Source: an uncultured Bacilli bacterium
Lineage (GTDB): Bacteria; Bacillota_I; Bacilli_A; RF39; UBA660
Length of the DNA stretch: 42,418 nt
Direction of reading: 5' to 3'
Assembly (NCBI GenBank): GCA_944371955.1
Contig: CALVYB010000005.1
Coordinates: 1 to 42,418, forward strand
The position numbers were made by a program, and so were the translations under genes. The notes beneath the pieces are model-generated. The model was not told the DNA's origin. It made no database searches and worked only from the letters and a program-made list of their open reading frames with translations. Positions 1-42,418 of this stretch are shown in pieces. Each line of letters starts with the position of its first letter. Positions within the stretch are counted from its first letter, which is position 1.

Positions 1-17
1 ATCTTTTTGTAGTGAAA

Positions 18-40
18 CAAAAATCTTTTTAAGATTTTTG
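18..40. terminator. Hairpin terminator downstream of the first minus-strand gene
   Basis: A perfect 10-bp inverted repeat (CAAAAATCTT / AAGATTTTTG) with a 3-base loop. The T-runs lie inside the arms, so it could act on either strand. It lies just past the stop of the minus-strand gene at 66-845 and probably ends that transcript. Confidence 0.55.
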
Positions 41-65
41 AAGAAAATGACTTGACTTCTTATAG

Positions 66-845
66 TTAGTCATCTCCATATCTTTTGTATTCATAATTAA
101 TATTATTTTCTTTGATGATATTATTTACAACATTGTTTTCATTTCCTATCATAATGTAGTTCATTATTTGTGTCAAGGTTTCTAGTTCGAGAGTTTTATT
201 AGTTAAATTTTTAATGGTTAAAACTTTTCCATTTTGTTTACTATTTATTTTGATTGTGTAATGATTTGGGTTGATGTGTAAATTATTAATTTTTGTAACT
301 GTATTTTTTATTTCAGAGACTAAATTATTAATGTTTTCTTCTGATAAAGTATAGTTTAAGGTTAAGTTAATGTTATATATATTTAGTTCATCTATCTTAT
401 TGTTTATGATATTATTTTTTATATTATTAGTGTATTTATTTAAAGTTAAAGGAAACGTAATAGTTGCATTTAGTTTTAAACTATCTTTTATCTTTTTTTC
501 TAGTTGTGTTTCTATTTTTGATAAAAGTGTTTTTCCTTCTAAATAATCTTTTTTATAGGTATCTGTAATTTTTTTGTTTTGATAAGATATTGTAAAATAT
601 AAATTTTTATTTTTTTTATTTGTTACTTTTGCCGTATAAATTTGTGCTTGGTATGTTATTTTTTCAAGTTTTATATTTTCTATTTCCTGTGGGTAATGTT
701 CGTTTAAATATTCTTCCATTTTTATTTTTATTTTGTCTGTATAATATGGTGCTAATTTTTCTGTAACTACAATGGTACCTAACGATACAAATGTTACAAA
801 GAAAAGCAACGCCATGCCTAGAATTAATTTTTTGTCTTGTTTCAT
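66..845 (-). CDS. Hypothetical membrane-anchored extracellular protein (259 aa)
   Basis: I do not recognise this protein. It has a short basic N-terminus (MKQDKK), one hydrophobic segment at about residues 8-28, then about 230 residues rich in Asn, Lys, Ile and Thr with no further membrane segment. This suggests a signal-anchored protein with its bulk outside the cell. No lipobox cysteine and no catalytic motif is visible. Many beta-like alternations (for example NLTLNYTLSEEN) hint at a beta-rich domain. It is transcribed divergently from the gene at 993 and ends at a hairpin near the window edge. The start ATG at 845 has a GGTGATAA-type ribosome site just upstream on the minus strand. Confidence 0.7.
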   Translation of the reverse strand: MKQDKKLILGMALLFFVTFVSLGTIVVTEKLAPYYTDKIKIKMEEYLNEHYPQEIENIKLEKITYQAQIYTAKVTNKKNKNLYFTISYQNKKITDTYKKDYLEGKTLLSKIETQLEKKIKDSLKLNATITFPLTLNKYTNNIKNNIINNKIDELNIYNINLTLNYTLSEENINNLVSEIKNTVTKINNLHINPNHYTIKINSKQNGKVLTIKNLTNKTLELETLTQIMNYIMIGNENNVVNNIIKENNINYEYKRYGDD

Positions 846-920
846 TTTATCACCATTTTAATTGTACCTTTTTTTATGTTTTTTAGCAATTTTATTTGTT
901 AAAAACGAGTACAAAGGTAG

Positions 921-949
921 TTGTTTTTAATAGTGTTTTGTGATATTAT
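921..949 (+). promoter_or_regulatory. Sigma-A-type promoter for the gene at 993
   Basis: TTGTTT (921-926), a 17-bp spacer and TATTAT (944-949) preceded by an extended -10 TGA. It overlaps the region that would encode an upstream N-terminal extension, which supports the ATG at 993 as the true start. Confidence 0.55.
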
Positions 950-992
950 ATTTTATAGATTAGTGTATAGAGTAAAAGGCGGTGTTAGTTCG

Positions 993-2318
993 ATGACAGA
1001 AGAAAAAGAAGTAAAGTTTGAAAGAGGTCAAGTTTCTGAATATAATGGTCAATCGAATATTTTTTGTGATTTTGTAACTGTTACTGAAGGAGCACAACAA
1101 AAGGTTTATTATATTTTAAATGATAAGAAATTAGATAACGGTTTTTATATTGCTTCTACTGTGTTGAAAGAGGCAATTGATCCTCAAATTATTAGAACTC
1201 ATCTTGGTGTTATTGATCAAGATGGTAATGTTGTTATTTCGTTTGACAATAAAGGTATTACTCTAGTTGGAGATAAATATTTATTGGCGGTTAGAAGTGA
1301 ACCACAAAGCGCAAGTGTTTTAGAAGCTATTGCTTCCCGTAATGATCCTTCAGCAGCTGCAAATATGGTTAATGCTAATGCTAGTATTAAAGATAAAATA
1401 AACAAAAAAATGAAATCTCAAGATTCAGATGAAGGTAAATTTATTTTAAATGATTTGTTGTCTGAAGGCACTGTTTATACTTTAGATGGGCAAAATATAT
1501 CTAATATATTTGGTGATCAATATTATAGTTTTATTGGAATGACGTCTGGAGCTTTTTATTGTAGTACTAATGTTCCTGACTCTTCTGTTGTGGAGTTCCC
1601 TCGAACTGATTTATTTACAGTAAAACCAACTGTAATATTAGAAGAAGAAAAGGTTTCTAATAATGGAGAAGTCTTTACTGATTCTGTTCTTCCAGAAGTT
1701 AATCCAGAAACACCCCAAGATTTTGTAGACGTTTCAGAAGTTTCAATCCCTAAAGATACAATTGATCAAGCGTTGAGTGATACTGTTTCTTCAAACGTAG
1801 AGAATGATGTGGTTAACATATTTACACCTGTTTCAATTGATAAACCCGTGGATGTAAAAGAAGAGGATACAGAAAAGATAGGAGAAATCGGTAGTGATAG
1901 TGGAGAGTTTAATATTGCTTCTGCTGATGATTCTAATGTTCCGATAGTTAAACAACCAAGTGATTCTATTGGGTCATCTGAATTGGGTGATACTAATTCT
2001 TTTCAATTTGGTAGTGATAATAATAATGAAGTGGTTCTTGCCGTAGGTAATGTCGTTCAAATGAATAGAAATTTGCAGCAAGAAAATAGTGCGTTGCTTG
2101 CCAGAATTTCTAAATATGAAGAAGAAAAGCAAAAAAGTTCTGAATTAGAAGATAAAATTATTAGATTAAGGCAACAAATCAGTAAATTAACTGAAGAAAA
2201 TATTCAACTTCGGAAAGCTAACAGTAGTTTGACAAATGCTATGACTCAGATAAGAGAAGAGTTGGGGTTTTCAGGTTCTGAACAACCGGAAAGTTATCAA
2301 TATAAAATGGCTGCCTAA
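993..2318 (+). CDS. Hypothetical acidic protein with C-terminal coiled coil (441 aa)
   Basis: Not recognised. The start at 993 is chosen because AAAGGCGGTG lies about 10 bases upstream and a promoter occupies the upstream in-frame extension. Residues 1-220 look globular (beta-rich, with an Ala/Asn-rich patch near residue 125). Residues 230-350 are acidic, Ser/Asp/Val-rich and probably disordered. Residues 355-425 contain a heptad-like coiled coil (runs such as LEDKIIRLRQQISKLTEEN). There is no signal peptide or membrane helix, so it is probably cytoplasmic. The coiled coil suggests oligomerisation or a scaffold role, which is inference only. It stands alone between a divergent gene and its own terminator. 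Confidence 0.75.
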   Translation: MTEEKEVKFERGQVSEYNGQSNIFCDFVTVTEGAQQKVYYILNDKKLDNGFYIASTVLKEAIDPQIIRTHLGVIDQDGNVVISFDNKGITLVGDKYLLAVRSEPQSASVLEAIASRNDPSAAANMVNANASIKDKINKKMKSQDSDEGKFILNDLLSEGTVYTLDGQNISNIFGDQYYSFIGMTSGAFYCSTNVPDSSVVEFPRTDLFTVKPTVILEEEKVSNNGEVFTDSVLPEVNPETPQDFVDVSEVSIPKDTIDQALSDTVSSNVENDVVNIFTPVSIDKPVDVKEEDTEKIGEIGSDSGEFNIASADDSNVPIVKQPSDSIGSSELGDTNSFQFGSDNNNEVVLAVGNVVQMNRNLQQENSALLARISKYEEEKQKSSELEDKIIRLRQQISKLTEENIQLRKANSSLTNAMTQIREELGFSGSEQPESYQYKMAA

Positions 2319-2346
2319 AAAGTATCATGAGATACTTTTTATTTTT
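2317..2346 (+). terminator. Intrinsic terminator
   Basis: AAAAAGTATC / GATACTTTTT, 10 bp with an ATGA loop, followed by a T-rich tract. It begins inside the stop codon of the gene ending at 2318. Confidence 0.85.
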
Positions 2347-2409
2347 GGTTTAATATTATGAGTGTTTTTTTCTTTTTTTCATAAAATAGGGTGAGTATGA
2401 GGTGTTTTT

Positions 2410-3609
2410 ATGAAAAGAGAAGATTTTCCTATTTTTTTTAATAAAGATATAATTTATTTCGATAATGCAGCAACCACTTTAAAACCTCAATGTGTAATTG
2501 ATGCTATGAATGATTATTATCAGTATTATACTGCGAATATTCATCGGGGAGTTTATGATAGTGCAATTCTGACTGATTATTTGTATGATTCCACTAGATT
2601 TGTTGTGAGAGATTTTGTTAATTGCTCTAGTGCTAAGGAAATTATTTTTACTAGTGGCACAACGCATTCTATCAATTTGTTAGTATTTGGATTTATGAAA
2701 AACTATTTACATGAAGGAGACGAGGTGTTGCTTTCAAAAGCTGAACATGCATCTAATATTTTGCCGTGGATTCGATTGGCGGAAGATATTGGTATTGTTG
2801 TTCGTTTTATACCTCTTGATGCAAATTATTCTATTGGTTATGATAATTTTTTATCTTCTATTACTCCTAGAACCAAGGTTGTTTCTTTGGCACATATTAC
2901 GAATGTTGTTGGTGATGTTCGTGATGTTCAAAAAATTGGCAATTATTGTCGCCATCATAATATTTTATTTCATGTTGATGGAGCTCAAAGTGTTCCTCAT
3001 ATATCTGTTGATTTTATTCATGATAATATTGATTTTTTGAGCTTTTCTGGACATAAAATGTGTGGCCCAACAGGAGTAGGGGTATTAGTGGTTAGAGAAG
3101 ATTTACTTCAACAAATGATTCCAATTTTTTATGGTGGAGGAATGAATGAATCTTTTGATAGTGCAGGGAAATACAAATTAAAGGATGTTCCTGCTAGATT
3201 TGAAGCGGGTACTCCTGCCATCGCCGAAGTTTTAGGTTTGCAAAGGGCTATTTTGTATTTAAAGAGTATAGGGCTTGAAAATATCCACAATTATGAAATT
3301 CGTTTAAAAAAATATTTAGTAGAGTCTTTAAGTACTATTCCTTCCATTACTATTTATAATAAAGACAGTGATAGTGGTATTGTTATTTTTAATGTTGCGG
3401 GAGTATCTAGTATGGATGTTGCTAAGTATTTGAATAGTTATAACATTTGTGTCAGATCAGGTAACCATTGTAGCAAAATGTTGAAAGAGGATTTAGAGGT
3501 GTTATCTACAGTTAGAGTTAGTTTGTATTTTTATAATACATTTGAAGAGATTGATGTTTTAGTCGCTGCATTACAAAAATGTCAAGATGTTTTTAAAATT
3601 GTTGAATAA
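2410..3609 (+). CDS. Cysteine desulfurase, SufS/CsdA-like (class V aminotransferase)
   Basis: A PLP enzyme that takes sulfur from cysteine for Fe-S clusters or other sulfur transfer. The N-terminus YFDNAATTLKP is the classical class V opening. FHVDGAQS carries the PLP-binding Asp, SFSGHKMCGPTGVG carries the Schiff-base lysine, and RSGNHCSKM near residue 353 holds the catalytic cysteine loop. The family usually has a GHHC-type loop, so NHC is a variant. Length (399 aa) is normal. No sufC, sufD, sufU or sufB gene lies beside it; the gene stands alone between terminators. It could be an accessory desulfurase rather than the main SufS. GAGGTG upstream of ATG 2410 serves as ribosome site. Confidence 0.88.
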   Translation: MKREDFPIFFNKDIIYFDNAATTLKPQCVIDAMNDYYQYYTANIHRGVYDSAILTDYLYDSTRFVVRDFVNCSSAKEIIFTSGTTHSINLLVFGFMKNYLHEGDEVLLSKAEHASNILPWIRLAEDIGIVVRFIPLDANYSIGYDNFLSSITPRTKVVSLAHITNVVGDVRDVQKIGNYCRHHNILFHVDGAQSVPHISVDFIHDNIDFLSFSGHKMCGPTGVGVLVVREDLLQQMIPIFYGGGMNESFDSAGKYKLKDVPARFEAGTPAIAEVLGLQRAILYLKSIGLENIHNYEIRLKKYLVESLSTIPSITIYNKDSDSGIVIFNVAGVSSMDVAKYLNSYNICVRSGNHCSKMLKEDLEVLSTVRVSLYFYNTFEEIDVLVAALQKCQDVFKIVE

Positions 3610-3640
3610 TGATTATTTGGATTTTATATTTTCAGAAAAA

Positions 3641-3671
3641 AAGAGATTGCCTTAGTCAAATCTCTTTTTTC
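3641..3671 (+). terminator. Intrinsic terminator after the desulfurase gene
   Basis: AAGAGATT (3641-3648) pairs with AATCTCTT (3659-3666), followed by T6. Upstream A-runs could extend the stem. Confidence 0.8.
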
Positions 3672-3758
3672 TTGTGCTCTTCTTTTTTGTATTTTAAGTT
3701 TTGGTGGTTTGTTAATTTTTTTTATATTGATTATGATGTGGGTGAAAGGAGGTGGAAT

Positions 3759-4094
3759 ATGCTAAATCAAGTTGTATTAGTAGGAAGAATTGTTTATGAT
3801 TTAGAGTTGAAAAAAAGTGATGCGTTAAAAAAATATTTAACTCTTACTTTGGCAATTCCTAGAAGTTTTAAGAATATGGAGGGGAGTTATGATACTGATT
3901 TTATAAAATGTATAGTGTGGGATAATATTGCAGAAAATACAAGTTTATATTGTCATAAAGGAGATATTGTTGGAGTAAAAGGAAGATTGCAATCTAGAAG
4001 TGTTAAGAAGAATGATAAAAAAGAGATAGTTATGGAGGTGGTGGGAGAGAAGGTTACTTTTTTGACTTCCAAAAGTTCAGAAGAAAACAATTGA
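3759..4094 (+). CDS. Short single-stranded DNA-binding protein (SsbB-like, 111 aa)
   Basis: An OB-fold ssDNA-binding protein. MLNQVVLVGRI, YLTLTLAIPRSF, DFIKCIVWDNIAENT and GDIVGVKGRLQSR follow the SSB family in order. The start at 3759 has an excellent ribosome site, AAAGGAGGTGG, and an upstream in-frame extension is excluded by the preceding terminator. The protein ends KSSEENN and lacks the acidic Asp-rich tail ending in Pro-Phe that recruits partner proteins in the main SSB. Length and missing tail resemble the Bacillus subtilis competence paralogue SsbB more than SsbA. It is not next to rpsF or rpsR, another sign that it is a paralogue. The role in transformation is inferred. Confidence 0.88.
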   Translation: MLNQVVLVGRIVYDLELKKSDALKKYLTLTLAIPRSFKNMEGSYDTDFIKCIVWDNIAENTSLYCHKGDIVGVKGRLQSRSVKKNDKKEIVMEVVGEKVTFLTSKSSEENN

Positions 4095-4110
4095 GTTTTC
4101 TTCTTTTTTT
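4079..4110 (+). terminator. Intrinsic terminator overlapping the ssb stop codon
   Basis: AGAAGAAAAC (4079-4088) pairs with GTTTTCTTCT (4095-4104), 10 bp, then T6. The left arm encodes the last residues of the SSB protein. Confidence 0.85.
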
Positions 4111-4158
4111 CTTTAATAGTTAGTAATTTTAAAAATACTAGAATTAGTTTTTTATTTT

Positions 4159-4167
4159 TGATATGAT
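4159..4167 (+). promoter_or_regulatory. Extended -10 promoter for the GNAT-phosphorylase operon
   Basis: TGA followed by TATGAT (4162-4167) is an extended -10 element about 23 bases before the start codon at 4190. No convincing -35 is present, as often tolerated when the extended -10 is good. Confidence 0.4.
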
Positions 4168-4189
4168 AGTAATAGTAAGGTGAGGGTTT

Positions 4190-4591
4190 ATGGATATTGT
4201 TTATTATGATTATAAATATTTAGATTCACTAAATGAACTTTTAAATTTATCATTTAATGTTACAAAAGTTGGTGAAGCTTCTAATCAGGACATAGAGTTA
4301 ATTGCTGTTGTTGAAAATAGAGTGGTTGGATATATGCTGTTAAATCGTTTAACTGATGGAGTGAAAGGAATTAATTATTTTTATGTTAATTATGTTTGTA
4401 CTCACCCTGATTTTCGGCATCAACATATTGCAACAAAGATGTTTCAAAAAGTATTTTTACTTTGTAAAGAAAAAAATATTTCATATTTAGAATTAACTTC
4501 TAATTCTCAAAGAAAAATTGCGCACGATTTATATCGCAAATTAGGATTTGAATTACGCGAGACTAATGTATTTCGAAAGGAGATTTTATGA
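4190..4591 (+). CDS. GNAT family N-acetyltransferase
   Basis: A small acetyl-CoA-dependent acetyltransferase (133 aa). NRVVGYMLLNRL (beta 2-3), YFYVNYVCTHPDFRHQHIATKMF (beta 4 and the acetyl-CoA pyrophosphate loop, with HQHIA in the usual Q/RxxGxA position) and LELTSNSQRKIAHDLYRKLGF (beta 5 to alpha 4) give the GNAT fold in order. The substrate cannot be read from sequence. The stop overlaps the start of the downstream phosphorylase gene by four bases, so the two are co-translated. AAGGTGAGG is the ribosome site. Confidence 0.85.
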   Translation: MDIVYYDYKYLDSLNELLNLSFNVTKVGEASNQDIELIAVVENRVVGYMLLNRLTDGVKGINYFYVNYVCTHPDFRHQHIATKMFQKVFLLCKEKNISYLELTSNSQRKIAHDLYRKLGFELRETNVFRKEIL

Positions 4592-5814
4592 TTACTGATA
4601 TTATAAATAAAAAAAGACTTGGAGAAGAGTTAAGTTATCATGAACTTGATGAGTTTTTTAATGGTTATTTAGATGGGAAAGTTAAAGATTATCAAATGTC
4701 TAGTTTGCTTATGGCTATTTGTATTAATGGAATGACGGAAGAGGAAACTTTTTCCTTAACTAAAATATTTATTGATAGCGGTGATACTTTAGATTTAAGT
4801 TTTATCCCAGGTACTGTGGTTGATAAGCATTCTACTGGAGGAATAGGTGATAAGACTACTTTAATTATAGCTCCTATTGTAGCTAGTCTTGGTATTCCGA
4901 TTTTAAAGATGAGTGGCAGAGGTCTTGGGTATACGGGTGGTACAATCGATAAATTAGAAAGTATTTCTGGTTATCGTGTTGATTTGTCTGATGATGAAGT
5001 TATGAAACAGGTACAAGATATTGGTATAGTAATTACCGGACAAACTGCTAGTTTGGCTCCGATGGATAAAGAAATTTATGCTTTGAGGGATGTTACTGCA
5101 ACTGTTTCTTCCATTCCACTAATTGCTACTAGTATTATGAGTAAAAAAATTGCTGGAGGAGCTGATAAAATCTTAATTGATATTAAGGTTGGGAATGGTG
5201 CTCTTCTTCGTACTAAAGAAGAGGCACAAGAATTATCTTGCTTAATGAAAAAAATAGGTCAAGTTTATCAAAAAGATGTACATACTATAATTAGTGATAT
5301 GAATACTCCACTCGGGTTTTGTATCGGAAATAGTTTGGAAGTTATGGAAGCAATTCGTGTTTTAAAAGGTGAGGAATTTGGTAATAATTTAACAAAATTA
5401 TGTATTGATTTATCTACCGAATTAGTTTGTATGGCTAAAGGTATTTTACCTCAAGATGCTCAAGATATGGTATTGAATGCAATTAATTCTGGAGCAGCTT
5501 ATCAAAAATTTTTACAGCTTGTTAAAGCTCAACAAGGAAATTTAGATAATTTGGTAGTCAGTAAAAAATATAAGGAAATTAAGGCTTCAAAATCTGGTGT
5601 TATTGAAAGTATTTCTGCTATAAGATTGGGTGAACTTTCTGTTTCTTTAGGAGCGGGACGTGTTTCTAAAGAAGATTCTATTGATTATGGAGTGGGAATT
5701 GAATTAAAAAAGCAGTTGGGAGATTCTGTTAAACACGGAGAGGTTTTGGCACGTGTTTATTATAAGAAAGTACCTCGTTTACAAGAATATGAAGATATTT
5801 TTACAATAAGGTGA
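4588..5814 (+). CDS. Pyrimidine-nucleoside phosphorylase (thymidine phosphorylase family)
   Basis: Catalyses phosphorolysis of pyrimidine nucleosides to base and (deoxy)ribose-1-phosphate in nucleoside salvage. The family signature is visible as SGRGLGYTGGTIDKLES near residues 109-125, and DKHSTGGIGDKTTL near residues 80-93 is the phosphate-binding region. The N-terminal helical domain, central domain and a C-terminal hammerhead-like domain (GELSVSLGAGRVSKEDSID) are all present. At 408 aa it is slightly shorter than typical Bacillus Pdp (about 433). It starts with ATGA overlap to the GNAT gene. There is no adjacent deoC, deoB or nucleoside transporter, unlike many deo operons. Gene could be called pdp or deoA; substrate range is not certain. 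Confidence 0.9.
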   Translation: MITDIINKKRLGEELSYHELDEFFNGYLDGKVKDYQMSSLLMAICINGMTEEETFSLTKIFIDSGDTLDLSFIPGTVVDKHSTGGIGDKTTLIIAPIVASLGIPILKMSGRGLGYTGGTIDKLESISGYRVDLSDDEVMKQVQDIGIVITGQTASLAPMDKEIYALRDVTATVSSIPLIATSIMSKKIAGGADKILIDIKVGNGALLRTKEEAQELSCLMKKIGQVYQKDVHTIISDMNTPLGFCIGNSLEVMEAIRVLKGEEFGNNLTKLCIDLSTELVCMAKGILPQDAQDMVLNAINSGAAYQKFLQLVKAQQGNLDNLVVSKKYKEIKASKSGVIESISAIRLGELSVSLGAGRVSKEDSIDYGVGIELKKQLGDSVKHGEVLARVYYKKVPRLQEYEDIFTIR

Positions 5815-5841
5815 AAAAAGATATTAAAAAATTAAATTGTA

Positions 5842-5850
5842 TGCTATAAT
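5842..5850 (+). promoter_or_regulatory. Extended -10 promoter for the surface-protein/sortase cassette
   Basis: TGC followed by a perfect TATAAT (5845-5850), 24 bases before the start of the thioester-domain gene. The -35 is weak. No clear terminator separates it from the phosphorylase gene, so some read-through is possible. Confidence 0.5.
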
Positions 5851-5873
5851 ATATTTTATAAAGGTGGTGTATT

Positions 5874-7076
5874 ATGGAGAAGATATATATGGAAAATAAT
5901 AAGAAGCAATCTACATTTCAACAAGTAGTTAAGTCACAGTTGTCAAAAAAATTGTCTGCATTTATGGTATTGGTTTCATTCTTTTCATTTTTGTTAATTG
6001 GTGTTAATAATGTTTCCTATGCTGCTGTTGCGCCTATTCCTGAGGATACTGGATTAGGTGATAGTTTTGTTACTAGTGCTCCTGGTACAGAAGTGGTTAG
6101 TAATAGTGGATTCCCAATAATGATGTATTCAACTACTACTGGTATACCAATTTTCTGTTTGGAGAGAGATGTCGAATATAAAGGTGGCACTACAATGACT
6201 AAAGGAGAGCGAATTACAGATCAAGGTTTATTGTATGTAATGGCTCATACTTTCCCTCATGAAAAATTTAAAGATTCTAATGGTAAGGAATTCCCAGAGG
6301 AAGTTCAAACTTGGCTTACTCAAGCTACTATTTGGCAATATTTATATGAGACCGGTGCCGAGAATAATATGGTTGGTTCTGGAAATGTTGCTAATATTGA
6401 TAACATTAAGACTGCAGTTAGTCTTTCTTGGGAAGGAAATGTACTTGGTTGTCGTATGGATGGTTGTGATGCTGGAGCTAGTAGTCAAGAAACTTTCTAT
6501 GATGCCCGTATTGCACCAATCGTTGCTAATGCTAAGCAAGCCGATGTTACTACTAATGGGACAATTGATATTAGTATTTCTAATCAAGAAATGTCAATTA
6601 CTTCAGATGAAAAGTATTATCAAACAGCTTTAGTTACTATTACTAAGAGTGATCCAGCTAATTTTGTTAGTAATTCTTTGAAAGTTGAAATTCAGTCTGC
6701 TCCTGATGGTACAATCTTAATTGATGAAAATGGTCAAGAAATTCAAGATTATAACAATATTGAAAAATTTTATGTTAGAATTCCTGTTCAATCAGTAACT
6801 GAAGAAAATAAGAGTGTTTTACTTCATGTTGAAGGAACTTATAGAGGATATGATGGTTATAAATATACAGCCGTAGGTGCACAAACAGTAAGTACAGTAT
6901 TTACTACTGATGTTAAGACTTTCGACGACCTTGATATTCCTATTAACTATACTCCTGAAGTACCTAATACTAGTATGAGTATTGCTCAGTCAGTTTATTT
7001 CATTGGTCTTATTGTCTTGTTATGTGGAGTAGGTATTATTTATGCAAATGCTAAACCAAGACAAAACCAACAATAA
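5874..7076 (+). CDS. Cell-surface thioester (TQXA) domain protein with VPNTS sorting signal
   Basis: A probable covalent surface adhesin. An N-terminal signal peptide (hydrophobic residues about 28-48, cleavage plausibly after SYA) is followed by a thioester-domain pattern: FCLER with Cys95 and TQATIW with Gln150. In this family an internal Cys-Gln thioester forms and can bind host amines. Residues 190-355 look like a beta-sandwich stalk. The C-terminus has VPNTS (363-367), a hydrophobic helix and the basic tail AKPRQNQQ, a sortase signal that departs from LPXTG. The next gene is a sortase overlapping its 3' end, so this is likely the cognate substrate. AAAGGTGGTG precedes ATG 5874; a second in-frame ATG at 5889 also has a weak site. 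The thioester is inferred from motif spacing. Confidence 0.85.
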   Translation: MEKIYMENNKKQSTFQQVVKSQLSKKLSAFMVLVSFFSFLLIGVNNVSYAAVAPIPEDTGLGDSFVTSAPGTEVVSNSGFPIMMYSTTTGIPIFCLERDVEYKGGTTMTKGERITDQGLLYVMAHTFPHEKFKDSNGKEFPEEVQTWLTQATIWQYLYETGAENNMVGSGNVANIDNIKTAVSLSWEGNVLGCRMDGCDAGASSQETFYDARIAPIVANAKQADVTTNGTIDISISNQEMSITSDEKYYQTALVTITKSDPANFVSNSLKVEIQSAPDGTILIDENGQEIQDYNNIEKFYVRIPVQSVTEENKSVLLHVEGTYRGYDGYKYTAVGAQTVSTVFTTDVKTFDDLDIPINYTPEVPNTSMSIAQSVYFIGLIVLLCGVGIIYANAKPRQNQQ

Positions 7077-7743
7077 AAAAAGGAATGTTTTGAGAAAGAG
7101 TCAGTTGTTATTACTCGGCTCTTTCCTTGTATTTATAGGAATTTTTATTCTTTCTTATAATCATTTGGTATTTTTAAAAAATCAAGTTTTTTCTAATATG
7201 GAAATTTCCATTTTGGGTTTAGATTTACCGGTTGATGATGATGAAACCGAACCGAAAGATGAAGAAAAAGTGGAGATAGAGACTCCTGTTGCTGATAATG
7301 TATCTGATGGGACAACTTATGAAGAGTCTACAAATCAGATTGATTATAGTAAATATGTGGGAGTTCTTGAAATTCCTAAAATAGGATTAAAAAGAGGTTT
7401 TTATGATACTAATTCTAAGTATAATAGTATTGAATACAATGTATCTGTAGTTTTGGGTTCTACTATGCCTGATATTGTAAATGGTAATTTGATGCTTATG
7501 GCTCACTCTGGTGATGCTTATATTTCATTTTTTGCATATTTATATCGATTAAATATTGGTGATTTAGTTTATGTTACATATCAGGGAAAAAAATATGAAT
7601 ATCGTATGGTTAATATATATACTGTTCCCAAAACGGGAAAAGTTGCAATTTATAGAAATTATAACAAAACCACTTTGACACTTATTACTTGTACTAAAAA
7701 TGATGATACTACTCAAACTATTTACATTGCAGAATTAGTATAA
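7042..7743 (+). CDS. Sortase (class B/D-like) lacking the usual catalytic arginine
   Basis: A membrane-anchored transpeptidase. The N-terminal anchor lies at residues 21-40 and an acidic linker at 60-100. The catalytic domain starts near YVGVLEIPKIGL. His155 in LMLMAHSGD and Cys217 in TLTLITCTKND are the catalytic pair. About eight residues after the Cys, where families normally carry Arg, the sequence reads DDTTQTIYIAEL, with Gln225. The gene overlaps the 3' end of the thioester-protein gene, and the exact start is uncertain: ATG 7042, ATG 7048, or TTG 7090, which has AAGGA in front. It probably anchors the upstream VPNTS protein. The class assignment is tentative. Confidence 0.87.
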   Translation: MQMLNQDKTNNKKRNVLRKSQLLLLGSFLVFIGIFILSYNHLVFLKNQVFSNMEISILGLDLPVDDDETEPKDEEKVEIETPVADNVSDGTTYEESTNQIDYSKYVGVLEIPKIGLKRGFYDTNSKYNSIEYNVSVVLGSTMPDIVNGNLMLMAHSGDAYISFFAYLYRLNIGDLVYVTYQGKKYEYRMVNIYTVPKTGKVAIYRNYNKTTLTLITCTKNDDTTQTIYIAELV

Positions 7744-7757
7744 TAGGAGGTGTTGAT

Positions 7758-8351
7758 ATGGAGTTAGATTTGTTTGTTAAGATGAAAATAATTTTGAAAT
7801 TATTATTTTCATCTTTTATGTCTATTGAAATAGTTTTGTTTTTTCTATTATTATTGTTACTGCTGCTTGTTAATATTAAAATAAAAAATAAAATGACTTC
7901 TGTTATCATCTCTTTGGCTTTTATTATAGGTGTTTTTGCTTTTTCGTTTTTCTTTTCATCTTATACTATTCAGTGCTTAGATTCATTTATGATACAAGTT
8001 ATGAATTATTATTATTTTCCTTCTACTATCGTTTATTTTTTTATTTTTCTTTTTATGCTTTTTGTATGTATATTTACTATGTGGAGTAAACGAATGGGGT
8101 TAGTAAAAAGAGTGTTTAATTATTGTTGTAGTATACTTACTTTTTTGTTGTTTTCAATATTTATCATGCTTGCTGTTCAAGGGAAGGTAGATATGGCTGA
8201 TACTGTTTCATTATATAAAAATAGGCAGATTTTGTCTGTCATTCAAGTTAGTAATTTAGTTGTATTATTTTGGGGTGTAGTTAGTTTCTTTTATTATTTA
8301 TATGTATTTTTCCGTAGTAAATTTGATCAAGAAAAAGTTGAGAATATTTAG
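7758..8351 (+). CDS. Polytopic membrane protein of the sortase cassette (197 aa)
   Basis: Not recognised. About five hydrophobic segments are visible (approximately residues 20-38, 45-67, 85-105, 120-142 and 162-185), with short basic loops and no catalytic motif. AGGAGGTG lies seven bases upstream of the ATG, and only 14 bases separate it from the sortase stop, so it is co-transcribed with the sortase and thioester-protein genes. It could assist surface display, but this is inferred from position only. Its last codons form the left arm of a bidirectional terminator shared with the convergent VanY-type gene. Confidence 0.75.
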   Translation: MELDLFVKMKIILKLLFSSFMSIEIVLFFLLLLLLLLVNIKIKNKMTSVIISLAFIIGVFAFSFFFSSYTIQCLDSFMIQVMNYYYFPSTIVYFFIFLFMLFVCIFTMWSKRMGLVKRVFNYCCSILTFLLFSIFIMLAVQGKVDMADTVSLYKNRQILSVIQVSNLVVLFWGVVSFFYYLYVFFRSKFDQEKVENI

Positions 8352-8364
8352 TTCTCAACTTTTT
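8332..8364. terminator. Bidirectional terminator shared by two convergent coding regions
   Basis: AAAAAGTTGAGAA (8332-8344) pairs perfectly with TTCTCAACTTTTT (8352-8364): 13 bp with a 7-base loop, and U-tracts form on both strands. The two genes overlap by four bases in the loop, so both 3' ends lie inside the hairpin. Confidence 0.9.
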
Positions 8365-9190
8365 TTGCACAATACTCTTCTAAAGTTATATTATGGTCAT
8401 GAATATATTTTGCTGTTTCTTTACCGACGTATCTATAGTGCCAAGCTTCATATTGATATCCAGTTATATTTACTTTGTCTTTTGGAAATCTTAAAATAAA
8501 TCCATATTTATAGGCGTTTTCTTGCATCCATGTGAATTCTTCTGTTTCTTCAAATGAAGTATAAGGGAGAGTTTTATTATATACATCTACTGCTAAACCG
8601 GTTTGATGTTCTGAATATCCTGCTCTTGCAGAATATGTATCGGCTGCTTCTTTTCCATCTGCTTCTACATATTTATTATATAAGTTTAGTTGGTAAGTAT
8701 AACTTCTATAACTAGACATGGCTATGATATTCATGCCATCTTTTTTTGCTTCTTGTGATAGTGTTTCAAAAGCTTGTTTGGCTTCACTTACTAATTTCAT
8801 TCCACTTCTTGCGTAGGTAATATCAATTTCTTCTAAATTTTCTGGTATATAATCTTCGGTTAAATAATTGTATTTATTTACTAAAATTAAATTGTTGTTT
8901 AAATTTGTTGACGGTTTTGTATTTGTGTAGTATGGGTTATCTAGTCCTATATTGACATACGTCACAATATTTTCTATTGATAGTTCGGGATTTTCTTTTT
9001 GATATTTTAAATAACGTGTTTTGTATTCTTTTTTATAATATGGAATTTTTTCTAATTTTTGAATATTTGTAGGCTCTTTGATTTCTTCTTGTTTTCTATC
9101 TGGTTTAATTTTTATGACGCTTATAATTATAATAATTATTAGTATGATTAATAGGATTTTAGGACTTTTTTTTAGCTTTCTTTTTTTCAT
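8348..9190 (-). CDS. D-alanyl-D-alanine carboxypeptidase, VanY/LdcB type (M15B)
   Basis: A zinc metallopeptidase trimming peptidoglycan stem peptides outside the membrane (280 aa). After a lysine-rich start comes a hydrophobic anchor (about residues 12-28) and a linker. The catalytic domain then shows SSYRSYTYQLNLYNKY, SEHQTGLAVDV (the HxxGxAxD zinc motif) and EAWHYRYVG (the WHxR-type motif with the third ligand). I prefer the start at 9190 because AGGTGATA sits just upstream; an ATG at 9211 would add seven residues lacking that spacing. It is divergent from a PBP5-type carboxypeptidase gene 86 bases away. No vancomycin-resistance genes are nearby, so housekeeping wall maturation is more likely than resistance. 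Confidence 0.9.
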   Translation of the reverse strand: MKKRKLKKSPKILLIILIIIIIISVIKIKPDRKQEEIKEPTNIQKLEKIPYYKKEYKTRYLKYQKENPELSIENIVTYVNIGLDNPYYTNTKPSTNLNNNLILVNKYNYLTEDYIPENLEEIDITYARSGMKLVSEAKQAFETLSQEAKKDGMNIIAMSSYRSYTYQLNLYNKYVEADGKEAADTYSARAGYSEHQTGLAVDVYNKTLPYTSFEETEEFTWMQENAYKYGFILRFPKDKVNITGYQYEAWHYRYVGKETAKYIHDHNITLEEYCAKKVEN

Positions 9191-9276
9191 ATTATCACCT
9201 ATTTTCATCATATCATTATTTTTCTTATTTATGTATAATTTTTTTGATTTTTACATAGAAAATAATGGAGGTATAT

Positions 9277-10461
9277 ATGAAATATTTAATAATTATATTT
9301 TCATTATTTTTCTTCAGCAGTAATTTGTTTATTATACCTGTTTTTGCTGAAGAGAGTGTTGAAACTGAACTTATTCCTGGAGCAGTAAGTGGAATTTTAA
9401 TGGAGGCTAATAGTGGCAAAATTGTTTTTTCTAAAGAGCCTGATAAAGAGGTAGCGGTTGCTTCTATGACTAAAATGGTTGCTCAAATATTAATTTTAGA
9501 AGCTATACGTAATGAGAAGATTTCTTGGGATGATGTAGTTACCGTTAGTCAAAATGCTAGTGATATGGGGGGCTCTCAAATATATTTAAGTGTTGGCGAA
9601 AAAATTAGTGTGCGTGATTTGTTTAAAGGAATTACAATGGCGAGTGCTAATGATGCTACAGTGCAAATGGCTGAAGTTTTGGCTGGAAGTGAAGAGGCGT
9701 TTGTTCGGCAGATGAATCAAAAGGTCAAAGATTTAGGACTTAAGCATACAGTATTTAAAAATTGTACTGGATTAGATGAGGAAGGTCATTATTCTAGTGC
9801 TTACGACATGGCTATGATTGCCAGGGAGTTGGTAGTTAATTATCCAGAAATTTTAGAATTCTCCTCTGTTTATGAAGATTATTTACGGCAGGATACAAAA
9901 AATAAATTTTGGTTGGTTAATACTAATAAATTGGTACGCTTTTATGAAGGAGCAGATGGGCTAAAAACTGGCCATACAGATGCCGCTAAATATTGTTTGG
10001 CTGCAACAGCTAAAAAGAATAATCTTAGATTTATAGCTATCGTTTTAGGTGAAGAAAACAGTAATGTAAGAAATCAAGAAGTAATGAATTTATTAGATTA
10101 TGGTTTTAATCATTATCAAATGAATTTAATTAAAAAGAAAGGTGACATTTTAAAAACGGTGCCTTTAGATAAAGCGACTGAAAGTCATATTTCATATGTT
10201 CCTGTTTCAGATATAGGAGTTTTAACTGAAAAATCTGCTCAACAGAAAAAGTATACTTATGATGTTAAAATTGAAAATTATCAATTACCTATTCAAAAAG
10301 GAGATGTTGTTGGAGAAGTTATTGTTAAAGATAAAAACAAACAAGTTATTACAGTTCCTCTTACTGTTTCTAAGTCTGTTTCCTCACTTTCTTTTTTTGA
10401 ATTATTTATTAAAAGTATTAGTGATTTAGTTTCTGGAAATTTTACCTTTTTCTTTAATTAG
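9277..10461 (+). CDS. Serine-type D-alanyl-D-alanine carboxypeptidase (PBP5/DacF family)
   Basis: A penicillin-binding protein (394 aa) removing the terminal D-Ala of peptidoglycan pentapeptides. A signal peptide ends near PVFAEE. The three active-site motifs are in order: ASMTKM (SxxK), SANDA (SxN) and LKTGHTDAA (KTG). The C-terminal third is the beta-rich PBP5_C-type domain, ending in a short hydrophobic stretch (about residues 372-394) that may be the membrane-binding helix. The start at 9277 follows GGAGG by five bases. In Bacillus, dacF belongs to the sporulation set and dacA is vegetative; the sequence does not decide between them. Confidence 0.92.
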   Translation: MKYLIIIFSLFFFSSNLFIIPVFAEESVETELIPGAVSGILMEANSGKIVFSKEPDKEVAVASMTKMVAQILILEAIRNEKISWDDVVTVSQNASDMGGSQIYLSVGEKISVRDLFKGITMASANDATVQMAEVLAGSEEAFVRQMNQKVKDLGLKHTVFKNCTGLDEEGHYSSAYDMAMIARELVVNYPEILEFSSVYEDYLRQDTKNKFWLVNTNKLVRFYEGADGLKTGHTDAAKYCLAATAKKNNLRFIAIVLGEENSNVRNQEVMNLLDYGFNHYQMNLIKKKGDILKTVPLDKATESHISYVPVSDIGVLTEKSAQQKKYTYDVKIENYQLPIQKGDVVGEVIVKDKNKQVITVPLTVSKSVSSLSFFELFIKSISDLVSGNFTFFFN

Positions 10462-10464
10462 AAA

Positions 10465-10494
10465 TTGACTATTTTTAAATTTATGAGGTATAAT
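10465..10494 (+). promoter_or_regulatory. Sigma-A promoter for the SGNH hydrolase gene
   Basis: TTGACT (10465-10470), an 18-bp spacer and a perfect TATAAT (10489-10494). It starts four bases after the carboxypeptidase gene ends, so transcription begins near 10501, before the hairpin at 10508. Confidence 0.75.
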
Positions 10495-10507
10495 TTTCTT
10501 GTAATTT

Positions 10508-10530
10508 AAAAGGTATGTATTACCTTTTTC
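10508..10530 (+). terminator. Terminator-like hairpin in the 5' leader of the SGNH hydrolase
   Basis: AAAAGGTA (10508-10515) pairs with TACCTTTT (10521-10528) around a 5-base loop, with further T residues after. It can serve the upstream carboxypeptidase gene, but it lies downstream of the promoter at 10465-10494 and so also falls in the leader of the next transcript. Confidence 0.55.
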
Positions 10531-10551
10531 TTTATGATTAGGAGGCCTTTT

Positions 10552-11553
10552 ATGAATCACGATAATCATTATAATAGCTCTAACAATAATTCTAGTCGAC
10601 GCGCTGTTAAACATAATAAGAAATATAAGAATTTTAATAATAAAAATCATAATACTAAGAGGAATCATTATAAAAAAGGTAATTCTACGAAGAATCATGA
10701 TATGCTTAGTATTACTAAACAGCAGGTGTTTGATTTTGATGAGATGAAGTTTTCAGATGATATTGATACTAGTTTTGTAGAAAATAAGAGAAAGAAAAAA
10801 TCACAAATTGTTGATGAATTAGCACAGTCTTTTGAAAGAAACACTGCTCGAGAAAGGAAAAAATCAAAGAATAGTCATTTTAATGTTGTGTCTGTTATTG
10901 CTTTTTGGGTAATTTTTCTTGTTTTTATAGGTTTGTGTGGAACGTGTTTTTACTTTTTTACTCATCCAGCTAAAGTTAGTGTAGTAAAGGAAGAAAAAGA
11001 AGTTATTGTATTAGATGATAATTATTTGTTTTTAGGGGATTCTATTACTGAACAGTATGATTTAGAAAAATATTATCCGGATATGAATGTTGTTAATAGT
11101 GGTATTGGAGGGAATAAAACTAGTGATATATTAAATAACCTAAAAAAAAGAGTATATCAATATAATCCTTCTAAAGTGTTTTTATTAATAGGTATTAATG
11201 ATATTCGAAGTGGTGTTAAAGAAGAGGAAATTGTTCAAAATATTGAAGATATTTTGTCGGAGTTAAGAAAAAATAGGCCTTATGCAGAACTATATTTAGA
11301 GTCTATTTATCCTGTTGATGAAAATGAAAGTGGTTCTCAAATTGGAACCAATGAAAGAATCAAGTCTATTAATCAGACTTTGAAAGAATATTGCCAAAAT
11401 GAAAAAATAAACTTTATTAATATTTATGATTTGTTATTGGATTCTGAAAGTGATGAAGTGAAAATTAACACTAATTATACTAAAGATGGTTTACATCTTA
11501 ATGATGCAGGATATGAAGTTGTTACTAGAGAGATTATGAGATATATAAAATAA
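10552..11553 (+). CDS. Membrane-anchored SGNH/GDSL hydrolase
   Basis: An extracellular esterase-type enzyme (333 aa). Residues 1-45 are a low-complexity Asn/His/Lys/Arg tract, residues about 110-135 form one membrane helix, and the SGNH domain follows outside. Block I is YLFLGDSITEQY (catalytic Ser), then NSGIGGNKTSD (Gly), LIGINDIRSG (Asn, block III) and KDGLHLNDAGYE (Asp and His, block V). Such enzymes often deacetylate or de-esterify wall polymers; the substrate here is unknown. The start at 10552 follows AGGAGG; an ATG at 10534 would include the ribosome site in the coding region. The basic cytoplasmic tail is unusual and might bind nucleic acid or acidic lipids (inference). Confidence 0.88.
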   Translation: MNHDNHYNSSNNNSSRRAVKHNKKYKNFNNKNHNTKRNHYKKGNSTKNHDMLSITKQQVFDFDEMKFSDDIDTSFVENKRKKKSQIVDELAQSFERNTARERKKSKNSHFNVVSVIAFWVIFLVFIGLCGTCFYFFTHPAKVSVVKEEKEVIVLDDNYLFLGDSITEQYDLEKYYPDMNVVNSGIGGNKTSDILNNLKKRVYQYNPSKVFLLIGINDIRSGVKEEEIVQNIEDILSELRKNRPYAELYLESIYPVDENESGSQIGTNERIKSINQTLKEYCQNEKINFINIYDLLLDSESDEVKINTNYTKDGLHLNDAGYEVVTREIMRYIK

Positions 11554-11569
11554 ATAATCTCTTTTTTTG
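11529..11569 (+). terminator. Intrinsic terminator overlapping the SGNH hydrolase stop
   Basis: AGAGATTAT (11529-11537) pairs with ATAATCTCT (11554-11562), followed by T7. The loop holds the stop codon. Confidence 0.75.
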
Positions 11570-11649
11570 TTTTAATTATGATAAAAAATGATATCATATT
11601 TTTTTCTTTCACTCATATATTAATGTATAGAAAGAGAGGAATTATAACA

Positions 11650-11910
11650 ATGGAAATATTAAAAGTTAGTAGTAAATCTAATCCAAATAGTGTAGCGGGA
11701 GCTCTTGCCAATGTATTTCGTGAAAAAGGAACTGCAGAAATTCAAGCAGTTGGGGCGGGGGCATTAAATCAAGCAATTAAAGCTATAGCTATCGCAAGAG
11801 GTTTTGTTGCTCCGTCAGGAAAAAATTTAGTTTGTATTCCAGCATTTCAAGATATAGCTATTGATGGAGAAGAACGTACTGCTATTAAATTGATTATTGA
11901 GACCAAATAG
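11650..11910 (+). CDS. spoVS: Stage V sporulation protein S
   Basis: A small, highly conserved protein (86 aa, the usual family length) needed for spore coat and cortex steps in Bacillus subtilis, with an Alba-like fold proposed to bind nucleic acid. Family hallmarks are MEILKVSSKSNPNSVAGAL, QAVGAGALNQAIKAIAIARG and the conserved end around IDGEERTAIKLIIE. GAGAGGA lies about nine bases before ATG 11650, and possible upstream starts lack this. It stands alone between two terminators. SpoVS also occurs in some non-sporulating bacteria, so it does not prove sporulation by itself; a CotE-like gene at 25793 strengthens the case. Confidence 0.95.
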   Translation: MEILKVSSKSNPNSVAGALANVFREKGTAEIQAVGAGALNQAIKAIAIARGFVAPSGKNLVCIPAFQDIAIDGEERTAIKLIIETK

Positions 11911-11922
11911 GTCTTTTTTTTT
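11900..11922 (+). terminator. Intrinsic terminator of spoVS
   Basis: AGACC / GGTCT (11900-11904 and 11910-11914) with an AAATA loop and T9 after. The stem includes the last codons and the stop. Confidence 0.8.
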
Positions 11923-11965
11923 GGAATGTTACGTGATAAACTTAATAATGATAGGAGGCTTTATT

Positions 11966-13087
11966 ATGGTTTGTTCTCGTTGTGGAGCTGAATTGAATCC
12001 AAAACAAAGGTATTGTATGAGGTGTGGTGCTTTAAATTATGATCATCCTGATAATCAAAAAATGAAGCAATATATTACAGAGCAAGAGTTGGAAGATGCT
12101 AATCAAAAATATCAGAAAGCAGTAAATACTTCTGCAGAAACTATTGAAATTGGCGGTAAACTTTACGCAGAATCTTTAGCTAAAGATAAAAAAACGACAT
12201 ATGTGGATACTAGAGTTATGTTGGTGTTACTTTTGGTGATTACTATTGGTTTGGGTGCAATTTATTATTTTGTTTTTCCTTATTCTCTTACCATGATGTT
12301 TAGTCTGTGTTTTTTATTTTTTATTTTGTGTTTTATTATTTTGACTAATATTGCTATTTATATGAAAGGTGGGTATTCTGGCTTTTCTTTATTTGTTCCC
12401 TTTTATAGTCAGTATGCCTATTTTGATATTGCTTTTGGTAATGGATGGTTGTTCTTAATTTCTTTTATTCCTGTAGTAGGAATCATTTATTCATTTTATG
12501 CTATTTATAAAATGGGTAAAGCTTTTGGAAAAAGCGGTTGGCTAACGCTATTTTTCCCTTTCATTATGTTGCCTATTATTGCATTTAGTGATATGTCAAT
12601 ATATCGTGGAATGGGGAAAAAATATAAAACTTATGTTGAAAAGGGAAAGAAAAGGAATACTAAATTGCCATCATTTGTTTGTTGTATTTTAATATTTATT
12701 GCTTTTTTTGGCTTTACCCAACTTCCTGTTGCTTCTGACGTTGCTTTATATTTTACTCAAAAGGATATTGAAAGGGCCAGAAATGATGTAAGCAATGATA
12801 TACGGGATGGCCTTTATATTTGTAATGGACAGCTCTTAAATGCCAAAAAGGGAGAATATTATATTTTGGTTGATGATCTTTCTGATGCTCAAAGATATCC
12901 AATTCCGATTAGGTCTTCTTTAAATGGAAAAAAAATTTCTGGTTATTTTTACATTGTAAATAAAAAATCGAAAAATGAACCTAAAATTTATTATAATATT
13001 ACGGATGGTGAACATATTTTTTCAGAAGATGACAAACTCCCGTCTTCTATTCCAAAGGATGCAGTTGTTTGTACTAAAGAGAGTTAA
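11966..13087 (+). CDS. Double zinc-ribbon membrane protein with DUF5684-like domain
   Basis: A 373-aa protein of unknown function. Residues 1-25 are a zinc ribbon (CSRCGAELNPKQRYCMRCG). Residues about 85-225 hold five hydrophobic segments; FVPFYSQYAYFDIAFGNGW and IPVVGIIYSFYAIYKMGKAFGKSG resemble DUF5684-type membrane domains. After a further helix near residues 235-255, the C-terminal 110 residues are soluble and begin close to VASDVALYFTQKD. Cysteine pairs at the N-terminus suggest zinc binding in the cytoplasm. The start at 11966 has AGGAGG eight bases upstream. The HD-hydrolase gene follows after 18 bases and is probably co-transcribed. Confidence 0.75.
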   Translation: MVCSRCGAELNPKQRYCMRCGALNYDHPDNQKMKQYITEQELEDANQKYQKAVNTSAETIEIGGKLYAESLAKDKKTTYVDTRVMLVLLLVITIGLGAIYYFVFPYSLTMMFSLCFLFFILCFIILTNIAIYMKGGYSGFSLFVPFYSQYAYFDIAFGNGWLFLISFIPVVGIIYSFYAIYKMGKAFGKSGWLTLFFPFIMLPIIAFSDMSIYRGMGKKYKTYVEKGKKRNTKLPSFVCCILIFIAFFGFTQLPVASDVALYFTQKDIERARNDVSNDIRDGLYICNGQLLNAKKGEYYILVDDLSDAQRYPIPIRSSLNGKKISGYFYIVNKKSKNEPKIYYNITDGEHIFSEDDKLPSSIPKDAVVCTKES

Positions 13088-13105
13088 TTTAAATAAGAGG
13101 TGTCT

Positions 13106-13594
13106 ATGCTGAGTAAAGAAGTTTTAGATTTTAAAAATATAGAAGATCATTATAGTCGGGCTCTTCAATTAGTTTCATATTTATTTAGAGATAAAACTGA
13201 CAAAGCAGGGGTTCCGTATATTGATCATTTGACTGCAGTTAGTAATTTTTTAGATTCTACTGATACTAAAATTGCGGGATTACTTCATGATGTTGTTGAA
13301 GATATTGCAGGGTTTACATTAGAAGATTTAGCAAGATTGGGATTTTCTGATCATATAGTGGAAATTGTTAGAATTGTAACTAAAGATAAAACTAAAAAGC
13401 AGAGTTATCATGATTGGATTACTGACATTATTGAGACTGGAAATGTTGATGCCTTGAAAGTAAAATATGCTGATATTATGGATCATTTAAGTTTGGAACG
13501 ATTAGATAAATTGGATCGTGTTAAACGAAGTTATTTTATTAATAAGTATAAAGATGAAGCAACTCGTTTAGAAAAAGCACTCATGAACGTTTAA
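13106..13594 (+). CDS. HD-domain phosphohydrolase, RelA/SpoT hydrolase-like (162 aa)
   Basis: A stand-alone HD domain. IDHLTAVSNFL gives the first His, LLHDVVEDI the His-Asp pair with the ED typical of (p)ppGpp hydrolases, and KYADIMDHLSLERLDKL the distal Asp region of the HDxxED...AD pattern. There is no synthetase, TGS or ACT domain, so it resembles small alarmone hydrolases (MESH1/SAH type) or another nucleotide phosphohydrolase. Substrate is inferred from motif similarity only. The start at 13106 is preceded by AGAGG with five-base spacing. It follows the zinc-ribbon gene closely, and a new promoter for the T-box operon begins 15 bases after its stop. Confidence 0.75.
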   Translation: MLSKEVLDFKNIEDHYSRALQLVSYLFRDKTDKAGVPYIDHLTAVSNFLDSTDTKIAGLLHDVVEDIAGFTLEDLARLGFSDHIVEIVRIVTKDKTKKQSYHDWITDIIETGNVDALKVKYADIMDHLSLERLDKLDRVKRSYFINKYKDEATRLEKALMNV

Positions 13595-13608
13595 TTTTGT
13601 TAAAATAG

Positions 13609-13637
13609 TTGATAAATTTTGTAAAAAGTAATATACT
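13609..13637 (+). promoter_or_regulatory. Sigma-A promoter of the T-box/serS operon
   Basis: TTGATA (13609-13614), a 17-bp spacer and TATACT (13632-13637). It lies just upstream of the T-box leader. Confidence 0.75.
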
Positions 13638-13644
13638 AATAACA

Positions 13645-13826
13645 AATCGGTGATTAGAACTAATAATAAGAAACTTTAATTTTAGAGAATTCGTGGTTGG
13701 TGAAAACGATATTAAAGCCTTATTTATCTACTCTATAGATGATTATTTCCGGAGAAGTCCGTTACACTTTGAGTAAAAAAAAGGATGGTACCGTGCTTTG
13801 CACTCCTTGTACTATTCTTTTTTTGT
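13645..13826 (+). ncRNA. T-box leader, serine-specific by context
   Basis: The T-box sequence AGGATGGTACCGTG lies at 13782-13795 and overlaps a terminator: an 11-bp outer stem (13781-13791 with the GTACTATTCTT arm, including two G-U pairs), an inner GTGC/GCAC stem and a T7 tract. Upstream are stem I hallmarks: AGAGAA at 13684, GGTTGGTG near 13695, and CCGTTA near 13760. Candidate specifier codons on the 3' side of stem I are UCU at 13727-13729 or 13732-13734, both serine, which agrees with serS downstream. Uncharged tRNA-Ser should stabilise the antiterminator and switch on the dipeptidase and serS genes. The exact 5' boundary and specifier need a covariance fold. Confidence 0.85.
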
Positions 13827-13842
13827 TTTAGGAGCTGATTAT

Positions 13843-14775
13843 ATGATTGATTTGCATTTTGATTTGTTGTCAATTTTATACTACTGTTATAAGAAATCTG
13901 ATTTTGGTTATATTAGAGAACTTCAGAAATATTATAAGATTAATGGTATTCGAGGTGTTGTCGCTAATCTTTATTTTATGAGTGAAGATGAAATGAAACA
14001 AGAGATGCAAGATTTATATGAGCCGATTGATGTGGTAGAAAGATTTAGAATTGCTACAGAGTTGTTTAAAAAATATTTTCCAAATTTGGATGTGGTTTAT
14101 AGTATTGAGGGATGCGATTATATCAGAGATGTCTATGAACTTGAAAAGCTTTATCAGTTAGGACTTCGTAACATTTTGCTTGTTTGGAATAATAAGAATC
14201 GTTATGGATCTGGTAACCGTAGTGACTCAGGTCTTACTGAAGCCGGGGGTGAGTTTTTAAGAAAAGCAATAGATTTAGGAATTAGCATTGATTTATCTCA
14301 TATGAATTCTAATACTTTTTACGATACTGTTTGTTTATTGAAAAAAGAAAAGCAAAAAGGTAAAGATGTGAGGGTTATTGTAAGTCATTCTAACTGTTAT
14401 GATTTATACTGTCATCCTAGAAATTTAACTGATCAGCAGATACTATCTCTGAAAGAACTTAATCCTGTTATTGGTTTGGTTTCTTATGGCCCATTTGTCT
14501 CCTCTAGTACTGATTTAAATAGTCTAAAAAAAGAATATATACGACATATTTTACATGTTAAAGAGCTGTTAGGAATTGATGCAATTGGGGTATCTACTGA
14601 TGATATGAAATTTGATTCTGTTTTATTTGGAGGAAAGGATGATATTCAGTTATTTCCGTATTTTAAAGTTTCTAGTGATATTAAAAAATTGTTAGGTGAT
14701 ATTATGTCGGAAGAAGAGATTAATAAAGTATTATATGAAAATAGTTATAATAAATTATTTAGAAAAGAGGTATAG
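13843..14775 (+). CDS. Membrane dipeptidase family protein (peptidase M19)
   Basis: A zinc-dependent dipeptidase (310 aa) of the renal dipeptidase family. Metal-ligand regions are visible in order: LHFDLL (the HxD at the start of the barrel), SIEGCD (Glu), IVSHSNCYD (first distal His), CHPRNLTD (second distal His) and IGVSTDDMKF (Asp). There is no signal peptide, so it probably acts on cytoplasmic dipeptides. The start at 13843 follows TAGGAGC after the T-box terminator; two bases separate its stop from serS. It is thus under the same serine-responsive T-box, which suggests a role in freeing amino acids from peptides when serine is scarce (inference). Confidence 0.85.
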   Translation: MIDLHFDLLSILYYCYKKSDFGYIRELQKYYKINGIRGVVANLYFMSEDEMKQEMQDLYEPIDVVERFRIATELFKKYFPNLDVVYSIEGCDYIRDVYELEKLYQLGLRNILLVWNNKNRYGSGNRSDSGLTEAGGEFLRKAIDLGISIDLSHMNSNTFYDTVCLLKKEKQKGKDVRVIVSHSNCYDLYCHPRNLTDQQILSLKELNPVIGLVSYGPFVSSSTDLNSLKKEYIRHILHVKELLGIDAIGVSTDDMKFDSVLFGGKDDIQLFPYFKVSSDIKKLLGDIMSEEEINKVLYENSYNKLFRKEV

Positions 14776-14777
14776 AT

Positions 14778-16061
14778 ATGATAGATATTAAATTAATTAG
14801 AGAAAATAAAGATTTGGTAAAGGAAAATATTAAGAAAAAGTTTCAAGATGAGAAACTTCCATTAGTGGATGAAGTTTATGAAATGGATAAAAAAGTGCGT
14901 GAAGTACAAGTAAAGGCTGATGGTTTAAAAGCTGATAAAAATCGTATGAGTGGCGAAATTGGAAATTTAATGAAAGATGGCAAGAAAGGCGAGGCTGATG
15001 AAATTAAAGCAAAAATTGCTGCTATGGCCGATGAAATTAAAGAGCTAGAAGCTGAGCAAGAAAAGCTTTCTCGAGAAATAAAAGATCGTATGATGGTAAT
15101 TCCACAAATTATGGATTCTTCAGTTCCGATTGGTAAAGATGATAGCGAAAATGTTGAGGTTCAAAAATTTGGAGATCCTGTAGTTCCAGATCATGAAATA
15201 CCATACCATGCTGATATTATTGAAAGATTACATGGAATGGATAAAGATGCTGCTGGTAGAACTAGTGGACAGGGCTTTTATTATTTACTTGGAGATATTG
15301 CTAGACTTCATGAAGCAGTTCTTGCATATGCTAGAGATTTTATGATTGACGCTGGATTTACTTATGCTATTCCACCATTTATGATTCATAGTGATGTTGT
15401 TACAGGCGTAATGTCTTTCCCAGAAATGGAAGCTATGATGTATAAAATTGAAGGAGAAGATTTATATTTAATAGGAACTAGTGAACATTCTATGATTGGT
15501 AAATTTAAAGATCAAATTATTAAGGATAGTGAATTACCTATTCATATGACAAGTTATTCTCCTTGTTTCCGTAAGGAAGGTGGCTCTCATGGATTAGAAG
15601 AAAGAGGACTTTATCGTGTTCACCAATTTGAAAAGCAAGAAATGATTGTTATTTGCGAACCTGAAGAATCTATGGATTGGTATGAAAAAATGTGGAAATT
15701 AACAGTAGATTTCTTTAGAAGTTTAGATGTTCCTGTTAGACAGCTTGAATGTTGTAGTGGTGATCTTGCTGATTTAAAAGTAAAATCTTGTGATGTTGAG
15801 GCTTGGAGCCCGAGACAAAAGAAATATTTTGAAGTGGGAAGCTGTTCTAATTTAGGAGATGCACAAGCTAGACGTTTGGGAATCCGTAAAAAAGGTGAGA
15901 AAGGTACTTACTTCTTACATACTTTAAATAATACTGTTGTTGCTACTCCTCGTGGATTAATTGCTTTAATTGAAAATAATTATCAAGAAGATGGAAGTAT
16001 TAAAATTCCTAAAGCATTACAACCTTATATGGGTGGTAAATCTATTATTAAACCAGAATAA
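14778..16061 (+). CDS. serS: Seryl-tRNA synthetase
   Basis: A class II aminoacyl-tRNA synthetase charging tRNA-Ser (427 aa, normal length). The N-terminal 100 residues are the long antiparallel coiled coil that clamps the tRNA arm, starting MIDIKLIRENKD. The catalytic core shows motif 2 (CFRKEGGSHGLEERGLYRVH, ATP and serine binding) and motif 3 (near NTVVATPRGLIALIENN). The TSEHS-type serine-binding loop appears as GTSEHSMIG. AAAGAGGTATAG is the ribosome site. It is the second gene of the T-box operon and ends in a strong terminator. Confidence 0.97.
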   Translation: MIDIKLIRENKDLVKENIKKKFQDEKLPLVDEVYEMDKKVREVQVKADGLKADKNRMSGEIGNLMKDGKKGEADEIKAKIAAMADEIKELEAEQEKLSREIKDRMMVIPQIMDSSVPIGKDDSENVEVQKFGDPVVPDHEIPYHADIIERLHGMDKDAAGRTSGQGFYYLLGDIARLHEAVLAYARDFMIDAGFTYAIPPFMIHSDVVTGVMSFPEMEAMMYKIEGEDLYLIGTSEHSMIGKFKDQIIKDSELPIHMTSYSPCFRKEGGSHGLEERGLYRVHQFEKQEMIVICEPEESMDWYEKMWKLTVDFFRSLDVPVRQLECCSGDLADLKVKSCDVEAWSPRQKKYFEVGSCSNLGDAQARRLGIRKKGEKGTYFLHTLNNTVVATPRGLIALIENNYQEDGSIKIPKALQPYMGGKSIIKPE

Positions 16062-16090
16062 AAGAAATATGATAGTATATTTCTTTTTTT
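16061..16090 (+). terminator. Intrinsic terminator of serS
   Basis: AAAGAAATAT (16061-16070) pairs with ATATTTCTTT (16077-16086) around a GATAGT loop, followed by more T. Confidence 0.85.
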
Positions 16091-16118
16091 ATTTGTACAT
16101 ATTATTAGTGGTGATAAA

Positions 16119-16256
16119 ATGAAAGATGAAAAAAGATGTGAAGTTATTAGTGTGGAAAGTGGTATGAAAAACATTTATATAGATAGTAATTCTCAAGAGG
16201 GAAAACTGTTGATTGAAGTGGTAGAAAAACATTCCACTATGAAAGATACTAAATAG
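16119..16256 (+). CDS. Possible small protein (45 aa)
   Basis: An ATG ORF of 45 codons fills part of the 274-base gap between serS and the flavoprotein gene. GGTGATAA precedes the ATG at a workable distance. The protein begins MKDEKRCEVISVESG and ends KHSTMKDTK, is charged, has no membrane helix and shows an alternating pattern (KNIYIDSNSQEGKLLIEVVE) suggestive of a small beta-sheet fold. Codon use is like that of neighbours. I do not recognise it, and chance cannot be excluded at this size. Confidence 0.5.
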   Translation: MKDEKRCEVISVESGMKNIYIDSNSQEGKLLIEVVEKHSTMKDTK

Positions 16257-16335
16257 AAAAGTTGACTTTGGTGTTTATTATTTGTTTGACTTCTTTCTTG
16301 TTTTGGGGCTAAAATATGATTAATAAGGAAGAAGA

Positions 16336-17496
16336 ATGAGTATTATGTCTAGAGAATTTTGTTATGATGTGGTTATCATTGGTGGTGGCCCAAGTGGTAG
16401 CGCTTGTGGTATTGAACTTCAAAAAAAGAAAAAAAGTTGTTGTATTTTGGATAAAGCAACTTTTCCGCGTGATAAGGTTTGTGGAGGATTGTTACCAGAA
16501 AAAACGATTCATTTATTGCATGAACTTATTCCTGAGAAAACGGTTGAAGAGATAAAAAAAGATGTTATGATTGATTGTAGTAAATCTATTTCTTTTTATT
16601 ATAATACGGAATTTCAAGTCCGATCTTCTTTGCAAACAGAATTTATCATTACAGAACGTAAATTTTTTGATAATTATTTGATTGACTATTATAAAAGTCT
16701 TGGTGGAGTCATTTATGAAGGTGTTAAAATTCAACATATTGATTTTGTTAAAAAGAAGATTTATTTAGTAGATGGAACTATTTATCAATATCAATATTTG
16801 GTTGCTGCTGATGGAGTAAATAGTTATGTTAGAAGACAATTACCAGTAAAAAAATTTCAGAATGTCTTTTTTGTAGAATATGATATTAAAAAAGAAGATT
16901 TTAATCATAATAGCGATTTAACGTTTTTTGTGTATCAAGGAAAACAATTAGGTTGGAGTTTTCCTAAAGGAAAATATTATAATGTAGGATTAGGTTTTCC
17001 AAAGTATGAATCCAATGCAATTGAAATTACAAAAGCTTTTATGTCGGAAATAGGAGTTAAAAATTTAGAAAGATACTCTAGAAAAGGAGCACAATTGCCT
17101 AATTTAACTATAGTAAAGCCTTATTGGAAAAATCAAGTTTTATTTGTAGGGGATGCTGGTAGTTTTTCAGAACCTATGACAGGCGAAGGAATTTATCAAG
17201 CTTTATATTCTGGAAGAATGGCTGCTTTTAGTATTTTAAACGGAAAAAATGTTGCAAAAAAATATGCGAAACTTACTAAAACTCTTCGGCAATCTAAACG
17301 AGTATTGTCTTTGTTTCAGAAAAAATTATTTAGTCATTATAATCAAGTATTTAAACGATTAAAAAAACATCCTTATTCTATTCATAAGGTTGTTGATGGT
17401 CATATTGGTAAGAGACTGTTTAATTATTCTAATTTAATTACATTTTTCTTGTCATATAAATTATTTAGAGATGAATGGTATAAAAAAAGAAAATGA
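16336..17496 (+). CDS. FAD-dependent oxidoreductase, geranylgeranyl reductase (GGR) family
   Basis: A flavoprotein (386 aa). The N-terminal Rossmann motif VVIIGGGPSGSACGIEL binds FAD, and KVCGGLLPEKT matches the conserved GGR-family segment after the second strand. LFVGDAGSFSEPMTGEGIYQAL is the second FAD contact with the GD motif and the PxTGEGI signature. Relatives reduce prenyl double bonds or hydroxylate quinones and lipids. In Firmicutes many are of unknown substrate, so I do not name one. The C-terminal 80 residues are basic and may associate with the membrane. AGGAAG lies before ATG 16336. It is monocistronic. Confidence 0.85.
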   Translation: MSIMSREFCYDVVIIGGGPSGSACGIELQKKKKSCCILDKATFPRDKVCGGLLPEKTIHLLHELIPEKTVEEIKKDVMIDCSKSISFYYNTEFQVRSSLQTEFIITERKFFDNYLIDYYKSLGGVIYEGVKIQHIDFVKKKIYLVDGTIYQYQYLVAADGVNSYVRRQLPVKKFQNVFFVEYDIKKEDFNHNSDLTFFVYQGKQLGWSFPKGKYYNVGLGFPKYESNAIEITKAFMSEIGVKNLERYSRKGAQLPNLTIVKPYWKNQVLFVGDAGSFSEPMTGEGIYQALYSGRMAAFSILNGKNVAKKYAKLTKTLRQSKRVLSLFQKKLFSHYNQVFKRLKKHPYSIHKVVDGHIGKRLFNYSNLITFFLSYKLFRDEWYKKRK

Positions 17497-17510
17497 TTTT
17501 GTATGGTATT

Positions 17511-17550
17511 GACAAATAGGTCTATATATAGACTTATTTGTCTTTTTTTA
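17511..17550 (+). terminator. Long intrinsic terminator after the flavoprotein gene
   Basis: A near-palindrome: GACAAATA plus GTCTATA pairs with TATAGAC plus TATTTGTC (17511-17542) with one internal G/T mismatch, then T7. The remaining gap to 17723 holds no gene I can support. Confidence 0.88.
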
Positions 17551-17723
17551 TACCTATAATTTATTTTTTGATATGGGATTCTTCTAGATTAGATAGTTAT
17601 GTTATCTTTTACAAGTATTATTGACCAAATTTTAGTAATTTATATTAAAGTGTAATATATCATAATGATTTAGTTTCTTATTGTTTTCTTTTGTGTTATG
17701 ATTAATATAGTAGAGGTGGTTTC

Positions 17724-18779
17724 ATGGAGGCGTTAGATAATAAGTGTCCAAGTTGTGGAGCAACAATTAAATTTTCTCCTAAAGAACAGAAATGGACATG
17801 TGAATATTGTGGTAGTAAATTTACCTTAGAAGAGATGCAGCAACATAAAAATGCTAGTAGTAAAGAGGTAAATGATATAAAAGTAGAGAAAAAAGATGTG
17901 GTTCTAGAAACAGCTGATGTTTATCGTTGTAAAGGTTGTGGAGCAGAAATTATAGCAGATGCTAATACTACAGCTACTTTTTGTGTTTACTGTGGAAATA
18001 CAGCTATTTTAAGGGAAAAAATACAAAATAGTAGAGTCCCGGATTTAATTATTCCGTTTAAAAAAGTTAAAGCAGATGCTACTGTTGCGTTTGAAAAGTT
18101 GGTAAAGCATAGGCCGTTAGTTCCTAAGTCTTTTAAAAGTAAGAATAATATTGAGAAGATTACGGGAATTTATATTCCATTTTGGGCTTATGATTTTGAT
18201 GTGAGTGGTACAGCTGAGTTTCGGGGTACTGATATTCAGACTTGGAGTGATTTTAGAAATCGTTATACTAAAACGGATCGTTTTTCAGTTGTTTGTGATG
18301 GTACTATGCATTATGACAAAGTGTTGGCTGATGGTTCTTCTAGATTTCCAGATGATTTGATGGATTCTTTAGAGCCTTTTGAATATAAAGATTTAGTTGT
18401 TTATAATCATGCTTTTTTATCTGGATTTCTATCTGAAAAATATGATGTATTGGAAGATGATGCAGAACTTAGAGCTAAAACTCGGACAGAAAAGACTTCC
18501 CTTTCTTTATTGCAAGAGAATGTTAAGCATCAACAGTCTACTCTTCTTAAACATAATTTGTCAATTAATAAACATCATTCTAACTATATTTTATTACCTG
18601 TTTTTATGGTTAATATTAAATATCATGATAAAATGTATACTTTTGCGATGAATGGTCAAACAGGGAAGATTGTTGGAGATTTGCCATTAGGAATTAAGGA
18701 AACTGTATTTTGGAGTGCTATCATTTTCTTGTCTTGTTTTGTTGTTTGTATTTTATTATATTTAGGAGGTATCATATGA
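17724..18779 (+). CDS. Zinc-ribbon membrane-anchored protein, YdjG-like
   Basis: A 351-aa protein with two zinc ribbons: CPSCGATIKFSPKEQKWTC with CEYCG (residues 8-30) and CKGCGAEIIADANTTATFC with CVYCG (about 72-93). Next comes a soluble domain (FKKVKADATVAFEKL, GIYIPFWAYDFDVSG) and a C-terminal helix at about residues 328-348. In B. subtilis, ydjG-ydjH-ydjI follow pspA and their products form a membrane complex that recruits PspA. The next two genes match YdjH and YdjI, so this is the YdjG equivalent. The start follows AGAGGTGG; the stop overlaps the next start by four bases. Confidence 0.82.
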   Translation: MEALDNKCPSCGATIKFSPKEQKWTCEYCGSKFTLEEMQQHKNASSKEVNDIKVEKKDVVLETADVYRCKGCGAEIIADANTTATFCVYCGNTAILREKIQNSRVPDLIIPFKKVKADATVAFEKLVKHRPLVPKSFKSKNNIEKITGIYIPFWAYDFDVSGTAEFRGTDIQTWSDFRNRYTKTDRFSVVCDGTMHYDKVLADGSSRFPDDLMDSLEPFEYKDLVVYNHAFLSGFLSEKYDVLEDDAELRAKTRTEKTSLSLLQENVKHQQSTLLKHNLSINKHHSNYILLPVFMVNIKYHDKMYTFAMNGQTGKIVGDLPLGIKETVFWSAIIFLSCFVVCILLYLGGII

Positions 18780-19681
18780 AAAAAATTAGATATTTTCTTC
18801 TAACTGTTATTCTGTTTGTTTTTTGTATCATACCGGTTTATGCTAGTACTAACACTTTTACTAGAACGGAGGATAATTTGTTGATTTCTTCCGATATTAC
18901 AGTCACTAGTCAAAATTTAGATAATATTCTAAATACACCAGCAATTGATGCTAGTGAAAAGATTTATGATTTTGCTGATTTGTTAACACCATCTGAAGAA
19001 GAAGAAATTTATCAACAAGTAAATCAATTTATTAATAAAACTAATTTTGATTTAGCAATTGTTACTATAAATGATAATAATAAATTGAGTGCTATGGAAT
19101 ATGCTGATGATTTTTATGATTACAATGATTTTGGAACGGATGCTGAATATAGTGGTATTTTATTTCTTATTGATATGGATACACGAGAGATATATATGTC
19201 AACTACTGGTAAGGCAATTGCTATGTACAGTGATTCTCGAATTGATATGACATTAGATGCAATTTATCAAGAATTTAGCGAGCGTCATTATATGCAAGGT
19301 ATTACAAAGTTTGTGACAATTATTGAAAATTATGATACAATGGGTTTACCTAGTAATAAAGATAGTAAATATGCAATTAGTGATACTGGGGAGATTTATC
19401 GTGAATTTCCTTGGCTTATTGTTTTAGGAGCACCTTTGGCAATTACTATTATCGTTATAGGAATTATGATTCATAAAAACAAATTAGTTAGAGTTGCTAC
19501 TTCTTCTCGGGAGTATTTAGATAAAGATTCTTTAAAAATGAGAGTTGTGAGTGATCGATTAATTTCTACCAATACTGTTGCTGTTCCACTTTCTACTAGT
19601 AGCAGTAGTGGTGGTGGTGGAAGTTCTCATCATTCAGGAAGTAGTGGGCGAAGCCATGGCGGTGGAGGACATCGTTTTTAA
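18776..19681 (+). CDS. TPM-domain membrane protein, YdjH-like
   Basis: A 301-aa protein with an N-terminal signal or anchor helix (residues 5-24, ending PVYA). A TPM domain follows (KIYDFADLLTPSEEEEIYQQ, NFDLAIVTINDN, GILFLIDMDTREIYMSTTGKA), then a second membrane helix near residues 216-236 and a Ser/Gly/His-rich tail ending SHGGGGHRF. TPM domains bind metals or act as phosphatases in other systems; no activity is claimed here. ATGA overlap with the upstream YdjG-like gene shows translational coupling. It matches YdjH by domain order and position. Confidence 0.85.
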   Translation: MKKIRYFLLTVILFVFCIIPVYASTNTFTRTEDNLLISSDITVTSQNLDNILNTPAIDASEKIYDFADLLTPSEEEEIYQQVNQFINKTNFDLAIVTINDNNKLSAMEYADDFYDYNDFGTDAEYSGILFLIDMDTREIYMSTTGKAIAMYSDSRIDMTLDAIYQEFSERHYMQGITKFVTIIENYDTMGLPSNKDSKYAISDTGEIYREFPWLIVLGAPLAITIIVIGIMIHKNKLVRVATSSREYLDKDSLKMRVVSDRLISTNTVAVPLSTSSSSGGGGSSHHSGSSGRSHGGGGHRF

Positions 19682-19702
19682 TAATGAAAGAGAGGTATTT
19701 TT

Positions 19703-20899
19703 ATGGGTTTAATTAAAGCGGCTGTAGCTGCAGTGGGAAGTACGTTGCATGATCAATGGAAAGATTATATTCGTTGTGAGGATTTGGGACAAGATATTTT
19801 GATGAAAAAAGTATCTACCCCTAACGGAGTTATTTCTAAAAATAGTGCTATTCAGGTTGCACCTGGACAAATTGCTGTAGTTTTCCAAAATGGTCAAATT
19901 TTGGATGCTACTGCAGAGCCTGGTATATTTACTTTTGATGAATCTACATCTCCATCTTTTTTTGCAGGACAATTTGGTGCTGTGTTTAAAGAAATGTGGG
20001 GAAGATTTACTTATAATGGTGGAACTTTTAAAGAGCAGGCAGTATTTTATATTAATGCTAAAGAGATTATGGATAATAAATTTGGAACGCCAGCACCAAT
20101 TCCGTTTCAAGATTGGTCTCATCCAATCCCTAATCAAATGACGGGTTCTATGAGTCCACTTCGTGTAGAAGTTAAATGTTTTGGTAAATACACTTTTAAA
20201 ATTAGTGATCCAGCAGTGTTTATGTCTCGTGTAGCAGGAACTGCAGAAGAATATCGAAAAGATGAGTTGTGCGAACAAATGCGTTCGGAAGTTATTGGGG
20301 CTTTTCAAAATGTCTTAAACGAGTTAGGAAATTCTGAACATAAAACTCCAGTATTAGAGTTACCAAGTAGTACAGATGAAATTAAGAAAGTCATGGATGA
20401 AAAAGTATTTGATCAACCAATCCGTGATCGCGGATTAAATATTGTTGGTTTTGTTGTTGAATCTGTTACTTTAGATGATGAATCTAATCAAAAAATCGAT
20501 AATTATGAATTATCTTCTAATCAATTTATGCAACAAGGAACACTTGTTGGTGCTTACGCCAATGCGGTTCAAGATGCTGCTAAAAATGAAGCTGGTGCGA
20601 TGAATGGATTCTTAGGTGTCGGTATGATGAATATGGCTTCTGGTGGTATGATGGGTGGTGTCGTAACTAATGCTAGCAATCCGCAAGCTGCTCCAGGAAA
20701 TACACAAGTATATGATCCTTATGCTAATCAGGCAGCACAACAGTTAGATCAAGCTAGAGCAGTAGCTGCTAATCAAGCAGCTTCACAACAACCTCCACAA
20801 CAATCATCTCCTGTTCAAGGAGGTAATTTCTGCCCTAGTTGTGGTACGCCTTCTAATGGAGGTAATTTCTGTACTAATTGTGGTACTAAATTGAAGTAA
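19703..20899 (+). CDS. SPFH-domain protein with C-terminal zinc ribbon, YdjI-like
   Basis: A 398-aa protein related to YdjI, often annotated virion core protein or SPFH protein. The N-terminal half is a stomatin/flotillin-like domain (AIQVAPGQIAVVFQNGQILD, EPGIFTFDE, RDRGLNIVGFVVESVTLDD). A Gly/Met-rich stretch (MNGFLGVGMMNMASGGMMGG) and a Gln/Ala-rich linker lead to a zinc ribbon with two CPSCG/CTNCG pairs at the C-terminus. Expected role: cytoplasmic-face membrane scaffold with the two upstream proteins. There is no pspA beside it. AGAGAGG precedes the ATG. It is the last gene of the operon. Confidence 0.87.
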   Translation: MGLIKAAVAAVGSTLHDQWKDYIRCEDLGQDILMKKVSTPNGVISKNSAIQVAPGQIAVVFQNGQILDATAEPGIFTFDESTSPSFFAGQFGAVFKEMWGRFTYNGGTFKEQAVFYINAKEIMDNKFGTPAPIPFQDWSHPIPNQMTGSMSPLRVEVKCFGKYTFKISDPAVFMSRVAGTAEEYRKDELCEQMRSEVIGAFQNVLNELGNSEHKTPVLELPSSTDEIKKVMDEKVFDQPIRDRGLNIVGFVVESVTLDDESNQKIDNYELSSNQFMQQGTLVGAYANAVQDAAKNEAGAMNGFLGVGMMNMASGGMMGGVVTNASNPQAAPGNTQVYDPYANQAAQQLDQARAVAANQAASQQPPQQSSPVQGGNFCPSCGTPSNGGNFCTNCGTKLK

Positions 20900-20917
20900 G
20901 TTTATAAGAATGTTAAT

Positions 20918-20942
20918 AGAAGTCTTTCTTGGCTTCTTTTTA
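20918..20942 (+). terminator. Intrinsic terminator of the ydjGHI-like operon
   Basis: AGAAGTC (20918-20924) pairs with GGCTTCT (20931-20937), including one G-U pair, followed by a T-rich tract. Confidence 0.65.
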
Positions 20943-21055
20943 TTTGGTAATTTTTCACATAATATTAATCCTTGCGTTCTTTCTTTTTAATAAATTATTT
21001 TAGTATAAGAATTTGTTTTTAGGTCAAATTATAAATAAGTATAGGGGATGATAAT

Positions 21056-21084
21056 TTGACAAAAAGAGAACCTTATGATAAAAT
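21056..21084 (+). promoter_or_regulatory. Strong sigma-A promoter for the ankyrin-like gene
   Basis: A perfect TTGACA (21056-21061), a 17-bp spacer and TAAAAT (21079-21084). It overlaps a TTG-initiated in-frame extension, which I therefore reject as coding. Confidence 0.85.
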
Positions 21085-21118
21085 ATATAACTGTCACATA
21101 AACAGAGAGGTGTTATAC

Positions 21119-21814
21119 ATGTTTTATGATGAAAAGCAAGCGCTTCGAGCTTGTGAAGAGGAACCATCCCTGATTTTTGAATTAATTAAAGAAGGGTACT
21201 ATCATTTAGTGGATGAACTTATTTCTAAAAATAAGGTAGATATTAATACAGTTGATGTCGCTGGTAATGATGTTGTAGCTCGATTACTTAAGGCAAAACA
21301 ATATGATTTAGTTTTAAAATTTATTCGTAAACGTAATTGGAATGCTAATCATCAAAACTCAGATGGCAATACACTTGGTCATCTACTTGTGAAAGATACT
21401 GCTGTTTCAGCTTTGAAAGTATTAGAGCATCTAATAAAGAGTCAGAAATATTTATTAAATATTAAAAATAAGAATGGTGCAACTGTTTTGGATCTTGCTA
21501 TTCATAATCAGAGTGCTTTTCAAGCGTTGAAAATATTAGAAGAAAAACGTTTTAATAACATTGATGTTTTGTCATTTAAACAGCTATATCAGTTATGTAT
21601 TAAAAATAATTATTATGGTAAGTATTCTAAATTAACAAATTTAGAAAATATTGTTGATAGTTTAGAAAAAAAAGAAAACTTGGTTCCTAGTATGAATGAA
21701 TTATTAAATAAGATTGTTGATAATTTAGAATTAATTAAAAATGATTTGATGAAGGGGAAATTTTCTCTGTTGGATCAAATGATTAATACTTCATTAGAAG
21801 AAAGTGTGTTATAA
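21119..21814 (+). CDS. Ankyrin-repeat-like protein (231 aa)
   Basis: A cytoplasmic protein with about four degenerate ankyrin-like helix-turn-helix units between residues 20 and 145: VDINTVDVAGNDVVARLL, NANHQNSDGNTLGHLL and LNIKNKNGATVLDLAI show the Asn/Asp-x-x-Gly-x-T/N-x-L/H pattern spaced about 35 residues apart. The C-terminal 80 residues are charged and helical. There is no membrane helix or enzyme motif; a protein-binding role is inferred. The start at 21119 follows GAGAGGTG; the perfect promoter upstream sets the transcript start just before it. Confidence 0.78.
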   Translation: MFYDEKQALRACEEEPSLIFELIKEGYYHLVDELISKNKVDINTVDVAGNDVVARLLKAKQYDLVLKFIRKRNWNANHQNSDGNTLGHLLVKDTAVSALKVLEHLIKSQKYLLNIKNKNGATVLDLAIHNQSAFQALKILEEKRFNNIDVLSFKQLYQLCIKNNYYGKYSKLTNLENIVDSLEKKENLVPSMNELLNKIVDNLELIKNDLMKGKFSLLDQMINTSLEESVL

Positions 21815-21836
21815 GAGGAAGATTTCCTCTTTTTTG
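21814..21836 (+). terminator. Intrinsic terminator of the ankyrin-like gene
   Basis: AGAGGAA (21814-21820) pairs with TTCCTCT (21824-21830) with a GAT loop, then T5. The stem starts at the stop codon. Confidence 0.85.
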
Positions 21837-21849
21837 TTTTATACTTTTG

Positions 21850-21858
21850 TGGTATAAT
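21850..21858 (+). promoter_or_regulatory. Extended -10 promoter for miaB
   Basis: TGG followed by TATAAT (21853-21858), 26 bases before ATG 21884. No good -35 at the usual distance. Confidence 0.5.
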
Positions 21859-21883
21859 TTTTGTTGATTTGTGAGGTGGTATT

Positions 21884-23299
21884 ATGCATTTACCTGATTT
21901 TAAAGAAGCTAGGACTAGAGATATTCGTCCTTATAAAAGAGTTGAATTTAAGGAAGATGATGCAGTAAAAAATAAATATCAAGGAAAGACTTTTTATTTA
22001 AAAACTTATGGATGTCAAATGAATGAACATGATAGTGAAAATATAGAGGCCTTGCTTACATTTTTAGGATTTTCTAAAGTTAATAGTTATATGGATGCTG
22101 ATTTAGTGTTGCTAAATACTTGTTCTATTCGTGAAAATGCTCATAATAAAGCTTTTGGAATGCTTGGAAGACTTAAACATTTGAAACAGGAGAAGAAAGA
22201 TTTAATTGTTGGAATGTGTGGGTGTATGGCTCAAGAATCAAGTGTAGTTGATTCGATTCTTAAAGATTATAAATGGGTTAACTTTGTATTTGGTACTCAT
22301 AATATGTATCAATTACCTACTATTATAGATAAAGCCATTGAAGAGAATAAACAACAAATTGAAGTCTTTTCTCGTGAAGGTGATTTGATTGAAGGGTTAC
22401 CTGTTCTTCGAGTTAATGATTATAAGGCTTATGTTAACATTATTTATGGTTGTAATAAGTTCTGTACTTATTGTATAGTACCATATACAAGAGGACGTGA
22501 AAGAAGTCGTTTAAAAGAAGATGTTTTAGAAGAAGTTCAAAAATTAGTTAATGATGGTTATAAAGAAGTTACTTTACTTGGTCAAAATGTCAATGCTTAT
22601 GGTAAGGATTTGTATGATGATTATACTATGGCTAATTTATTGGAAGATGTTGCTAAAATGGGAATTCCTAGAATTCGTTTTACAACGTCTCATCCTTGGG
22701 ATTTTACAGATGAAATGATAGACGTTATAGCTCAATATCCTAATATTATGCCTAGTGTTCATTTGCCAGTTCAAAGTGGTTCTAGTCGCATTTTAAAGTT
22801 AATGGGGCGCAGATATACCAAAGAAAGCTATCTAGAATTATTCCATAAAATTAAAGATAAAATTCCAGGGGTTGCCATTTCTACAGATATCATTGTAGGA
22901 TTTCCTGGTGAAACTGAGGAAGACTTTTTAGAAACTTTAGATTTAGTTCGTGAATGTCAGTATGATAATGCTTTTACTTTTATCTTTTCTAAACGAGAGG
23001 GAACTCCCGCTTGTAGATTAGCAGATCCGGTTCCTCTAAAAGAAAAAGAAGAACGTCTTCAGAGATTAAATGAAGTTGTTAACCATTATTTCTTAGAAAA
23101 TAATAAAAAACTTGTCGGAAAACAACTTGAAGTTTTAGTTGAAGGTATTTCTGATAAAAAGAATATGTATTATGGGTATAGTGCAACTAATAAATTAATT
23201 AATTTTTCTAGTCAAAGAGATCTTACTCCAGGAGATTTAGTTGTAGTAACAATAGAAGATGCTAAAACTTGGAGTTTGGATGGTGCAGCAGTTGAATAA
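21884..23299 (+). CDS. miaB: tRNA-2-methylthio-N6-dimethylallyladenosine synthase
   Basis: A radical-SAM methylthiotransferase acting on A37 of tRNAs that read UNN codons (471 aa). The N-terminal UPF0004 domain starts KTYGCQMNEHDSENIEALL and holds three cluster cysteines, including LLNTCSIRENA and GMCGCMAQ. The radical-SAM cluster motif is YGCNKFCTYCIVPYTRGRE (CxxxCxxC). A C-terminal TRAM domain (LVGKQLEVLVEGISDK onward) binds tRNA. GTGAGGTGG is the ribosome site. It overlaps ricA by 20 bases, the same order as the Bacillus ymcB-ymcA pair. Confidence 0.95.
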   Translation: MHLPDFKEARTRDIRPYKRVEFKEDDAVKNKYQGKTFYLKTYGCQMNEHDSENIEALLTFLGFSKVNSYMDADLVLLNTCSIRENAHNKAFGMLGRLKHLKQEKKDLIVGMCGCMAQESSVVDSILKDYKWVNFVFGTHNMYQLPTIIDKAIEENKQQIEVFSREGDLIEGLPVLRVNDYKAYVNIIYGCNKFCTYCIVPYTRGRERSRLKEDVLEEVQKLVNDGYKEVTLLGQNVNAYGKDLYDDYTMANLLEDVAKMGIPRIRFTTSHPWDFTDEMIDVIAQYPNIMPSVHLPVQSGSSRILKLMGRRYTKESYLELFHKIKDKIPGVAISTDIIVGFPGETEEDFLETLDLVRECQYDNAFTFIFSKREGTPACRLADPVPLKEKEERLQRLNEVVNHYFLENNKKLVGKQLEVLVEGISDKKNMYYGYSATNKLINFSSQRDLTPGDLVVVTIEDAKTWSLDGAAVE

Positions 23300-23600
23300 A
23301 AAATTAGAAGACATAATTTTAACTATAAAAAATAGCAATGATTATATACAATGTATTAGATTAAAAGAAAAAATGAAAAAGAATGAAAATTTAATGCATT
23401 TAATTGAAACTTTAAAAAGTAGGCAGAAAGAATTTGTTAAAAATGGCTATGAAGGCAAAGAAAGTTTGAAAGAAATAGAAAATGAATTATGTGAGATTCC
23501 TATTTATGCTGCTTATATGGAACATTTAGAAAAAGTAAATCAGATGATTTCTTATATTCAAGATGAATTGAATGATTATTTTTACAATTTGTTTAATTAA
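23280..23600 (+). CDS. ricA: YlbF/YmcA family protein, RicA-like
   Basis: A 106-aa helical protein of the YlbF/YmcA family. In B. subtilis RicA (YmcA), RicF and RicT form an Fe-S complex that aids RNase Y processing and affects sporulation, competence and biofilm. The sequence is nearly all helix: KKLEDIILTIKNSNDYIQCI, RLKEKMKKNENLMHLIETLK and IPIYAAYMEHLEKVNQMISY. The position directly after miaB matches the Bacillus gene order and supports RicA over YlbF. The start at 23280 has GGAG seven bases upstream inside miaB. The terminator expected after this gene is split by an insertion sequence. Family is clear; the exact paralogue is inferred. Confidence 0.8.
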   Translation: MVQQLNKKLEDIILTIKNSNDYIQCIRLKEKMKKNENLMHLIETLKSRQKEFVKNGYEGKESLKEIENELCEIPIYAAYMEHLEKVNQMISYIQDELNDYFYNLFN

Positions 23601-23619
23601 TAATTAAAAAAGACTATGA

Positions 23620-23623
23620 TTTT
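23620..23623. repeat. Target-site duplication, left copy (TTTT)
   Basis: TTTT directly before the left IS end; the matching copy is at 25065-25068. The homopolymer makes exact length (3 or 4) uncertain. Confidence 0.65.
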
Positions 23624-23648
23624 TGAACTGAACCCCAAAAGTTGGACA
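23624..23648 (+). repeat. IS terminal inverted repeat, left
   Basis: Starts TGAACTGAACCCC and ends GTTGGACA; matches the complement of 25040-25064 at 18 of 25 positions, with the outer and inner blocks conserved and five central bases divergent. Confidence 0.85.
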
Positions 23649-23663
23649 GTTTATAATTAGTTT

Positions 23664-24476
23664 CTAATTAGAGGATTGTAACCTGTAATTTACAGGGGAC
23701 AGTCCTTTTAATTTTACTTTAATTCTATCATAATTGTAATAATAAATATAGTCATCTATTGCTTTTATCAAGTCATCTAATGTTTTATAATTATCTTCTT
23801 GATCATAAAACATTTCTGTTTTGAGTATGCCAAAAAAGTTTTCCATCATCCCATTATCCATACTATTTCCTTTTCTAGACATACTTTGAATAATTCCATG
23901 ATTTTTTAATTTTTGTTGATAAGAATGGTGTTGATATTGCCATCCTTGATCCGAATGAAATATTAATCCTTCAAGATTAGTGTTTTTATCAAATGCTTTA
24001 TTAAGCATATCATTTATTTGTTCTAAACTAGGTGATTTAGAAGTATTATAAGATATTACTTCACCATTATATCCGTCTAGTATTGGAGATAAGTAACATT
24101 TTTCTCCACGGAGATTAAATTCTGTAACATCAGTATACCATTTTTTGTTTGGATAATCTGCTTCAAAATCTCTATTAATAAGATTATCTGTAACTTTACC
24201 AACTGTACCTTTATATGATGAATATTTTCTTTTATTTCTTTTTAATGGTTTTAATCCTAATTTAACCATTATTCTATATACTTTCTTATGATTAACCTTA
24301 TAACCTTGATTTCTTAATTCTAATGTGATTCTACGATAACCATATCTTTCTTTGTGTTTAAGAAAAATTTCTTTTATTTTATTAATTACTTCTTTGTTTT
24401 TATCATCTTTATCTATTTTAGATAAAGTATAATAATATACAGATTTAGCCAAACCAGATACTTTTAGAAGAATCAT
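23664..24476 (-). CDS. IS3-family transposase OrfB (DDE integrase domain)
   Basis: Catalytic part of the transposase (270 aa from its own ATG). An HTH_21-like segment (HKERYGYRRITLELRNQGY) precedes the rve integrase core: KWYTDVTEF (first Asp), LIFHSDQGWQYQH (second Asp) and MENFFGILKTEMF (Glu). It is in the -1 frame relative to orfA. In-frame codons continue upstream of this ATG to the overlap, reading VVSELRLRYPLMILLKVSG, typical of the start of the OrfAB fusion region. The active enzyme is therefore probably the frameshifted fusion. All DDE residues are present and no internal stop is seen. Confidence 0.93.
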   Translation of the reverse strand: MILLKVSGLAKSVYYYTLSKIDKDDKNKEVINKIKEIFLKHKERYGYRRITLELRNQGYKVNHKKVYRIMVKLGLKPLKRNKRKYSSYKGTVGKVTDNLINRDFEADYPNKKWYTDVTEFNLRGEKCYLSPILDGYNGEVISYNTSKSPSLEQINDMLNKAFDKNTNLEGLIFHSDQGWQYQHHSYQQKLKNHGIIQSMSRKGNSMDNGMMENFFGILKTEMFYDQEDNYKTLDDLIKAIDDYIYYYNYDRIKVKLKGLSPVNYRLQSSN

Positions 24477-24511
24477 TAATGGATATCTTAGCCGAAGTTC
24501 ACTTACAACAC

Positions 24512-25021
24512 TTACTTTTTCTTCTGTTGTTGATTCTTCCTTGCTTGAACAACGGCTCTCAATTTTTTTGAGTAATCTAGTTCTGCTTTCAAATATAAAT
24601 TTTCTTCTTCTAATCTTTTAACTTTTTCTTCTATGGTTTCATTTTTTGGGGGCTTTGTAGATTTCTTTGGCATAGTCGATCGACCTCGCTTTCGTTCAAC
24701 TATATTATAACCCATTTCTTTATATTTTTTTATCCAAGTATGTAACATTCCTTCACTTGGCAGTCCTTCATCAACAGAAACAGATTGTATTGATTCATTA
24801 TTTAATAATACTCGATTTATAATTTGTTCTTTTTGGTAAGGTGGATAATATTTATTTTTAGTATGTTTTAATATATCAAATCCATGCCTATCTATAAGCC
24901 AAACCAAATATTGAATATTATGCTTAGTTATACCATATTTAGAATGTAGAGTATTTAATGTTACTCCTGCTTTTCTTTTATTATATATTTCTATTTTTTC
25001 TTCATAACTTAATTTGCTCAT
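24512..25021 (-). CDS. IS3-family transposase OrfA (helix-turn-helix)
   Basis: The DNA-binding part (169 aa). An HTH occurs near residues 5-50 (LSYEEKIEIYNKRKAG, TLNTLHSKYGI) and a second HTH near residues 60-105 (QSVSVDEGLPSEGMLHTWIK). A leucine-zipper-like helix follows (EEKVKRLEEENLYLKAEL). It ends in a Gln/Lys-rich tail where the minus strand reads GAAAAAG (24515-24521) immediately before TAA: a likely -1 slippery heptamer joining it to orfB, as in other IS3 elements. Confidence 0.92.
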   Translation of the reverse strand: MSKLSYEEKIEIYNKRKAGVTLNTLHSKYGITKHNIQYLVWLIDRHGFDILKHTKNKYYPPYQKEQIINRVLLNNESIQSVSVDEGLPSEGMLHTWIKKYKEMGYNIVERKRGRSTMPKKSTKPPKNETIEEKVKRLEEENLYLKAELDYSKKLRAVVQARKNQQQKKK

Positions 25022-25036
25022 ATAAAAACCTCGTTT

Positions 25037-25693
25037 CTATGTCCAAGAAACGGGGTTCATATCATTTTGTTCATAGTCTTTTATTTCTTTTAAAATTCTT
25101 TCTTTAGTATTTTCTATAAATTGTTTTATTAAGAAAATGTCAAAGATGTAGTTCTTTTCATTGGTTGAATTTTCTATAATAATTCCCATTTTGTCGATTA
25201 GTATGTTTAACTTTTCTATAGGTATTTCATCAATTATTGTGTCGGGTTTTTGGAACTCTTCATAAAAAAGGGATAAATCCATATCGTACTCTTCAATGAT
25301 TTTTACATTTAGATTGGTGTAATCTGAGTATATTAATTTGGGTAATTCTTCTGGTAATACATTGATGATTGTGCCATCTATTAGATGGATAGAATTGTTT
25401 TGTACCAATGTATTTAAGAATTTATCGAACCATAATTTATCTGTAAGTAAATGAATGTAATATCCTAAGTCAAAATCATTTTTATAAAAGAAAGGATATT
25501 TTTTTGTAAATAGATTCATGTTTGGTACATCTTCTTTTTCGTTATATAAAAAGTGAGATTCTTGTTTTGTTCTTCCTATTTGTTTGGCAATGTCTGGTGC
25601 AATTGCCCCTAGATAGTAATCTTTTCTTTTTTTTATGTTAAAGTATGGTTCTAATACTTTTGCGACTGCTAAATGAATTACTGCTGATGCCAT
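25037..25693 (-). CDS. Zinc-dependent phospholipase C-like protein, C-terminus altered by IS
   Basis: A 218-aa protein resembling the zinc-dependent phospholipase C-like/DUF family often found in Firmicutes: MASAVIHLAVAKVLEP holds an early His, DYYLGAIAPDIAKQ a conserved Asp motif, KQESHFL a His, and LGYYIHLLTDKLWFDKF a HxxxD. These are plausible metal ligands; the enzymatic activity is unproved. AGGAGGTAG gives a perfect ribosome site before the ATG at 25693. The last codons lie in the IS: after EQN the protein reads DMNPVSWT and stops in IS sequence. Without the IS it would read EQNHSLF and stop at 23604-23606, four residues shorter, so the body of the protein is intact. Confidence 0.75.
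   Translation of the reverse strand: MASAVIHLAVAKVLEPYFNIKKRKDYYLGAIAPDIAKQIGRTKQESHFLYNEKEDVPNMNLFTKKYPFFYKNDFDLGYYIHLLTDKLWFDKFLNTLVQNNSIHLIDGTIINVLPEELPKLIYSDYTNLNVKIIEEYDMDLSLFYEEFQKPDTIIDEIPIEKLNILIDKMGIIIENSTNEKNYIFDIFLIKQFIENTKERILKEIKDYEQNDMNPVSWT
25040..25064 (-). repeat. IS terminal inverted repeat, right
   Basis: The complement begins TGATATGAACCCC and ends CTTGGACA. It also encodes the last residues and nearly the whole altered C-terminus of the neighbouring PLC-like gene. Confidence 0.85.
25065..25068. repeat. Target-site duplication, right copy (TTTT)
   Basis: Matches TTTT at 23620-23623. Removing the IS and one copy restores a continuous hairpin. Confidence 0.65.
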
Positions 25694-25766
25694 ATTCTAC
25701 CTCCTACAATAGTGTAACATAATTCTGCAAAAAACAAAATATTAGTCAAACATATATTGGTTATTG

Positions 25767-25775
25767 CATACATTA
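25767..25775 (+). promoter_or_regulatory. Possible sporulation-sigma -10 element before cotE
   Basis: CATACATTA matches the -10 consensus of mother-cell sigma factors (sigma-E CATACAnT; sigma-K CATAnnnTA). A matching -35 at proper spacing is not convincing and the predicted leader would be very short, so this is weak. Confidence 0.3.
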
Positions 25776-25792
25776 AGTTAGGAGGGGTAGAT

Positions 25793-26338
25793 ATGTCTAG
25801 TTATAAAGAAATTGTTACGAAAGCTGTTATTGGTAAGGGTAAAAAATTATTTACTACCGATCATGTTGTTGCATTGAAAGAAGATGCATCTACTATTTTA
25901 GGTTGTTGGGTTATTAATCATAATTTTCATGGTGAAAAAGTAGGTAACCAAATTATTATTTCTGGTAGTTATGATGTTAATATCTGGTACTCTTATGATA
26001 ATGATACTAAAACAGATGTTATTAAAGAAATGCAAAACTACCGTGAAGTCGTTCGTATGCGTAATCATGATGAGGATGTTACAGGTGAACAAATTATTGT
26101 TAGAAGTCTACAACAACCAACTTGTTCAGATATTTCCATTTCTAATCATGAAATTCATTATACTATAGAAAAAGAACTTGGTATAGAATTAGTTGGTGAT
26201 GTTAAAGTAAAAATTGAAACTAATGAAGATGAAGACCCATGGGATGAGATTGTTGATGATGTAGATCAAAATGAATCTGCAGCAGATGTTATTGATCAAG
26301 AGCTTCGAGATGATTTTATAGAAGAAAATACTATTTAA
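25793..26338 (+). CDS. cotE: Outer spore coat morphogenetic protein CotE
   Basis: The coat protein that directs outer-coat assembly in Bacillus (181 aa, same length class). The sequence follows CotE closely: SSYKEIVTKAVIGKGKKLF, ILGCWVINHNFHGEKVGN, VNIWYSYDNDTKTDV and IIVRSLQQPTCSDISIS are the conserved blocks, followed by the usual acidic C-terminal tail (about residues 145-181). The start at 25793 follows GGAGGGG; an upstream GTG-type extension lacks a ribosome site. CotE is largely restricted to spore-forming Bacilli, so this is the best taxonomic and lifestyle marker in the window. Confidence 0.9.
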   Translation: MSSYKEIVTKAVIGKGKKLFTTDHVVALKEDASTILGCWVINHNFHGEKVGNQIIISGSYDVNIWYSYDNDTKTDVIKEMQNYREVVRMRNHDEDVTGEQIIVRSLQQPTCSDISISNHEIHYTIEKELGIELVGDVKVKIETNEDEDPWDEIVDDVDQNESAADVIDQELRDDFIEENTI

Positions 26339-26345
26339 TTTGTTG

Positions 26346-26376
26346 ATAGCACTGATTAGTGCTATTTTTATTTTTT
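26346..26376 (+). terminator. Intrinsic terminator of cotE, with a competing third arm
   Basis: ATAGCACT (26346-26353) pairs with AGTGCTAT (26358-26365), then T5ATTTTTT. The central arm also pairs over 10 bp with AAATAGCACT at 26377-26386, giving two mutually exclusive hairpins. Confidence 0.8.
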
Positions 26377-26401
26377 AAATAGCACTGTTATAAAAAAAAG
26401 G

Positions 26402-26430
26402 TTGACAGTCTATGTTTTTTTTATTATACT
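26402..26430 (+). promoter_or_regulatory. Strong sigma-A promoter of rpsP
   Basis: A perfect TTGACA (26402-26407), a 17-bp spacer and TATACT (26425-26430), 30 bases before the start codon. Confidence 0.88.
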
Positions 26431-26459
26431 AATTTTGGATTAAGGAATGGAGGGATATT

Positions 26460-26735
26460 ATGGCAGTTAAAATTAGACTAACAAGAATGGGTGCTAAAAA
26501 GAAACCTACTTATAGAATTGTTGCTACTGACTCTAGAAGTCCTAGAGATGGTCAATATATTGAATTGATTGGTACTTATGCACCTGTTGGTGAAGCAAAA
26601 GTTAATATTAATGAAGAAGTAGCTTTAAAATGGCTTAATAATGGTGCTATTCCTACAGATACTGTTAAGAGCCTATTTTCTAAAGCTGGTATTATGACAA
26701 AATTTGCTGAATCTAAAGCAAAGAAGGATAAGTAA
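26460..26735 (+). CDS. rpsP: 30S ribosomal protein S16
   Basis: A small-subunit ribosomal protein (91 aa). [20 protein letters not shown] and [19 protein letters not shown] are the family signature; the C-terminus is basic. GGAGGG lies before the ATG. In Bacillus it sits in ffh-ylxM-rpsP-ylqC-rimM-trmD-rplS. Here only rpsP and the KH gene are kept together; ffh, rimM, trmD and rplS are not in the window. Confidence 0.98.
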
Positions 26736-26737
26736 TT

Positions 26738-26986
26738 ATGGATTTAGTTCAGTTGACTGAGGAAATCGTTAAATCATTAGTGGTAGATACTGATGCTGTT
26801 AGTGTAAAAGAATTTCCAACAGAAGAAGAGAATGTTATGTTAATTCAAGTAATTGTTGCTGAAGATGATATGGGTCGAGTTATTGGCAAAGGCGGAAGAT
26901 GTGCTAATGCTATTCGTACTTTAGTTCAAGCTAGCAGCGCACTTAAAGATAACAAGTATATAAAAATTGATATTGACAAGTTTTAG
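26738..26986 (+). CDS. khpA: KH-domain RNA-binding protein KhpA (YlqC)
   Basis: A small KH protein (82 aa) that pairs with KhpB/Jag in Gram-positive bacteria and affects cell elongation and division through RNA binding. MGRVIGKGGRCANAIRTL contains the GxxG loop (GKGG). It starts two bases after the rpsP stop, the order seen across Firmicutes. No other domain is present. A terminator directly overlaps the stop codon. Confidence 0.93.
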   Translation: MDLVQLTEEIVKSLVVDTDAVSVKEFPTEEENVMLIQVIVAEDDMGRVIGKGGRCANAIRTLVQASSALKDNKYIKIDIDKF

Positions 26987-27009
26987 AAAGCATTTTTGCT
27001 TTCTTTTTC
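26985..27009 (+). terminator. Intrinsic terminator of rpsP-khpA
   Basis: AGAAAGCA (26985-26992) pairs with TGCTTTCT (26997-27004), 8 bp with a TTTT loop, then a T-rich tract. Confidence 0.88.
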
Positions 27010-27048
27010 TTTTGTCTTGTTATATAATAATTTTGAGGTAGAAGAATA

Positions 27049-27762
27049 ATGAATAAAGACTTAATTATTCCTACGCATGTAGGAATTATTGTTGATGGAA
27101 ATGGAAGATGGGCTCAAAATAAGAATTTGTCTAGAAGTGAAGGGCATAGAGCAGGTTTTTATCGTTTGAAAGAGATTTGTATTTATGCAAAAGAAATGGG
27201 TATTAAATATTTGTCTCTTTATGTTTTTTCTACAGAAAACTTTAAACGTGAAAAAAAAGAAGTTGACTATTTAATGAATTTATTTGTTAAACTTTATAAT
27301 GATGAATTTTTAGATCTTATAGCAAATGGAATTAAAGTTATTTTTTCTGGAAGAAGAGAACCGCTTCCTAAAAAAGTTTTATCGGCAATGGATAAAATGG
27401 AAGAAGCGTCAAAGAATAATACTGAAGCGGTAGTTAATTTTTGTATTAATTATGGTGGACAGAGTGAAATATTAGATATGACTAAGAAGATTGTGCAACA
27501 AGTTGTTGATGGGAAAATAAAGACGGATGATATTACATTAGAGACTTTACGGGAAAATTTGTATCAAAATTTGCCTCCTCTCGATTATGTTATTCGTACA
27601 AGTGGGGAGTTAAGACTTAGTAATTTTATGTTATATCAAGCTAGTTATGCTGAGTTTTATTTCCCAAAAACTTATTTTCCTGATTTTACAAAGAATGATT
27701 TTTACGATGCAATCGTAGAATTTAATAAAAGAAATAGAAGATTTGGAGGTAACGCGTCATGA
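27049..27762 (+). CDS. uppS: Undecaprenyl diphosphate synthase (cis-prenyltransferase)
   Basis: Makes the C55 lipid carrier for peptidoglycan and teichoic acid synthesis by adding isopentenyl units to farnesyl diphosphate (237 aa). GIIVDGNGRWAQNKN carries the catalytic Asp and substrate-binding loop; YLSLYVFSTENFKR, VNFCINYGGQSEI and VIRTSGELRLSNFMLYQ complete the family motifs. GAGGTAG precedes the ATG. The stop overlaps cdsA by four bases. Confidence 0.97.
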   Translation: MNKDLIIPTHVGIIVDGNGRWAQNKNLSRSEGHRAGFYRLKEICIYAKEMGIKYLSLYVFSTENFKREKKEVDYLMNLFVKLYNDEFLDLIANGIKVIFSGRREPLPKKVLSAMDKMEEASKNNTEAVVNFCINYGGQSEILDMTKKIVQQVVDGKIKTDDITLETLRENLYQNLPPLDYVIRTSGELRLSNFMLYQASYAEFYFPKTYFPDFTKNDFYDAIVEFNKRNRRFGGNAS

Positions 27763-28559
27763 AAAAAAGAGTTTTGAGTGCTATTTTAATGATAATTATT
27801 TTTGTTCCTATTTTAATTGCAGGTGGTAAATTATTTGCTATTTTTATGTCATTATTATCTATTATGGGATTATATGAATTAATTCATATTCGTGAAAGTA
27901 GAAAAGAATTCCCTTTTTTAATGAAGGTGTTTGCTTATGTTATGGTAGTGTTCTTTTCTTTATCTCATTTTGATTCTATCGATTTTATTTATACTATGGA
28001 TTATAGAGTTGTTGCATTTATGATTTTTGCATTTTTATCTCCAATGGTATTTATTCATGATTTTAAGAGATATAATTTAAATGATGCTTTGTTTTTGATA
28101 GGGTCTGTATTATTTATTGGTTTAAGTTTTAATTTACTTATTATTTGTCGTAACTATGATATTATGTATATTATTTATTTATTGCTTATTACAACAATTA
28201 CAGATACTTTTGCATTATTTACGGGTATGTTAGTTGGAAAACATAAATTGTGCCCTATAGTTTCTCCAAAGAAAACAATTGAAGGTTTACTTGGTGGTGT
28301 TTTTATTGGTACCTTTGTAGCAACAGCATTTTATATTACTGTAATTAACTCGGCTATGTCTTTACCATTTGTTATCGTTATTACGGTTATTTTGTCTTTA
28401 GTAGGACAATTAGGTGATTTAGTATTTTCTTCTATTAAAAGATATTATGATAAAAAAGATTTTTCTAATTTGATTCCTGAACATGGTGGTATTTTAGATA
28501 GATTTGATAGTTTGATTTTTGTGGTTTTAGCTTTTATTATTTTTTCTAGTGTATTATAA
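27759..28559 (+). CDS. cdsA: Phosphatidate cytidylyltransferase
   Basis: An integral membrane enzyme making CDP-diacylglycerol for phospholipid synthesis (266 aa). About seven to eight hydrophobic segments are visible. The C-terminal signature GQLGDLVFSSIKRYYDKKDF followed by IPEHGGILDRFDS is diagnostic; the usual Gly before HGG is Glu here (PEHGG). It is translationally coupled to uppS through ATGA. In Bacillus the next gene is dxr, which is absent here. Confidence 0.95.
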   Translation: MKKRVLSAILMIIIFVPILIAGGKLFAIFMSLLSIMGLYELIHIRESRKEFPFLMKVFAYVMVVFFSLSHFDSIDFIYTMDYRVVAFMIFAFLSPMVFIHDFKRYNLNDALFLIGSVLFIGLSFNLLIICRNYDIMYIIYLLLITTITDTFALFTGMLVGKHKLCPIVSPKKTIEGLLGGVFIGTFVATAFYITVINSAMSLPFVIVITVILSLVGQLGDLVFSSIKRYYDKKDFSNLIPEHGGILDRFDSLIFVVLAFIIFSSVL

Positions 28560-28570
28560 GGAGGCAACAG

Positions 28571-29623
28571 ATGCATTTTATTATTACTTTAATATTGTTT
28601 ATTTTAATTTTAGGTGTTATTGTTTTTGTTCATGAGTTTGGACATTTTATGATGGCTAAACTTAATGGTGTTTATGTGTATGAATTTGCGATAGGTATGG
28701 GTCCTAAAATATGGAGTAAAAAAGGAAAAGAAACTGAATATACTCTAAGAGCTATTCCTATTGGTGGGTTCTGTATGATGGCTGGAGAAGATGTGGAAGA
28801 TGATGATTTAAAGCAAATTCCAAAAGATAAACGATTGCAGTCAAAAAAACCATGGCAAAGATTTTTAATTATGTTTTTTGGTGCAGGTAATAATTTTATT
28901 TGTGCGGTATTATTACTTTTTTTAATTGGTCTTATTTGGGGTGGTTCTACTATGGAACCAGTTGTTACTTCTGTTGTAAAAAATTCTGCAGCAGCTAATT
29001 CTGGAATTGAAATTGGGGATAGGATTTTAGAGATTAATGGTCATTCTATTTCTACTACTGATGACATTAGTCTATATTTGGCGGTTGCTGATCCTGAAGA
29101 AGCCAGTGATATTAAGGTAGAAAAAGAAAATGAGCAGGTTGAAACTTATTCTATACAGCCAAAGAAGAAAAAAGTAAATGGTGAAACTTCTTATCAATAT
29201 GGTATTGGTATGGAACAAGAAGTGCAAAAAGGAGTGCTTTCAGCATTATCATTTACTGGTAAAAAAACCGTTTCTATTTTTAAACAAATGGCCGTTACTG
29301 TAGGTTATTTATTTACTGGTGGAATCAGTCTTTCACAGCTTAGTGGTCCCGTTGGTATTTTTTCTGTAGTTGGTAATCAAAGTTCTGGTGGAATTATGAA
29401 TATTTTATATTTGGTGGCATTTTTAAGTATTAATGTTGGTTTTATTAATTTACTTCCATTACCTGCTTTTGATGGAGGGCATATTTTGTTCATTATTATT
29501 GAAAAAATAAAAGGTTCTCCTGTAAAACCGGAAACTGAAAATATGATTCATACTATAGGTTTATTTTTGTTGATGATATTAATGGTTGTTATTACATTTA
29601 ATGATATTTTAAGATTGTTTTAA
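28571..29623 (+). CDS. rseP: Site-2 intramembrane zinc protease RseP/RasP
   Basis: A membrane metalloprotease (350 aa) that in Bacillus (RasP) cleaves anti-sigma factors and signal-peptide remnants. VHEFGHFMMAKLNGV holds the HExxH zinc motif near residues 21-25. GSTMEPVVTSVVKNSAAANS starts the PDZ domain. NLLPLPAFDGGHI is the LDG-type motif with the third ligand. Four hydrophobic segments are visible. AAGGAGG lies before the ATG. It follows cdsA directly. Confidence 0.95.
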   Translation: MHFIITLILFILILGVIVFVHEFGHFMMAKLNGVYVYEFAIGMGPKIWSKKGKETEYTLRAIPIGGFCMMAGEDVEDDDLKQIPKDKRLQSKKPWQRFLIMFFGAGNNFICAVLLLFLIGLIWGGSTMEPVVTSVVKNSAAANSGIEIGDRILEINGHSISTTDDISLYLAVADPEEASDIKVEKENEQVETYSIQPKKKKVNGETSYQYGIGMEQEVQKGVLSALSFTGKKTVSIFKQMAVTVGYLFTGGISLSQLSGPVGIFSVVGNQSSGGIMNILYLVAFLSINVGFINLLPLPAFDGGHILFIIIEKIKGSPVKPETENMIHTIGLFLLMILMVVITFNDILRLF

Positions 29624-29640
29624 TGTAAGAAGGTGAGTTT

Positions 29641-29832
29641 GTGAAACCGGTAGTTGTTATTATTTGTCTATTAGTTATTGCTTTTGTTTCGTTTTTTATT
29701 GCTTATTATGAGGAGAAAAAAAATAGTAAAGAAAATAATTCGAGAGTAAGGGATTTTGTAGATGATCCTAGTGTTTTGTTTGAAGACTCATCTAAGAAAG
29801 CAGAAATAGATGATAATATAGAAATTATTTAG
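29641..29832 (+). CDS. Small membrane protein downstream of rseP (63 aa)
   Basis: A GTG-initiated ORF with AAGGTGAG five bases upstream. Residues 3-22 form a single hydrophobic helix, followed by a charged tail (YYEEKKNSKENN) and an acidic end. It is 17 bases after rseP, so it is likely part of the uppS-cdsA-rseP transcript. Not recognised. Its good ribosome site and terminator make it likely real. Confidence 0.68.
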   Translation: MKPVVVIICLLVIAFVSFFIAYYEEKKNSKENNSRVRDFVDDPSVLFEDSSKKAEIDDNIEII

Positions 29833-29852
29833 GTCACGTTGTGACCTTTTTT
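29831..29852 (+). terminator. Intrinsic terminator ending the uppS-rseP operon
   Basis: AGGTCAC (29831-29837) pairs with GTGACCT (29841-29847) with a GTT loop, then T5. It begins in the stop codon. Confidence 0.88.
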
Positions 29853-29866
29853 GTTTGTGCTATAAT
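29839..29866 (+). promoter_or_regulatory. Promoter of priA, nested in the terminator
   Basis: TTGTGA (29839-29844), a 16-bp spacer and TATAAT (29861-29866) preceded by an extended -10 TGC. The -35 hexamer lies in the terminator loop and right arm. Confidence 0.65.
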
Positions 29867-29887
29867 ATAAGTGAAGGAGCGTGTTAT

Positions 29888-32050
29888 ATGGTTGTTGGTG
29901 TTTTAGTACAACTTTCTAGTCAGAGTGTTGATAAAGTGTTTGATTACTTTGTGCCCAGTCATTTGATTAGTTCTATAAAAGTTGGAATACGGGTTTTAGT
30001 CCCTTTTGGAAAGCAAACTTTAGAAGGATTTGTGTTACAAATTAAGGAGGAAAGTGAGAGAGATTTAAAAGAAATATATTCTGTACTTGATCATGATGTT
30101 ATATTAAATCCTGAATTATTACTTCTTGGACAAGAAATTCAAAGAACTACGTTGTCTACTTTAATTAGTACTTATCAAGTGATGTTACCTAAAGCTTTGA
30201 AAGCTAAAGCCGGTGTGGTAGTTCCTAAAAAATATCAAACCTTTTATCAATTACAAGATAAAAATTATATGCCAACTTCTTCTGCTCAAAAAAAAATTTT
30301 AAATTTATTTTCTGCTAGAGAATTCATTTTAAGGCAAGAATTATTAAAAATTTCCAGTTCTGCTCTTACCACTTTAATTGAAAAAGGTATTTTAGGTGAG
30401 ATAAAACAAGAAGATTATCGAATGAAATATGAAATAAAAGTGGATAATAAAAAGATTTTAACTGTTTCTCAAAAAGCAGTTGTTGATGCTGTTTTGGCTA
30501 ATACAAAACATATCCCTTTTTTACTTTTTGGTGTTACTGGCAGCGGTAAAACTGAAGTATATATGCAAATTATTGAAGAAGTGTTAAATCGAGGAAAAAC
30601 TGCTATTATTTTAGTTCCAGAGATTAGTTTAACTCCTCAGATGGTGGAACAATTCTCTAATCGTTTTGGTAATCAAATTGCTGCTTTACATTCAGCGTTA
30701 TCTGATGGAGAGAAGTATGATGAATGGAGAAGAATTGCTAGAGGCGAAGCTAATATAGTTATTGGGGCAAGAAGTGCTATTTTTGCACCACTACAAAACA
30801 TTGGCGTTATTATTATGGATGAAGAACATAGTGATTCGTATAAACAAGGAGATAAAAATCCTAGATATCATGCACGGGATGTAGCGATATGGAGAGCTAA
30901 TTATCATCGCTGTCCTGTTTTATTGGGTAGTGCAACGCCATCTTTAGAATCTATGGCTAGGGCTGAAAAAGGAGTTTATGAACTTCTTATGTTGCGAGAT
31001 AGAGTGAATGGTAAAAGTTTACCTAGTGTAGAAATTATTAATATGAATCAAGAGGCTAAAAATAACTCTTCTCATATTACTAAACGATTATTAACAGAAA
31101 TTTCTTATTGCGTTGAACGAGGAGAACAAGCAATTTTATTTTTGAATCGCCGAGGTTTCTCTACTTTTGTCACCTGTAAAAATTGTAGTGAGACTATCAA
31201 ATGTCCACATTGTGATATTACATTAACTTATCATAAAAGCAACAGGATGTTGCGATGTCATTATTGTGGTTATGCAACACCGCTTCCTAACAAGTGCCCT
31301 CATTGCGGAGAAGAGGCTTTATCAGATTTGGGTGTTGGTACGGAAAAAATAGAAGAAGAATTACATAATTTATTACCTGATGTTAAAGTGCTTAGAATGG
31401 ATGTCGATACTACTAGTCGAAAAGGTGCTCATAAAAAGATGATTGATGCTTTTCGCAATCATGAATATGATATTTTGTTGGGTACACAAATTGTGGCTAA
31501 GGGTCTGGATTTCAGTGATGTTACTTTAGTTGGTGTTATTAATGCTGATACTAGTTTAAATATTCCTGATTTTCGGAGTAGTGAAAATACCTATTCTTTA
31601 CTTTCACAAGTTGCTGGTAGAAGTGGTAGAAGTAGTAAAACAGGCAAGGTGTTTATTCAAACATTTAATCCTGATCATTATGCCATTGCTTTTGTGAAAC
31701 ATCATGATTATTTAGGTTTCTATAAGCAAGAGATGCAGATTCGTAGAAGACTTGGCTATCCTCCCTTTTATTTTTTATGTTACTTGAAGATTAGCGGAAA
31801 AGATGCTGATTATATTTTTCAAGAGGCATTAAAGATAAAACGTTCTTTAGAACGAAATTTACAGCATACTAAAATACTTGGTCCAACCAGTTTGGCGGTA
31901 TTTAAAGTTAATAATATTTATCGGTATGGAATTATTTTAAAATATAAAAAGGAAGATGTCTTATTTGATATCTTGTTAAAAGTTCAAAATCATTATAAAA
32001 ATAATCATAAACTTAAGTTTGATATTGACTTTAATCCTAGCCATTTTTAA
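29888..32050 (+). CDS. priA: Primosomal protein N' (replication restart helicase PriA)
   Basis: A superfamily 2 DNA helicase that reloads the replisome at stalled forks (720 aa). The N-terminal 3'-DNA-binding domain (VGVLVQLSSQSVDKVFDYFV) is followed by Walker A LLFGVTGSGKTEVYM, the DEEHSDSYKQ box, and a zinc-binding insert with four CxxC-type pairs (CKNCSETIKCPHCD, CHYCGYATPLPNKCPHCG). Motifs V and VI follow (GTQIVAKGLDF, SQVAGRSGRS). The start at 29888 has AAGGAGCG eight bases upstream. The priA-fmt order is shared with Bacillus, but two unknown genes lie between them here. Confidence 0.96.
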   Translation: MVVGVLVQLSSQSVDKVFDYFVPSHLISSIKVGIRVLVPFGKQTLEGFVLQIKEESERDLKEIYSVLDHDVILNPELLLLGQEIQRTTLSTLISTYQVMLPKALKAKAGVVVPKKYQTFYQLQDKNYMPTSSAQKKILNLFSAREFILRQELLKISSSALTTLIEKGILGEIKQEDYRMKYEIKVDNKKILTVSQKAVVDAVLANTKHIPFLLFGVTGSGKTEVYMQIIEEVLNRGKTAIILVPEISLTPQMVEQFSNRFGNQIAALHSALSDGEKYDEWRRIARGEANIVIGARSAIFAPLQNIGVIIMDEEHSDSYKQGDKNPRYHARDVAIWRANYHRCPVLLGSATPSLESMARAEKGVYELLMLRDRVNGKSLPSVEIINMNQEAKNNSSHITKRLLTEISYCVERGEQAILFLNRRGFSTFVTCKNCSETIKCPHCDITLTYHKSNRMLRCHYCGYATPLPNKCPHCGEEALSDLGVGTEKIEEELHNLLPDVKVLRMDVDTTSRKGAHKKMIDAFRNHEYDILLGTQIVAKGLDFSDVTLVGVINADTSLNIPDFRSSENTYSLLSQVAGRSGRSSKTGKVFIQTFNPDHYAIAFVKHHDYLGFYKQEMQIRRRLGYPPFYFLCYLKISGKDADYIFQEALKIKRSLERNLQHTKILGPTSLAVFKVNNIYRYGIILKYKKEDVLFDILLKVQNHYKNNHKLKFDIDFNPSHF

Positions 32051-32091
32051 TAAAATATGTTATTCTTGTATTAATGATAGAGGTGATTGCT

Positions 32092-32322
32092 ATGTCAGGA
32101 AATAAATTTTTGCTTACTGATGATGAAATTCAGAGGGGAAGTCATGAAAATTGTGTTAACAAAAAAAATCATCAAGAGTTTCAGAATTTAATGGAGCATA
32201 GTAAAAAACGTTATGATAATTATTGGGATATTAATAATTTATTAATTCGTATTATTTTATTTATATTATTTATTATTATTGTATTAGGAGCTGGTTATTA
32301 TTTCATTATGTGGTTCCTGTAA
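32092..32322 (+). CDS. Small tail-anchored membrane protein (76 aa)
   Basis: Not recognised. The first 45 residues are hydrophilic (TDDEIQRGSHEN, NKKNHQEFQNLMEH) and the last 26 are strongly hydrophobic (LLIRIILFILFIIIVLGAGY), so the soluble part probably faces the cytoplasm. The start at 32092 follows AGAGGTGAT. It lies 41 bases after priA and 17 before the next gene, which also ends in a membrane helix; the two could act together (inference). Confidence 0.72.
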   Translation: MSGNKFLLTDDEIQRGSHENCVNKKNHQEFQNLMEHSKKRYDNYWDINNLLIRIILFILFIIIVLGAGYYFIMWFL

Positions 32323-32339
32323 TTAGGGGTGTGATATGA

Positions 32340-33476
32340 ATGTTTTCTTCTATTTTTTATAAGAAAGAAGTTCAGGATTTATTAAAAAAGGTTGTAGATA
32401 ATCCTCGATATAATGATAAGAAGAAGAAAGATTCTATTAATTATGAAAAATTTTCTGGTTTAGAACAACCTTTCTTTTTACTTTTTGATACTTTGATAAA
32501 ATATCAAATTATCATTGGTGATGAAGAATATTTGGCCGATTTTGTTCATCATTTAGATTTGTTGTGGCATAAGATAGATAATTTTCACGATATTAATTTA
32601 GGGGTTTGTAAAATTCTAGTTAAGTTTTGTGCTAAAAAATTAGGATATAAAACTGCAGTTGAAGAGCATCGTCAGGAAATATTAGAGTATATTTATAAGC
32701 AATATATTGTAGAAGGTTATTTATATCATGGGATTTCTGATGTTTATATAGATAGTATTAGGGAAAATGGTTTTATTCCTCAAAAATATGATAATTTTTA
32801 TTGCAGGTTTGAGGAATTACAAAAAAAATATTCTTCTTTTTGGAAAGAGATGGATTTTAAACATCATTTTGTTTCTTTTACTGATGATTTTGTGATGGCC
32901 TGTTACTATGCTACCTATAGTCCAATTTATTTTTCTTCTTTTTTATGTCCACCTTCTCCTAAGAAGTTAGAAATTAATAGTTATGCAAAAAGAGATTATA
33001 TAGGCTGTTTTAAAGGTTTGCATCAAATATTGAGAGAAAAAAATATAAACGAAGAAGATGGTAAAAAAATTGAAAATTTATGTAATGATGAGTGGAAATT
33101 ATTGTGTCAAAGTCAATCTGTTCCTACTATTATGTTGGTGAAGAGACAATATTTTTCTAAAAATCAAATACAGCGGATTTCAGATATTCTTAATGATAAA
33201 GAGACAGACATTAGTTTACTTGCTTCACAAATCATGGATAATAAATTAGATGGTTTGTCTTGGGATAAAATTATTCCTAAAGAACAGATAGAATTTGTAC
33301 AAATCCCATATTCTCAATTTATTGTGGAAAAAGAGGAGACGAAAGTAGAAATTGTATTACCTACGATTCGTTTAGAAGAGCAATCTGAAGATGGAAAGGT
33401 TTCCTTTTTGGTACTTTTGGGATCTCTTTTAATTACGCTTGGAGTATTAGTTAGTATAGTTACGTTGTATCGATAG
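32340..33476 (+). CDS. Tail-anchored protein with ADP-ribosyltransferase-like pattern (378 aa)
   Basis: Unknown function. Residues 1-120 are helical. At 126-147 GYLYHGISDVYIDSIRENGF resembles the first ART strand-helix unit (YHG[ST]...I..NGF). At 176-191 HFVSFTDDFVMACYYA matches the second block (h-h-[ST]-x-D...A..YA). Near 293-309 IPKEQIEFVQIPYSQF fits the last ART strand. This would make His130, Tyr189 or Tyr190 and a C-terminal Glu the candidate H-Y-E triad. A single hydrophobic helix (354-375) ends the protein. AGGGGTG precedes ATG 32340, and fmt starts 10 bases after it. The fold assignment rests on pattern only; it may be a diverged or inactive member. Confidence 0.72.
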   Translation: MFSSIFYKKEVQDLLKKVVDNPRYNDKKKKDSINYEKFSGLEQPFFLLFDTLIKYQIIIGDEEYLADFVHHLDLLWHKIDNFHDINLGVCKILVKFCAKKLGYKTAVEEHRQEILEYIYKQYIVEGYLYHGISDVYIDSIRENGFIPQKYDNFYCRFEELQKKYSSFWKEMDFKHHFVSFTDDFVMACYYATYSPIYFSSFLCPPSPKKLEINSYAKRDYIGCFKGLHQILREKNINEEDGKKIENLCNDEWKLLCQSQSVPTIMLVKRQYFSKNQIQRISDILNDKETDISLLASQIMDNKLDGLSWDKIIPKEQIEFVQIPYSQFIVEKEETKVEIVLPTIRLEEQSEDGKVSFLVLLGSLLITLGVLVSIVTLYR

Positions 33477-33486
33477 AGGTGAAAAT

Positions 33487-34443
33487 ATGGAAAATATAAA
33501 AGTCGTTTTTATGGGAACACCAGAGTTTAGTGTTCCAGTTTTAGAAGGGTTAATAGAAAATTATCAAGTTGTAGGAGTTGTTACACAGCCTGATCGCAGG
33601 GTAGGAAGAAAACAGGAAATTTCTTTTTCTCCTGTTAAGAAATTAGCACTAGAACATAATATTTTGGTGTTACAACCAGAAAATATTCGCAATGAGTATG
33701 ATGATATTTTGAAGCTTGAACCGGATATTATTATCACTTGTGCTTATGGACAAATTATACCTAAAGTATTATTGGATTATCCTAAATATGGATGTATTAA
33801 TGTGCATGCGTCACTTCTTCCAAAACTTCGAGGTGGTGCACCCATTCATAAAGCGATTATCAATGGTTATCGTAAAACTGGTATCACTATTATGTATATG
33901 GATGTTGCTATGGACAGTGGTGATATTATTTCGCAAAGGGAAACAGAAATCTTGGAAACTGATACTATGGAAACCTTACACGATAAGTTACAGTTGATAG
34001 GAAGGGAGTTGTTGTTGGACACTTTACCGTCTATTTTAGACGGTAGTGCCAAGCGCATCAAACAGAATAGTGATGAAGTAACTTTTGCTTATAATATTAA
34101 GAGAGATGAGGAGTATCTTGATTTTTCTAAAACAAGCGAAGAGTTATTTAATCAAATTCGTGGTCTTAATCCTTTTCCAGGGAGTTCATGTGTTATTGGG
34201 AATAAAGAATTTAAAGTTTATATGTCTAGGATACAAAAAAATGATACAAGTAATTATCCATCAGGAAAAGTTTTGCATATTTATAAAGATGGTATTGGAA
34301 TTGCCACAAAAGATTATGAACTTGTATTGACTGATATAAAACCTATGGGTAAAAGGAGAATGCTTGCTAGTAATTTTATTAATGGTATCAAAAAAGAAGA
34401 TTATATTGGGAAGGTAGCTTATGGACGAAAAGAATCAGAATAA
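33487..34443 (+). CDS. fmt: Methionyl-tRNA formyltransferase
   Basis: Formylates initiator Met-tRNA using 10-formyl-tetrahydrofolate (318 aa). VVFMGTPEFSVPVLEGL is the N-terminal Rossmann start, HASLLPKLRGGAPIHKAI is the catalytic SLLP loop with its conserved Asn-His-Asp surroundings (CINVHAS, MDSGDII), and the C-terminal OB-like domain follows LNPFPGSSC. GAGGTGAAA is the ribosome site. The neighbour downstream starts within its last 23 bases. Confidence 0.97.
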   Translation: MENIKVVFMGTPEFSVPVLEGLIENYQVVGVVTQPDRRVGRKQEISFSPVKKLALEHNILVLQPENIRNEYDDILKLEPDIIITCAYGQIIPKVLLDYPKYGCINVHASLLPKLRGGAPIHKAIINGYRKTGITIMYMDVAMDSGDIISQRETEILETDTMETLHDKLQLIGRELLLDTLPSILDGSAKRIKQNSDEVTFAYNIKRDEEYLDFSKTSEELFNQIRGLNPFPGSSCVIGNKEFKVYMSRIQKNDTSNYPSGKVLHIYKDGIGIATKDYELVLTDIKPMGKRRMLASNFINGIKKEDYIGKVAYGRKESE

Positions 34444-35155
34444 CAAACATCAGACTAAAATTAATAAAGAGCAAGCGTTAGAGTTTATTAGTACACCCAA
34501 AGGTAAAGCGGTTTTATTTTTTGGAATCTATTTTTTGTTTTTTATAGTTTTGGCTATGATTGCTCATATTGGAGGTAGAGGTCCGGTTCTTGGTAGTACT
34601 GATTTGAATTTGGGAGAATTTTATTACAATTTATCTTCTATAGAAAAGGGAAATTATAACTTTAATTATGAATTGTTAATTGATCAGGTTGTTACTACTT
34701 ATTCTGGTAAGCATTATGACAATTTAGCTTTGTTTACTGATGGAGTTAATAATTATTATCAACAAGATAATTTATTTATGAGACAACAAGATGGAATTTG
34801 GATTAAGAGTGATGCTCCTTATTTATTTTTAACTCTTACTGATACATCTATTATGGATCGCTTAATTAATTTATCTACATATGTATCTAAAACGGAATTA
34901 GCATCGGGAGAAGAAATAATTAATTTGCAAATTTCAACTACAACTTTAGTCAAGCAATTGGATGGTTTGAATATTGATTTAGATGATCCTGTTAATTCTA
35001 TTGAATTAAAAAAGAATAAGTATGGAGAAATAGTAGAAGTTAAATATAATTTAAATAGTTATGCTAAGTATAAAGGTATTGCTAATAATGAATTTAGTTT
35101 TACTTTATCTTATTCTGATTTTGGGGATGTACAACAGTTTAAAGAGCCTGTATAA
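34421..35155 (+). CDS. Hypothetical single-pass membrane protein downstream of fmt (244 aa)
   Basis: Not recognised. The first 28 residues are hydrophilic (MDEKNQNNKHQTKINKEQAL), residues 30-50 form one membrane helix, and about 190 residues follow outside, beta-rich with Tyr/Asn/Leu patterns (YNFNYELLIDQVVTTYSG, NEFSFTLSYSDFGD). There is no catalytic motif. It resembles small lipoprotein-like sensor domains but lacks a lipobox. Its start lies in the 3' end of fmt with AAGGTAG nearby, so it is coupled to fmt. Its last codons and terminator recur as a direct repeat at 36562. Confidence 0.75.
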   Translation: MDEKNQNNKHQTKINKEQALEFISTPKGKAVLFFGIYFLFFIVLAMIAHIGGRGPVLGSTDLNLGEFYYNLSSIEKGNYNFNYELLIDQVVTTYSGKHYDNLALFTDGVNNYYQQDNLFMRQQDGIWIKSDAPYLFLTLTDTSIMDRLINLSTYVSKTELASGEEIINLQISTTTLVKQLDGLNIDLDDPVNSIELKKNKYGEIVEVKYNLNSYAKYKGIANNEFSFTLSYSDFGDVQQFKEPV

Positions 35156-35167
35156 GGGCTCTTTTTT
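35138..35167 (+). repeat. 30-bp direct repeat, copy 1 (gene 3' end plus terminator)
   Basis: Starts TTTAAAGAGCCTGTATAAGG and continues through the terminator arm. It matches 36562-36591 at 27 of 30 positions. Here it encodes the last residues FKEPV and stop of the gene at 34421-35155. Confidence 0.85.
35141..35167 (+). terminator. Intrinsic terminator after the fmt operon
   Basis: AAAGAGCC (35141-35148) pairs with GGCTCTTT (35157-35164), 8 bp, then T residues. The stem spans the last codons of the upstream gene. Confidence 0.85.
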
Positions 35168-35394
35168 GTTTGAAAACTATAATTAATTTGCATTGAATTA
35201 TAATATGAAAGTATATATAATTATTTTGTTAGAAAGACTATTAAAATTTGAAATGTGTAATTTCGTTGTTTCATTTAGAGAGGCACTAGGTATATAAAAG
35301 AATTAGTTTAATTTCTAATTTTATGAACAATTCTGAAATATTTTGTGAATACAAGTAGTAATTTGTTTAAGTATATGATTAACAGAGGTGTAAT

Positions 35395-36369
35395 ATGGAA
35401 ATAAGAAGAGGTAATAATTCAATAATTCAAAAAAAGAAAATCAATTTAACTAATTTACCGTTATATGATGATGAAAAAGTTAGATTTGCAATACGGTTAT
35501 TAAGAAAACAAATAGATGACAGTTTTGTTTCACATTTTGATTATATTTCATATGTTTTAAAGGAACAAAAAGATGTTAATATCAAGATTTCGTCATATAT
35601 AAAAAATAGTGGGTGTATTAGCGATTGTAAAAAATTAAAATCACAATTAAAACAAGTTGGATTGCAAACTTATTATGTTAGTTGTAAAGCAAATGGATTT
35701 TCAAATCCAGCTGGTGATTTATTAGTTAAAGAGGCACATACTTTTTTAGTTTATCCATCCTTAAGAAATAATAAACTTTATTTCACTATATTTGATCCTG
35801 GTTTCAGAATCGATAATATTATACAGTTTTATGATACACAAGATTCTTGTGAGATTTCTTATTTAATAGAGGGTATGGCAAAAGTTATTTATTGTGAAAA
35901 TTCTAATTATCCTTATCGACTTATTGTAAACAGGAGGATAAATTATAAGCACCAAATATCTTTGGCTAATATACAATGGGATTTTAATCCTTATTATCAG
36001 ACTATAAATATTACGCAATTTAATAAGCAGCTGTATCAAGCCATGTTTTGTTTAAAATTAATGAACTATCCTAAAGATATAAATAAATATATTTGTATTC
36101 GTTCAAAAATATTAGAAAGATATATTGAAATATATACACCTCGTAAAAATCAAAAATGGTTTTATGATGATTTAGCTTTGTTAACAAAAGAACAACTAAA
36201 AAATCTTTTTGAACAATATTTTATTGATGCGGGTTTAACAACTAAACAGTTAACTAATTTTATACGTAATTTATTTTTGTTGGTACATCATAGCGATATT
36301 TATGTTAATAAAGTAATAAATCCTAAAGTAATAGAGGATTATAGATTAGGAAATAATTTAAATAGGTAA
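35395..36369 (+). CDS. Unknown protein with transglutaminase/NAT-like Cys-His-Asp pattern (324 aa)
   Basis: Not a family I recognise. Residues 60-140 show an order seen in transglutaminase/arylamine N-acetyltransferase-type folds: GCISDCKKLKSQLKQVGL (Cys74 or Cys78 at the head of a helix), then KEAHTFLVYPSL (His115 on a strand) and LYFTIFDPGF (Asp134 on the next strand). That suggests a possible C-H-D triad. Residues 190-320 are helical and rich in Tyr, Asn, Lys and Ile. There is no signal peptide or membrane helix. AGAGGTG precedes the ATG. It lies alone on a 1.4-kb segment bounded by 30-bp direct repeats, and its codon use is even more AT-rich than that of its neighbours, both signs of late acquisition. 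Confidence 0.75.
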   Translation: MEIRRGNNSIIQKKKINLTNLPLYDDEKVRFAIRLLRKQIDDSFVSHFDYISYVLKEQKDVNIKISSYIKNSGCISDCKKLKSQLKQVGLQTYYVSCKANGFSNPAGDLLVKEAHTFLVYPSLRNNKLYFTIFDPGFRIDNIIQFYDTQDSCEISYLIEGMAKVIYCENSNYPYRLIVNRRINYKHQISLANIQWDFNPYYQTINITQFNKQLYQAMFCLKLMNYPKDINKYICIRSKILERYIEIYTPRKNQKWFYDDLALLTKEQLKNLFEQYFIDAGLTTKQLTNFIRNLFLLVHHSDIYVNKVINPKVIEDYRLGNNLNR

Positions 36370-36561
36370 TAATGTTAATATAATTAGTGAAAATTTAATA
36401 CATGTGGTACATCATTTCATGATAGAAAGAATAAATTTGTAATGCTATATTATATAAAATAATTAATTCATGTATATAGACTGGCTTTTGAAGAAGATAA
36501 AAGTTTAAGTTTTTTTGAAATTGTTAGGTAGTATTAATTATTGTAAGCTGATTAAATTATA
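36370..36561. other. Intergenic stretch with no supported gene
   Basis: Very AT-rich sequence between the island gene and the second repeat copy. I see no ORF of convincing length and no trace of the 34421-35155 coding region except the last five codons in the repeat at 36562. Confidence 0.6.
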
Positions 36562-36591
36562 TTTAAAGAACCTGTATAAGGTCTCTTTTTC
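36562..36591 (+). repeat. 30-bp direct repeat, copy 2
   Basis: Starts TTTAAAGAACCTGTATAAGG. It differs from copy 1 at three of 30 bases and keeps the codons FKEPV plus stop, although no upstream reading frame is attached. It also forms a weak hairpin (ACC/GGT and AAAGA/TCTTT with a bulged C) and may still act as a terminator before rlmN. Confidence 0.8.
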
Positions 36592-36593
36592 TT

Positions 36594-36621
36594 TTGTTTT
36601 TTATATTGTTTGTTGTATAAT
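36594..36621 (+). promoter_or_regulatory. Promoter of the rlmN-prpC-prkC-rsgA-rpe operon
   Basis: TTGTTT (36594-36599), a 16-bp spacer and TATAAT (36616-36621), 20 bases before ATG 36642. Confidence 0.65.
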
Positions 36622-36641
36622 ATAGATATTGGAGTGATACG

Positions 36642-37661
36642 ATGAATATATATAATTTAACAAGAGATGAGCTGGAAGAATATTTTGTTAGTCATGGGTC
36701 TAAAAAATTTCATGCTGATCAGTTGTTTTCCTGGTTATATGAAAAAAGAATTTCTTCTGTTTCAGAGGTTACAGATATCAAAAAAGAGATGTTGGAACAA
36801 TTGAAAGAGGATTATTCTTTTTCAAAATTAAAGCTTGTCCAAGTTGAAAGAGATATTGATGTTTGCAAGTATTTGTTTGAATTAGATGATGGAGAGCATA
36901 TTGAGGCAGTTTTAATGAAACATGATTATGGTAATAGTGTTTGTATTTCTAGTCAAGTCGGTTGTAATATGGGATGTAAATTTTGTGAATCTGGTCGAAG
37001 AAAAAAAGTTCGCAATCTAGAAACTTGGGAAATGGTTACTCAACTTTTAATGATTGAAGAAGATTTAAAGGCTAGAGTTAGTCATGTTGTTGTGATGGGA
37101 ATTGGAGAGCCATTTGACAATTATGATAATTTACTTAAGTTTTTCTTAATTATTAATCATCCAAAAGGTTTAGCTATTGGAGCAAGACATATTACGGTTT
37201 CTACTTGTGGTATTGTACCTAAAATATTGGAATTTAGTGATTTCCCGTTACAAATAAACTTAGCTATTAGTCTTCATGCTCCTACTGATGAGTTGAGAAA
37301 TCAGATTATGCCTATTAATAAGGCTTATCCTTTGAAAGAGTTGGTTTCTGCTTTAGATGTGTATTTAAAAAAGACTAATCGCCGACTTACTTTTGAATAT
37401 ATTATGCTTTCTGGTATTAATGATACAGAAAAATGTGCTGAAGAATTAGTTCAATTGGTTAGTCATCTGAATTGTTATATTAATTTGATTCCTTATAATG
37501 AAACAAATAATTTAGAATTTAAAAGAAGTAGCACTATTCAAATTATGAAGTTTTATGATATACTTAAGAAGAATAGACTTAACGTCACTATCAGGAAGGA
37601 ATTTGGTAGCAAAATTAGTGCTGCTTGTGGACAACTTAGAAGTAAGAGGGAGGAATTATGA
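36642..37661 (+). CDS. rlmN: Dual-specificity RNA methyltransferase RlmN
   Basis: A radical-SAM enzyme methylating C2 of A2503 in 23S rRNA and A37 of some tRNAs (339 aa). The N-terminal accessory domain starts LTRDELEEYFVSHGSKKFHA. SQVGCNMGCKFCESGRRKK gives the CxxxCxxC cluster motif, VVMGIGEPFDNYDNLL the SAM-binding GEP motif, and AACGQLRSKR the C-terminal mechanistic cysteine. The related resistance enzyme Cfr shares these motifs; position before prpC-prkC, as in Bacillus, supports RlmN. It overlaps prpC by four bases. Confidence 0.93.
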   Translation: MNIYNLTRDELEEYFVSHGSKKFHADQLFSWLYEKRISSVSEVTDIKKEMLEQLKEDYSFSKLKLVQVERDIDVCKYLFELDDGEHIEAVLMKHDYGNSVCISSQVGCNMGCKFCESGRRKKVRNLETWEMVTQLLMIEEDLKARVSHVVVMGIGEPFDNYDNLLKFFLIINHPKGLAIGARHITVSTCGIVPKILEFSDFPLQINLAISLHAPTDELRNQIMPINKAYPLKELVSALDVYLKKTNRRLTFEYIMLSGINDTEKCAEELVQLVSHLNCYINLIPYNETNNLEFKRSSTIQIMKFYDILKKNRLNVTIRKEFGSKISAACGQLRSKREEL

Positions 37662-38401
37662 AATCTTTTTATTTAACAGATGCGGGAAGAGTACGTAGTC
37701 ATAATGAAGATAGTGTTATTATTGTAAAAAATCAAAATGATGATTATTTAATGGCGATTGCGGATGGAATGGGTGGCCATTCTGCTGGAGAAGTAGCTAG
37801 TTCTATTGCAATTGGTTATTTAGGGAAATATTTTAAAGAAACTTTTTTAAATATGAGTAAAGTGGATGCTGTTAATTGGATTAGAGATGCTTTTAGTGAA
37901 ATTAATACTTTAATTTTTCAACACGAAAAAACACATCCGGAAAGTAAAGGTATGGGTACTACTTTAGTTCTTGCTATCCTTACTAGAGATTATTTATTAT
38001 TTGGTAATGTAGGAGATTCTAGTGGTTTTGTTATGAAGGATAATAAACTTCATAAGGTTACTTATGATCATACATTAGTTAATTTGTTAGTTAGTGCAGG
38101 AGAACTTACAAAAGAAGAGGCCAGTGTTCATCCTAAAAAGAATGTACTTATGAAGGCGCTTGGTGCTGCTACTACTGTGGAAGTAGATATTTTTGATTGT
38201 GATATGGATATTACGGAAATTCTTCTTTCTAGTGATGGACTTACTAATATGTTGGATAAAGATCAAATAGAAAAAGTTTTACTTACTGATTTAGAGATTG
38301 AGGATAAAGTTATTCGATTAATTCAAAAGGCAAATAATCGTGGTGGTACAGATAATATTTCTGTAGCTTATTTAATTCGCAGTGAAGAAGGTGACGAGTA
38401 A
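37658..38401 (+). CDS. prpC: PP2C-type Ser/Thr protein phosphatase PrpC
   Basis: A metal-dependent phosphatase that reverses PrkC phosphorylation (247 aa). TDAGRVRSHNEDSV holds the first metal-site residues; AIADGMGGHSAGEVAS is the core DGMGGH motif; LFGNVGDSSGFVM and ILLSSDGLTNML supply other metal Asp residues; NRGGTDNISVAYL closes the fold. It starts in the rlmN stop (ATGA) and its TAATG stop-start junction leads into prkC, so the three are tightly coupled. Confidence 0.97.
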   Translation: MKSFYLTDAGRVRSHNEDSVIIVKNQNDDYLMAIADGMGGHSAGEVASSIAIGYLGKYFKETFLNMSKVDAVNWIRDAFSEINTLIFQHEKTHPESKGMGTTLVLAILTRDYLLFGNVGDSSGFVMKDNKLHKVTYDHTLVNLLVSAGELTKEEASVHPKKNVLMKALGAATTVEVDIFDCDMDITEILLSSDGLTNMLDKDQIEKVLLTDLEIEDKVIRLIQKANNRGGTDNISVAYLIRSEEGDE

Positions 38402-40173
38402 TGATTACAAAGGGGCAAAAGATAAATGATCGTTATGAGATTATTCGTTCTATTGGTGAAGGTGGTATGGCCAATGTTTATCTTGGTTATGATACAATAC
38501 TAGATCGTAACGTAGCAATTAAGATTTTACGTGGGGATTTGTCTAGTGATGAAAAATTTGTGAGACGGTTTCAGCGTGAAGCTTTATCTGCTTCTAGCCT
38601 TGCTCATCCTAATATTGTGGAGATGTATGATGTTGGTGAGGATGATGGTATCTATTATATTGTTATGGAATATGTTGATGGTAAAACATTGAAACAGCTT
38701 TTGAAGAAGCGTGGTAGTCTTACGTTGTCTGAGGCTATTGATATTATGTTACAATTGACTGATGGTATGGCTCATGCTCATGATTCTTATATTATACATA
38801 GAGATTTGAAACCACAAAATATTATGATTAAAGACGATGGCCAAATAAAAATAACAGATTTTGGTATTGCTATGGCTTTGAATGCTACGCAGTTAACACA
38901 AACTAATTCTGTTATGGGATCTGTTCATTATTTGCCACCGGAACAAGCAAGTGGCAAAGGATCTACTATTAAAAGTGATATTTATTCGATGGGAATTATT
39001 TTTTATGAATTACTTACAGGTAGTTTACCTTTTAAAGGAGATAATGCTGTTGAAATTGCTTTGAAACATATGAGGGAACCATTACCTAGTGTAAAGGACG
39101 ATAATCCGTCTATTCCACAAAGTATTGAAAATATTATATTAAAAGCTACCGCTAAAAATCCTAAAAATAGATACGATGATGCTAGAAGTATGCATGAAGA
39201 TTTGCTTACTGCTCTTGATGACGAGCGTATTAATGAATCTCCTTATAAATATCCTTATCCAGAACATGAAAATGATTCGACTAAAAGTTTAAAGAAAATT
39301 GAGGATTTGAGTAGAAATGAAGATGAAGAAGAACCTATAGCTACTAAAATTGAAGATAAAGGAGATAAAAAACGTAAAATAACAATTATTATTTTGTCTA
39401 TTATTTTTGTTATTTTATGTTTATCTATTATTACAGTGGCTTTTATTGTTCCTGCTGTTACAAAACCTAAAAATGTTATTGTTCCTAATTGTCAAGGTTT
39501 AAAAGTTAGTCAATGCGAGAAAAAACTTCAAGCGTTAGGATTAGAAGTCAAAACAGATATTAAGACTATTCCATCTTCTAAAGTAGATAAAGGAAAAGTT
39601 GTTAAAACTGACCCTGAAAAAGATAGAAGTGTGAAACAGGGAACTAAAGTTACTATTTATAAGTCTAGTGGAGAGGAAACTTTTGAGATAGAAGATTATA
39701 CTGGTCAGAATTATATTGAGGTGCAAACTATTTTAGAAACAAAATATGGTTTAGATGTTAGTGTCGAAAAAAGAGATGTCGATGCTAGCGAACGTGAATA
39801 TGATGAACAGGAGATTATTGGTCAATCTCTTGCGGCTGGTAGTGAAGTTAAAGAAGGAGATTCTATCATTTTATATATTCCTAATATTGTGGATACATTC
39901 CCTGATATGGCTGCAGAAGGATGGAGTTTAGCTGATGCTGAGGCTTTTTGTCAAAAATATGGATTGACTATTAAAGTAGAATATCAGGATACAACTGCTT
40001 ATGAAGAAGGTAAAATCATTGACCAATCTAGAGCGGCTAATAGTCCAATTGTTAAAGGGCAAACATTTACTGTAACTATTGCTAGAAAGCCTGTCGAACA
40101 AACTAAACCTACTACACCAGAGGAAGGTGAAGATGGTGATAGTGATACATCTACTGGCGATGGTAATGAATAG
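38401..40173 (+). CDS. prkC: PASTA-domain Ser/Thr protein kinase PrkC
   Basis: A membrane receptor kinase sensing muropeptides or lipid II and controlling wall growth, dormancy exit and germination in Bacilli (590 aa). The kinase domain spans residues 10-270: GEGGMANVYLG (P-loop), VAIKIL (catalytic Lys), YIIHRDLKPQNIMI (catalytic loop), ITDFGIA (DFG). A basic juxtamembrane stretch precedes the membrane helix at about 328-350. Three PASTA domains follow (about 355-425, 425-495, 495-560), the first beginning NVIVPNCQGLKVSQCEK, then a low-complexity Thr/Glu/Asp/Gly tail. Confidence 0.97.
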   Translation: MITKGQKINDRYEIIRSIGEGGMANVYLGYDTILDRNVAIKILRGDLSSDEKFVRRFQREALSASSLAHPNIVEMYDVGEDDGIYYIVMEYVDGKTLKQLLKKRGSLTLSEAIDIMLQLTDGMAHAHDSYIIHRDLKPQNIMIKDDGQIKITDFGIAMALNATQLTQTNSVMGSVHYLPPEQASGKGSTIKSDIYSMGIIFYELLTGSLPFKGDNAVEIALKHMREPLPSVKDDNPSIPQSIENIILKATAKNPKNRYDDARSMHEDLLTALDDERINESPYKYPYPEHENDSTKSLKKIEDLSRNEDEEEPIATKIEDKGDKKRKITIIILSIIFVILCLSIITVAFIVPAVTKPKNVIVPNCQGLKVSQCEKKLQALGLEVKTDIKTIPSSKVDKGKVVKTDPEKDRSVKQGTKVTIYKSSGEETFEIEDYTGQNYIEVQTILETKYGLDVSVEKRDVDASEREYDEQEIIGQSLAAGSEVKEGDSIILYIPNIVDTFPDMAAEGWSLADAEAFCQKYGLTIKVEYQDTTAYEEGKIIDQSRAANSPIVKGQTFTVTIARKPVEQTKPTTPEEGEDGDSDTSTGDGNE

Positions 40174-40182
40174 GGGGATTAT

Positions 40183-41025
40183 ATGAGAGGACAGATTGTA
40201 AAGATTCATAGCGATTTGCATTTTGTACAAGCAGAGAATACCGTTTTTCCTTGTAAATGTAGAGGGATTTTTAGAAAAGAGAAAATATTACCATTGGTTG
40301 GAGATTTTGTAGAATTTAGTGCAGAAAAGAATTTAATTGAAAAGATATTGCCTAGGAAGAATGAGTTTTCAAGGCCTAAAGTGAGTAATATTGATCAAGC
40401 ATTTCTTATTACTAGTTTAGTTTCTCCTGACTTTTCTTTGAATTTACTAGATAAATTACTGGTACTGATGGAGTTGCATTCTGTTCGCCCTATTATATGT
40501 ATTACGAAAAGAGATTTAATTTCTGATGATGTTTATGAAATGATAGACAAACAATTAGATTATTATCAAAAAATTGGGTATACTGTTGTTTTTAATACAG
40601 AATTGGATAAAATAAAACAGTTATTGAAAGGTAAAACAAGTGTTTTTACAGGACAGACTGGTGCTGGGAAAAGTACTTTATTAAATAAGTTAAAGCCTGA
40701 TTGGCATTTAGAAACAGGAGAAGTATCTGTGGCCTTAGGTCGAGGAAAGCATACTACTAGAGTAGTTACTTTATATGAAGCTTTTGACGGAAAGGTTATG
40801 GATACTCCTGGCTTTTCAGCTTTAGACTTTAATCAATATTCTAAAGAAGATATTCGAGATGGTTTTATTGAGTTTAGGTCTTACCCTTGCCCATTTAAAG
40901 ATTGTTTGCATACAAAAGAAGTTGAATGTGAAGTAAAAAAGGCTGTTAGGGATAATAATATAATGAAAAGTCGTTATCTTAACTATTTGAGTTTCATTGG
41001 AGGGGATAACTGTTATGAGGATTAG
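40183..41025 (+). CDS. rsgA: Ribosome small subunit-dependent GTPase RsgA
   Basis: A circularly permuted GTPase that checks late 30S assembly (280 aa). The N-terminal OB domain (VKIHSDLHFVQAENTVFPC) is followed by G4 (ITKRDLI), G1 (FTGQTGAGKSTLLNKL), G2 (GKHTTRVV) and G3 (MDTPGFSALD). The C-terminal zinc-binding segment is CPFKDCLHTKEVECEV. Gene order prkC-rsgA-rpe matches Bacillus. GGGGG-like ribosome site lies nine bases before the ATG. Confidence 0.96.
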   Translation: MRGQIVKIHSDLHFVQAENTVFPCKCRGIFRKEKILPLVGDFVEFSAEKNLIEKILPRKNEFSRPKVSNIDQAFLITSLVSPDFSLNLLDKLLVLMELHSVRPIICITKRDLISDDVYEMIDKQLDYYQKIGYTVVFNTELDKIKQLLKGKTSVFTGQTGAGKSTLLNKLKPDWHLETGEVSVALGRGKHTTRVVTLYEAFDGKVMDTPGFSALDFNQYSKEDIRDGFIEFRSYPCPFKDCLHTKEVECEVKKAVRDNNIMKSRYLNYLSFIGGDNCYED

Positions 41026-41641
41026 TGCATCATTCTTAAGTAGTTCTAATATTCCAGTTGATTTAAAAAAGTTAAACGAAACTGATGTTGATTATATTCA
41101 TGTAGATATTATGGACGGCAAGTTTGTTCCTAATAAAACTATGCCTTTTAGTGAAATGAAAAATATCTATAAATATACAAATAAGAGATTAGACGTTCAT
41201 TTGATGGTTGAAAATCCAAAAAAGTATATTCCTTTATATGCTGAATTAAATACAGAATTTATTACTTTTCATGTGGAAACTATGGATAATATTGAAGAAA
41301 ATTTAGAACTTATTAAAAGCTATGGAATTAAGTGTGGACTAGCTATTAAGCCTAGTACGCCAGTAAAAAGTTTAGTTCCATATTTACCTTTGCTGGATTT
41401 AATTTTGGTTATGAGTGTTGAACCTGGAAAAGGTGGGCAATCATTTATTTTAGAGTCTCAAGATAAAGTTAAAGAAGTTAGACATTTGGTTAATGCTTAT
41501 CATTCTAAGGCTTTGATTAATGTTGATGGAGGCATTGATGCTACTACTAAGGACAAATGTCAAGAATGTGATATTCTTACTTCTGGTAGTTATATTATTA
41601 AATCTGAGTCTTTTCAGGAACAAATCAATAATTTAAGATAA
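41015..41641 (+). CDS. rpe: Ribulose-phosphate 3-epimerase
   Basis: Interconverts ribulose-5-phosphate and xylulose-5-phosphate in the pentose phosphate pathway (208 aa TIM barrel). MRISASFLSSSNI carries the N-terminal Ser region, YIHVDIMDGKFVPN the metal-binding His/Asp, LDVHLMVENPKKYI the HLM motif, LVMSVEPGKGGQSF the phosphate loop and INVDGGID the last catalytic Asp. The start at 41015 follows GGAGGGG and overlaps rsgA by 11 bases. Length is slightly short of the usual 215-220. The Bacillus successor gene, thiamine pyrophosphokinase, is absent; a coiled-coil gene follows. Confidence 0.93.
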   Translation: MRISASFLSSSNIPVDLKKLNETDVDYIHVDIMDGKFVPNKTMPFSEMKNIYKYTNKRLDVHLMVENPKKYIPLYAELNTEFITFHVETMDNIEENLELIKSYGIKCGLAIKPSTPVKSLVPYLPLLDLILVMSVEPGKGGQSFILESQDKVKEVRHLVNAYHSKALINVDGGIDATTKDKCQECDILTSGSYIIKSESFQEQINNLR

Positions 41642-41659
41642 GAATATAGGGGTGATACA

Positions 41660-42418
41660 ATGAATGATAAAAAGCAAGCGGAAAATATAGAACCACCGGT
41701 TGAAAATGATGCTTCGCAAGAAAAAGATTTAATTTCTTCTGAAGATGTTTTAGCAGTTATTAGTGGTGATCAGGTTGCTTTAGTTGAACAAATGGAACGT
41801 GCTAAAGAAGCGGCATTGGCCCAAAAAAATAATGCTCAAGAGCTTGCAGCTGATAAGGCCAAAAAAAAGTTAGAAGAAGAAGAAAAAAAGAAGCAGGCTG
41901 TTATGAATGAGGTTAGACGTCGAAAAGAAGAAGCTTTACGTCGAGAACAACTTGCTAGAGAAGAAGCAGAACGCAAAATAGCTGAAGCAGAAGCAGAACG
42001 TCAAAGACAATTAGTAGAAAAGAAAAGGTTAGAGGAAGAAGCAAGGTTAAAAGCGGAACAAGAACGTTTAGAAGCAGAACGGATAAGGCGTGAAAAAGAA
42101 GAAGCTATTAAAGCAAAGGAAGAAGCAAAAAGAGCAAAAGAACAAGCTCGTATTGATGCAAAGAAAGCTAAACTAGAAGCAAAAGAAGCGGCAAGACGAG
42201 AGAAAATAGAAGCTAGAGAAAAGGCTAAACAAGATAAGTTGCAAGCAATAGAAAATGCAAAAAAGGCACGAGAGGAAGCGAAAAGAGCAAAGGAAGCTGC
42301 TAGAGAAAAGGCTAAACAAGATAAGTTGCAAGCGATAGAAGATGCAAAAAAGGCACGAGAGGAAGCGAAAAGAGCAAAGGAAGCTGCTAGAGAAAAGGCT
42401 AAACAAGATAAGTTGCAA
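41660..42418 (+). CDS. Charged helical repeat protein, N-terminal part (cut by window edge)
   Basis: An open frame of 253 codons runs off the window end. AGGGGTGAT lies before ATG 41660, 18 bases after rpe, so it extends the operon. Residues 1-45 are acidic with a short Val/Leu segment (SSEDVLAVISGDQVALVE). From residue 47 on, the sequence is continuous Glu/Lys/Arg/Ala helix (EEAERKIAEAEAERQRQL) of the single-alpha-helix or coiled-coil type. The end shows an exact 29-residue repeat (starting AREKAKQDKLQAIENAKKAR). There is no membrane segment in the visible part. The C-terminus, which might show function, is missing. TolA-like proteins are similar only by composition. Confidence 0.8.
   Translation, partial: MNDKKQAENIEPPVENDASQEKDLISSEDVLAVISGDQVALVEQMERAKEAALAQKNNAQELAADKAKKKLEEEEKKKQAVMNEVRRRKEEALRREQLAREEAERKIAEAEAERQRQLVEKKRLEEEARLKAEQERLEAERIRREKEEAIKAKEEAKRAKEQARIDAKKAKLEAKEAARREKIEAREKAKQDKLQAIENAKKAREEAKRAKEAAREKAKQDKLQAIEDAKKAREEAKRAKEAAREKAKQDKLQ
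42212..42418 (+). repeat. Tandem 87-bp in-frame repeat
   Basis: Copies start at 42212, 42299 and 42386 (the last cut by the edge). Each begins GCTAGAGAAAAGGCTAAACA. Copies differ by only a few bases (for example AAT versus GAT in the ENA/EDA codon), so they arose recently. The unit encodes 29 residues. Confidence 0.93.

Follow-up and report, generated by a model that had tools for sequence, protein, structure and literature searches.

An IS150-like branch of the IS3 family of insertion sequences (IS) very likely picks the loops of intrinsic (Rho-independent) terminators as targets, with a 3-bp staggered cut there. Both in the clade of the species represented by the window (the whole stretch of 42,418 nucleotides analyzed here, from an uncultured Bacilli bacterium) and among distant Bacillota relatives, most copies with an intact target-site duplication (TSD) were shown to lie at the dyad axis of predicted terminator hairpins.

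The window contains a complete IS3-family (IS150-like) element of 1441 bp on the minus strand (23624-25064). Relatives align over bases 1 to 1441, confirming its ends, and the imperfect terminal inverted repeats start with TG and end with CA (from TGAACTGAACCCC to GGGGTTCATATCA). Two separate open reading frames, both on the minus strand, encode the transposase: orfA (24512-25021) specifies a helix-turn-helix (HTH) subunit (PF01527, E = 1e-5; NF033516, E = 9.6e-9) and orfB (23664-24476) a protein with an integrase core (DDE) domain (PF00665, E = 4e-24; NF033516, E = 6e-95). The combination of an HTH OrfA with an rve/DDE OrfB, TG/CA terminal repeats and a short (3-5 bp) duplication places the element in the IS3 family. 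The OrfB proteins of ISKpn8, IS150 and ISEnfa3 are 44-46% identical to that of a 52%-identical distant relative used as query, these values being pairwise matches.

The IS is flanked by the two arms of a host terminator hairpin, AAAAGACTATGA (23608-23619) and TCATAGTCTTTT (25071-25082), which are perfectly complementary over 12 bp and lie where the original prediction had located them. The joined empty site folds with an energy of -14.7 kcal/mol, a value equaled by none of 200 dinucleotide shuffles (z = -7). The IS ends at 23624 and 25064 had also been called correctly, but not the duplication (given as TTTT) and the loop (given as TTTTGT). Identical 3-bp flanks were found in 32 of 53 full copies for which both flanks were available (6% expected by permutation), while 4-bp identity occurs in 7 and 5-bp identity in none. 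These counts rule out a 4-bp duplication. Thus, the duplication in the window is TTT (left copy, 23621-23623; right copy, 25065-25067), and the fourth T is a chance match. Reconstruction with 3 bp yields a 7-nt loop, TTTTTGT, and a core of 19 nt, equal to that of empty orthologues (CTATGAATTTTGTTCATAG in the sister species G015 and G003).

The left neighbor ricA (YlbF/YmcA family; Pfam Com_YlbF; 23259-23600, plus strand) ends shortly before the hairpin, which is a stem-loop with a T-tract directly past the stop codon, an arrangement kept in the orthologues. On the other side lies a PLC-like gene (25037-25693, minus strand), the product of which matches PF00882 only below threshold (E = 0.0033). 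In the sequences of G015 and G003, this gene extends into the hairpin and has its TAG stop codon in the far arm. The insertion in the window exchanged the PLC-like tail for a few IS-encoded residues, and the final codons of the gene now extend into the IS end. The draft genome containing the window comprises 69 contigs and 1.1 Mb.

Strong matches to the PLC-like gene led to the orthologous sites in 11 further species of the genus. The IS is absent from the site in 10 of these, and all 10 retain the hairpin (empty site in G015 and G003: AAAAAGACTATGAATTTTGTTCATAGTCTTTT). This comparison with relatives lacking the IS at this site, which had been proposed along with the original prediction, and the fold of the joined site support the view that a conserved convergent terminator-like structure separates ricA from the PLC-like gene and that the IS sits in its loop, as predicted. 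The eleventh species, G007, carries a decayed, shortened IS copy (L028/L146; contig G007:C71) in the same ricA/PLC hairpin, at a point 1 nt off the window position in the reconstructed empty site. The window IS is 75% identical to this copy, 95% identical to L099 and 93% identical to L008, the latter two at other sites. Shared ancestry of the two insertions is unlikely, because of this 75% identity, the closer copies elsewhere and the empty sites in the sister species; on the simpler reading, the window genome (G000) and G007 probably record two independent hits on one terminator. G007 and G013, each represented by a single draft genome, contain 31 and 23 mostly partial, scattered IS matches, respectively, a pattern suggestive of earlier bursts and of numerous relics or short derivatives.

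Of 291 genomes from the family, 40 contain the IS at E <= 1e-100, and a scan of named genomes added 80 loci. Flanks were scored as pairing at a flank-to-flank energy of <= -7 kcal/mol across the insertion or, as a second criterion, at an anchored stem score of >= 10. Backgrounds were 2017 nearby positions and shuffled flank pairs; the latter control is conservative because A- and T-runs are preserved in the shuffled pairs. By energy, 24 of 32 TSD-intact clade copies pair (75%), whereas the rates are 4.7% at nearby positions and 10% for shuffled pairs. The anchored score identified 20 of 32 copies (0.7% of nearby positions, 3.9% of shuffled pairs). A first hairpin score, based on free local alignment of the flanks, was too permissive, since A-runs and T-runs find partners however the flanks are permuted, and was superseded by these two measures. 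Among distant relatives, 12 of 17 TSD-intact copies pair strongly against a background of 9%. No pair of TSD-intact sites with similar flanks was found, indicating that these insertions are separate events. Thus, the count of stem-loop sites among other copies, suggested at the outset when a preference could not be told from one copy, reveals one. The 20 clade copies that lack a TSD pair in only 6 cases, and copies mostly outside hairpins are what an IS without target preference would leave, the window case then being a coincidence. This idea is refuted by the TSD-intact copies, which occupy hairpins at several times background, and its probability is close to nil. We read the TSD-less copies as probably rearranged. 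In at least one of them, L052, the two flanks appear by eye to stem from different terminators, one half each, as if two IS copies had recombined, which is the expected outcome of later recombination.

About one quarter of the TSD-intact clade copies lie outside a clear short-loop hairpin (e.g. L011, L046 and L100). Long-loop or interrupted hairpins surround L034, L080 and L086; at L086, the IS is located at the base of a second, inner hairpin inside the loop of the host hairpin. Four near-identical copies in G360 have off-motif ends, with a hairpin that is clear at one, weak at one and not clear at two. L194 (G346:C5) departs from the other copies in its genome, which are in loops: it lies at the foot of a terminator's 3' arm, immediately ahead of the T-tract. 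The loci L102 and L107, one labeled Bacilli and its partner Lawsonibacter, have the left flank and the IS in common and differ in their right flanks, possibly due to misbinning or an IS-mediated rearrangement.

The same kind of hairpin is found at the insertions of OrfB relatives (~45-64% identical) from other families within the class, and of named relatives in Neobacillus soli and Gallicola. The Neobacillus insertion, for example, has AAAAACTCGTCAGAA to the left of the IS and GAACTATTGACGAGTTTTT to the right. A relative also occurs in Ligilactobacillus salivarius. With strong pairing at most sites of the distant relatives, the habit is not special to the window species; as far as these sequences tell, terminator targeting is broad among Bacillota relatives.

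The targeted hairpins look like terminators in their flanking tracts and gene layout. An A5 run is present to the left of the insertion at 40 of 49 sites and a T5 run to the right at 32 of 49 (background 12-13%), while the reversed arrangement occurs at 8 and 6 sites. The genes on either side of the clade sites are convergent in 16 cases, tandem in 13 and divergent in one, with two lacking a resolved layout. The strong enrichment of both tracts is also what would be seen if the transposase read a paired A-tract and T-tract, as bent DNA ~20 bp apart, with the hairpin only a passenger. The distances from the TSD to A4 (9.4 ± 3.4 nt) and to T4 (9.5 ± 3.1 nt) are similar on both sides, as this explanation would have it. 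However, 18 of 49 sites have one tract only, and 10 of these pair strongly; 4 of 49 have no tract, and 3 of these pair. We consider tract reading possible but rather unlikely. No correlation between left and right tract distances was found, and the distances vary, so this test does not separate hairpin from tract reading and speaks neither for nor against a ruler.

The gene layout bears on two further explanations. RNA polymerase pauses at the 3' ends of genes, where the IS sites are located, and a paused polymerase or a transiently opened strand at the terminator could attract the transposition complex. Such transcription-dependent targeting appears improbable, since the symmetry of the DNA directly accounts for insertion at the dyad axis, with no need for RNA. 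It is also conceivable that the IS inserts anywhere and that only intergenic copies, often in terminators, persist in compact genomes. All sites with a resolved layout but one are downstream of at least one gene, where the least harm is expected. Yet selection of this kind does not account for a preference for the loop center over stem or spacer: in the combined clade and distant sample, the hairpin center is <= 3 nt from the TSD center at 34 of 45 sites, and pairing at 75% of clade sites contrasts with 5% nearby. As one terminator has, in addition, probably been hit twice independently, we regard survivorship as more doubtful still.

We therefore favor selection of the terminator loop by the transposase, which would introduce its 3-bp staggered cut there. 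What the transposase recognizes may be the hairpin (or a cruciform) with its two-fold symmetry: the arms differ in length and sequence from site to site, and the loops in sequence, yet the insertion remains close to the center. Reading of such symmetry is consistent with the central position and the variable arms, as well as with sites that have one tract or none.

The IS itself carries terminator-like hairpins facing inward at both ends. At the right end, a 12-pair hairpin with a T-run (25022-25058, minus strand) is directed toward transcripts from the PLC-like gene. On the transposase strand it reads AACCCCGTTTCT-loop-AGAAACGAGGTT, with T's after the second arm and the orfA ATG directly behind them. 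Both sides of one pair are changed (G-C to A-T) in 7 of 47 unique copies, and G-T is present in 4 of 47. Since the inner arm lies outside the terminal repeat, its covariation indicates a paired structure. The right end thus combines a conserved stem, compensatory change and a following T-run. Most distant relatives are arranged alike at one of their ends, with hairpins of about -15 to -29 kcal/mol. At the left end, a conserved hairpin with a TTTTAATTTT tail (23673-23715, plus strand; median -19.6 kcal/mol) is directed toward ricA transcripts. The case for this structure is weaker, because it overlaps the last, conserved orfB codons, so that the protein may explain its conservation, and little two-sided change is seen. 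T-G pairs, found at one position in 40 of 51 copies, favor, if weakly, the strand opposite the transposase genes.

These hairpins would stop incoming transcripts, suggesting that termination is restored for both neighbors and that orfA and the other transposase gene are shielded from outside transcription. The insertion thus probably swaps one terminator for two. The original prediction had termination lost and ricA transcripts running far into the transposase; this is probably wrong, given the conserved structures at both ends, and loss of termination is weakened as the main effect. If termination is restored in this way, terminators between genes would provide a low-cost niche.

Insertion into hairpins has precedents. 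ISPsy8, an IS3-family element, is described as having a 3-bp direct repeat and as inserting on the axis of symmetry of a hairpin predicted there (PMC1525189), and experimental REP specificity of IS1397 and ISKpn1 is cited in a passage of the same paper. The window IS family resembles these three elements in its IS3 affiliation, OrfA/OrfB organization and insertion at the hairpin axis. In contrast to their single repeated target family (REP/BIME), its targets are unrelated single terminators with only a common architecture. For group IIC introns, Rho-independent terminators are the landing sites, with insertion downstream of the stem and use of IBS motifs (PMC3522654). These introns are retroelements that insert 3' of the stem, whereas the window IS family uses a DDE transposase and inserts into the loop. 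IS231A, of the IS4 family, targets palindromic transposon ends and generates longer duplications; it shares a palindromic target with the window IS and differs in transposase and duplication length. The E. coli copies of IS150 itself (L238-L248), on chromosomes and plasmids and at several distinct positions, adjoin a hok gene (hokA, hokB, hokE or plasmid hok) in 11 of 11 cases sampled, which are not independent events, as several are at one common site. They are located in or beside a GCCCC..GGGGC-type hairpin, usually off-center. The archetype thus seems to use a hairpin as well, but a specific one: with an IS150-like transposase and a GC-rich hairpin in common, it differs from the window IS family in returning to a hok-linked hairpin instead of general terminators. 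We found no published terminator targeting by IS3-family or IS150-like elements in the open-access literature.

In conclusion, targeting of terminator loops would extend the palindrome-axis insertion known for the IS3 family (REP) to any intrinsic terminator hairpin. We consider it about evenly balanced that a broad IS150-like group across Bacillota pursues a generic safe-harbor strategy, choosing general terminators by shape, bringing built-in terminators at its ends and swapping one terminator for two. Since the copies mark terminators, they may help to annotate transcript ends in uncultured Bacillota. The IS family also offers a test system for shape-directed target choice by a DDE transposase. 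The findings suggest how a common DNA transposon spreads with little harm: it aims at the structures that end genes and seems to restore termination.
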